From contig NC_049981.1 in the NCBI RefSeq assembly GCF_000003815.2, forward strand, positions 6,911,041 through 6,975,040: a stretch of DNA of 64,000 nucleotides, read 5' to 3'. The stretch comes from Branchiostoma floridae. Lineage: Eukaryota > Chordata > Leptocardii > Amphioxiformes > Branchiostomatidae. Both the position numbers and the translations under genes were made by a program. A model generated the notes under the pieces. It worked only from the letters and a program-made list of their open reading frames with translations. It did not search any database and was not told where the DNA came from. Below, piece by piece: positions 1 to 64,000 of the stretch (position 1 is the stretch's first letter; every line of letters begins with the position of its first letter).

Positions 1-381
1 CAACTTTCATTGGTTTCGATATCCATTTCGAGTATTTGCGACATCTGTATTCTTAATCAAAGTAACTGTTTTGCATTTGTTGTAATATTTTTGTGGAGAG
101 GAATTTGTTCCATCCATCAATCAACGACTAGATGATATAGATGTTTAAAATGCGTATTTTATGTACACTTTGAGAGAAACTATAACATATTGATATATTT
201 ATGACTTCCATGCTCCTGGTTTTCTATCATATCTTATAGCATTTATAACCGTTTGGTTGATGAATGGTAAAATTGCTACATATGCCGTAAATGTATGTCA
301 TTTTTGGTAAACCTTAACGTCACCTTCTTATATTTCATAATTCATTTTCTAGTCCAAAATATGTTTTCAAATCTCAGATAC
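1..381. other. Intron 2 of the glutamate receptor gene
   Basis: AT-rich non-coding sequence downstream (minus strand) of exon 2. No further exon, RNA gene or recognisable repeat is seen. Confidence 0.6.
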
Positions 382-540
382 CTGCTTGTATGCCAACGAA
401 TTCTGGCAGCAGCATGGTTCTATTGATAATGTAGTCAATCCGGGTTCTCGGCAGCAGTTCAGGCATCATCTCATTTACATACATCACAGCAAACTTAAAG
501 GCCTCTTCTTCAATCTTGTTCTCGTGGGTAAATATTCCAC
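382..540 (-). CDS. Glutamate receptor exon 2 (start of amino-terminal domain)
   Basis: The exon is 159 nt and phase 1 at both ends, so it is symmetric. The acceptor is the reverse complement of the pyrimidine tract at 541-553; the donor at 381-380 reads G|GTATCTGAG. It encodes GGIFTHENKIEEEAFKFAV, then a helix with EMMPELLPRTRIDY and a possible N-glycosylation site (NRT). Confidence 0.82.
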
Positions 541-3500
541 CTAAAAAGACAAACATATATTTTACAATACTTTGCATAGCATTGCGTAGACATTCTTTTT
601 ACATCAGCTGTCTTTGGCAGTATCGCAAGATAAACATGGAAGTTCATTTTTGTTCATGTAGTAATCATAGTACAATGCAGAACTTTCTTACAATACAAAG
701 GAATGCTCAAATCAAATTCACCGTCTCGGTCCAGAAGTCATCACTGAGCAGAGACGGAGGGAGTTACAAACTTCCTAGCACATTTGACCAGTTGCTGACG
801 TCACGTGTTAATAAGATCACATGTGTCTGTTACTCTCGCACGTTAACATCCTGGAGTGATTGTTCAGTATTGATCCTAATAAAGGCGCCAGTGGTCGGCG
901 AAAAATTTATCTGTGTATGCCTTTGTGTTAGAAGAAAGTTCAGCAATGACCTAGTGTCGTCGCATATCAACTCGGGGAGCTTAGATTGCTTTTCGCCACT
1001 CATCCATGTCCTCCTTCTGCGCTATTTTTCTAAACTTGTCTGTGGCTATGCCCATTTTTTTTCCATTGGTCTATTTTGCATGAAAAGTACTGTTCAATGT
1101 TGAGGGATGTGTTAATACCAAGAAGCGTGAAGAAGCCGCGGACTTATGCGTTAGACTTGGTCTGCGATATTTCTATATGTATATGTATTATTTTTTGTCT
1201 TCTGGTGACCTGTACTTAGCTCGGTTGGGCTGAAATATACAGTAAAGGTCTTGATTCATTCATATATCTTATATTCGTCATATATCCTACCACAGTATAG
1301 GAAAGCATATCAAAACAACTTATTTTCGGTCAAACAGAACTTCTCTGTGCATCCCTAACTAATGGTGGCAGCAAGCCTGTTCCAATATGAAGGTTCCACA
1401 CAAGAGTGTAACAGTGCGAAAACTTGTTCTTTCATCCCTTTTCGCCAAAGTACCTTCTCTCTACACTTCTCTATACATATATACTTATTTAGGTATCAAG
1501 CTAAGAAAGTTCTTTAAGGGCTGAGCTTTAAGGAAGTCCATAGCAGGTAAACAAAATATAGGCACAGGGGTAATACAGGTGAATGGAACTGCACCGATCC
1601 TTATTTGAGTCAACTTAATCATGTTTTCTTTTACCCAACCGTGCGAAAATTGATTAATGGTTGTCGCACCTCCCAATTGTCCCGCTTCAATCGAATCAAT
1701 AAAGGTCACAGGTCACTATTCCCCCAGCTGCCTCAATCACGGAAATGATCGGATGTGATTCGGTTATTCCTGCGGCATATGGACCTCTGTAGGTTTGTTT
1801 TGGGACAAGAATTTGATTTTATGGAAAACATTTGTCAACTTATCGATTTGGAACTAAACTCGGCACAAAAAAGTTTGTAATGTCGAATTTAGTGGTCATA
1901 TTTCCGTTTTTTCTGCATCTATTTCAACATGCTGTATATCAATATAGAGCGTGAGTGATTTTCTTTCCGATGGTATCAAATTCATTATGTTGTAAGCTGA
2001 TGGAATTAGCACAATGCCTACTTACGTGGGTGGGTCAAACAAAACATTTGCCCCAATTTCCCTGCTTTTGTTCAACACCGAATCGTCCGGTTAGTTTTGC
2101 TGCAGGTGTCAATGATTCAATCAATCCTTTTCACGTAGTCAAGGGGTCAAGGGTCACGACCAGCAATGGCTGCCATCTTGGAGATCTCCCAGCACTGAGG
2201 AAGAATCTGGAGCAATCCTCAGCGGGGGAGTCCCAAATGGCTAGCCTCTCACCATTGCTGAATAGTGTAGATAGGGTTTGAAGTTATTTTATGTTCCTTT
2301 TTTGGTTTTTGTTTCATAGTCAGGTAAATTCCACCACAAACATCTGCTACAGTGTGCATACCCCCCTCCCACCCCCATTTGTTATTATGAGTTCCATGAC
2401 TTTTTCTTTTGTTTGCCCTCTGTTATTTTGACTAAATACTACAACGTGACCCTAGACCAAGTAACATCCAGTTGAGGTAGATCACTACCTTAGGCGTAGT
2501 AGAGTGCAACTCTTTGATACGGCAAGAGGGCGCATGTCAACATGGACAATGGCGGCCAGTGATCAGAAACAGGGAGTCCTGGGACCTGTGCCGATCTGCA
2601 TCGCGGGTTGAGGATAAGGATGAGACGGCAAAGGGCGGAGGTAGGTGCTATGCAGCTAACCTACGACGGCCACTGGACTATGTGAAGGAAAACACAGAAT
2701 GAAAACCATGCTGTAGGAGCTGCGACCACAGTATTTATTTAGCAACAGAAAAGTTATCATGGCAAACCAATACAACACTAGGGTTGAAGTCCCTAATCGA
2801 ACCCTGCCTGCGGAGCTAGATTCCCAGGAATCACAGGATGGCTTACCTCCAAATCTGCAAGGAAGGGGTAGGCTTGATTATAGCTCCAGCAGAGGGAATA
2901 GGATGGTGAACTGTAGATCCATAACAACAATATCAACACTGAATGTAAGGACAATCAGGGAGGCACAACGCAGGGAGGAACTGTCGACTAACTCGGCTTT
3001 ATATGACATTGATGCACTGGGAATACAGGAACATCGTATAGCACATGAGGAAGAGGTCCGGTATGAAAGCATACATGGCAACATGCTGATAACTATATCT
3101 GCAAGTAGAAATCGGTCTGGTGCAACTGTTGGAGGAGTGGGTATACTGCTAAGTCCCAAAGCGTACAACTCACTGGCAAAGGTGACTCCATTCAACGAGC
3201 GCATACTGATTGCAAACTTCCAGGGAAATCCAGCTACAACAATAATAGTTACGTATTGTCCCACCAATGTCGTAGATGAAGAAACTACAAACGAGCACTA
3301 TGACAGCCTTAGGAGAGCAATACAGTCTATCCCAGCACACAACCTGCTAATGGTTGTGTGAGACTTTAATGCTAGGATAGGATCTGAGGAGGCAAAGTAT
3401 ACTTTCCACAGCGAAACGAACAGAAATGGTAAGCTACTACTAGAGTTGTCAAAAGAGCAAGGTCTTATCATCTCCAGCACGCGTTTCCAGAAGAAAGCTG

Positions 3501-6500
3501 GGAAATTGTGGACTTACATGAGCCCAGGTGGAAACAGATACCAGTTGGATTACATATTGATCAGAAAGAAGTGGCAAAACAGCATGCTAAACGTGGAGGC
3601 GTATAACACATTTGCTAGTGTGGGCTCGGACCACAGAATAGTGTCAGCTCGAGTAAGGCTCAGTCTGAGGAAGAAGAAAAGTTTACCGAGGAGGAAGCAG
3701 TATGACTGGGGAGCTCTTAGGAGGAGTGAAGCTCTGCAGCAGCAATATGCTATAGAAGTACGCAACAGATTTCAACCCCTTCAGGAAGAAAATGAAACCG
3801 CGACAGAGCGATATGGGAGGTTTATAGCAGCAAATGAGGGAGCTGCGGAGAAAACAATCCCAATTAAGAAACGGGAAAAGACAGCAAAATACTCCAGTGA
3901 TCCAAGAGTGTCACAGGCTAGGGATGAGGTCAATAGAAGGTATGAAGTCTTTGTGGAGAACACACAAGAGAAGAACAGGCAAGAGCTTAAAAGAGCCAGA
4001 AGGAGACTTGAGGAAACATATACAAGGGTCGCAGAGGAAGATCTCTTACAAAAGATCCAGGAGATAGAAAGGACACACGAAAACAGCAAACATGGGCAGA
4101 GCTGGAAGCTGATAAATGAGATAACAAACAGGGAAGCGACAAAGAAAAGTCAGCTGGAAGGAAACTCACAGGAAGAACGTGTACAGAGCTGGTACAATCA
4201 CTTTAAAAACCTCCTTGGTAATCCCCCAGAAATAACATGCGAGGAAGAGGAAATTCCAACTATCTTGGGAGATCTCGGTATAAAGGAAGGCCCTTTTGAC
4301 ATTGAAGAATATGAAATGGCAAGGAAATCACTGGTGGAAGGGAAAAGTAGTGGTGAGGATGGAATACCACCTGAGGTGTTGAAAAGATGCAAGGACCTCG
4401 ACGAGATTATCCTTGATTTCTGTAACAAGGCACTGCTGGAAGGGGAAAAGCCAGAGCAATGGAGCACTCTAAATATTGTACCCATACCCAAAGCTGGGAA
4501 CCTCAGACTCACAGAGAACTACCGCGGCATTAGCTTGAGCTCTATTGTTGCCAAGACATACAACAGAATGATCCTGAACAGAATAAGACCAGTACTGGAT
4601 AAACACCTGAGGCGGAACCAAAACGGATTCAGGGTGGGGAGGTCTACGGTAGGGCACATTCTTGCAATTCGTAGGCTTATCGAAGGCATCAAGTCATATA
4701 ATTTAACTGCAATAATTACATTTATAGACTTCAAGAAAGCCTTCGATACTATTCACAGAGGCAAGATGCTGAAGATTCTCAGGGCATATGGTATACCTGA
4801 ACAGCTAGTGGAAGCCATAGCCAGCATGTACAAGGACACAAAGGCAAAAGTCATCTCCCCTGATGGTGAAACCGAGCTTTTTGAGTTGTATGCTGGGGTG
4901 CTGCAAGGGGATACACTCGCTCCATATCTGTTTGTGATTGTCCTTGACTACGCACTAAGGACGGCTGTGGAGGGTAGGGAGGAAGAACTTGGTCTGCAAG
5001 TAGAGAGGAGGAGAAGCAGAAGGATTGGCCCAAAGGTAGTCACTGACATGGATTTCGCTGATGACATAGCGCTGCTATCAGAGGCAATCCAGCAAGCACA
5101 GGAACTGCTTGGGTGTGTGGAGAGTTCTGTGGGCAAGGTTGGACTCCGCATGAATGCTGGGAAAACTAAGTACATGACTTTCAACATACCGACCCCATAC
5201 TGCCTCAAAACAGGTGATGGGTGTACCCTAGAGGAGGTAAAGGATTTTAAATACCTGGGGTCCAGAATGGAGAGTTCAGCAAAGGACATAACTGCAAGAA
5301 AAGCAGCAGCCTGGCTTGCCTGCAACAAGTTAAAGAAGATCTGGAGATCAAACCTCTCACGTGAACTGAAAGTGAGGCTCTTCCTCTCGACTGTCGAATC
5401 GGTACTCCTGTATGGGTGCGAGTCGTGGACACTCACCACAAAGCTGGAAAAGCAGTTGGACGGATGTTATACGAGGTTGCTGAGAACTGCTCTCAACGTC
5501 CACTGGTCACAGCATATCACTAACAAGGACTTGTATGCTGGCATACCAAAGCTGTCCGACAAGATTCGAACTAGGAGATTAAAGTTTGCGGGACACTGCC
5601 TTAGGAGCAAGGAAATAGTTGCTGACCTGGTACTCTGGACGCCCAGGCATGGTAAGAGGAGGCCAGGTAGGCCGACAGCAACATACTTAGACATGCTCAA
5701 GAAAGACACTGGCCTTGGAGTTGACAACCTACATCAAGCAATGACGGACAGAGACATATGGAATGCTATCATCGCTCGAGACCAGAAGGACTCGTCTTAA
5801 GCAAGCAAGCTTTTCACGTATCAACATCCAAAAACACACTTGATAACGTCGATAAAAGAGCTACAATATGGTACAGTGCTCTTATGTACAATTGTCGAAA
5901 GTTTCTGAGTGGGTTTTTAAACCAAAATGAATGAATTTGTCGTATCACGAACACATATGTGTGTGTGGCTTTGTGTTTACATTGCATGGCCGGTAAACTG
6001 CCTCATGGCGGAAAAAACCAGGTTTGTAGTGAGGAAAACCAGCTGCAGATCCGGACAGCTTTATTTGAACAATTTCCACTGCCACTGCTTATAATTTTTG
6101 ATGAAAAAACTGACGTGAAGAGCCTTTTCCATTGGATCAAGTTCAAGGTCAGGATTCGAACTCAGACTCTCTGGGGTGTGAGCCAACTACCCTAACCACA
6201 AGGTCACCGCGACACCATATTGCCAACAGTAAACAGATTTCAGCACTGCAAGATCGTCATAGGGACAGCCTAAACTTATTTCGGTCCTTTATGGCTTCTG
6301 AGGTCAAGTGGGAAAATGGATGAGTGGCTCACACCCTTGAAAATGATCGTGGATCTCTTGAGAACATCATCCCAGAATACAAACGATGTGTCCCTGCTTC
6401 ATCTATCATATACACGTCTCTATGACTCTTGAGAAACGACCTTGTCCGTGCTTTCTGAAATGTACATTCGAGCCGCGGCCCATTAACTTCATTCATAACT

Positions 6501-9500
6501 GTCGTTGGCGCGAGTTAACATCGGAGCTTAGATCATGCTCAGTGTAAGGTCAACAACCGTAGTTCTCAAACTTTCCTCCTATTACGTCAGTTATTCCAAA
6601 AGAGAATAACAGTTCTTTGGACATGTATTAGATTAAAGCCTTATTAGCGGTCTTGTGGTCAATGTTCTGGGTTCGAATGGGGCCCAATAATATACTCTTG
6701 AGAAAGGAACGTATTACCAATTTCCTCACCAAATGAAAAATGAAAATGAATACCTATCTGCGGTTAGGGGCATCATGCCGATTTGTGCGTAAAGAGGCCC
6801 TGTGACAGGCTGTGTATAAGATCCACACTTTGAGCACTGTGCTAAGCTAAAGGTTGTCACAACAAAAGATTGTCTGTCGGTTTTGCAAAGCTGTCATTCT
6901 CAAACTTACTTCCAATTACCTCAATAGTCCCATGAGAGGTATGAACTAATTTCTTCTGACATGTACTAAGATTGTTGCTAGGTCTTTTGGGAAAAGCTTT
7001 TTTACACCCACGACAGGACTCATCATCCTCTTTGGTCCAACTCATGATCATCACTCATCGTTCTCCCTACTAATGTCTACATGTATATCACCGGTCGGGC
7101 CACTTTCAGGAACGAAAAGTATGTAATAAAAGACATCAAATTACACAAAACTTCAAGAGAATAGTCGTGGGCATTATTTGTGCATATCTTTACGAATACA
7201 TTTTTAATTTTCGTTCTCACAAACAGCCCGGTCGGGTCACGGTTTGGAAATCTGACGGTAGTCTAGTAACTGGTTTAAAGTGCGGGTACACGATACATGT
7301 AAATGATGTGGCAAAGACATTTTCCGGCAACAAAAAGACATAGGGGTCTAGGACCAACTGGAATGTTCCACAAACACGCCGAGCAAATTATTGCGACCGA
7401 TGAACATCATTCATTCAGTTACCAGACGGTTCTACTGAGGGCAATTGACATTCCAACACTCGTAATACATTGCGCAATAGCTCCCATTGAGCTGCTGAAA
7501 TTGTCCAAGTGAGACAGCTAGAGAGAAATCACTACCTAGTCTGTCTAGCCAGATCCTCTAACAAATCACCAATCTACTTCTGTCAGTTTCTACCTTTCAT
7601 CTAACTGCCTGACGACTCTAACTGGGGTACTTGACGTCCCTAGTGTCCATTGTGATGGATACAAGCAAGGACTTAACCATTGCCAGAAGTGACAGGTTGG
7701 GAGCCATAGACATTCAAAGCAACGAACATTCAGAATATGTCTTGTCCTGCATCTCTGCTTGTTTTATATGCTTATCTTGTGTTAGACTGCTCCATTGCTC
7801 TGTAGCACTTTCTTGTAATGCGTACAACGCCATTTTTAGTCAGTTGAGAGCCATAGACATTCAGAGCAACGACCAGTTAGGATACATCTTGCCCTGCTTC
7901 AATGCTTGTTTATATGCTACTCTTAGCCTGTAGCTCCAACTTGTAATGGATCCAACGTCATCCATGGTCAAAAAGTGGCCGGTAGGGGGCTATAGACATT
8001 CAGAGCAATAACCATTGGGAATATATCTTGCCCTGATTTTCTATTTGCAATGCTGTGTTCAATGTGATTAACTGCTTCATTGGTGTGTAGCACTATCTTG
8101 TATTGGGTCCAACGCCATCTATAGTTACCAGAGACCGGTTGGGAGCCATAGGAATGTTGGACACTTCGGCACATGGACACTTCGGCCCCCTGGCAATCAG
8201 GACATTTCGGCCCCAAGCCGACGACACTTCGGCCCCAAGCCGAGGACACTTCGGCCCCGGGTCCAGTCCACAAAGTATAAAGTACAACCTGCAAGTTGAA
8301 GTTGTCCGACAAAGAAACGGGGCCTCTACTAAGAATCATCTTGATTTTACAGGAGAGCATGTTGGCTGTTTCAGATGTAACTGTGGTAAGTAAGTGTGTT
8401 GGCTATGTTTCAAGACTTATCTATTTATTTGAAGACTTAATGCTCAATATGTTTTATCGTTGCGTTTCACATAGCTTTTCGATTAATTTGTACATTGCAT
8501 AGCATGCCCACGCACGTAAGAACTAGCGGGGCCGAAGTGTCTTCAGCCTGGGGCCGAAGTGTCCTGGACTTGGGGCCGAAGTGTCCGGGCCGAAGTGTCC
8601 ATGTGTCGAACTGTCCTGATACCGAGCCATAAACATTCAGAGCAACGACCAATTAGAATATGCCTTGTCCTGCTTCCCTGCTCGTTTTATATGCTAATAT
8701 TGTGTTCGAATGGAATGATGAGTCACCTATTGTCAAAAGTGACCGGTAGAGATCAATAGACATTCAGAGCAACGACCATTTAGAATACGTCTTGTCCCCT
8801 GCTTGCTTTGTATGCTTATCTCGTCTTCGACTGCCTCATTGCTCTGTAGCACCATCTTGTGATGTCATCAACAACGTAACGTTACTTTTACTACTCTGGC
8901 AATCTCACATACTGGATGGATGCCAAACAATATCAAATGACGGATGGCACTGTTCTTTGATGGGTCGATGGTATCCTGGGATAGAGTCAGAAGCCAAGGG
9001 CCGTGACCCAGGTCGCTGCCATCTCTGACACATAATATGTAGGCTATGGAGCCCCGAGGGAACATAGTGATTTCATTGTTTATGCAGCAATAATAATAGA
9101 GGACCTGTCAGTTTTTCTATTAATTATATGGATGACATCCGCGTGCGCATCAATTTTCGGTCGTTTCCAAAAAAAATGTCCGGTCATACTGTACATCGCA
9201 AAAAAGCAGCTGGAAAGTAGAAAATGTATGCCGTAGATTTGCAAGAGAATGACTGAAAACTGATACTTATGGAAAAGTCAACTTCAAGGTCAAAGAATAA
9301 GATAAGAAATAACACCAAAAAAAAAAGGATTTTTCATTTGTTATTCCATACTCTGCAACAGTCATTTGTTCAACTTCCCTGACCAGTTCATACTGAGGCC
9401 AAACTATTTTTCACTCGCACGCTCGCACCAGCTTTTTGGTTCCCAGAGGATGTCATGCATATGATAAAATCAACATGGCCCACGGAAAGTGACAAAGAAT

Positions 9501-12500
9501 GCCGACTATTTTGATGGCATTTATGCGGCAACTGCCCGATATTTAGATATACTACTCATTCATGTACACTAATTTTGTAACCAATGCAGAATATGCTGAG
9601 TAGACCAAGCTATGAGTGTATGGTGCTAATGGTAGCTTCTAATCGCATATAACGAGACCATACTTTGATTATCTTTATCGCAAATAACGATACCATACTT
9701 AAAAGGATTTCGCAAGTTGTTTTCAGTGTCATTAGGCGGCGGCACGAAGTCGATTTAAGTGACGACATATGCTCGTTTGTGGGCACAGACCCGTGCCAGC
9801 ACACAGCTGATGCCGATACAGGCGATCCGCATGGTTGTCGCCACTCACTCATCTGAATGAATAACAAATATGGGTCGGACACTGAAGTAACCGGTGCAAC
9901 GACCGAGTGGGTAGAGTGTTCGCCTTGCATTCGGTAGTTTGGGAGTTCAATCCCCGGCCGAGTCATACCAAAGACTTTAAAAATGGTACATGCTGCTTTC
10001 TCTGCTTAGCACTCAGCATTCGGGAATAAGTATGGGAGATATACACACGCCAAGACCAGTGGACTGGCCCCCTGCTGTAGTGATTGCACAAAGTTGTGTG
10101 GCCCAGGGCTACTAAACGGATATGGGCACCGCCCTATGCGCCATCGGGCGCGGGAAGGAACTTTGACTTTTGACTTAAGTAACATTCAGGTAGTATCTCA
10201 CAGCACTTTGGGCACCGGTGCGGCATTGTGCGGTTCGTTCACTTCGGCACTGTGTGTTATTTATGCCGATTGTTTATAGCTTAGACATTGCGTAATACGT
10301 AAAAGTATGACTAAGGAGACAACAAAATACACAGATCGTAAGAAAATTCGTTCTTTATCTCTGAGATCTGTTGAGTTAAAAAAACTTTCGAACCCCGCAG
10401 TGCCAAACCGGTGCCCCAAGTGCAATGAGATAATTTTATAACATTACGTGGATAAAATCAAATCTATGCATATGGCTTTAAACTTTACAGCGCAGTTCCA
10501 AGTTGCAAGGCACGTTCTTCAAGTCAAGCAGAGTAATCATCAGAAAATGACTTGCGACTTATTATTACATTCATACAGAAATTGAGGAGATATTTTCTGG
10601 TACTCCGTAGGGGTTTCCTTGTGAGAAAAAAATAACGATATGGTGAGTGGTAGTGACCGAAAATATTATTGGAATTTCTGTCACTTTTCTATATCCTGTC
10701 ATACTAGATCCACCTTACACTTCCATGTTACTGCAATTCCTTTGAACGCATGTATAACAACGTGTCGGTCCCCATAGTAAGACCAGTAGTTAGATAAAGT
10801 CACATCATCAAGTGTATGACTGTAAATTAAAACGGTAGGTTTGAAGACACATACTTCATGAAAAGCGATAACCGGAACATGACGATTATTATTACAACAA
10901 TACGTCACGACGTTCAGGTTTAGAAGGGAAGATTATAACATCTCATTTTCTAGCTGCCTCTAAGGTTTGTCCTACATGATTCAGTACATCTAAGAAAACT
11001 TGCATTAATCATTTCATTATCCCCTTCAAGTTTGTTGACAACTGTACTTCTAGATTGTTTACAACTGTACTTCTAGATTGTTTACAACTGTATTTCTTAC
11101 CACTCTATACACAAGACAATTGTATTTTGCAAGGTTGACTGACAGACATTTGCTGAGAAGAAAATCGATGACCTGTACCCACTAGATGAACCGTCTTATA
11201 TTTCCAAGTTGCTGTCATAGCTACCTGTAAATACCTCAATGTCACATGACGTACGAGACCTCCGACGGCTTTTGACAGATGTCACTAAATAATATATAAG
11301 CGGCGCCATCGCGGAATGTGCTTCTCCTGCAGAATCCAGGGATTTTCTTGCCCTAAATCTTGTTACGGTATCTGGCTATCGAGCTAACTACATAAAATGG
11401 CCATTAAGAAGCCGACCATTATCGTTAATACGACGCCGGGTTAGTCGCTAAAAAGAGGCTTCAACGTCAATCAAACAATTCTTTTTGTTCATTAAAGCAA
11501 AGATTGATGTAGTGGTGTTTGAAGTCACGTGATTCTGACGTACAACGCGTCCAAAAGGTGAAGGTGGTGTCAAAGTTCATCCCTTTGCCTTCCCCACCCT
11601 TTTTTGGGCCTTTATGTTTTTCCTGTCTATTGCACTTTTCTGGTATGCCTTCACATTGTTATTTTGCTGTTAGTTTGTTACTGGGTTGGGTTGACCAACT
11701 AAATTCCATTGCCATCCAGAGGCTGAATTGCAAGGAGCTTACAATAGACGAGCGAATGCCATTCTGTGCTAAGTTAGGTGACCTCAATACGGCTCCAATT
11801 GCTCCAGGTGTGGCCATAGAACTGCAAGGATGTGCTTCATCGCTCCTGCAGCTTGAAATGAGCAGCTTTCTTCAAATGAGGATTAGTCAACCGCCTAGCT
11901 AAATGTACTTGTAGCTTCCGATGCCAATACAAACTTCAGTGGTTTCTGTGCGCCACCACTTTCTTGTGTTCCTAACTTCTTCTGCATGATTTCAATGATA
12001 AAAAAGACCAAATGCATTTTGTGCAAAATGGTTTATATCAGTCTACCTCAAGATTCTGCTTTTATCCAATGATGTCAAGACAACACCTGACTATGAATGT
12101 TTGGTAGACTAACAGTTCAAATGACCAGACGCCATCTTGGATCCATCTACCCTACTACCATGGCGGTGACGTCACGTACTTCCATTTGATGCGTGATGAC
12201 TTATCGAAGATTCTATCTCCTACTTAAACTCACGTAAAAGATTTGATGACCATCACTACTATGAGACTATTATGGAGCCCATGTTTCAGAATATGTCATG
12301 CTTACCGGTACTTGTTCAGGTCTATGCTACCAGGCTAACAGAACGTATACGTAGCACCTTGTAACGTTTACCATTCGTCCAGCTTTATTTGCCGTAAAGG
12401 CCGTCATAAATGTTGTCACTTCTCAAACTTTATGCATGTAGAATAAGGTCTGACCCTCCAGTACTGATCACGTCACAACATACAGATGACCACTATAAAA

Positions 12501-15325
12501 AAGAATCTCAGCGCTGTGGGGAAATAGTCGAAGAGCCACTAAAAAGAAGCCCGAATATGGGCAGATGGATCTTTTGCATAGGCGGTTAATAGTACTTTGA
12601 CTCTACTTACATATATTCGTAAAACCACCGAGGGTTATTCTATCACAGGAAGGTTATACCATCTACTTTTCCGTGAATAGTTCCATCATGTTGGCGAATG
12701 GCTGGATAACCAAGTTATCAAATTGAAAGGTAGACTTATGCCGAAGTTTACAACCATATGTTTCTCACGAGCGTATTTTTGCCCTGGAGAAGATGCCGGC
12801 CTCAGATGGTCATCGAAACGTCCGCTATTCGAAAATATGTGGTTGTTCACTCTGTTATCAATCTGCCTTTTCGTTTGCTGATAAAAGTAATAGCAGAGAG
12901 TCCAACCACTCATACCACTATATGACGTATCCGTTCAACAGTACCAATAAAGTACTATACCAAAGTTCACAACCATATGTTTCTCACGGACGTATTTTTT
13001 GCCCTGAAGAAGATGCCAGATGGTCATCGAAACGTCCGCTATTCGAAAACCTGTGGTTGTTCACTCTGTTATCAATCTGCCCTTTCGTTTGCTGATAAAA
13101 GTAACACCAGAGAGCCCAACCACTCATACCATTACGTGACGTATCCGTTCAACAGTAGCAATAAAGAATCCGGAGGCCTACATTTACTGCGGTTATAGAC
13201 AAGGTGACCCCGCTGCCCTTTTGTCCTACGGCTAGTTCTCGTGCCAAATCCGTCTACTTGACTTACTGCAGTGAAGTATTTCCCCCATTTCTACACTCAA
13301 TATCAAGGTTGGTGCGCCGTGAGACCAGCTGTGCTAGGATGTACACTTCAGGTTGCTGCCAAGAATCGGCAATCCCATGGGTCCATCATTCTGTCATTTC
13401 AAGCACATAGATTTTTGTTGGAACGGGTAAAACTTCTGACCATTCTATCATCTTGATCCTAATCATATCGTTCCGTGCCAACACTGCAGCCAGGCCACGG
13501 CCTTCTCGATCCTCTCTAGCAGGTCCCGGTTTGAGATGGTGGGGCCCAATACGTAGTCCTGTGTACGTGTGTTCCATAGTTTGGGTAGGGTGACCACAAC
13601 GACACTCAGCTGAGCTCACCCGTCCGCGATTTTAGTAGATTGTCTTTGGTCCTAACTACTCCTCTCCTGGCTGTGTTAAGTGCAAGGGACTCACAAGGCC
13701 TCTAAAAATCCTCAATTGGTTCCAGAGTGTCCGAAGTTGTCCAACGACTTAGCACTGTATTTGACAGACCAGATTTAGGTTCTGTACGACCACTTAACTC
13801 TTTCTGGACTTGACAACTAAGTTTAAGATTAGATGACACGAGATCAAAATGAACTAGAACGATTGGAATTGAATTGAAGCAAAATGTTGACGAGAATTTT
13901 CTAACTTCAAACTGGTGCCAGAAAGACTAGATCATACTTGCCCGCTTTCTCGGATATGTCTCGAAAATAAAGAGCTGACTGTAACCAAGAGTGTCTCAAC
14001 TGGTTATGAAAGATGTAGCGAAATTGGCAAAGAAAAAGTCCATATTTAGACGAGTTGTCGGACCAGCGAAAGAACAGCATTACGGACAACATTTATTGGC
14101 AATTTCACCAAACCAGTTAATAAATCAATTCCTTTTATTGATTTATTTCTTTTTCGTCTAATAGCCAAGTTGGCTTTTCTTATTGGCTAGGTACTGCTTT
14201 GTGTGAGGTCTTTTGTCATTACTGCAAGGTGCTTGGCCCAGAACCAGAGGTCCTGGGGTTGGACTCCTGTACTGCTAAATTACGTCACCAAGGTTTAAAT
14301 ATGGATAACTTACTTCGGTTGGGGAGTAATGGCCGTAGGAGCAGAAGGTTGGGATCCCCTGCCCCTGCCCCTTCCCCCACCCCCCCACCCCTTCCCCACC
14401 CCCGTACCATAGCTGTTTCCTAGCGTTATATAGGCAATTGGACTACCTGGGGTGTCTGTGTGGCGCAACGGCGAGAGCGTTGGAATCAGAATCAGTAGGT
14501 CCTGAGTTCGGTACTCGCCATGCCCCTGCCTCCATGACGGTCGAGTGACGCCCACCGAGCCTCACGGCTAATCTGTCTTAAGGTGTCAAAATCACCTACG
14601 CATTTGGTGCTGCCAGTGTGTCAACATCTGGGCACTAGTCACTATTTTCTTTTTATCTTGGACTACCTTTAGTTATCTTTTTACTGCTTTGCAGTCGGGT
14701 TGTGGATTATTTCGAGATGCATGCTATCGTTCCACTTGAGACCACTCCATCAACGTGCCATGAGAATCTTTATCATACACATCATAAAAGTATATCTTGA
14801 TCTCATACATCTCCCATTTAAACATATCTTCAGCACTGTTTACACTAAATATTCTATCTCTGAAAATGGTTCTTTAACGTTCTTGATGTGTGCTTCTCCT
14901 CAAACACGGGACCTAGTTTTAACGGCCTATCCTAGGGACGTCCCTGAGTGGAGCTAGTTGCCCATTTTACCTGACTGAGGCAAGCTGAGTCGTGTTTTGA
15001 AGTTAGTAAACTCTTAGAGAGTCTCTTTTGTGGAAAAGGTGCGGTAGTATATCATCCACCTTGCATTCACCAATTCACGTTGCCCACACTTAGTGGTCTG
15101 GCTTTATTTACGTAATTACACACTAATCACCACCTTAGGCATTTGCCAAATATGCTGAAGTAGAAGCCTGATAAGACAGTCTGAAGGAAAAATGGGTCAC
15201 TTACCAATCCGGATCCTTGCAGGAACCGCTGCTGCACCGACCATAAGTTTGCCGAACACAGCCATGACCAGCATGGTCTGAAGAAGACGCATCCCCATCC
15301 GCGGAACCGCTGTACTCGTCCCCAT
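382..15325 (-). CDS. Ionotropic glutamate receptor (kainate-type-like), 5' part: exons 1-2 with a 14.7-kb intron
   Basis: Ligand-gated cation channel subunit of the plasma membrane; only the N-terminus is in the window. Exon 1 (15205-15325) starts MGTSTAVPRMGMRLLQ and carries a hydrophobic signal peptide ending near GAAA. It finishes at a strong donor (ATTG|GTAAGT) in phase 1. Exon 2 (382-540) follows a pyrimidine-rich acceptor, and the join reads PARIRIG|GIFTHENKIEEEAFKFAV, the opening beta-strand and first helix of the amino-terminal, ANF-receptor-like domain of kainate/AMPA-type receptors. Exon 2 ends in phase 1 at ..GIQA G. Known of the family: this domain guides assembly, and the ligand-binding and channel domains follow, here beyond the left edge. 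The subtype cannot be fixed from about 92 residues. An alternative in-frame ATG lies upstream at 15392-15394, but the ATG at 15323-15325 gives the better signal peptide. Confidence 0.8.
541..2440. other. 3' part of glutamate receptor intron 1, with one interspersed repeat copy
   Basis: Non-coding. Positions 720-860 hold a repeat that reappears in the same orientation at 44305-44430. Shared landmarks are CACTGA(G/A)CAGAGACGG, TTTGACCA(G/A)TTGCTGACG and GTTAATA(A/C)GATCAC. The open frames at 516-1103 and 1955-2281 have no recognisable domain and I do not treat them as genes. Confidence 0.45.
720..860 (+). repeat. Interspersed repeat family R1, copy 1
   Basis: About 140 bp similar to 44305-44430. 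Both contain the CRE-like TGACGTCA inside the shared block TTGCTGACGTCACG. No terminal inverted repeat or coding capacity is visible, so the class is unknown. Confidence 0.55.
2440..5830 (+). mobile_element. Non-LTR retrotransposon (RTE-like LINE), nearly full length
   Basis: A single long frame (2759-5800) encodes an apurinic-type endonuclease followed by reverse transcriptase, the order used by RTE/CR1/L2-group elements. About 300 bp upstream looks like an element leader (short frame 2514-2702). No poly-A tail is visible; sequence after the stop quickly becomes ordinary intron, as in RTE-type elements with short 3' ends. The element lies antisense in intron 1 of the glutamate receptor gene. 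Boundaries are approximate because I could not identify target-site duplications. Clade assignment to RTE is inference from the compact single-ORF layout. Confidence 0.85.
2759..5800 (+). pseudogene. Endonuclease-reverse transcriptase of the LINE, one in-frame stop
   Basis: The frame runs 1,013 codons, broken only by TGA at 3359-3361 (codon 201); the downstream segment from 3446 is in the same frame, so there is no frameshift. Endonuclease (about residues 55-300): TLNVRTI with the metal-site Asn, IQEHR with the Glu, DFNARIG directly after the stop, LDYIL, and SDHR near the end. Reverse transcriptase (about 560-830): NYRGISLSSIVAK, QNGFRVGRST, IDFKKAFDTIH with the first catalytic Asp, GVLQGDTLAPYLF, FADDIALL with the catalytic Asp pair, and NAGKTKYM. 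The C-terminus has LLYGCESW and a Lys/Arg-rich RRPGRP segment. The RT half looks intact. The stop falls just before the catalytic DFNA motif, so normal translation would yield only an inactive endonuclease fragment. The almost unbroken frame indicates a recent insertion. Confidence 0.85.
6140..6226 (-). repeat. tRNA-derived SINE head
   Basis: Read on the minus strand it has an A-box-like TGGTTAGGGTAGTTGG and a B-box-like GAGTTCGAATCC at tRNA spacing, followed by CTGACC. It is not a functional tRNA: no cloverleaf or acceptor stem is apparent. Confidence 0.55.
6640..6760 (+). repeat. Degenerate SINE, same family as 63205-63692
   Basis: A B-box-like GGGTTCGAATGG is followed by CTTGAGAAAGGAACG and ending TTTCCTCACC. 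This parallels CTTGGGAAAGGCACTT and ACTTTCCTCAC in the SINE at 63205-63692 (minus). Confidence 0.5.
7690..8880 (+). repeat. Degenerate tandem array, about 130-157 bp per unit, five units, interrupted
   Basis: Units begin near 7701, 7848, 7986, 8143/8624 and 8751. Each carries a variant of GGGAGCCATAGACATTCAGA, then GCAACGACC, CTTGTCCTGCTTC and a tail ending TAGCAC.ATCTTG. The fourth unit is split by the TIR element at 8151-8623. Confidence 0.75.
8151..8623. mobile_element. Non-autonomous TIR element with tandem-repeat termini and 8-bp target duplication
   Basis: The 473-bp element is flanked by GAGCCATA on both sides (8143-8150 and 8624-8631). Ends are inverted: left GGAATGTTGGACACTTCGGC, right (reverse complement) GGTATCAGGACAGTTCGACA. 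Just inside each end are several copies of GGACACTTCGGCCCC in opposite orientation (8159-8262 and 8528-8616). No transposase frame is present. The empty site is independently known because the element sits in a tandem repeat: other units read GAGCCATAGACATTCAG without interruption. An 8-bp duplication with long repeat-bearing ends suggests a hAT-, P- or foldback-type element; the superfamily is undecided. Confidence 0.85.
8881..9884. other. Intronic stretch, nothing recognised
   Basis: AT-rich non-coding sequence between the tandem array and the SINE at 9885. No conserved frame, RNA gene or terminal repeat seen. Confidence 0.4.
9885..10178 (+). repeat. tRNA-derived SINE, near complete
   Basis: The tRNA-like head has ACCGAGTGGGTAGAGTG (A box) and GGGAGTTCAATCCCC (B box). 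A body of about 200 bp follows, ending in a simple tail (ACTTTGACTTTTGACTT). Confidence 0.7.
10188..10434. mobile_element. MITE family A, copy 1
   Basis: Left end AGGTAGTATCTCACAGCAC and right end TGCAATGAGATAATTTTA are inverted, and both contain GCACCGGTGCGGCA or its complement next to a GGGGTTCG/CGAACCCC block. It matches the copies at 26631-26880 and 35023-35262. No coding capacity. Confidence 0.75.
10435..12741. other. Intronic stretch with a short 24-bp tandem repeat
   Basis: Positions 11033-11098 hold three copies of a unit containing TTTACAACTGTACTTCTAGA. A TATA-like TATATAAG lies at 11293-11300 before a GC-richer stretch, but no linked transcript can be argued. The frame at 11519-11902 (127 codons) has no recognisable domain. 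Confidence 0.4.
12742..13165 (+). repeat. Direct duplication (~225 bp x 2) with hammerhead-core-like motifs, possibly Penelope-derived
   Basis: Two near-identical units start at 12742 and about 12963. Each contains ACAACCATATGTTTCTCACG, a U-rich stretch, CCTG(A/G)AGAAGATGCC, CATCGAAACGTCCGC and GACGTATCCGTTCAACAGTA. The second unit (12987-13037) has GGACG-TA, CTGAAGA, a GATG/CATC stem, then GAAA-CGTCC. This resembles a hammerhead ribozyme core, which Penelope-like retroelements are known to carry. Confidence 0.6.
13386..13619 (-). pseudogene. Possible relic of a LINE 3'-end coding region
   Basis: A 77-codon frame contains ECRCGHPTQTMEH, resembling the CxCG..QTxEH zinc-knuckle-like segment found after the reverse transcriptase in several LINE polyproteins. 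No adjoining RT motifs are seen. Recognition rests on one short motif. Confidence 0.3.
13620..14445. other. Intronic stretch with a C-rich tract at 14357-14404
   Basis: The tract is almost pure C runs separated by CT, CA or TT, so the minus strand has many G runs of 3 or more with short spacers and could fold as a G-quadruplex. The rest is non-coding. Confidence 0.45.
14446..14640 (+). repeat. tRNA-derived SINE
   Basis: The head has GTGTGGCGCAACGGCGAGAG (A box) and GGTCCTGAGTTCGGTACTC (B box) with tRNA-like spacing, followed by an unrelated body (CACGGCTAATCTGTC). Confidence 0.6.
14865..15010 (-). repeat. Degenerate copy of the SINE at 63205-63692 (body)
   Basis: GTTCTTTAACGTTCTTGATG, ACACGGGACCTAG, CCTATCCTAGGGACG and AGTCGTGTT line up in order with GTTCTTTAACGTGCATGGGG, ACACGGGACCTCC, CCTATCCGAGGGACG and AGTCGTGTT at 63480-63600, in the same orientation. 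Confidence 0.6.
15205..15325 (-). CDS. Glutamate receptor exon 1: start codon and signal peptide
   Basis: Forty codons plus one base. The start ATG is at 15323-15325, the hydrophobic core is LLQTMLVMAVFGKLMVGAAA, and the mature start is probably VPARIRIG. The donor (reverse complement of 15199-15207) matches GTAAGT perfectly. The spliced product with exon 2 gives RIGGIF, a hallmark of this receptor family. Confidence 0.8.
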
Positions 15326-18300
15326 CTTTGACCACGGGCACTCAGCGAGCCTGGAGGCAGACAGATTTTTCACAATGACAAAATGCACTCCCAAATTAGC
15401 ACTCGTTAAAGGTTGTATCCGCTAAAAGCTTGAGTAAACGCCTGGATGAAGAACTGTTAGTGTTCTTAAATGAAAGGCTTTCCGTGTATAATCCCTATTG
15501 TTGGGGGTAGCACAGCACAGTCCTTCCGTTCAGTCTGTTGACAAATCCAGCATGGATTGCTTCCCTTGCAAAAAAGCTGCGTACATTAAGGCATTGATTT
15601 TAGCTGGCGGTGACACAGGGTATTTGCCTGGGGCTCAGCATGTGACCCGTGTTCTATGCTTCTTTGGAATCCCATTATAGGACTCTACGTTTCTCTCCGT
15701 CTGTGTAAACATAAACAGATGATGGACTTAGGGCAAGTTAAGTAAGGACAATCTGTGCAAATAAAGATTAGGATTATTTTATCCTGCCAAATATAAAAAG
15801 GAGACATAAACAAATGGTTGACCTTTTTTATAACTTTATGCCCTAACGGGTTAAGGAAATAAACACACTATGAACCTCATTGACCTTGACTACTTCATCA
15901 GTTAGCAAAAGCAATAGATTATAGAAACGAAAGACAACTTTCCCTTCAACAGAGTCAACGTTAACATACGGGTATTTACAAAGTTGATAAAGCGCAGGCA
16001 AAATAAATTAAAACTTAAGTTTTGCCTAACATGCATTCTGTTGAAAGAAAAATTTAAATGCCCCCAGAACACATGGAGTCTAAAAACCTTTTGGAGTACA
16101 ACGTTCAAGTACAGCTAACTTTTGGGACCTGAAATGTTGGCAATAAATATCGATTAACCTACAGTTCAAGTCAATAAAATCAATTAGCCTCCCTAACCTA
16201 ATATTCATTACCTCATTGCTGGATAATTGCGCCTTTTGAATAAAGAAGAAAATGGCGACAGTGCACTGTCATTGGATCTGACATCATTTGCATCATTGAT
16301 GGATTGCAGGATGGTTTGAAGGATTAGAGTATGACCTGGTTGTTCCGCTTATTATATCCATGGTTCGGTGCCATTTCACCTATTGCCATTTCTTCTAAAC
16401 TTTATCTCTATAACAAACTCAAGATCTAACAACTTTGAGGATTGCTGTTTTATCATTTTCCCTTCTTTGGCTATCAATACGTCTAAAATTCTATTCCATA
16501 GAAATTTGCGACAGACATTTTAGATAATGATATGATGTGACCAAATAATGTTATTGGCAATCATGTTGTAAACGCAAAATAAAATCATTACTGCTAATGG
16601 TGAACCCAAAATTTTAAAGATAGATTATTAGGCACAAAATAGCTAATAACTTAATTAGAGTAAGTATCCAAGATTGCACATTACAAACGAAAGTGCTGTA
16701 CTTCAATATTTAGTTTGATAATAGTTTGATTAACTATTTTGGACTTCAAAGATATAATATGTCTTGGACTTTGAATCTAAAAATAAGCTATCTATTGTGA
16801 ACAAGTATAGTTAAAGCTTCAATAGTGAAGATACTCTCAACTAAATAGCATTTGCTCGAAACCATTGACAGAGTCTACGCACATACACCTAGAAGCAGAA
16901 ATGTGTTAGTGATCGCCCTGACTGTACAGACGTGTAAATAACGTAAAGCATATCGATTATGGATACATCGCGAAGGGGGCTCGAGAGGTTGCTTATGGCA
17001 ACTCAAATTCTCATAGCTGCTCTTGTCCTTGCAAAAATCAAAGCTAGTTTCTAGTAATTGAATGTTTATTGCTTCGAATATCATAAAATCTTGTTGCTGG
17101 CAATCTGCCTGGTGCACAAAACCTCTTTTTCAAAAAGAATGGCTGACATTCAAAAATGGCAATAGAGCCATTTACATTGAGTGTTTTATTGCCAAAGTGA
17201 TAGCAACTGGGAATTTGCGGTCTTTGAAATTCCCTTGCATTTTCTTTGCTAACCAAACCATGAAGCTTAGTCGGTAACATGCAGTGGTAGAAATTGATTT
17301 CAGATGGCTTACGTTTTGCAGTTAACACGTAGTAGTATTCTGTTGCCAAATTACTTATAATGCAAAGTATAATGCCGCTTTTGTCAATGTGGTAATAAAA
17401 ACGAAGCCAGAATTCGATCTGGCTTCTGTATTTTGCATTCTACAATGGCAAGTATTGCAGGTTCAGCAGTTGCTATATTCGAAAGTACATAAAATTCATG
17501 CCTTAAAGAATTAGATGTAAATATTTGTTGCATAAGTTGAAAAGCAAGTACTCACAGGTACCAGTTTTTGCTGACGACTCAAAATATATAGATATATAAA
17601 CAAATTGCTACAGTTGGTTACTCATACGTTCATCGAGCGACGGGAAACAGATTTCATCTCGACACACCTCTCCCAAAAGTAACGTTAAACAGCAGGAAAC
17701 AAATCGTTTCACCCTATAGCTACAAATACCAACAGTAACGGACATGACTGCTTCAAGCATAGTATTGGATTTTAAAAAGGACTTTAAACCCTGACAAAAA
17801 TGCTGAGAATTACATCAGAACGTTGCCTTTGCCCCCGTTTCCATTGTTTCGTCCCTTTACATTTTATTCCAATATTCCTTATGACTAACAAATAATACCA
17901 ATACTTGAGTGAAAATGTCTTAAAGCCTACTGTTGGTAAAATAAAGGTCTTCATACGCTTGAGGGGTTGAAAAGTGCTTAGTCGACTGAATCACTTCACC
18001 GATTCAAGCTTCTTATATACAAGGCTTATTCATTTGCCTCCAGCGCCCACCTTTTATTCCTTTATGCATTCACTATCTTGGTTAAACTTTAAGATTATGA
18101 TGTTGCCATATTTTTACATTAGAGGTCATTTCTAACCTTAGGCAGATATCAAGGTCATGGCATCACCAATGTTCGAAGATATGACAGATTAGTGGTTTGC
18201 ACTTGCTGTTGGGCTGTGAAAATGGCAATCCATCATTCAGTTATCCCACGAGCTTTGTTGACACGACATAAAGTCCAGTGACTTTTAATGGTCAAATATA

Positions 18301-21300
18301 AAGTACATTGTGTACAGAATAATTCTTAAAACTCTAGTAACTAAACAATATAGAATACTAAGAAAACCTCCATACAATCCGGTGGGGCTAAACATGAGTG
18401 TCACTATCTTTTCTAATCACAAGGCAATCTTTTATGTAGTTACCTATCTTAGCATTATGTCTATTTATGAGGACTGTCGGGTCTAAAGAAATATAGTCAA
18501 ATCTACTTCTGGTATCGAGTATCGTAAAATCTGTAGTGTTCAGACATATGAATGCGAATAATGTATCGCGTAACATATCATACATACGGAATGAAATTCA
18601 TTTTCAATTTGTTATCTCTTCATCAGATATACATCCTTTGAAAGCACTATTTTTCTGTTAACCTTGGTCACTGTTTTGCCTTTTCTGCCCGAGTGTGCAT
18701 AACAGATCATAAGAGCAGTTCAATTTTCTAACAATTGCTGAATCAGAACAAGAAAGCTGTCGAAATAGAATATAAGGTCACCGCCTTTGTTCACTCATGC
18801 GTGTTTTGTTTTTATTTTCGAGCACATTTTCTAGTGATACGCTCAAAGTTTTGCAAAGGGTTGGTAAGTCACTTTGTTGGTGCTAAGGTTACGGGAAATT
18901 AGGTCTAAATTGCTGACAAATTCTGTTTTTAGTTGAGGAACAATCTTGTATTTGCTGAAAACCTTATAAATTGATTTATCAAATAATCGAGAATATCAGA
19001 TTTCAGCATTCTTACAGTCCTTTAAAAGTACTAATAGCATGACCCGAAACCAAAGATTGCCCTTCGTTTCACCTTGGGCTTTGTCAACAAAGTTGCCCCA
19101 TGACCCGCGATTCCATTTTAAGCAAGAAATTTTGATTTATTCGCTCGTCATCTTTTTCAGTGCAAGGTGTGGTGCTTATATAAATAGCTTGATGTTGTTT
19201 TGTCGGTCGTTGTTTTTTTTTATCTCATCCTTACGATAGCCAGATAACTAAATATTTGTACGACGTAAGATACAGTATATGGTTGGCTATTAAACCATCA
19301 AAATAGTTTCCTTTATTTCATATATTACCTGTGGCGTGTATACTTTAATGTGGGAGGGTTTTAGAATTGTCAAGCAAACTCTTACCATCGTCGTTTTTGC
19401 CTTATCATATGTATATGTTGTAACGGATAACTAAATAGATTAGATACTGGTGAAAAATGATCGCCTGTTGAAAATTTTGTGTGGTGAGTTATGTTTGCTG
19501 TGTTGGACATAACGTTTAAACTTTAATCAGATTATCATGTGATTAGTGGGAAGCCTCTCAGTAGTTGCGTGCACTGTGAGAGGTTAAGAGACTGTCCAAA
19601 AACAAACTCTGTGAATATTACATTGTGCAGAATCCTTTGCTTTCTTTATTACGTAAATATAAAACATCAAGTAGACGCACGTAAGAATAATAGTGACCCT
19701 CAAGATCGTTTTTTCGTTCAATTTTTTATAACTGTGCTATTGTTTCATTCAATGCACAGAGCAAGTGTTGTACAGAAAACAAGTTGTGAAGAGGCTTCTA
19801 TGTAGCAGGAACAACTGGCAATCTTTCTGATCTTTATGATTTTCTTCTTTAATTATTCAAAAATTGGAACTTACAAAGCTGGATTTTGTTATGTAGTGTT
19901 GTTGTATTTCTTTCTCTCTTAGATTAAAGAGAATATTAGATTAAAGAGAAACGTAAAACACAGCATGTTTATTAATCATACAAAACATCTAGTTTTCATA
20001 ACCCTTATTCTTAGAAACATGGTCTACACAACTTCACACAAGGAAGTGAATCTAAGTGCGAGTCTCCAAGTGCCGTATGTCTCATTGCGTGCCGGTCGAC
20101 ATTTGATCGATGATTCAGCCGAATCTCGTGGGATCTGTCTGCGACGGTCTTGAACTTTAAAAACGTGGTAATGGGGAGCGACAATCTCGAGAGGTCAATA
20201 TACAGAGACTGTCTGTCTGTAATAAAAGTCATCCGTGCTTTTGACGCAAAAGACCGATGACATTTCTGAATGATGGCCGGGTATTCAATAGGCGGTCTCT
20301 TTGCTGACGTGTGGTTAACGGTTGGAAAGTGGCTCTAATTACCTTTAACCAATGGCCTTTCAATGCGTGGGGTGGTCGAGTATTCTCTTGATACTCAAGT
20401 GGCATCAATGTCTGGTATTGAGCGTATACGTGACAGGAAAGATGGACAGAAGCCATAAGGTTGGTACTGAACGAACATGTTACCAAAGAAGTATTTGAGC
20501 CATCTTTGTTGGTACCTATTTCGTCTTAATACGTTCTTTGTGCCAGCATTTTTGTTATTCTGAAATAACATAACCAAACAACATGAAAATCGATTTTTTT
20601 TCTGGTTTTGATAAACAGCGATCATTCTGAACAACACAGGTTTGCCAGACACGGATGACAGCTACATTTTCATTCAAAGATGTTAATCAGAAAGACGCTC
20701 GTTGGTAATTAGGATTTTCTCATTATTTCAATTGGTACCAATCTGGTAAACCACACATTAACATGGAATGATTTGTCTGGTACTTTCTGTATGCTGGTTC
20801 ATTTTTATAAGGCGTAGACCTGTTCCGAAACTCCATAAACAAGGTAGCTGACAATGGGCAGTCTCGACGTTTTCATAGCAACCAGAACAGACTGCAGAAT
20901 GGTCGTAAACATGGTTCGTAATTAGAATTTCCTCGTTACTGCAATTGGTACCAATCTGATCAAACGCACATGAACACGAAACGATTTGTCTGAAACTTAA
21001 GGTACCCTTCTGGAATTCGATATATCGTACACCTGTTTCAAAACAGGTACGCTCTGTAGAAGCTAGCAATGATCATTACAAGAATACATCATCCAAGTAA
21101 TGAGAGTTTTCCGAGAAATTCATCAGGCAAATGAAATTGTCTCCATACCAATATGTTTCATCAGATTAAATAATACCTCTCCATGTGTCTACGTTAGCAC
21201 AAATGAAGTACCTTCTGCCCCCCCCCCCCCGTTCCAACAACTTCTACATCTACATCAATCTTTCAGCTGCTAATGACGAAGGCAATAATAATACTCAACG

Positions 21301-23329
21301 TGTGCCGTGGTCTGGGTCCTGCCATCTCTAAGTGATTCCCCAGACGTGTACAAGTCGCGGAGAACACATCTTCCTGTGTCTTAGAGACGAGAGAGGACTC
21401 CGATGTTCCTCTGACTCCTGCGCGTTCGCTCTTTGATGCCGGAGCTGGCACATCCGGGTTTAGCGTTCACTTTGCATATCTGGGGTGTTCAATTATTGAT
21501 GCGCAGCGTGCGAGAGGACCTGGTAATTCCTCCTGTCTCAACTTAACCATTTTACCGACCGTCCTGCAACCCACATTCTTAGATCCTCCTAACTGCACGT
21601 AATCTCTTAAAACAATAGTAAAATTATAAAGTTTATGAGCTTTTCTGGTATGATTTGTGGATGAGACGTGAGGCGTGTGGTTGTTATCATGGTCTTCACG
21701 GATCTTCGTGTCTCCTGTCTTGCGGCCTTAATTACACATTAAGAATAGATGAACTGCAAGTGGCGAAACGTGTCCATTGATTCAATTCAGGATGATCTCT
21801 TCCAAGACAATCACATTATGAAAGATTCTAAACATTTAACTCTCATGGGACGCAATTTGTTGGAGTCTTTGGTATGTGTGATTACCTCTGTCTGCGAGCG
21901 GCGCGGTGTTACTAGTGTAACATTGATAATATTTTGCTAAATGAACAACATTGAAAATGTTAACAGATATTGCAAATGAGTTCTGGCCTATAATGTAATT
22001 ATATTGTTACGGTGTTGCTGCATGCTTTTTGACACACAACCTTCCATAGTAAAAATGATTTGGAATCAAAGTACAAAATGTTCATTATACCACAAATAAT
22101 TTTATATGTACGGACAAAATAAGACCATCATTAGACGTCAAAAGATTCAGGACGAATGCTATTAGATTATGCTACGTTCTCAATCTTCGCTGAATCGAAA
22201 AGGAAGTCTAAAAAAAGTAATTTTAAACAACAAATATGTGATACAATAAGAGTCTATTTACCATTTAGTCGTGTAGCCATAGAAGTATTGATTAAGTTTT
22301 ATCACATATGTTCCGTGATTTGGTCGCCACAAATTTGAACTGGTGCCAAAAATGACTTCACGTAGAAAATTTACGCAATAAGACTGCCCTGACACGTATT
22401 TGCCGGTTCCCTGTTGTACCATGGTATGAAATATTAATTATTCGACGTCTATTCCTGGGGGAGGGGGGCGAACAGAAATGTGACCTCCTAGTCTAACATG
22501 TCTGAGTCAGGAACACGCCCATTCTTGTGTTGTCAAATTACCACAATGTCATAATTGGTTTTACGCAATACATTAGGTCTAAAACTTAATCACATAAAAC
22601 ATGCAAAATGTTACTTTAGATCTTGTTGCCAATGTCACGTGTATACGTAAGCAATACCCTATAAACGTTCTCAAAATAACCCAAGTTTTAAGGTGCATTT
22701 AGTTTGGTGTTTCAAACCAAAAAAAAAAAATCCAAGCAAAACATGCATTTTCTTTTGAATCGTGCGGTTATCGTCCCTTGCTGTAAGAATAAACGCTCTC
22801 ATAATAGGCTATAACCCTAAAACTTAGTTGTTGTCATTTTTCAAACTACTACTTGATATTTCAATCAAAACATTTGTCTCTCACACGGTTATCGGTACTT
22901 GTGCTGAACAGGTACATATGGGTTACGTTTATAGTATGAAAATGGGCCATAAGTTCATTATTTTACTCTAAAACAAATAGGTTCATTCTGATATTACAAG
23001 CCAAACACGACACGAAAAAAACAGGTCTTTGCTTTACGTCATGTAGCCATTGACACTCGTCGTAATATGAGGCACAAGCTGTCATAAAACTACTTCGCAT
23101 TTTTCACATGAATATATATAGTTTGATATTTGAAGCAAAATAAGCCATAAATATGTCCTTTTTTAGGTCTTTGGCACTTACAAGCAATAAAAGTTATGGC
23201 CAATTCGAATATGACCTTCAATGCATACTAAATCACCTGAAAAATAACATGTGTACATGAGTTTTACGATATCTTTGTATTGATTGCCATTTTCACCATA
23301 TCTTTATTCCTCAAACAATCTCTGAATCA
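15326..23329. other. Long region without a supported gene, upstream of the glutamate receptor
   Basis: The promoter and 5' UTR of the receptor should lie in its first few hundred bases, but no TATA box or CpG-rich core stands out. A perfect 9-bp hairpin (GAAGCCAGA / TCTGGCTTC, 6-nt loop) lies at 17403-17427. A ~225-bp degenerate direct duplication lies at 20690-21050, sharing AATTGGTACCAATCTG and CGATTTGTCTG. A poly-C run is at 21219-21232. Other frames show no domain. Confidence 0.4.
21749..21871 (+). pseudogene. Possible SGNH-hydrolase-like C-terminal fragment
   Basis: The frame has FQDNHIMKDSKHLTLMGRN then LLESL and is followed by a GTATGTG donor-like site. D..HLT..G...L is the usual C-terminal Asp/His block of SGNH/GDSL esterases, a fold also used in ORF1 of some CR1/L2 LINEs. 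No Ser block is seen nearby, so it is either an isolated exon or a LINE ORF1 relic. Confidence 0.22.
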
Positions 23330-24970
23330 CTCAAAGTCTGTCGATTATAGGTTCGTTGACATTTACAATTAAAGTAAGATAAACTATTTGGTAGAGAATA
23401 CAGTCTACATAAGTCATAACTCTACTATTTACTTGTTGCTATATTTTCTTTTTAACATTTGTGTATAGAGTCTAGTTTGTCATTTTTTACCATTTATTTT
23501 TCCAATTGCATTTTTCAATCATTCAATGTTTGGACGACGATATGTTGGTTGATATTTTATATTAAAGTAAGACAAACATCTAAAAGAGAATGCTGTCTAC
23601 ATAGGTCATAACTTTACTACATGTACTTCTTAGTGGTTGTTATATTCTCTACAGAAACGTGTTTATAGTTTGGTATTTTTACCATTTAACGATTGATTTG
23701 AATCATTCAACGTTTAGATGACTATATGTTGGTTGATATTTCATATTAAAGCAAGAAAAACCGCTGGTAGAGAATACATTCCGTATAGGTCATAACTCTA
23801 CCATTTAGTTGTTACATTTTCTGAAGAAATATGTGCCATTTTTTGCCATTTGCATTTTATGGATGATTCAATATTCAGACGACTATATAGGTTGGTTGAC
23901 ATTTAATATTAAAGTAAGACAAACTGCCAATAGAGATTACAGTCCAGATAGGTCATAACTCTACTATTTAGTTGTTATATTTTCTGAAGAAATGTGTGTC
24001 AAGTTTGTCATTTTTACCATTTATCTTTCCAATTGCATTCTATGGATCATTGAACGTTTAGACGACTATAGTACAGTTGACATTTCCTATTAAAACAAGA
24101 CAAACCTCTGATAGAAAATAAAGCACACCATATGTCATAACTCTACTATTTAGTTGATTTATTAGGAGATGTGTGTCAAGCTTGTCATTTTACCTTTTTT
24201 TCAATTGCATTCAATGAATCGTTCAACGTGACTATATGTTGGTAAACATTTACTATTAAAGTAAGACAAACTGCTGGTATGGAGTACATTCTACATAGGT
24301 CATAACTCCACTATTTAGTTGTTGCTATATTTTCTTCAAAAGATGTGTAAATAGTTTGTCGTTTTTACCATTTATTTTTCTAATTGCATTCTATAAATCA
24401 TTCAACTTTTGGACGACTAAAGGCTAGCTCATATTTACTATCAAAGTATAGAATACAGTCTACATAAGTCATAAGTCTACTACATTTATTTAGTGGTTGT
24501 TATATTTTCTGCAGAAATTTGTGTATAGTTTGTTATTTTTACCATTGATTTAACGATCAATTTTAAGAATTCAACATTTAGTTGGTTGACATTTCCAACT
24601 AAGTACGACAGACTGCTGGTAGAAAATATAACTTTACTACTTAGTGGTTGCTATATTTTCTACAGAAATGTGTATACAGTTTATCATTTTTACCATTTCT
24701 TTCTCCAGTAGAATTCTACAATTCCACTATAGGTTGGTTGACATTTACTATTAACGTAAGGTGAAAATGCTGGTAGAGAATACACTCTACAAAGGTCATA
24801 AGTCCAATATCTATTTATTCTTATGTATTATGAAGAATTGTGTGAAAAATGTGTCATTTTTACCATTTCTCCAGTGGAATTCTATAAATCATCTCACGAC
24901 TATAGGCTGACATTTCTCACGTAAGTAAGACAAACCGCTATATAATAGAATACTCTCTATGAATGATGCG
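23330..24970 (+). repeat. Tandem array, about nine units of 160-190 bp
   Basis: Each unit has GGTTG(A/G)(C/T)ATTTACTATTAAAG, AAGTAAGACAAACTGCTGG, ACATAGGTCATAACTCTAC, TTTAGTTGTTGCTATATTTT, GTCATTTTTACCATTTAT and GACGACTATAG in this order. The ATAACTCTAC-type anchor recurs near 23416, 23606, 23791, 23955, 24134, 24301, 24469, 24628 and 24799. Units are diverged, so the array is old. No coding frame persists through it. Confidence 0.8.
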
Positions 24971-26630
24971 AATTGCTTCCGGCACAATACCTCCTTTACT
25001 TAGTGAATATATGGATCATCAATCATCAACTGAAGATAAAGCTATATCAACAGGTTTGTGTATTGTAGACAACATATTTCAATCAAGCCTATCTGGGTCA
25101 TGGACTAGAAAGAATCAACGTTTCATTTGCAAACACAAATTAGGGCTACACTGGAGCATACTCACTCATTCATATTTGATGGTAGAAGTAGAAGGGGTCA
25201 AAAGGTTAATACAGAAACTTTTGCGGAATGAAAACTCGTTATGGTATTGATTACTCAAGAGGAACGTCTGTTTTGCAGGAAATATAGGGTCACCTTGTCA
25301 GTCGGGCTCCGTCTTAGAATGTCCATATATATATATATAACCGACTTTATGGTGATTAGCCTAAAGATGTGTTTATGTGTTCCACTTCTTCATTACCTTT
25401 GCCAAGAAGGTTATATTTTCGGTAGCGTTTGTTTGTATGTTTGTATGTAGAAGACCAGCATATTAAACCCAAGAACGCGTGGATGGAATGTATTGATATT
25501 CGGTATGTGAGTAGGTCTTGATGAGACGTGGAAACGATTAGATTTTGGGCCACCTGTAGCTAGCGGCCTGTTACGGTTTTGTAGCGGAACTTCCGGGTTT
25601 GATCTCCAGTTATGGACATACTGCGGCTACGATTTTTAAGTGTTAGACAGCTCTTGATGCCGAGAGTAAGTAGCATGCCACCCCCCCACCCCCACACCCC
25701 GGCGCCTTGTTTTGAAATTGCATGGCAGGTTTAGTGCCAGACTTTGGAAGGGACTTGAAGAGTATTATACAATAGTGAAAACTTTGTGCTCTTAGGCCGC
25801 AACAAATAACATGTATGGATTACATCACCACGCTCATTTATTTTCGACCGATTTTGAAAGAAAAGAAAAAAAAGAAAGATGGTGAACATGACCGGAAGGT
25901 ATAAAAATGAAAAAAATAGCGTGTGGTAGCGTTAAGGTTGATTGTACATATAAAAGTGTAATTTTTAAGGTACATGTAGCCATAGTGAAAATACTTCGAT
26001 AGTAAAGTGACGTCAATGTGGTAGCCATGACTGTAGTTGTCAACTTGGTAAGTGATGGATTTCAATTTATATTTATGTTTCAATCTATGTTTTGTAGACA
26101 CATGTATTACTAGTCTTACTTTGGTTTTGACTGTAAGAATTGTTGGCTTGGTTCTAAATTTCGAAAAATACCCCCTACCCCCATTTAAAACATAGCAACG
26201 CAAAAACCAATGTTCCAGTGTATCTGCCAGCGTACTCCCTTCCTCTCCAATACCTTTGAATAACGACAACTCGCCATGACAGGCAGACAATGAGAAACCG
26301 AGCGATACGTTTTCATCTCAGCCAACCACAATTCAATCTCAGCCCGTTTGAAATAACGGTCTCCGGGTGAGGAAAGTGACAGATTATGTGAGGAAGTAAT
26401 AGATGTATAGAGGAGGGACAATGCTGAAAGGTTTTGTCATCATTACAAACTCGATTGATTTTGTGGAAGAGTGGCAAATTGGAAGTGGCACGTCGTAACA
26501 GTGGGGAAATAGATAGGCGGCCAGGGAGTGTGTCTGTGTCTATATCGGTCAACCGTGTAGTAACTGCCTTTCAGGGTAACACTTATGGTCCAGCGGTGCA
26601 GGCAGTGGTGGCGGAGGCTATCCATACCTA
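24971..26630. other. Region without a supported gene
   Basis: It contains a (TA)n run at 25327-25340 and a copy of the AAGAACG(C/G)-(T/C)GGATGGA repeat type (25425-25560, see 48845-49300). A weak tRNA-like B box (GGGTTTGATCTCC) lies at about 25595 and a C-rich tract at 25680-25705. Several overlapping frames of 60-95 codons have no domain. Confidence 0.4.
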
Positions 26631-26880
26631 AAGGTGGCATCTCACTGCGCGTGTGGCACCGGTGCGGCACTGCGGGGTTCGAAATATTGCACAATGAATT
26701 TCTGAGATAGAGAGCTAATTTTCTTACTTTTTTGTATTTTGTCGTCTTTTAAGTCATACTTTAACGTATTACGCAATATCTAAATCATAAAAGAATCGGA
26801 AAATAATAACGAAACAGTGACGCAGTGAACGAACCCCGCAGTGACGTAAGCTTGACGCAAAAGCAGTGAGATACCACCTT
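26631..26880. mobile_element. MITE family A, copy 2
   Basis: Ends AAGGTGGCATCTCACTGC and (reverse complement of the right end) AAGGTGGTATCTCACTGC are inverted, each followed inward by CACTGCGGGGTTCG or its complement. About 250 bp, non-coding, same family as 10188-10434 and 35023-35262. Confidence 0.8.
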
Positions 26881-27159
26881 GAATGTCATTGACTAGATCC
26901 AATTGAACACATGAATGTATGATGTGTATGATATGAACAATTATAGAATGATTGATATGTATGATATATAAATATACATTTAGCCTTCTTCGGTCAATAC
27001 TGACCATGGTAAAATCCTGATATGTATTATATTTCGAATACTTCGTGCACTATATGTATAGCATGATTTCCAAAGGATAGCTAATAGAGAATTGTTTGCT
27101 AAGTTTAGAGGAGGAGAAAAACAGGCAAGTGATCTCAATCCAGCTCACTGAAAAGCTAA

Positions 27160-27408
27160 CCACCGGTCCTGACTAGAGAAGACAGACGCTTTATACAGTA
27201 TTTACAGGTTCATTGTACCGGAAAAATTCAGCTTAGCTAGCTCATTTCGACATGCACGATGAACAGTGGACAACAATCCACAGCTTAAACCCCCGTCCTA
27301 AGAACTGCAATGCGGTAGCATGCATGGCAGATGAGCGACACAGTCGGAATCGAACTCCTGGCTTCTAGTTCCAGAGCCAGGGCCTATAACGACTGGACTA
27401 CGCATGCT
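27160..27408 (-). repeat. tRNA-derived SINE
   Basis: On the minus strand the head reads GCGTAGTCCAGTCGTTATAG (A box region) and CCAGGAGTTCGATTCCGAC (B box), followed by a body and a 3' part ending near TGTAAATACTG. The head is too diverged for a functional tRNA. Confidence 0.65.
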
Positions 27409-28231
27409 AGGAGAGACTAGCTCAAGTCTCTAGCTCAAGTCTCTTTTTTTATGCATCTCACTACTTCACAATCTATATCTTTATGCGAATAAACAAGCAA
27501 TTAGACAGACGTACGCCAATATGATGTTACTATGTTACATATGTCTACATAGACATATGCAAAGCATAAATCTTCCATTTACGTTATCATATCATAATTA
27601 TTTGCTGTCATTAATGACAACCTCAGCATAATTTATCCACCATAGGAAACACCTTAATTTTTCATACCTGTAATCTATCATCTTATCCCGTTGAACAATA
27701 TATAATAACATATTCGTGTAATCTTAGGTGGTATCAATTCATTGTATGAATTTAAAGTAAATGAATGATTGATCCTCGCATAGACTTGGCCTGTGAAATT
27801 TTATGTCTTGTCTTATGTTATGTATTCTATGTCATATACATACTTTGGTCTAATTTATTAGCTTCCGTTAACGATGGATATTCTTCAAGGTACTCGCCTT
27901 CATAGTCTTGCATTATAATAAGGACTCGTTCTTGTGACGCTTAATACGAGTGATGGATGTCATACTTCCTTTTATTACCTACTTTAGATTCCACTCGATA
28001 TAGTCCACTAGTATTGAAGTAACTGAATTTGTTGTAATATAACGTAAATGTGTATTGTTAGATGTGTAGTATTAGACTATAAATTCTGTTATCTATACAT
28101 TGCCATACATTGTCGCTGATGCATTTGTTGCGCAATAAATCATCATCTATATATTGTCAATCAAATCGTCCGAACGTAACATACATAATCTAATATTTTC
28201 CGCAGAGTTGTAAACTTTTATTTTTATTTCA

Positions 28232-28266
28232 CTGAAGAAGAGCGACGGATGTCGTTTGAAACGTCT
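28232..28266 (+). ncRNA. Hammerhead-core-like motif (Penelope-like context)
   Basis: CTGAAGA, a GCGAC/GTCGT stem, then GAAACGTC match the CUGANGA...GAAA core order. A complementary upstream strand for stem III is not evident, so activity is doubtful. Confidence 0.3.
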
Positions 28267-28904
28267 GAATTAAATTTGAATTATCCAGAAGAAGAGATTC
28301 AACTTTCATCTATTCATTATATTCCTGGATGTATAATCTTCACAAACGTATAATCTAATATTGTTGTAGAGATTGAATTGTCTTTAGATATTGTTTACCT
28401 TGATGTCTAACCTTCATATACGTTTTATCTTCTAGTAACCTTGGAAGGGGTATTTCTTACCAAGAAACTTGCATACAAAGCAAAAATAGATAAGTTGATC
28501 ATCCCATAATCTTATCAACCTCACGTCTATGATGAATCATATAGCATTGTATTATCACGGAAATGGTTGACACTAAGTCTGTAAGATGGAAGACCAGATT
28601 ATTTACGGTGCTTCGATGTGTCTTCGTTACGGCTTGTTGGTGTTATGAATTGATGTGATATCAATATGATTTGACTAATGATGCGTTATGCATCGATTCT
28701 ATAATTTGCTGAGTCTAGAGCTACTTGATGGATATGCCAGAGAGAGGTTTTGCTACTATAGCACTGTGCGAAAGGGTGTCATTTCCGGACGTTTCTATGT
28801 TTGTATACATCCGGATCGGGACCGTTTCTGGATATATCCGGACAATGTCCGGACGAAATCTGACATGACTCCCCTGCGTTTTCGGAAAATTTCAGGAGTC
28901 CGGA

Positions 28905-29255
28905 ACGGGACCATTTAATTCCTGCCTCATATCCGGATTTCCAGTAATGGAACGTTTTCGGACTCTTTGGAGACAAACCACGTTCCGAATATTTCGTATA
29001 TATCCGGATAATTTCAGAAGTCCGGAACGGGACCAAATAATTACGTCTCATATCCGGATTTCCAGTAATGGAACGTGTTCGGACTCTTTGGATACAAATC
29101 ACGTTCCGAATATTTCGTATTAATCCGGATAATTTCAGGAGTCAAGAATGGGACCATATAATCATGTCGCATATCCGGATTTCAAGTAATGGAACGTTCT
29201 AGGACTCTTTGGAGACAAAACACGTTCCGAATATTTCATATTTTCTGAGCGCGTT
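28905..29255 (+). repeat. Three ~126-bp subterminal tandem units of the CACTA-like element
   Basis: Each unit contains GGGACCA, CATATCCGGATTTC, AGTAATGGAACGTT, CGGACTCTTTGGA, CACGTTCCGAATATTTCGTA and ATCCGGATAATTTCAG. The units are well conserved. Confidence 0.8.
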
Positions 29256-29792
29256 CGGGGCTATTACGCCCCGGAAAGGTTGCATAAACTTAAGATATAC
29301 TGAAACATCATAGGAACAATACAACACATTATTTCAGAATATCCAGTAACTTTACGATCATGCTAAATACCTAATATTTAACGTTTCCTGTCCGTTTTAA
29401 CCCAGAAAATGCTAACTCGGTAAGGCTACATTTTGTGAAAGCTTTTCAAAGACTTTCCTGTATAAATCAGATGACACAAGTATCACAACAAATACATTAT
29501 ATGGAGGAACAGATCATGTTAACGTCAAGGGGCAAATCAATATGCATGTGTCTCTTAGTCTTACCAAGGAAGTTTTAGCTCACTACAACATCATTGGTCT
29601 TCACAAAAAGTGAAGCTCGAGTGAAGCCAAAGTTAAACAGTTCACTGTCAGATCCAATAATATCAAGCCCAAGTCAATAACATCATAACAAAACTGATCA
29701 GTTTAAATGTACAATATCAAATGTACAGTATCCGACACAAGTCTAACGTTATAAACCATCAATATTCGTAGGATAAAAATGTCATTACGAAA

Positions 29793-30160
29793 TCAGTACG
29801 ACAGTCCATTTTCAAGTCCTCTATAAGTCCATATCGTGTTGACTGTGGAATCATCGTCCGGGGCGCCCTCTTCTGCGTCTTTGTGGTAGTGGACGATCAT
29901 TGGCGACGGAAGATGCTCTGGCAAGACCCCGCAATATCGACGGCACGTCTCGAGGACAGTCCGCTCCATTGCATAGTCCAGGCACCGTCCGTCTTCAGAG
30001 TAGAAACAGTTCTGGCAGGATACAACGGCACCGGGCACAGACTGTCGTAAGTGTTACCAGGAGGTAGGCCTCGGTCGTCGGCATGGCAGGACAGGCGATT
30101 GGGAAACAGAGGCTCAGCGGCTGGAATGGAAAAAAAAACGGCTAGTAACTGCCCCGAACC
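29793..30160 (-). CDS. Exon-like segment inside the CACTA-like element (unknown, Cys-rich)
   Basis: I do not recognise this product. On the minus strand a T-rich tract and CCATTCCAG acceptor precede AAEPLFPNRLSC. A second frame over 29793-30040 encodes VSCQNCFYSEDGRCLDYAME, then ETCRRYCGV, and ends ..NGLSY at a stop. The two frames would need a frameshift or short intron near 30040 to join. The Cys spacing suggests a small extracellular or zinc-binding domain. It may be a captured host exon or part of a transposon protein. Confidence 0.3.
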
Positions 30161-30296
30161 CATGAACGGTACATGTAAAATTATTCAAACAACACGGCCA
30201 TAAAAATCACAGCAGGACAAGACGGGGACAAAGGCAGGAATCTGGAGTCGGCTATCTTCAAAGGGCGCGGGCCACACAGATGGCACAGATAAGGAC

Positions 30297-31351
30297 GGTG
30301 ACCGCCCTATGTTCCGAAATCCCTATATTCCGAAATCTCTATGTTCCGAAATCCCTATATTCCGAAATCCCTATGTTCCGAAATCTCTATCGTCTATGGA
30401 AGTGTTCCAACACACTAGTGTACCGACTGGCGTTGTACAGCGACCTGGGAGTCGACCAAAGCTACATAAGTCCAAGCTGCGGACACGCGGTCAGCAAAAT
30501 AGGAAGTTGCGGCCAATATATTATATCATGTTACCTTCTTTAATATTCTCCTTTTTGTGTTATTTGGGATGTCTTGAAATCTGTTAAAACTATAATAATA
30601 ATAACAACAGAGGACTAACGTTAGCTCCATTGCAGATTTTAGCCGCAAACTTTTGTTTAGGCAAACCTAAACGCGCACCATCGGCAAACATTTAAATGTA
30701 TCATTCTTGTAACGCACCTAACCTCGTACCATTTTGATAGCATCATAATTTCAATACAATTCTTGACGAGGAAACGAAAAAATACACTCATGCATGAAAA
30801 TGACATACGATATTTGCATGTATACTAAAAATTATTTTCAGATATGTACGCGAGTATCTCGGTCACCCATAAATCAATCAAAAACGAGACTAGGTAAATG
30901 GTTTACGTTAAATGTGGTTAGTAAATGAAAAAGTTTCAGCATAAATTTGCGATTGAGTTTGGAGTCTTTGGACTCTGTTTCAGGTGCTAAAAAAAGGTTG
31001 AACTTTTATAAGTATTCTAGTTTATTTCTATAAATAACAATAAACTAGAATTCGAATTTCAGGTGTTATCAGCTCAGTGTGACCCATGCGACCGTCGGAA
31101 TCGGGTCGGCGTTCAGCCGGTTATCATCGGGAAACTGTCTCGCTTCTTGGGTATTGGCTATCGACTTGTAAACGCCATCCATGTTACATGTACATGATTA
31201 TAGTTGTGTGTCACAATAGCTGTGTGTCAAAATTTCGGAACATAGGGATTTCGGAACATAGAGATTTCGGAACATAGGGATTTCGGAACATAGAGATTTC
31301 GGAACATAGGGATTTCGGAACATAGGGATTTCGGAACATAGGGCTTGAACC
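30297..31351. mobile_element. Nested non-autonomous TIR element with 16-bp tandem-repeat ends
   Basis: The 1,055-bp element is flanked by GATAAGGAC at 30288-30296 and 31352-31360; 9 bp are shared, and an 8-bp reading is also possible. Ends: left GGTGACCGCCCTATGTTCCG, right (reverse complement) GGTTCAAGCCCTATGTTCCG. Five 16-bp units CCCTATGTTCCGAAAT follow at the left (30305-30384) and seven in opposite orientation at the right (31232-31343). The interior lacks a transposase. The design parallels 8151-8623 with unrelated repeat sequence. It is inserted in the CACTA-like element and is therefore younger. Confidence 0.85.
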
Positions 31352-31989
31352 GATAAGGACCCCCAGAGAACGAATGGAATTTTATATGCACACAATCACA
31401 TTGGTCCTAGTGAGGAGATTACAGTTTCTCCTTGGTTCTATTAAAGATTAAGCCAGCCAAAACAACAGGGCAGGAAAGTTTAGAAGCAGCCGTTACGGCA
31501 CTTACAGCACAAAATAAAATGAGAATTTAACTAACTATGGAACGGGCAATTTGTAAACAAGCCGGGGATGACACGCGGGGGTTCCAGCTGAAAGAGAAGT
31601 GATCTATCATACAACAATCTTTACAAAGAGATCACACTACTAATTATTAAATACACAAAACACTAGGAAGGGATAACAGACATTGCTGACAGACATATAC
31701 GGAACTAAGAACGGTAACTGCTATGTATATACAATCTATGTACTAGAGAGCTACACTTCTCACTTCTTGGTCCGGTAGCGGCTAGCGGCAGCGGCAACTG
31801 AGATTCAAATCTAGTTTCAAACCTAACTGCTGTCACCAGCTGGTCTACTATTGGTCTAGTCAAGTCATGTGACTTCCTAATATAGTCTTGTTACCTAAGG
31901 ACTCCTCCAGATGGTTCCAAGCAAGTTAGTGTCATCCATCATACCTGTTTCACGGAAACACATGGCATTGTGCATTATTTTTGTGAATA

Positions 31990-32140
31990 AATGCATCATG
32001 TACTTACCAGTTTCAAAGTTGTACACAGCAGCAAACGCTGTGGCGCGGTGTATGTAGGCTGTTATCTGCAACGACTGCCCCAGTAGGCGCACCGTTGACA
32101 TGCCAACGTACTGGTCTGCTCGGCACTTTGCACAGCTTGC
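31990..32140 (-). CDS. Exon-like segment inside the CACTA-like element (unknown)
   Basis: The open frame reads CAKCRADQYVGMSTVRLLGQ, SLQITAYIHRATAFAAVYNF, then ETG, ending at an excellent donor (ACTG|GTAAGTAC). It would splice in phase 1 toward the segment at 30138 and below (ETG + AAEPLF). The upstream acceptor is uncertain. I cannot name a family. Confidence 0.3.
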
Positions 32141-32169
32141 ATAACCGCTTTACGAGTAAAGTTGCCTCG

Positions 32170-32765
32170 TGATATTGTCCGGATTTGGACCATTCCCACA
32201 CAGCAACGCTGGTATTCAATATCATGAGTGACTTTTTGTCATGATATTGTCCGGATATGGACCTATCCCAAACTGCACCGCTGGTGTGGAGTGTTTTGAC
32301 TGAACTTTTTCAAGATATTGTCCGGATATGGACCTATCCCAAACTGCACCGCTGGGGTGGAGTGTTTTGACTGAACTTTGTTCAAGATATTGTCCGGATA
32401 TGGACCTATCCCAAACTGCACCGCTGGGGTGGAGTGTTTTGACTGAACTTTTTCAAGATATTGTCCGGATATGGACCTATCCCAAACTGCACCGCTGGGG
32501 TGGAGTGTTTTGACTGAACTTTGTTCAAGATATTGTCCGGATATGGACCTATCCCAAACTGCACCGCTGGGGTGGAGTGTTTTGACTGAACTTTATTCAT
32601 GATATTATCCGGATATGGACCTATCCCAAACTGCACCGCTGGGGTGGAGTGTTTTGACTGAACTTTGTTCAAGATATTGTCCGGATATGGACCTATCCCA
32701 AACTGCACCGCTGGGGTGGAGTGTTTTGACTGAACTTTGTTCAAGATATTGTCCGGATATGCAAA
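32170..32765 (+). repeat. 71-72-bp tandem array, about eight units
   Basis: The unit contains GATATTGTCCGGATATGGAC, CTATCCCAAACTGCACCGCT, GGGGTGGAGTGTTTTGACTG and AACTTTGTTCAA. GATATTGTCCGG starts at about 32243, 32314, 32386, 32457 and onward. Neighbouring units are nearly identical, so expansion is recent. Because 72 is a multiple of three, the minus strand gives a spurious periodic peptide frame. Confidence 0.9.
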
Positions 32766-33787
32766 GAAACAATAATACTTGACTCATAATTGTTACCATC
32801 GCAAAGATTGCTTTCTGTGTCATTTGATTGTAAATGTCGATGTCAGTATATTTGCACATGTATATGGAAGCTTAAGCTTCAATTACCAGAAAATTAAAGA
32901 GTAAACATACATTGACATCGGGCATACTCGTTGTAGAATAATATACAGAAGCAAAAACGTTAATGACGTGTCTTTGACAAGATAGGAAACCTTTTTAAGG
33001 ATACCCAACAAAACAATCTCAGATTCATGTATGACAAGAAAAGTAATTTGTTAACCATTAAGTTGTCCGAAAACTGATCTCTGGAATGTTTCTGTTTTGG
33101 ACATCTGTCGTAAATGGAACGGAATATGAATTCGGAAGGAGAGAAAATTTCGGCAAAAAATGCAGTCTTATTTGTTCAGATGCGCAATAAAACAATCACC
33201 GATTCAGAATTCACGTATAGAATACCTTTATCGGTAACGGTCAGAATATGCTAACTTCGAATCTGTCCTAAAACTAATCCATGGAATATCTGTCGCGGAT
33301 ATGTCTCGTAAATGGAAAGAAAAGAAAATAGTATGAATTCGAAAACATGAAACGTCCCTGACACGTATTCGGAAGAACGGGAAATTCTATCCGTCCGGGC
33401 ATGTGCTGAAACATTTCATGACTCATGATATTCTGAGACATAATGAATTGAAAATGTCATCTGACAATGGCCCAGAAATAATGCACATCATGCTTCGTGC
33501 AAACTCCTAATTTGTCCGGGTATTCCTTATCGAAATATATGGACCTTGGATATGTAAAGAATGTAGAACATATCACGTATTCGGAGGCAAGAAACGTCAA
33601 TGGCGCGTATCTTGAAAAGCAGGAAAGTCTTATTTGTCCGGATACATAACAAGACAATTCCTGACTCATGATATTTCCAGATATGGGAAATATTGAACAT
33701 CGTGCCCGGACACAGTCCGAATATCTAGCATGTCCAAAAATATGTCAACTCCGACTTTGTCCGGAAATCACACCCTTTCGCACAGTG

Positions 33788-35022
33788 TAGGTTCGTTCCA
33801 ATTATAGATGGCAAAACACAATCATAACTTTGGTATACAGCATTTCAGCTAGTAAAAGTATGTAAATAGATGTCATTTTTAAGTTCAGCCAAAGAAGCAA
33901 TGGAGAGCAATGGCCAGTTGATTCTTTGTCAGATAACCAGAAGATTACGTAAACCTATACTCGTTTGATGCATATGAACGAAAATTAGATGCGAAAGGAC
34001 ATGCATGCATGGTTTTGACATAACAATATAGCAATATTATTTTATAGACTCAGAAGGACTCTCTTAGGGTTTAGGCTTTCCAAATCAAACAACAACATCT
34101 TAGACCTCAATCAGTCATAGAGAAATATTTGTCCTTGAAAAAATCATACACTTAGACCATCATCCACCGTCTTTACAACGGACCATAGACGTATAAAGTT
34201 AGGGCGTCTCTGTGCTACATGATTTGTACTCCCAGCTAGCTCCTGTGATCAGAATACATACAGCTATCTTTGACTAAGAAAAAAAGAAACACATAGAACA
34301 AACGTATTTTATTTGAAGCTTTGTTGGTATTAATCATATGCAATGCTGACCTTTCTTGAACCACTAAGGTATACACAGATCAAATGTTCAACGGCCACTG
34401 GTGTTTTCCTCAAGATTAACAATGAAGAAGACGACAGTATTTGTGGTCGTTGAAAATTTGTCGTAGATTTGTTTACTCAGCTTCTGTTGGCACTTTCTGT
34501 TTCTAACATTGCTCTAAACTTGTATATCTAGATTTTATATGCTTTTGCATGTGTAAGTACGTATCTAACCTCATACTACACGACATGTGAGGCAGAGAAA
34601 AATTCTCTTCATTTTATGGCACAAAGTGCGTAAGTAAATGGAGATAAAACTTTTCAGGTCGGAATCCTGCTTACGCAACTTACGGTCACATTTCAGCGAA
34701 CAATCAGTCGTTAGCATGCACGCTTGATTCATTATTGATGAAAATGAGATGATCTGTTTTGAGACGGGTCGATTTTAATTCGTTTCCACCGCCCGTGGGC
34801 CCTCCGCACTGACGGATTACCGACGGGAAAGGCACCATGGGACATGCACGGGTCGCGATTGGCCGTAAAGAGGCGTAAATCTGTCGTAAATATGTTCCAA
34901 CTGACTGGTGCAGGTGAAGATGGTAATTGATGGGCCCAGGTGACCATACATCATGTCAATGCCAGTTTGTATTAATACCTGATATAACCTGAATATGCAA
35001 CTTCGAGAAACTGGCTGACGTA
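33788..35022. other. Region without a supported gene
   Basis: AT-rich sequence between the CACTA-like element and MITE A copy 3. No domain, RNA gene or clear repeat seen. Confidence 0.4.
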
Positions 35023-35262
35023 AAGGTGGTATCTCACTGCATGCACTTGAGGCACCGGTGCGGCACTGCGGGGTTCGTTCACTGTGGCACCGTTGTGTTA
35101 TTTTCACCGAATTTTTTATAATCTAGATCTTGTGTAATACGTAAAAGTACGACTTCGAAGACAACAACAAAAAAAAACGTTCGTTCTTAATCTTTGAATG
35201 TGTAATCTTTCGAACCCTGCAATGCCGCACCGGTGCCCCATGTGCAGTGAGATACCACATTT
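35023..35262. mobile_element. MITE family A, copy 3
   Basis: Left end AAGGTGGTATCTCACTGC; right end GCAGTGAGATACCACATT. GAGGCACCGGTGCGGCAC and its inverted counterpart GCCGCACCGGTGCCCCA flank a 120-bp centre containing TGTGTAATACGTAAAAGTA, which is also in copy 1. Confidence 0.8.
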
Positions 35263-37874
35263 ACTGTTAACACAGGGGTGGAAAACACAAAGGAAAACGA
35301 AAAGCAAACAAGCTGCTACGGTTTTAAAAAATCATGGCTTTATAAACGATTTAAACGCATTGGTCCATTGTGGTAGCTCGTGCACATTATGACTTGCATT
35401 GGTGTCTTGTCTTTCGGCTCTTTTCGTCTTGCCGACTCTTAGTAGACAGTCTGTGGCATTCCTTGTGTCTTATATCAATTACGGCTTGCTGTGCGTTAAA
35501 ACGTAATGATGAAATACCTTGGTTGTCTGAAACAAATGGCGTACTGAAACAGCTAAGCACAGATTCAAGTTACTACCAAAAGCAAGAAAGGTATATTGGT
35601 TTCAAAAGCCAGCGTGAGATATAGCCGGCACCAAATGTCCATTGCCAGAATAGAAAATGCATGAGATGGATTCCTTCAAGTCTAAGCACCGATAACATCA
35701 AAGTCACTGGCTATCTTCCAGATCTGTACTGTATGTGCGTGGAATAATTCATTCCTGTATCGACACGGTGTACTCCACACCAAAACTGCGGTACAAAACG
35801 CACGTTACATCTTCTGCCAATGCCAATGTCATGTGAAATGCAAAGTATATATGCCTTGTTATCATGAAATACAGCAAACACATACATCACACTACAGACA
35901 TGTGTGATGAACATAATATATCTGCATCCTTGGTTGATGTTTACCAAAGTTTCGATATACCTAAAATTGAAAACTATGCATAGATTATACAGTCTAGTTC
36001 ACAAATACAGATAATGTATTAAACAATTCCTTACATTGCATTTTTGGCTTCAGATATCATTATTCAATACACACGTTAACGACAATGATAGAAAGAGACA
36101 TTGGACTGTAAGGGACTACTTTAGAATCTGCCAAGAAAAACAGATCATACTGGAAAGACTATGTATTGTACCTCACCGGTGTAACCGGATGTACGATGTA
36201 TGTAATGTATGTAATACACATTTTTTACTGATACGATTTTCTTTGAAAGATAGACAATAGAGCTATAAAATGTTGAATTTCCTTAACAATCTGCTGAAGT
36301 GTGATCTTCTGATCCATTGATAACACTGAAAATAAAAAGGCCAACGCAATTTCTTCAGCTCAAAGCAAAGTTCAAGTACACAGCGCGAGTCAAAGATGAA
36401 CAGACCAACACATGTACTAGAGTTATCCCCCACCCCTTGTCCTGTGATTATCAGCACTACGCTTTTGATACCTTAATGGCAACGGTTGTCACTTACTTCT
36501 CCTGAAATAGAAGAGAGTCTGTTTAAATGGATCTCCATATACGAGTTTGGAATCGAGCCAGACCTTTTGTCATTTGTAGCCTAAATGGCACGAAATTGGC
36601 GTAATGCCATATAGGGGCACTGCGAAAGGCCATCCGACACCGGATAGACAGTCTTTTACTATGTTACAAGAGTTACTTATATTTATATCTGTATCTGCAT
36701 TACTTAATCAGCAGAATTGGTATTCTGTGCATCAAGCCATCTTTTGAGGAATACAGTGGTCGTATCAGTTGGACGATACGCCATATCTAACTCCATGCAT
36801 TGTTTTAACGCTATCGAGCGGGCCTACATATCCCTACTTTGCTCGGTTACAGGGCGTTCTACGCTAAGCTTGTTCAAGGATAAAACTGATTGCGTACTTG
36901 CATATATCATCCCCTTTTTATCATTCTTATCTTATCTTTATAGATCAGAAGATTTATCAGTTCATTTCCTTTGGACATGGAGAAACTCAGATAACCTGGA
37001 CCACAATAGAAGTGGCCCCATCGTCACTTGCACAGAAATCGATTTCAACATACAAAGGAAAGAAAGATATACGATTAACCCAGATGGTTGGAACTGATCT
37101 TGCTCAGTGTCAAAAACATTTGTGAAAGATTATAAGGAAGATCGGCAAATATCATATTCCATAAAGGTATAGGCTTGCAAACATGAAATTATATCTTAGT
37201 TATCCGTTACATGCATTGACACCAATGGCAATGGCATCGGCTTAGATTGTACAAACTGTCAACCATATGTTAAGAGGCCCTGAAAAAACGTTTATAGTCA
37301 TCCTAATATACTGTTAATGCTACCGATTCCATTGATCTTAGTGACAATTAAGGGGTGCAGGGTATTAACCTAAGCTTTATAGACGAGCACAAAATATACT
37401 CTTGGAAGAACTACCCATACCATTATCTTCCCAAGCCTATCATTTAGGAAACGATCTGGGTTTTACAAGAATTGGTCTACATAATTTTGCATGCTGGCCG
37501 GGTCTTAGACTGTAGAAAATCTCAAAAGGTTTCTGTTGAAGTATTTCGTCTAAGAATCTATTCTTATCATAACTATGAATACGCTAGAAGCTATGATTAC
37601 ATTCTCCAAGTACATTTTCAACAACAACATTTTCATAATGATCAAAACTGTGATGTTGTATCTTGAAGTGCTCTTATACCAAGAGAGTAAGAGGTTCTGA
37701 AAACGCTGGTGAGTGGCACGCCAACCATTGGAGGTTAAGACATTTATAGTTCTTTTTTGCCGTGTAGAATAGGAATGGTCTTTGATATAGTGTTCTCAGA
37801 GAGTTTTCTTAGCGCCTAGTTCAATTAATGCATTTAGAAAGTTAAAGCAAGTTACACGGAAATGGCCAACCATA

Positions 37875-38036
37875 TAATTTCCAAGCAGATCCTACGGTAC
37901 CATGAGATGATATTAAAGCTAGCCAACGAGTATAGCCGTTCAAAGATAGTCAGACGGACACACTCCTAGGCCGGCTTCACTCCTCTGCCAGCTTGGGATA
38001 CTGTAATATGCTACCGTAAGATCTGCTTGGAGATTA
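37875..38036. mobile_element. MITE family B, copy 1
   Basis: Left TTTCCAAGCAGATCCTACGG and the reverse-complemented right end TCTCCAAGCAGATCTTACGG are inverted. The centre shares CACTCCTCTGCCAGCTT with copy 2 at 55866-55995. About 160 bp, non-coding. Confidence 0.75.
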
Positions 38037-38261
38037 CATCCACAGTCTTCTCAAAGAAAAGGCAAAAGTAGCAAGATTTTCAAATCTGTACTTACCAAAC
38101 ACAAGTCGTCACCTTCCACGAAAATTAGCCATCTGCAACCTCCACTCACTCCTCTGTTTATGAACACCCCTAAAGAATTCCTTCCAATGCAGCCAGCTGC
38201 CACAGGTGATCACTCAAGTCTTGTGACAACCAAGACCATCAAACCTGCGTCTGCTCCCGAC

Positions 38262-38830
38262 ATAACTCCAGGAAATACGACGACTGCACTATGGCATAAC
38301 GGTTTCTGCTGATGGCCCAACCAATAGAATCTGGTGAATGGCACCGATAACTGGTAAAGGTACTGACTTGTGGAAGATCTTGCTGTGATTAACAACGATA
38401 ACTCCAGAAACTACGAGGACTGCACCATGGTATAACTGTCTCTGCTGCCTGCCCAACCAATAGAATCTGGTGAATGGCACCGAACTGGCTATGGGTACCA
38501 ACTTGTGCAAGATCCTGCGGCGATGCACAACGAATTAATGAATGATAACTCCAGAAACTATGAGGACTCCACTATGGCATGATGCATGGTTGTAGCGGCC
38601 TACCTACTCCACGATACAATCCGACGAATGGCACTGGTACCAATCTCTGTTGTAGGAACCAACCATTCTCTTAGCTTGCTTTCATTGGCAGTGGACTAAT
38701 ACTAACTCCAATAAAATGCAAAAGTGCACTTTGTCTTTGGCATAATAGAATCTGGTAAATTGCACCAATGCCGGCTATTGGAAAGAACTATTTCTGTAGC
38801 CTAAACAGCTATAGGATCCGGTGACTGGTA
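38262..38830 (+). repeat. Degenerate ~135-bp tandem array, about four units
   Basis: Recurring landmarks are AACTCCAG(A/G)AA, GACTGCAC(T/C)ATGG, ATAGAATCTGGTGAATGGCA and CTTGTG(G/C)A(A/G)GATC. Confidence 0.7.
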
Positions 38831-40499
38831 GCAATTCGAGGTATTGGATCCCACTTGTGCAGCACCTGACTGTGATTGCCTGAAATAACACCAATTCGTT
38901 AAATCGATAACACCTTTTGGGTGTTCATTTGGTGTCGTATATAGCGATAGCCACTCCGTTAAACATTGCATTAGGACATTCCGTGGGCGTAAATGGTCAT
39001 TTATGCACTGCAATGTTGATAGCCATGGCTGGTCATGGTATATGCCTGTCAGAGTTTAACAATACGTATATATATATCTACTTTACCATTATAGACAGAC
39101 CACACTGTTCATATCGTAGATCTATTGATTTCTTCGTGACACTTTGCCAAAAGGTGGAAGACACACTGGAGATAGAATTACATTTCATTTCATTTGGCGC
39201 ATTGTTGAATGTCAATAAGAATATCAGGGGCAAGTCTATGTGGCGTGGGTGGTAGAATTTTCGTGCAAGAATTGCAGCACAAAAGTCCAAACGAATGCTG
39301 AAGTGAAATACTAAAAGTAAGGTATGGGCCCTTTACGCAATTAGACTTAAGGCCTATAATAACAGCGAACAGTACAATGTACTTGATTTATGGGTTATGC
39401 ACAAATATAGATGGAAATGTTTTATTGCAAATGCATGCCCATGGGGCTAATTGCAAGTAACAAAATCAAATACATGGAGTGATTGAAAACGGGTAAATAA
39501 TCTAAATTCTAACTTACAAAGATTAACTGATTGTATGCACAGACAGAATATCGAGTACGATTCTAAAACCTACATTACTATTGCGGGGTTTGGCTTCTTT
39601 ATTTAAAACAGTTGAAAATCAAATGTCCCACATTTTCTATGACTATGACAGATTGATTCGATAATCTTATTAGAAGGTATGTCTTTTATGTGCTTGTTAA
39701 AAATGAAAATGTCGGTGTGACACTCTTTCAAACTGTGTGACCTTAAAATGTTAACAGTCGTTGTAGATGTGGAAATATTCAACAAATCAAATCTGCCCCT
39801 ATTCAATGACATGTCTTGATGATTAAGATATAAAGTTGAATTACTGTGATTATTCAGATCAAAATGTTTTTTGAAGGTGACATTATGGCCTTGGAGCCTT
39901 TGATAACAACCAAGGATTCGATTGGATGATTTTGGACCTTTGTGTTCGCTGAGGAATTACGTCTTTGACATGTGATTTTTACGGTTTATTGGAATCGATT
40001 GAGTGGTCGTGATTGCGGTAATTTGGTTATTTGGGATAAATAATTTAGTGGCTCGTTTTCGAAGACCTTACTACATGACCTTGCTGACAAATTAATCACC
40101 GTTCTTTCTGGGGCTTGCTTGTAATCATGTTAGGTGGGTTTTTTTATCACCTTCGTCAACAGGGTAATGTTTTCTGTTTTTGTTTCAGGTAATGTGGTTT
40201 TGTGGTTCAACAGCTTAAAAGATATGGGTTGACTGTTACTTTTGAAATTGTTTTATGGTTAGGCATTGACATACTTGAGATATTGTTCAATTTTGTCCCC
40301 CCGGGGACTTTTTTTATACAGCAACGGAGCTTTCGATTTTGTTTTCATGTGTCCTACAAATTTGTAGATAATAGAAATGTTTGTACTCCTCGATTGTGCA
40401 TCTCAATTTTGGACTTTGCATGACACATGTTTTGGGCAGTAGATAGATCTGACATGTACCTGAGCAGAATTGGCATAATTATTGGGGGCAGCACCAATT

Positions 40500-40740
40500 T
40501 TATTACCTCCGTGAAAAAAAGAGGTGTTGCTTTTGGTGTGTCTCTTCCTGTCCGTCTGTCTTTCTCTCTGCCTGTCTGTCTATCTATCTGTCTGTCTGTT
40601 TGTTTGTGTTACCAGATATTTGTGATAAGCATAACTTTAGAGCCTCTGGATAAATTTTTGATAATATTTGGTATGTCCATAGCGGTTGTAAATACGACGG
40701 TCAAGGTCGATTCATGGCCCTAATCATGTATGAGGATTTC
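40500..40740 (+). repeat. Dispersed repeat with (CTGT)n tract
   Basis: A pyrimidine-rich tetranucleotide tract (40549-40607) is followed by AAGCATAACTTTAGAGCCTC and GATAATATTTGGTATGTCC. A related repeat type is in the intron at 48770-49300. Confidence 0.5.
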
Positions 40741-42373
40741 CGCTTGTCGTATTCTTGTCCTAAAGTCTTGTTTTGCGAAGCTTTCTTTAGGACGTCAACC
40801 TTAAGCTTGCTGACAAATTTATCACTGTCCCCGCTGCCAGCGGATCGTAATTACGTTGTGGCAGCAGTGGCGACAATAAAACCTGTACATGACAACTTTT
40901 GGCACTTCGCCAAACGTTTCAGACAGGCGCCTGCTTTATGGGGAAAGCCGTGTCCTGAACGCAAATATGGTTTTGAGCGATGATCACCGGAAATAGCGCA
41001 CCGGTGTGTTTGGCATTAAGGAAGTTAACCACTGTCAATGGTGTTACTGAAGGATCGATTTGTACGTGCGGGAAGAACCGATGTTCGATATAAAGAATGG
41101 GACCAATCCATTTCACATCATTATCATGCCAAAATATTCATTCATATCACACTCTAGGTAGGGAGACGTAACCTTCGAGTAGATGTGTGGAGGAAATATT
41201 ATGTTACAATGACGATTTTGTGATATTCTGCTAAGTCACTTTGTTCCATGTTTCAGATGTTTATCCTTTTTGATAACCTGTTTGCTTGTTATGTTGCGGA
41301 AACAATGACAGAAGTGTATGTTTGGTGAAACCATAATCTGCCTTACGTTTGTGAAGATTAGACATCTATCGTTAACATTGAAGAAGAATCACTCTTTACT
41401 TCTGGATACTTTAAAAAATTTTACTAGACGTCTCGAAAGGCATTCAACTTCCTCCCTCAGTGAAATGAAAATGAAGTTGTACAATTTCTCGGAACAAGGA
41501 ATAATTCTAATGTTCTAAATAAACAAACCTTTTAATCTGCCTTGTTTATTGTAAAAGTTTCTTAAACCCAGGCACAGCAAAGCTTGTTACTGGTAATTGA
41601 GCTCGAACCCGCACTCTCGTCTGAAATTGCAATAAACGCTGTCTAAATCATGGTATAAAGGTACCTCAAATAGCTTTACTTAATAACATAACCGCTACTC
41701 TGCTGGAAAATAACACGATTAAAGCACATACATTAGAATCAGTAGTTGCAAATTTACTCTCCAAAGTGGATTTTTGATCTAAGAATACACCACCAGAGTG
41801 GGCAGAAAATCTATTAAGTCAATTCTCTTATCATTGGATCAAAAGTTTCACCTTCATTCAAACTAAACTTCTCTGTTTCTGCTCTAGTTAGGCAAGTAAA
41901 TACCAGTGTGATTACAAAGTGATGTAATGTTACTTACACAAGAATTACCAGAGGCAGAGAATTATATCTATTTTAAGCACTACGTATGGTTATCTGAAAT
42001 GCGTTTGCAAATGGGATGTGCAATTCAACATCTTTTGGCGTATACAACCTACATACAGTGTCCCCCTTTTAAGTTTTTAGGACAAAGGAAAATGTTTTTT
42101 GGCTACTACAAGAGACCAAAGTACATTGAAAGTACGGTTAAACCTGTCTATGGCGGTAACCTTATCCTAGCCTGATTTAATCGCGCTTCTCAGGCCTGTC
42201 CTACATGTACATTGCCGCGCCGCGGGGAGGAGGCTACAAGCTCCGGATAGCGGAGTTTGCGTTACACAGACTAACCTTATCCAAGGAAAGTAATGAAATG
42301 GTCACAGTACATGGATTAGTAATTAATGTTTGTGTCTATAGGGAAATGTCTAAGGAACCACCAAAAAGTGTCG

Positions 42374-42660
42374 CAGGTTTGGCTGTATCTCAATGAACAG
42401 GTGGGCTTTATGTAAAGGTGTTCACTAGCAGAGGTTTGACTTTATATCAATTGAAAAGGTGATCCTTATGTAGAGATGGTCACTGGTACAGATTTCACTG
42501 TATATCAATGAACAGGTGGTCCTTTATGTGCATCGGTCACTTGTGCAGGTTTTATTGTGTACCAATGGCCACTGGTGGTTCTTATGTAGAGGTGATCATT
42601 AGTACAGGTCAATGGTCAGGTTTTCCTTAATATACAGAGGTGTTCATTTGTGCAGGGTCT
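42374..42660 (+). repeat. Degenerate ~62-bp tandem array, about five units
   Basis: Units carry CAATGAACAGGTGG, CTTTATGTA(A/G)AGGTG and TCACT.GTACAGGTTT variants. An inverted, similar composition appears at 46410-46500. Confidence 0.65.
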
Positions 42661-43404
42661 CTTCCTAATTCAATGAATGTGTATTGTATCAAACTCCTTA
42701 CCTGTACGTGAATTTATGTTTGGTAACTATTCTTTGATCAATGCATGTTATATACCACGAGGATTCGTTCTTATGTCATTTTCTCTCGTAACACAGTTTG
42801 CTTGCAACAAGTTTTACTGCAGCAATGAATGAGCTAATTCTACATTAAATCTCCTTGACTGTGGTCCGAATACTTTCCAATCAGGACTTCAATGTCACGC
42901 ACATATGGTTTCTCTGTATGTTATTGTCTGCACTCTATGCATACTTATGAATCGTATGACGTATGAATCTACCACCTGCAGTACGCTTGACCTGCTTCTG
43001 GCACGCAACAAAACAAAGAAGGCGTCAGTCGAGACCAGGTGTGGCAGACTTTCCAGAGTGAGTTTTCTTTCCCTCAGTAAGTTTTCAACCATTGACTATT
43101 ATATTCAAATTTATTTCAATTATATAGTTAATTTTACGTGTTCTTTACTTGACAACTTATTTGTTTTAATATCTAGAACCGTTCCGTTTGACGATTGGTG
43201 GTTGGCAGATTGTGTTCTGCTGCCCTCGGCATAAGCGTAGCCCCACTCAACCCGGAAGTCGGCACAACGACAACAAAACGACTCAACACACAAGTCGTTC
43301 AATCCACGTTATACTACACTTAAGGTACGTTATAAGATGTACAGATGTGAAATACGTTTGGATAGTTGCTGAGTGGTCATTCTACAAGTTTGTACATCGT
43401 AAAA

Positions 43405-43530
43405 TTATCGTGGGGTTGCGTGGGGTAACGACAGAGTGCTAGGCTCAGGACCAAATGAACACGGGTTCAAATCCTTTTATATCACCTACCTTGTGCCCTT
43501 AGAAAGACTCTTATATTACTCATATATATT
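43405..43530 (+). repeat. Degenerate tRNA-derived SINE
   Basis: TTGCGTGGGGTAACGACAGA (A box region) and CACGGGTTCAAATCC (B box), then TTGTGCCCTTAGAAAGAC, which parallels TTGTGCCCTTGGGAAAGGC of the 63205-63692 SINE. Confidence 0.55.
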
Positions 43531-44136
43531 TTCCTTTTCTGTCACAAGGTACAACTACAGTCCAAAGAATCTATGCGTTCCCGTCCAGCGACGAGTATGA
43601 CTCTAATGCTACAAAATTAGCCACGTAACGTTTGAGATTGTGTTCTCGCCGCAAATGCGCCACCTTCATGTAGCGGCGGGAAGCAGAACTCCAGTTAGAA
43701 GCTCTAATGAATTCGAAGGTGTCTGAGAGACATAGACACGTAAGCAAAGTTAGCAGATACTGGTTGTGTAAAATGAATTCTGGTTTATACTAATCTAATG
43801 ACATTCATTTTGGGAAGCCTATCACAATACTGACAGGCCCGTTGGCGATGTTGACGTCAATGGCACACGTTAGAAACCACACCCAGTGATGACGTTGTTC
43901 TATTTTTAACAAAGGAAGAATGCAAGAAACAAAGGTCTTCAAACTTCGATGTCGTAAGCAACAAGCGTGAAATCACTTGCTTCCAAAATTACACAGGAGA
44001 CAAACTCATATAAGGAGACAAGGAAAAACAAATTACGTTTGTATATACTATACAACAGTCTTAATCCTCCAGAAGGTGGTGGATCTGGTAGCACTAGTAC
44101 TGATATTGTCTACGTCACAAGGCGGTGGGAAGGAGG

Positions 44137-44167
44137 ATGGAGGACCCGTCGGTCCGCGAGAGCAAGG
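44137..44167 (+). CDS. Chimera exon 1 (start)
   Basis: Encodes [10 protein letters not shown] plus one base. An in-frame TGA lies 36 nt upstream (44101-44103), and the donor is AAGG|GTAACC. Joining to exon 2 restores Gly-Met in the only frame that gives the PPSY segment. Confidence 0.65.
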
Positions 44168-47100
44168 GTAACCAAACCACGTATTTTTTTCAAAACTTGA
44201 TAGGAATTTTCGTTGATTTAGGTTGATTTAGAGAAACTATATTTTCACGTAACTAACGTAACATTGAATAGCACATGCAAAGCTTAAGGTATACACAAAT
44301 TTACATCGGGGCACTCCAGCCGTCACTGAACAGAGACGGTGGCTGTTATTTTAAACTTCTTGGCATGTTTGACCAATTGCTGACGTCACGCATCTGCAAG
44401 ATCACGTGTTAATACGATCACGTTTTAACACGGTACGGATGGGGTTTAAATCTCATGTGTGTTTTATTTTTCACCAAGATTACTATTTCGCAACTTTTAC
44501 CTGAAATTTGCTTCTTCAATCAGGAATGCAAGGCCAAATTGCGACAGCGCCCCCTTCCTATGAAGAAGCAACTGCAGCCATCCAAATGCAAAACCTGACA
44601 CTCGGCGTCGGTAAGTTTTTTAAACCCATGTCATACGCCTCCATCAAGCTTTTCAGTTCAGTTCAGTTCGTCCTCAATTCTACCAAGCTTTTACCACTTT
44701 ATAACAGGCAGTGTTCTTTACTGAACGTAGATTTGTATTTAAAACTTGTATTTGCGGGTTCCTTTTCCACCTTTATATCATCATCCACTTACTTCCAAAT
44801 CTCAGGCGGTCTTCTTTATGAAGCGTCAAATTTGTATTTGATTTTTTTTTCTTTTTTTTTTTCTTTTAGTAAATATGGGTTTCTTTTCACACACACCCTC
44901 ACTCAGTTACATTTACGTGTACTTCCGAATCTCGCGAGACTTTCAAGCATTGTTAAGCTTTGACTCTAGTATACTATGACGTGGCGTGACTATGACGTCA
45001 GTTTTGCCCGCCATATTGGATGGTTAACGCTGTTGGAACTTTTGGTGACTCCTTACTTTTGGTGACTTGCATTATTGTTTTTATTGACCTAAGCGGTAAG
45101 AATTTTCTCTGATTATGCAACACAATTTTCTTCAAATCCTTCCTTTGGACGTCATTTACGACACGTTTGACTATCTTTGTATGGCAAAAAAAGTGGGGTA
45201 CTTTCTGAAACGGTACCCCGTACATCATGCTTCGAACTTTCCAGGTGTCCCCTCGGTACGCACCGTCAGAGCGACCGTTGTCCAGGCCTTCCCGGCTCAG
45301 GGTCCGGATTACCTGAAACTCAACACAGGGGACCAGGTACAGGTCATCACGCAGCACGTCAAGGGGATGGGAGGGGTCTGGGTGGCTGTTCACAGCGGCA
45401 AGGTGGGCAACAAATCTATTTTACATTTTCACCTTTTCTAAGAATACTAAACTACAGCCACACATATACTTGTGATCATCTCTACCACTTGGCCAAATTG
45501 TGGATGCATTTTCGGAGTCCCTTTAATTATTGTCCCCGTTGAGTCAAGCATAAAGAATCCTATTTATAGTGGCCAACAACCATTTTTTTCAAGGCCTTTT
45601 AGCTGTAAATTGATACTGTATACCACCGCAACTGTAAGTTGACACTGTATATCACTGTAGCTGTAACGTTATACATTTCATATGGCAAGTACTGACCATA
45701 GTAAAATCCCTTAGCTTGCACGTTTTTGCTTCTAAGGTGGGGAAAGTGAGCCCGGTGGGTCTCAAAGTCCACTATGAGCCGGTCGACCTTGTGCCAAAGC
45801 CACCAACTTCGAGGTAGGGCTTTGTTTATTTCTGGCTAGTTTGTGAGCTTGTTGATTTCCTAGTTGGGTCAATGTGCCTTTCGTGGTTTGAGAAATTTAA
45901 GGGCTGTGAATAAGTCGTCTACATGACTAGTGAACAACACAATGCTAAGTTTAACATATTTTTGTCAAAAAACAGTTACTCATTCAAGCAATTGGATATG
46001 ATTTTGGAAAAGGTCTGCAGCTTCAAATAGCAACCACTATATTTCGTTAGTGACATTGAGAAAAGCTGGTTGAATGGCGCTATATAATGTAGCTTTTATA
46101 ACGTATTTACCCCCTTGCAACATATTTACCCAATACTCACTCATTCACCCTTCATTCAATCCATTATATTCACTCGTTGCTCAGTCCGCAGGTTCAAACC
46201 CTGACTGCCCAGGCAGTACGACCACACACCCCGAGCGGACCTGGCCAGCTGACGCTCCAGATGTGGGAGGTAGTACAAGTGGTGGATCAGCCTCCTACAG
46301 GTCCCTGGGCAGTCGTGAGTGGAGATAAGCTTGGAATGGTCGATCCAGGGTGCCTCAAGATTATGCCGTGTCAACAGGCTTCACTAAGGGAACAACTTTA
46401 CAGGTACGGTCAAAACCTGTACTCGTGACCACCTCTACATAAGGACCACTTGTCCCTTGATATGCTGTGTACTAGTGACCAGCTGGTCATTGCAACTCTT
46501 TCAGGTTGTCTCTTTGGGTATTCAATTTCCTATTGACCGTAAGTTAAGCATGTGGCCACCTGTCCGTTATGAACAATTTCATGAGTGGCAACTCTATAGA
46601 CCGGTTTGTGAACGTAGACGAGAAAGCATTTTATCATCACCACTAGCAGCATCTAAGCAAAAGCCAGTCGTTTTGAACGATCTTTTCGATACGTGAATAC
46701 TTTATTGAGCTAACGTTGAATAGGATCATCAGTCACGTATGAATACAGATACTACAATATTTTTCAAAGAGTGACGGTTTTTTAAAGGTATAGAGACATG
46801 CCTTCAATTTTGATGTATTGTAGCACATCTTGTTCACGGAGGGACCTAGTCTCACGAGAGAGTTATGCTAATTAACATACATTGATATTCCAGGGACGGG
46901 AAGACAGGGCGGTGGATCTCAGACCTAAGGGGAAGAGGCCTGCACTCCCTACCCGGTGAGCTGTTCACCTTGTCCGAGACGAGCGAGCTGTACATCACGG
47001 ACAACCTGCTGACTGCCCTGCCTGATGCCCTCACGGGACTGCCCAACCTGCTGCGGCTTAGCGCGGGGAGGAACAAGCTCGGGGTCTTTCCAGAGGTCTG

Positions 47101-50100
47101 CTTTTGTATTTTTGTATCGATCGCATTTGTTAATGCTACACATGTGGATAAAAAATTTGCGCACCTAACGAAGGAAGATCTGTTCAAATACTTTATGTCA
47201 TCATCTAACGTTAACTACGATATACTGGAAAAACTCTGTAAGTTTGTCTACACATGCTTTAAGAAGAGAGAAGAAGCACGTACTTTGTAGTATATGTATA
47301 GTTTTCCGTTTACTCCCTTTATACCAATCTGACTGCATTTAGCTCCAATGGGGCATGAATATGCAATAAACTTCATTGTCATTGTTAAAGGGTATAAGAC
47401 ACCAATGACATCAAAATTAGAATTATTTGAAATTGCACTTCACCATCAAAGCATTGGTTCATAAAAAAAAACATTTGCACAAATATATACCATACTGATA
47501 TCGATGTAATTGATTATCAAACCAAATTTTACCTCTAGCTCTTGCAATTCTTTATTCTCGTCAGGTATTCAGAGTAAACGGTGACTTTTTCGGTCATTAC
47601 GTGACGATGAACCTCTACTGTTGATCCCTGTGGTTACGGAACCAATATTGACAGCATGTGTCGACAGAGTCTTGTTTTATTTTTTTTCACAGTGAAGAAA
47701 AATACACAAGCGAGATTGCTATCCACTACACCACCTTGCCAATGAAGGCTAGATATCCAGCCAGATACGCAAAGTAACCGTTACTTGCATTGACTGGATA
47801 TCTTTTTCTTGCTACTGCAGGTCGTGTTGAGGATGACGCGGTTGGAAAATCTGAACATTGGAGAGAATGACTTCTGCGGCGTCCCGAGAAACATCGGACA
47901 TCTTCAAAACCTGAAGGAGCTCTGGCTGAAGAGCTTGAACCTTCAGGAGCTACCTGACGAGGTAAGCAAGGCGCAGGTGATATTTCGCATGCCAAATCAC
48001 TTTCACCGCATTACGAACAAAGAGCTCACTCTAGATTTCTCATGTTTCGGAAAGTATCCACCATCGTTCGCATACTTTCGGAGCAGTGTTTATTTTTCGA
48101 AGCAAAACAAAGAGCGCTGATTCGTGATTTTGACAATGGGGCAAGATTGTCCTTGCCGGTTCATAAATCCGTCTCCCGGCCAACTTCCTTCCCCGGTATT
48201 TAAAGAACCTTTTCCATGTTGAGAATCAGTCAGATCTCTCTCTCAAAAACAAAACGCCGCTCAGAATGTCTTTTTCTTGCTTTTGAACTGACGAGGACAA
48301 TGTCAATGTGGCACTGCACTCACGTCAGTAACTTATTTCAACAATGCCCGACACAAATTACAAACAATTTACGGCATGTGGAACTCGACCCACACGTCTC
48401 ATCACAATTTTCCCTTGTTTTTTCTCGCCACTTACCTACTGCTTTTCAAAAAGACGTTACATGGGAAGTTATGACGGCAATGGTTTGGAATTTTGAGGAT
48501 ATTGATAAAAGGCTTCAAACTACGAAGTTGTGCCTCAAAATCTGAGTTGTGCTTATTACATCTGGGTGAGGCTGAGAATTTTTTTATTGATCACCCCTCG
48601 TATGTAATTTTCTTCTATATATCCACAGCTCTGCCTCCTACAAAATCTGGAACTCCTGCACCTCGGGTGGAACAACCTGACCAGACTGCCAGGCAACTTC
48701 GCCCAACTGTCCTCGCTCAACAAGCTCCTGATGCAGCACAACCGCTTCCAACAGTTTCCGGAGCAGGTGTTTGTTACCTCCATGAAATGTCATGGAATGG
48801 AGGTTATATTTTCTGTTATGTGTCTCTGTCTGTGTAGAAGATTCCTCAAGAACGGCTGGATGGATTGGTTTCATACTTGTTGTGTTGGTGGGGTGTGACG
48901 AAAGCTCGAATTGATGAGATTTTGGGTGCCATATCTGTCGTTATGATCAATGTAATAATATCAGAAATCACACTGCTATATATTGGAACAGGCATGGTGG
49001 TTTCCCTCTTTGTTAATCACCTTATCTCCAAGCAGATGGTGAGGTGATTTGTTTCGCCAGTGATAGCCATGAACATATGTTGTTGTTTTTTTGGATCAGT
49101 TGACAACAACTGTTTGGGGGAAACGATAGCCTCGACCCAAGAACGGCTGGGTGAATTGGTTTCATACTTGATGTGTTGGTGGGGTGTGATGATAGCTTGA
49201 AGTGATTAGATTTTGGGCCCCGTATCTGTCGTTATGATCGATGTAATAATATAAGAAATCACCCCTATATTTGCGATATACAGTTGACATCGTAGAACAT
49301 CTGTTTGGGGGAACCAGACAGTTTTGAAAGTGATAACAAATTGTATTTATGTACTTGTGCTTTTAGGGACATGATGTATTATATTTCTTTTGTGCTGTTA
49401 GATGTTATGTGGTCCACCTTGCGTCACGCTGAAGTTTTGTTAGTATGTACTCGGTTTTATTATATATCTATTATGTGGATGTGTTTGGACTTACCTTATC
49501 TGAACAGTTGTCATCATCAACAAACATAAAATCGACAAAAACACTCAATATTTCATGGTGGTATGAGGTCGCCGAACTCTAGTTTTTTCTTCTTCTTCTT
49601 TCCTACTTCCTTGTCTCTTGAAGAAGAAGATTATTGGCATGTGTTTGTAACAGCAAAAGTGACCGCGTACAAATAAACGAAGGGAAATAAAGGAAAACTG
49701 CTAAGGAACATAACTGATTCTGTGTCTGTGTGTGCGTGAAAAGGGAAAGACAAGTGAATTTACTGGGTTACAAATACAAAATAATAAAAAATGTATCAAC
49801 ATACACATGTTTGCTTGTAACAGTTGTATTGCTTACGGTACATCACACCAAGTTTGTACTCCCGGATATTTACAAACTCCATATATGAACTATATTCATT
49901 TGATCCACTCACGCGCACCTACTCTTTTCAACCAAGTATGGTGGTTTCTTAACATGCTTTAGGAGTGGTTCTCCTCCAACACGGCACCTCCATTTAAGGT
50001 TCTCTCCCTATCTGACGCTATTCTAGTGAGCAAAATGGTGTGAATGGTGGTTCATTTCAGGGATTCAAATTTACTTCTGGTAATACCTACAAGTTCTGAG

Positions 50101-52299
50101 TCATCAACACTAACCAAACGGCCATCTTGCATCCAGGTGTGCTTCCTCGCCTCCCTCCGGGAGCTGTACCTGGACCAGGGGACAGGAGAGAAGTTCACGG
50201 TCATCCCGGACAGCATCGGCAACCTGAGGAAACTCAGGGTCATGGTACTGGACAACAACGCTCTGACGTCACTTCCGACCACGGTTGGTATCTTTGCCTA
50301 CTTGTTGGTTTGTATTAGAGAACTGTAATCTACCTTTACTTTTGGTGTTACACAAAGGTATGAAAGGGTTGATCAACGTATACCGAGATGGAACCATATC
50401 CTGGATTCATTGACATATTAGTATATCTGTAGAACTCCTTAAACAAAGGGGCCTTTTGCTTAGAATTAACTAATATCTACCAGGTTGACTCAAACAAGTT
50501 GTAGAAATCGGCAAAATACAAAATAGGATGTAAGGTAGACCATTAGAAAAGACACTTAACTTGCCACCTAACTTAAAAGCGTCCTTATAATTAGTCCTCA
50601 GAGTACTGCAACAACTAGACCAGCATCATGGCTTCGGTCGCCAAACCGGGACCCGACCGGGATGTTTGTGGAAACCAAAAGATAGAAATGTATACGCAAA
50701 ATAATATTCTTTTCACGTCTTGGGTAGTTTGGGGTTTTTTATATCAAACATTCCGTTCCCGAAAACTGCCCGGCCGGGCCCCGGTTTGGAAGTGTGACGT
50801 AGTCCCAATTGTGCTGGTGCTTGTAAGGTATGTAGCCCCGACCGGGGTCCGATCTGGTCCAAACATTCAGTGAGAGCTGCACGCCCGAAAGATCCCGAAA
50901 GCCCCCCCCCCCCCCCCGTTATCTCAGATAACGCAAACGACACTGAAGCCGACAAGCCCCAAGCACAAGTGCCCCATGACTGTCAAGACATCCTCGACGA
51001 CGACGAGACCACACCCAGCGGCGTGTACATGGTGTATCCAAGGGACAACCTGGGCGGCTTCCTGGTCTTCTGTGATATGGACACGGACGGAGGGGGATGG
51101 ACGGTAAGTCTGGTCACTTTACTGTTACAAATGTGAGATACGGCTACATTTGTGTATGTCATTGTTCTGATGTTGAGATGTTTGCTTTTTTCTGGCTATC
51201 AGCGTTTTCTTGCTCTTGAAGTTGTTCCAGAAACGCCAAGACGGAACAGTGGACTTCTTTCGGGACTGGGCAGACTACAAGACCGGCTTCCCTTCCAACC
51301 TGAACGGCGAGTTCTGGCTGGGGAACGACAAGCTGTACCGCCTGGCCGTGCAGAAAGTCTACCAGCTCAGGGTGGATATGGAGGATGTGGAGGGGAACAC
51401 GGCGTACGCGGCTTACAGCACGTTTGCCATCTCGCCTGAATCCCAGAACTACAAACTCCACATCGGGACTTACACCGGTACTGCAGGTGAGGGAGTTGAC
51501 AGTTAAAATCTTGAAATGGTATTGTTCCGACATGTTGACAATGTATCATATGGTTCTCCCTCTGAGTTGAATTTGAACGTGTCGCGTAGATTCGTGAAAA
51601 TAGATATGGTAGATTAATGTCTCTAAAATTTGATCAATACATACATACATACATACATACATACGTAGTCATACTCTATCGAGTTGTAGCATTAGCATAC
51701 TTTCGCTTCCAGTGTAATCTATTGTATCAATGTTCACGTTAAAATCTCTGTTTTCCATATGCGCGTACCAAATAAGTGAGGAATACTTTGGGTATTGTGA
51801 AGTACGCATGAAATTGGGATACGATATGCAATTGCTTACAAAAATATGAACACCGGAGCCTAGAACTGAAAATCATAGCGACACAGAAACAAAAAGGAAG
51901 TCAAAAGATACGCATGGTCAACAGGTCATAGTTTATTTCAGCTTCTAAACATGTACATCTCAAAACAAAGGATGATCTTAAAGATTGATAATCCAAGCCA
52001 CGTGCATTTCTGTTGTTCGGATCTAAATGTTTGTTTTTGTCACAGGGGATAGCCTGTCGTTACATGACGGGAAACCATTCAGTACAAAGGACAGAGACAA
52101 CGACGAGAGCTCTTCCGGAAGCTGTGCTCAGTCGATCAAAGGTGCGTGGTGGTACGGTAATTGCCACCACTCCAACCTGAACGGGCTGTACCACCTGGGT
52201 ACTCATGACAGTCACGGTGACGGCGTCAACTGGTACCACTGGAAGGGTTACAAATACTCCTTGAAGCGCACGGAGATGAAAATCCGGCCAACTCCGTAA
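44137..52299 (+). CDS. SH3-like / leucine-rich repeat / fibrinogen C-terminal domain chimeric protein, 12 exons
   Basis: Exons 44137-44167, 44524-44610, 45245-45402, 45737-45813, 46185-46403, 46894-47095, 47821-47961, 48629-48766, 50137-50287, 50928-51103, 51222-51486 and 52046-52299 sum to 1,899 nt (632 residues) with every junction in phase. Order: PPSY motif (about residue 20-25); SH3-like domain 43-110 ([24 protein letters not shown]); second SH3-like segment 122-175 ([29 protein letters not shown]); leucine-rich repeats 195-400 of the short intracellular-type 23-residue class (LxxLPxxLxxLxxLxxL); fibrinogen C-terminal domain 417-629 with GVYMVYP, GGGWT, TKDRDND calcium loop and [16 protein letters not shown]. 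Fibrinogen-related domains are normally secreted carbohydrate-binding modules, yet no signal peptide is visible. The exon 9-10 join uses donor G|GTATCT, and the alternative is two adjacent genes. An in-frame TGA upstream of the ATG supports the start. Confidence 0.7.
44305..44430 (+). repeat. Interspersed repeat family R1, copy 2
   Basis: Same-orientation match to 720-860 (CACTGAACAGAGACGG, TTTGACCAATTGCTGACGTC, GATCACGTGTTAATACGATC). Lies in intron 1 of the chimera, just upstream of exon 2. Confidence 0.55.
44524..44610 (+). CDS. Chimera exon 2 (PPxY segment)
   Basis: Acceptor CTTCAATCAG, donor GTCG|GTAAGT. Encodes [19 protein letters not shown] then [14 protein letters not shown] fits the WW-domain ligand consensus PPxY. 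Confidence 0.75.
45245..45402 (+). CDS. Chimera exon 3 (SH3-like domain, first part)
   Basis: Acceptor ACTTTCCAG, donor CAAG|GTGGGC. Encodes [32 protein letters not shown] and [10 protein letters not shown]: the N-terminal strands, the n-Src-like loop and the conserved Trp of an SH3 fold. Confidence 0.8.
45737..45813 (+). CDS. Chimera exon 4 (SH3-like domain, end)
   Basis: Acceptor GCTTCTAAG, donor CGAG|GTAGGG. Encodes [19 protein letters not shown], the last SH3 strands (G.V.P..Y.EP), then a Pro-rich linker. Confidence 0.78.
46185..46403 (+). CDS. Chimera exon 5 (second SH3-like segment)
   Basis: Phase requires the acceptor TGCTCAG at 46178-46184 rather than CCGCAG at 46186-46191, because the latter gives a stop after four codons. 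Encodes [33 protein letters not shown] and a tail REQLYR. The donor is ACAG|GTACGG. Confidence 0.75.
46894..47095 (+). CDS. Chimera exon 6 (start of leucine-rich repeats)
   Basis: Acceptor GATATTCCAG; donor GAG|GTCTGC. Encodes [18 protein letters not shown], then [19 protein letters not shown] and [10 protein letters not shown], about two and a half repeats. Confidence 0.85.
47821..47961 (+). CDS. Chimera exon 7 (leucine-rich repeats)
   Basis: A 47-codon exon in phase 0 at both ends. Encodes [16 protein letters not shown] and [19 protein letters not shown], two 23-residue repeats. Acceptor CTACTGCAG, donor GAG|GTAAGC. Confidence 0.88.
48629..48766 (+). CDS. Chimera exon 8 (leucine-rich repeats)
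   Basis: A 46-codon exon in phase 0 at both ends, with the same two-repeat layout as exon 7. Encodes [18 protein letters not shown] and [19 protein letters not shown]. Acceptor ATATCCACAG, donor CAG|GTGTTT. Confidence 0.87.
48770..49300 (+). repeat. Intronic repeat with ~295-bp-spaced direct copies
   Basis: 48845-49010 and 49137-49290 share GAACGGCTGG(A/G)T, TTGGTTTCATACTTG, GTGTTGGTGGGGTGTGA, GATTTTGGG and TATCTGTCGTTATGATC. The same family appears at 25425-25560. Confidence 0.65.
49301..50136. other. Rest of chimera intron 8, with a SINE fragment
   Basis: Non-coding. 49955-50035 (GGTTCTCCTCCAACACGGCA, CCTCCATTTAA) is a degenerate copy of the SINE at 63205-63692. No extra leucine-rich-repeat exon was found. 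Confidence 0.45.
50137..50287 (+). CDS. Chimera exon 9 (last leucine-rich repeats)
   Basis: Encodes [35 protein letters not shown] and ALTSLPTTV. The donor G|GTATCT at 50288 gives phase 1, matching exon 10. Reading through instead ends after 15 more codons (stop at 50326-50328), which would be the last exon if the fibrinogen part is a separate gene. Confidence 0.78.
50641..50789. mobile_element. Short TIR element (MITE) in chimera intron 9
   Basis: Left CCAAACCGGGACCCGACCGG and right (reverse complement) CCAAACCGGGGCCCGGCCGG are inverted. A related end lies at 7225-7247. Non-coding, about 150 bp. Confidence 0.6.
50928..51103 (+). CDS. Chimera exon 10 (linker and start of fibrinogen domain)
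   Basis: Acceptor GTTATCTCAG after a poly-C run, donor ACG|GTAAGT. Encodes an acidic linker, then [23 protein letters not shown] and [12 protein letters not shown], the signature first half of a fibrinogen C-terminal domain. Confidence 0.85.
51222..51486 (+). CDS. Chimera exon 11 (fibrinogen domain)
   Basis: Acceptor CTCTTGAAG, donor GCAG|GTGAGG. Encodes [35 protein letters not shown] and [13 protein letters not shown], all family landmarks. Confidence 0.92.
51636..51666. repeat. (ATAC)n microsatellite
   Basis: About eight uninterrupted tetranucleotide units in intron 11 of the chimera. Confidence 0.85.
52046..52299 (+). CDS. Chimera exon 12 (fibrinogen domain, stop)
   Basis: Acceptor TTGTCACAG. 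Encodes [50 protein letters not shown] and [11 protein letters not shown], ending at TAA. The DRDND calcium loop and both late Cys residues are present. Candidate poly-A signals downstream are at 52565 (ATTAAA) and 53117 (AATAAA). Confidence 0.92.
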
Positions 52300-53284
52300 C
52301 TTCATACATTATATTCTATCGTTCATGCCACTGAAACAGATGTGAAAACGACAATATGTTACCTATTAATTTTATGATCGAGATTTAGATATTGAATGCT
52401 TACACATCATACCCTCCTTAACAAGAACTGTATTGTCAATTCCAGTGTTGTAAGATTTCTTTTAAGTTAAATCCTACACTTAGAGTAAAACATCAGAATT
52501 AGTCTTGAATTTCCTGTACAGAGAGATATAGTGTGAAATCTTTCATTACCACTGGGACTAAAAAATTAAATTTATCTCTAAATAAGGCAAAAAGTTCGTT
52601 TCCACGAATTCGAAATCTGTTTTGAATTCGGTTTTAGATACTTTAAATGATAATAATAATGGATTGCGTATTGTGCTCATAGATAGAAGAATATTACATA
52701 GCACTGAATATCAATATTCCTTCATTCTCCTATTGTCACATATGATGTACGTAGTTATTTTTCTTTTGTCTGATGGAGTATTGGGATACATATCTTTCAA
52801 CAGTTTGATGCTAACTAGTTTCATTTGATTTTCTCTATGATGTATAATAGTTCTCGAGCTCTATAATTCACTGTATTAACAGTCATTGCCTGTGGTATTT
52901 GGTACATGTTCAAAGACGGTTATAACGAATGCTTGATAGAACTCTGATCTGTTTTAGTTGACCCCTTTTCTATTATTTGTTTAATCATTTGTTAACAACA
53001 TTAGACATGTTGTGACTATTTTCTGTAATATAGGGCATTCTGTACTCATAGTACAATTTGCGACATTCGCCTTCAGTGTGATGACTAAAACTAACTACTG
53101 CCATAACTAAAATGATAATAAAAACACTGGCATGATCATGTTCTGTTGCAGATTTTCGTAATCGTAATAGTTCATATTCAGCAAATTCGTAACCTATTAT
53201 TACATTTAGCATTAACTTAGAGGTGCAAGATAATGCATTTCTAAGTAAGTTCTAGGAATTTAGGCCAAACGGACGCACACCATA
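52300..53284. other. 3' flank of the chimeric gene
   Basis: AT-rich, with candidate poly-A signals ATTAAA (52565-52570) and AATAAA (53117-53122). No other feature seen. Confidence 0.45.
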
Positions 53285-53640
53285 CTATTAGGCTAGCGCC
53301 TGAGGCGTCGCCAAAAAGACGCTTTAAGTATACAATCAGAGGAACTGTGTACTATCCCAAATGTGCTCTATCCCAAAAGCGCTTTTAGGATAGAAGCACT
53401 TCTGGGATAAGCCTGCATCCTAAATGTGCTTCTATTCTGAAAGCGCCCTAAGCCAGAGCGCATCCTGGATATCCCAGACGCGCTTCTTTGTCGCCGTCAA
53501 TCATGGTGATTGACAGGACCGCAAGCGGTGATTGTTTCCATATTTGGTTCGACCTCGCGATCGCGAGACGTCGCGACAGTCTACTTGCGATAATCGCGCT
53601 GAATGCTGGCTGATGTGCGATTTCCACCATTTAGAGTCAT
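53285..53640. repeat. Copy of the GCGCTTTTAGGATAG repeat family
   Basis: Contains AAAAGCGCTTTTAGGATAGA, GCATCCTAAATGTGCTTCTA, CATCCTGGATATCCCAGACG and TTTCCATATTTGGTTCGACC, all matched in the element at 54780-55640. Probably an older, partial copy. Confidence 0.6.
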
Positions 53641-53825
53641 TTATTCAAGACATCTTGTTTCTGAAATAAAAGCATGGAGGGACTGAATGTGATGATATAT
53701 ATCTGCAACAGTCTTTCTAGTTAGTGATGAAATTTCTCAAAGCCCTGTCGTACTGTATAGTAGCTTTTATTTCTCCTTCATGGATATGAAAAGAAAAGAT
53801 GACAAATCTTCTAATGGAAGTTATC

Positions 53826-53831
53826 TTTATT
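53826..53831 (-). terminator. Candidate poly-A signal of TMEM161
   Basis: TTTATT on the plus strand is AATAAA on the minus strand, 3.4 kb beyond the TMEM161 stop. A closer alternative is at 56233-56238. Which one is used cannot be told from sequence. Confidence 0.25.
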
Positions 53832-54107
53832 GCAAGTTAATGCACAGAGGTAATTATACACTGGTGAATACAATATGTATACAGTGTACACAGATAATGG
53901 GACATTTATCAAACTTAATTCCATGCAGATTAAACACTATTTTGTCCTTTTGATTCTCACTATATGATTTTCATCAATCTAATTGTGCATGGAAGACACA
54001 AAAAGCAATTCTCAATAGTGCATCCCAAGATGTACTACAAAATGTACCATATAAAATGTATTACAAAATGTACCATAATAAAACATGGCCAACGCGACCG
54101 CGACCGG

Positions 54108-54568
54108 NNNNNNNNNNNNNNNNNNNNNNNNNNNNNNNNNNNNNNNNNNNNNNNNNNNNNNNNNNNNNNNNNNNNNNNNNNNNNNNNNNNNNNNNNNNNN
54201 NNNNNNNNNNNNNNNNNNNNNNNNNNNNNNNNNNNNNNNNNNNNNNNNNNNNNNNNNNNNNNNNNNNNNNNNNNNNNNNNNNNNNNNNNNNNNNNNNNNN
54301 NNNNNNNNNNNNNNNNNNNNNNNNNNNNNNNNNNNNNNNNNNNNNNNNNNNNNNNNNNNNNNNNNNNNNNNNNNNNNNNNNNNNNNNNNNNNNNNNNNNN
54401 NNNNNNNNNNNNNNNNNNNNNNNNNNNNNNNNNNNNNNNNNNNNNNNNNNNNNNNNNNNNNNNNNNNNNNNNNNNNNNNNNNNNNNNNNNNNNNNNNNNN
54501 NNNNNNNNNNNNNNNNNNNNNNNNNNNNNNNNNNNNNNNNNNNNNNNNNNNNNNNNNNNNNNNNNNNN
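54108..54568. other. Assembly gap (461 N)
   Basis: A run of N. Any frames drawn through it are artefacts. It lies between two copies of a long inverted-repeat family, which probably caused the gap. Confidence 0.99.
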
Positions 54569-54779
54569 ATGATGACAGTCAATGAAAACGTCCAGTTGCC
54601 CATTGACCAATTACCACATCCATTCAGTTGCACCGGTTGTATACTCTCTAGCACCAGTGCTTCTGGGCTAGACGCAGACGTTCGCCTAACAACGACAGTC
54701 CCTTGTCGTCTATAACCGACACCGCTTCTGGCATAAATTGTCCTCCATCCCCAGTTCCCTTGTCGGATATCCCGAATCA

Positions 54780-55645
54780 CTCGCCAGCGCTTGCGACGTG
54801 TTCTGGATATCCTAGAAGCGCTTTTGGGATAGAAGCACATTTGGGATAGATCTGCATCCAAAATCTGTGTCTATCCTAAAAGCGCTTCTAGGATATCCAG
54901 AACACGTCGCAAGCGAAGAAGCGCATTCTGGATATCCTGAATGCGCTCCTGTCGAAGGCGGCCGACATCTGTCTTCTCCTGTGCAGGTTGACTTTGTTAA
55001 TGGTTTGCTGAATTTCAGCTTCTGGTTTTGTTTCGAACTATCGAACCGGAGATAGCGATACTACCTCGGTGTGTTGGGTCCATGCAGTCAACACGTCACG
55101 AGAAAATGGCAGCGGCCATTGCGATTGTTTACACCAAAGTTTCCATATTTAGTTCGACCTTGCGACACCTGCCGTAATCTACGTGATGGAAATACGCAGT
55201 TTATAAAGCAAGCGCTGAACCTAGATTTTACGTGATTATGTGAGGGTTAGATCGGGCCACGGAGTCCCCAAAAATGATTTGGTTTATGCAAACTACGTTG
55301 ATTTGGTGTAAGTATATGCGATCTTCTATCACAATCAAACCCGGAAGTGACCTCGTGGGAGAACAAAGATGGCGGCCTCAGGTTGACTACGAAAAATCAC
55401 ATACAAGATAGTCTCCGCCTCCTAAGACACTAAGCTCCTCCCACAAGTGCACGTTCAGGATAAACACGCCGGCTTATCCTGAATGCGCTCCGACAGAAGC
55501 GCATTCAGGATACCCAGAATGCGCTCCTCGCTTGCGACGTGTTCTGGATATCCCATAAGCGCTTTTAGGATAGAAGCACATTTTGGATGCCGGTCTATCC
55601 TAAAAGCGCTTCTATCCTAAAAGCGCTTTTAGGATAGACGACATT
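54780..55645. mobile_element. Foldback-like element with long inverted, internally palindromic arms
   Basis: The left arm (about 54854-54955) is the inverse of the right arm (about 55491-55590): GCATCCAAAA(T)..., CTATCCTAAAAGCGCTT, GGATATCCAGAACACGTCGC and GCATTCTGG(A/G)TATCCTGAAT occur in both. The left arm is also part of a perfect 38-bp inverted repeat, 54788-54825 against 54878-54915. The interior (54960-55440) has no coding motif. Boundaries and target duplication are not resolved. Confidence 0.7.
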
Positions 55646-55865
55646 CTAGGATGTAACAAACTGTAAGATTGTTTGAACAACAGAAAAATGGAAAACTTAG
55701 TATCTGCCCCAGACTGTCATGCACAAAAAAACTTTCAATTTTTTTCTGATCTTGGAATCAAATAAATTTTACAAGATACCCCAACTTTAAGGCCTTTTTA
55801 CATGTCTTTCTTTTATAAGACATTTCAACATGTACTTCCACATATTTGAGGATGGCCACACTTTA

Positions 55866-55995
55866 TAATCTCCAAGCAGATCCTACAGTAGCATAAGATA
55901 GTAGTTATCAGAAGCATACACAATCCTAGGCTGGTTTCACTCCTCTGGCAGCTTTTGATGCTATCTTATGCTACTGTAGGATCTATTTGCAGATA
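55866..55995. mobile_element. MITE family B, copy 2
   Basis: A perfect 24-bp inverted repeat pairs 55878-55901 with 55961-55984 (core CCTACAGTAGCATAAGATAG). The centre shares TTTCACTCCTCTGGCAGCTT with copy 1 at 37875-38036. Confidence 0.85.
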
Positions 55996-56739
55996 AACAC
56001 TTTGAGTATTATGATATTAAAGAACCCACCACACTTAGTAGGGGTTCATCTGAGTATAACTGGATCAAACATTATTTCATGCAGCTTGTACATGTACATG
56101 TGCCTACCGTACAAAAGTAGTGTGCTACATCCAAGGTCTACAGTTAAACAGTTATGTGTAACAGACAAAATCAGTAAAAAAATCAACAATGTGATAGCAA
56201 TCAAACCAAGAAAGCAGAACAGAACAAATACTTTTATTCAGATACATATTACTCTACCACTTAATCATCATAATGATTGTGCAACATATCTTTCATTTTT
56301 CTAAACAATGACTACTACAAACTCTTTCACTAAGTACTGAACTACATATTTTAAGGGAGAATTCACGCATGGCAACAATGGCGTCATTTGGTCTACATTG
56401 TACTTACTAGCTCCACTCTGTTTAGTTAAAAAATGTACTACCCCTAATACCTGGTGTCTTTCATAATTCAATGTGACAAGTACTCAACACAAAGTGATTG
56501 TGTCAAAATATTGATCTAACACTCAAGCAGAAATACCACAGTGTTTTTACATCTACCTGAAACACCTAAATTGCAAAAATTGAGTGAGGGATCATTTCGA
56601 ATATTCCAAACATATTAGTCACAAAAACTGAAATGACAGACCATCTACATTATGTATGATACCATTTCTCTGAATAACGCAATAGAAATTATCCAAACCA
56701 ACATGGTGAGGAAAGCATCAATGATTTTCATACTAAATA
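55996..56739. other. Possible TMEM161 3' UTR or 3' flank
   Basis: AT-rich, non-coding. AATAAA on the minus strand at 56233-56238 is a possible poly-A signal. Confidence 0.35.
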
Positions 56740-56747
56740 CTGTCTAT

Positions 56748-57092
56748 CAGGGTTGCAGCCAGCACCTGTCCTTCCGTCCTTTTGTTTTGCAGCTGGGGAT
56801 GGGAAAAATTTGCCCATTCCGTCCTCTGTGACGGACAAAAATCGACATTTAAAAACTGTTTCCCTTGTGTAATTTTTCACCAAAACCTTTTTCACAGCCT
56901 TTGAACAGCTTAGTCTACCAGCAAAGTTTGCACCTCAAAATGCAGGAAATAGCATTTCAGAGGGTCTAGATTTCAAAATTTTCTGGGAAGGGGGGCATGT
57001 GCCCAACCCCCCTAGTAATGTTGCACCTTCGATGCTAGAGAGGATTTATAATTGAGGGTACAGAAAATAATTTCAGGCTGGCTACAACCCTG
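56748..57092. mobile_element. Non-autonomous hAT-like element with 8-bp target duplication
   Basis: Flanked by CTGTCTAT on both sides (56740-56747, 57093-57100). Ends: CAGGGTTGCAGCCAGC and (reverse complement) CAGGGTTGTAGCCAGC. CAGGG termini with an 8-bp duplication are typical of hAT (Charlie-type) elements. 345 bp, no transposase. Confidence 0.9.
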
Positions 57093-57240
57093 CTGTCTAT
57101 ACACAAATACCAAATAGTCAGTGGCAACAAATACTGCAGTGACAATTAGGACAGCAGTTCAATAAAGAACAAGGCAGAAATAATCATGACCAATCAACCT
57201 TGTAACAATAGCATCAATGACTTTTTCTTCACAATACAGT

Positions 57241-63896
<6,656 letters not shown>

Positions 63897-64000
63897 CTGG
63901 AGACAGCAAAAGGAAATGTAACTGTAAGTTGGGATATGGGCACTGGCAGGCTAGTCTGTGTATACTAAATACAACAGGCATGTGCTACAATACATAAAGC

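Follow-up and report, generated by a model that had tools for sequence, protein, structure and literature searches.

A predicted SH3-LRR-fibrinogen-domain gene of the lancelet Branchiostoma floridae is probably a young chimera

Extreme exon shuffling is already known in lancelets, where domain pairs are reported to be gained at more than 10 per Myr and shuffled exons to be biased to phase 1-1 (PMC4284660). The architecture described here, in which SH3 domains and LRRs are followed by a fibrinogen C-terminal domain (FReD), appears to be new: neither an SH3-LRR-FReD protein nor an amphioxus CARD-SH3-LRR protein was found in the open-licence literature, and either could still be published elsewhere. 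Its LRRs are 23-residue LxxLP repeats like those of the intracellular proteins SHOC2 and LRRD1 (LRRD1, E=4.5e-61), and among the stretches listed the match to these proteins is confined to the LRRs. Its FReD is alike by sequence to those of ficolins and FIBCD1, whose structures are solved (Ficolin-1, E=2.3e-73), and the model has no collagen stalk or transmembrane part.

The gene lies in a window of 64,000 nucleotides, by which we mean the whole stretch of DNA analysed. The twelve-exon in-frame model of the initial annotation could be rebuilt exactly, giving 1,899 nt and 632 aa with one terminal stop and GT-AG borders at 11 of 11 introns. All twelve exons are open in the reading frame; their GC3 ranges from 0.50 to 1.00, and intron GC from 0.36 to 0.44. 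The features of the locus are as follows.

44137..44167, + strand: exon 1, 10 protein letters with a possible start; uncertain, donor weak (0.76 bits)
44524..44610, + strand: exon 2, with PPSY as PPxY motif; phase-1 end, donor 4.9 bits
45245..45402, + strand: exon 3, first part of SH3-1; starts in phase 1 as in the paralogue (by eye, paralogue DNA)
45737..45813, + strand: exon 4, second part of SH3-1
46185..46403, + strand: exon 5, SH3-2
46894..47095, + strand: exon 6, first LRRs
47821..47961, + strand: exon 7, LRRs; phase 0-0
48629..48766, + strand: exon 8, LRRs; phase 0-0
50137..50287, + strand: exon 9, final LRRs; end of the homology with the CARD-SH3-SH3-LRR paralogue
50641..50805, + strand: MITE-like dispersed repeat in intron 9, inverted arms 50641-50689 and 50741-50789
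50919..50920, no strand: breakpoint; homology to the lectin genes L009, L012, L013 and L014b begins at 50920
50928..51103, + strand: exon 10, linker and FReD part 1; phase-1 acceptor
51222..51486, + strand: exon 11, FReD part 2
52046..52299, + strand: exon 12, FReD part 3 with calcium loop, ligand pocket and stop codon
52300..53240, + strand: 3' flank, of which 52302-52502 and 53008-53240 recur in sibling lectin genes

Translation could alternatively start in exon 2, at 44526, and no signal peptide is seen by eye at the N-terminus of the model. The 3' flank carries poly(A)-type signals (AATAAA at 53117, ATTAAA at 52565), and its piece at 53008-53240 may be a dispersed repeat.

In Pfam searches of the spliced protein, the fibrinogen domain scores strongly (Fibrinogen_C, E=3.4e-79, 266 bits against a cut-off of 22), and the LRR block is matched too (LRR_14, 8.4e-16; LRR_8, 7e-15). 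The repeats had been put at about eight; counted by eye they are nine, the last incomplete. Two SH3-like domains had also been proposed, and their Pfam scores are marginal: on the full protein SH3_2 reaches 1.5e-4, with SH3-1 at 21.9 bits only 0.1 bit above the cut-off of 21.8, while taken alone SH3-1 falls to 18.3 bits (same cut-off) and SH3-2 to 12.0 bits (E=0.17). A profile of four units, the two of the window and two of its paralogue, nevertheless matches solved SH3 domains (NCF1, 6.1e-5; SH3PXD2A, 9.4e-5), and both window units are therefore SH3-like.

The 5' half has one clear paralogue, on the minus strand at C3:12.116-12.120M, about 5.2 Mb away, which encodes a CARD (E=3.9e-12), two SH3 domains and LRRs. 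It is the only other locus at which the SH3-SH3 block rises above noise (C3:12.118M, E=1.7e-29); of eight genome matches at E<=10, four are the window itself and three are noise (E 0.86-7.15). The two genes share the SH3 pair, the first nine LRRs and, by eye, the phase-1 intron before SH3-1, with 172 of 357 aligned residues identical (48% overall). Their alignment runs without a gap across the exon 5/6, 6/7, 7/8 and 8/9 junctions, which supports the SH3-LRR exons of the model. The paralogue continues for 92 residues past the end of the homology in exon 9 before its stop and, unlike the window gene, has a CARD as well as three further LRRs and a cap (LRRs and cap by eye); the 29 kb fetched contain no FReD, and within 8 kb of 12118000 a PPxY motif is missing. 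Conversely, tblastn on the window finds no CARD like that of the paralogue (best E=1.5), and it finds no additional LRR exons either behind exon 9 or behind the FReD. The LRR tail of the paralogue is absent by tblastn from 50288 to 30 kb beyond the window, N gaps excepted (54108-54568, 70667-70766, 74745-75244 and 83305-83738), and none of the 124 genome matches to this tail falls in C3:6.911-7.005M (150 of 1,111 candidates scored).

The relatives of the 3' half belong to a different family. FReD lectins, apparently secreted, occur as siblings L009 and L011-L014 in clusters at C3:10.58M, C3:11.03M and C16:5.64M, and the FReD exons of the window are supported by protein identities of 71-97% per matched piece to L009, L011, L012 and L013. 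The siblings have the same three FReD exons, with intron positions and phases as in the window gene, and the four cysteines recur in each of the four aligned. They differ in having a leader, Cys and coiled-coil-like exon (by eye) that the window FReD lacks, and in the fetched 10 kb stretches nothing matches an SH3 domain or LRR at E<=1e-3. By eye, the FReD cassette of L015 stands behind Cys-rich repeats and that of L017 behind a leader/coiled-coil-like ORF.

Among themselves, four sibling copies also share upstream DNA that runs across the leader/coiled-coil exon (L012 and L013 from -398 to +1497, at 87.5%), whereas for L009, L012, L013 and L014b, and likewise for one of the two exon-10 copies of L011 (the second), the window joins them only at position 0 of that scale, and for the other L011 copy at +51. 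Position 0 lies 8 bp upstream of exon 10 and adjoins a poly-C run. Since the genome contains relatives of each parent and the breakpoint could be placed at 50920, the domain shuffling between an intracellular-type SH3-LRR gene and a fibrinogen domain suggested at the outset is supported, and we consider that the predicted gene is probably a young fusion of an SH3-LRR scaffold with lectin FReD exons.

A junction of this kind could also be non-functional or artefactual, either an accidental fusion in decay or the product of a wrong join made in the assembly at the poly-C run next to 50920. The homopolymer has a dispersed repeat nearby, the MITE-like element about 115 bp from the breakpoint, which has many copies in the genome (1,123 candidates, 40 scored). 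Other members of the lectin family are broken (L014b by a frameshift, L015 by a stop), and a lone first-exon fragment with no leader match sits at C2:1170547. Against this, the junction is free of N runs (the window has a single one, at 54108-54568), all twelve exons are open, and the FReD copy differs from the four siblings compared at dS 0.15-0.19 and is thus not a misplaced copy of any of the four.

The FReD copy has moreover remained under constraint. Relative to L009, L012 and L013, its coding sequence shows gaps of 3 and 15 nt only, while intron 11 has gathered 9-11 gaps, of which 7/11, 9/10 and 8/9, respectively, are not multiples of three. Exon 10 carries a 15-nt in-frame insertion (AQVPH) that is missing from all four aligned siblings. 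Against the four siblings dN/dS is 0.25-0.57, with a bootstrap range of 0.37-1.06 for L011a whose upper limit exceeds 1. Changes unique to the window number nine synonymous and three non-synonymous before polarisation; the corresponding unpolarised synonymous:non-synonymous counts in the siblings are 1:4 (L009), 5:2 (L011a), 4:0 (L012) and 2:4 (L013). Polarised with two outgroup copies, L015 and L016, eight of the nine synonymous changes are placed on the window branch (two of them by a single outgroup, L016 in one case and L015 in the other) and the ninth on the siblings' side; of the three non-synonymous changes one belongs to the window branch, a second is undecided, and the third is in the junction codon, which cannot be mapped. 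The window branch thus carries eight synonymous and one or two non-synonymous changes (P 3e-5 to 1.6e-3 over the assumptions tried). Some of this constraint could be older than the move, had the copy initially sat elsewhere together with its leader exon. Because the frame stayed constrained while the introns acquired gaps, the locus looks like a genuine capture of a domain, for which an in-frame fusion gene is the simplest reading, and we regard an artefact or a decaying fusion as improbable.

The step from exon 9 to exon 10 had been named the weakest link of the model. Its donor at 50288 is indeed weak (-1.58 bits, from an approximate matrix), a score equalled or exceeded by 20% of all GTs in the window; the donor of exon 1 is weak too. 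Of the five GTs between 50284 and the stop, leaving out the one that overlaps the stop codon, two are in phase 1, so that frame agreement across the junction is weak evidence in itself; the other LRR introns are in phase 0, and the exon 9 donor would therefore have had to shift. There could instead be two transcription units, with the SH3-LRR gene ending in or just after exon 9, where an in-frame stop stands at 50328, and the FReD exons belonging to a transcript of their own, whose first exon would be unrelated and might encode a signal peptide. The weak donor fits such an arrangement, as does the fact that the FReD exons are phase-1 modules preceded by a leader exon in the siblings. A signal-peptide exon just before 50928 had been foreseen as evidence for two genes; of the 20 genome matches to the sibling leader exon, however, none lies in the window, and tblastn shows no remnant of it there (best E=2.0), although an unrelated leader exon may exist. 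One signal-peptide-like ORF with a phase-1 donor does occur at 45020-45095, but the purpose-made hydrophobicity rule used picks out two ORFs of this type on the + strand of the window and 21 on its - strand, and we rejected it as no better than chance. Moreover, AATACA at 50515 is the sole poly(A)-signal variant between 50328 and 50928 (11 variants scanned), and the LRR part would break off in mid-solenoid. Two separate units thus seem unlikely to us.

Under the fusion model, we infer that part of a secreted lectin gene, namely its three FReD exons and 3' flank, was duplicated and placed downstream of exon 9 in a relative of the CARD-SH3-SH3-LRR genes. The segment would have arrived without the lectin leader/coiled-coil exon and with its own phase-1 splice acceptor, and the LRR gene would have lost its last repeats and cap. 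Splicing would now use the phase-1 donor at 50288, whereas the ancestral donor is expected in phase 0 at 50284, four bases earlier. The PPxY exon would stand in place of the paralogue's CARD exons, at the same phase-1 intron, and its motif could recruit WW-domain ubiquitin ligases of the NEDD4 type. The predicted product is an SH3-LRR scaffold with the FReD as a new recognition end and, as it has no signal peptide, would be cytosolic. Several observations sit uneasily with this model: the weak exon 9 donor and the shift from phase 0 that it requires, an LRR solenoid left without a C-cap, and a FReD with two conserved disulfides, which is odd in the cytosol.

The FReD itself has the four disulfide cysteines and the calcium-site aspartates (DRDND), but a calcium loop one residue longer than that of Ficolin-1. 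The acetyl-binding S1 pocket of M-ficolin consists of Phe274, Asp282, Cys283, His284, Tyr300, Ala301 and Tyr312 (PMC3088710, PMC3908420). At these positions the window FReD has I, N, C, H, H, G and Y, so that three of seven are identical (Cys283, His284 and Tyr312) and Phe274, Asp282, Tyr300 and Ala301 are altered; the siblings depart from this pocket too. With the pocket altered, the role of a cytosolic glycan or PAMP sensor proposed in the initial annotation is speculation.

The locus offers a useful test case for exon shuffling, as one event for which both parents have known relatives, the breakpoint is placed and constraint is in evidence. One tentative reading, which we hold to be doubtful, is that a ficolin-type FReD moved to the cytosol, where it would serve a former CARD-family LRR scaffold as its recognition end. 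The ligand pocket of the lectin family differs in every copy compared, and the pocket repertoire of secreted lectins would then have found a second use in sensing inside the cell, coupled to PPxY/WW ubiquitin ligases. The predicted fusion crosses the usual divide between the inside and the outside of the cell, and so raises directly the question whether an extracellular lectin fold can function in the cytosol or the protein would instead leave the cell by another route.

The gene at 44137..52299 on the forward strand was rebuilt exactly as the initial annotation had it, with twelve exons splicing to 1,899 nt (632 aa) and GT-AG at all introns; intron GC is 0.36-0.44, against a GC3 of 0.50-1.00 across all 12 exons. 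It reads as a PPxY exon, two SH3 units (SH3-1 and SH3-2), LRRs (exons 6-9) and a fibrinogen C-terminal domain (FReD, exons 10-12), and we propose that it would be a young in-frame fusion of an SH3-LRR gene with lectin FReD exons, the breakpoint lying at 50919/50920 and the exon 9 donor at 50288 being joined to exon 10 at 50928. A Pfam check of the spliced protein upheld the fibrinogen assignment (Fibrinogen_C, E=3.4e-79 in the 632-aa product) and the LRR families, and gave a single borderline SH3_2 hit just at the cut-off; SH3-2 alone falls below the cut-off, as does SH3-1 when cut out. A profile of four SH3 units, two from the window and two from its paralogue, matched solved SH3 domains (best NCF1, 6.1e-5). 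The LRRs are similar to intracellular SHOC2/LRRD1 repeats, and the FReD to ficolins. A small ORF in intron 2 (45020-45095) carries a hydrophobic stretch and a phase-1 donor and could substitute in frame for exons 1-2; we rejected it as a leader because ORFs of this kind are expected by chance.

The PPxY-SH3-SH3 block gave eight genome matches at E<=10, four being the window's own exons and three noise (E 0.86 to 7.15). The one real match outside the window, at C3:12118008-12118460 (44% identity, E=1.7e-29), belongs to the following gene:

C3:12116442-12119600, minus strand: CARD-SH3-SH3-LRR gene (fetched stretches L033 and L035), CARD E=3.9e-12

The order at this locus is a CARD, split over two exons as read from the DNA, then two SH3s and then LRRs, an architecture of which we know no example elsewhere. 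Paralogue and window gene are identical at 172 of 357 aligned positions, and the alignment is gap-free across junctions 5/6, 6/7, 7/8 and 8/9, which lends support to the weak exon 6 and exon 8 donors. Beyond the position aligned with the last residues of exon 9, the paralogue runs on for 92 residues before its stop; by eye, these residues form three further LRRs and a cap. No tblastn match to this tail was found downstream in the window or in the 30 kb beyond, N gaps excepted, and none of its 124 genome matches (among the best 150 of 1,111 candidates) falls in C3:6.911-7.005 Mb. Conversely, the 29 kb of sequence surrounding the paralogue that was retrieved yielded no FReD. A dense LRR array, with dozens of matches over ~570 kb among those listed, was seen on a single contig (C231:13599-584565).

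Fibrinogen_C has at least 173 matches, exon pieces included, in the 513-Mb assembly, where the window occupies C3:6911041-6975040 (among the best 150 of 572 candidates), and DNA matches to the FReD segment occur on C3, C16, C14, C2 and elsewhere, in at least 62 pieces including the window (best 40 of 84 candidates). The sibling lectin loci L009, L012, L013 and L014b, and partly L011, share their sequence 5' of the first FReD exon: the L012/L013 alignment runs from -398 to +1497 at 87.5%, and similarity begins at -190 for L009/L012, -202 for L009/L013 and -108 for L012/L014b. In L009, L012 and L013 a single exon was recognised by eye in this sequence; it encodes a hydrophobic leader, cysteines and a coiled-coil-like segment, and its end lies close to a phase-1 donor. 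Similarity between the window and L009, L012, L013 and L014b begins exactly at 50920, which adjoins a poly-C run, 8 bp before exon 10; in L011, the second exon-10 copy also starts at 50920 and the other at +51. The sibling leader exon has 20 genome matches, none of them in the window, where tblastn likewise found no remnant of it (best E=2.0). Among the matches listed, nine places, the window included, have one that reaches into the first 16 bases of the three-exon cassette. At seven of these a match to the leader exon lies upstream in the same orientation (farthest 3.9 kb); the exceptions are the window and an isolated exon at C2:1170547. On the 3' side, the window remains similar to the siblings in segments as far as 52502 and once more over 53008-53240, a segment that matches the fetched cluster more than once and may be a repeat. 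In L015 and L016 (C14:20.2M and 20.7M), which are more divergent copies, similarity to the cassette sets in exactly at the domain's first conserved Cys. Cys-rich repeats, recognised by eye, lie upstream of it in L015 and may represent a further 5' partner for this cassette.

Intron 9 contains one repeat:

50641-50805: MITE-like element with many genome copies (best 40 of 1,123 candidates)

All listed matches to intron 9 outside the window lie within this element or a few bases past it. Exons 6-8 all end in phase 0, and exon 9 needs a phase-1 donor; the phase-matching donor at 50284 scores -1.1 bits and the phase-1 donor four bases further -1.6 bits, both approximately. Starting at 50284, five GTs precede the stop (not counting the GT that overlaps the stop codon), and two of them are in phase 1, so that frame agreement at the 9/10 junction by itself proves little. 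The exon 10 acceptor is good, with pyrimidines at 15 of 17 positions. The linker directly before the FReD carries an in-frame 15-nt insertion (AQVPH, 50963-50977), missing in four aligned siblings, which by eye includes a short inverted repeat. Far upstream, at 2717-5797, we observed by eye non-LTR retrotransposon-like ORFs, endonuclease-like (214 aa) and reverse-transcriptase-like (812 aa).

The dN/dS of the window FReD is 0.25 (95% bootstrap 0.12-0.46) against L012, 0.33 (0.17-0.72) against L013, 0.47 (0.27-0.83) against L009 and 0.57 (0.37-1.06) against L011a. Coding gaps relative to L009, L012 and L013 are of 3 and 15 nt only, and nine to eleven gaps fall in intron 11, mostly not multiples of three. 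Changes private to the window, counted only where all four siblings agree and hence leaving out the variable pocket, are 9 synonymous and 3 non-synonymous before polarising. With L015 and L016 as outgroups, 8 synonymous and 1 non-synonymous fall on the window branch, one further non-synonymous change being undecided and the junction codon unmappable; P is 3e-5 to 1.6e-3 for 8/9 or 8/10 synonymous, assuming that 21-30% of random changes are synonymous. The unpolarised sibling counts (synonymous:non-synonymous) are 1:4, 5:2, 4:0 and 2:4; by this measure the window copy is under no less constraint than its siblings. Broken cassettes do occur, in L014b (frameshift) and L015 (stop). The period over which this constraint was measured begins at the divergence from the siblings, and that divergence may predate the arrival at the window locus. 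The case for a fusion, as read from sequence, is that neither the leader exon nor the LRR tail was found, that the FReD is preserved and that the exon 10 acceptor is good.

At the acetyl-pocket positions described for ficolin and FIBCD1 in parts of PMC3088710 and PMC3908420, the window FReD has I in place of Phe274, N for Asp282, H for Tyr300 and G for Ala301, and keeps Cys283, His284 and Tyr312. All five copies compared (L009, L011-L013 and window 52046-52299) differ at 274 (I/F/A/H/Y) and 300 (H/G/T/N/R; M-ficolin numbering), although identity between the coding DNA of the window and that of L009, L012 and L013 is 92-93%. The non-synonymous to synonymous ratio in the window's four comparisons is 0.48-1.19 for exon 12 versus 0.11-0.34 for exons 10-11, a contrast that is not constant among six sibling pairs, being absent or reversed in three (L009/L013, 0.80 vs 0.83; L011a/L013, 0.72 vs 1.24; L012/L013, 0.31 vs 0.33). 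The FReD family looks like a recognition repertoire that is possibly diversifying, and through the window copy a non-standard ligand pocket would enter the fusion product, which is predicted to be cytosolic since no leader is seen. The PPxY motif could recruit WW ligases.

For lancelets, passages of PMC4284660 describe very high domain-pair gain rates together with exon shuffling of phase 1-1, and list FBG among receptor families whose evolution resembles that of the TLRs studied there. Hybrid immune genes, many with cDNA recovered, are reported in PMC2575513, in whose main text "fibrinogen" and "SH3" are absent, and part of PMC12373286 describes CARD-containing architectures unique to amphioxus among animals. 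The kind of event proposed here is already known in lancelets; what is unusual is an intracellular-type scaffold joined to a lectin stripped of its leader.
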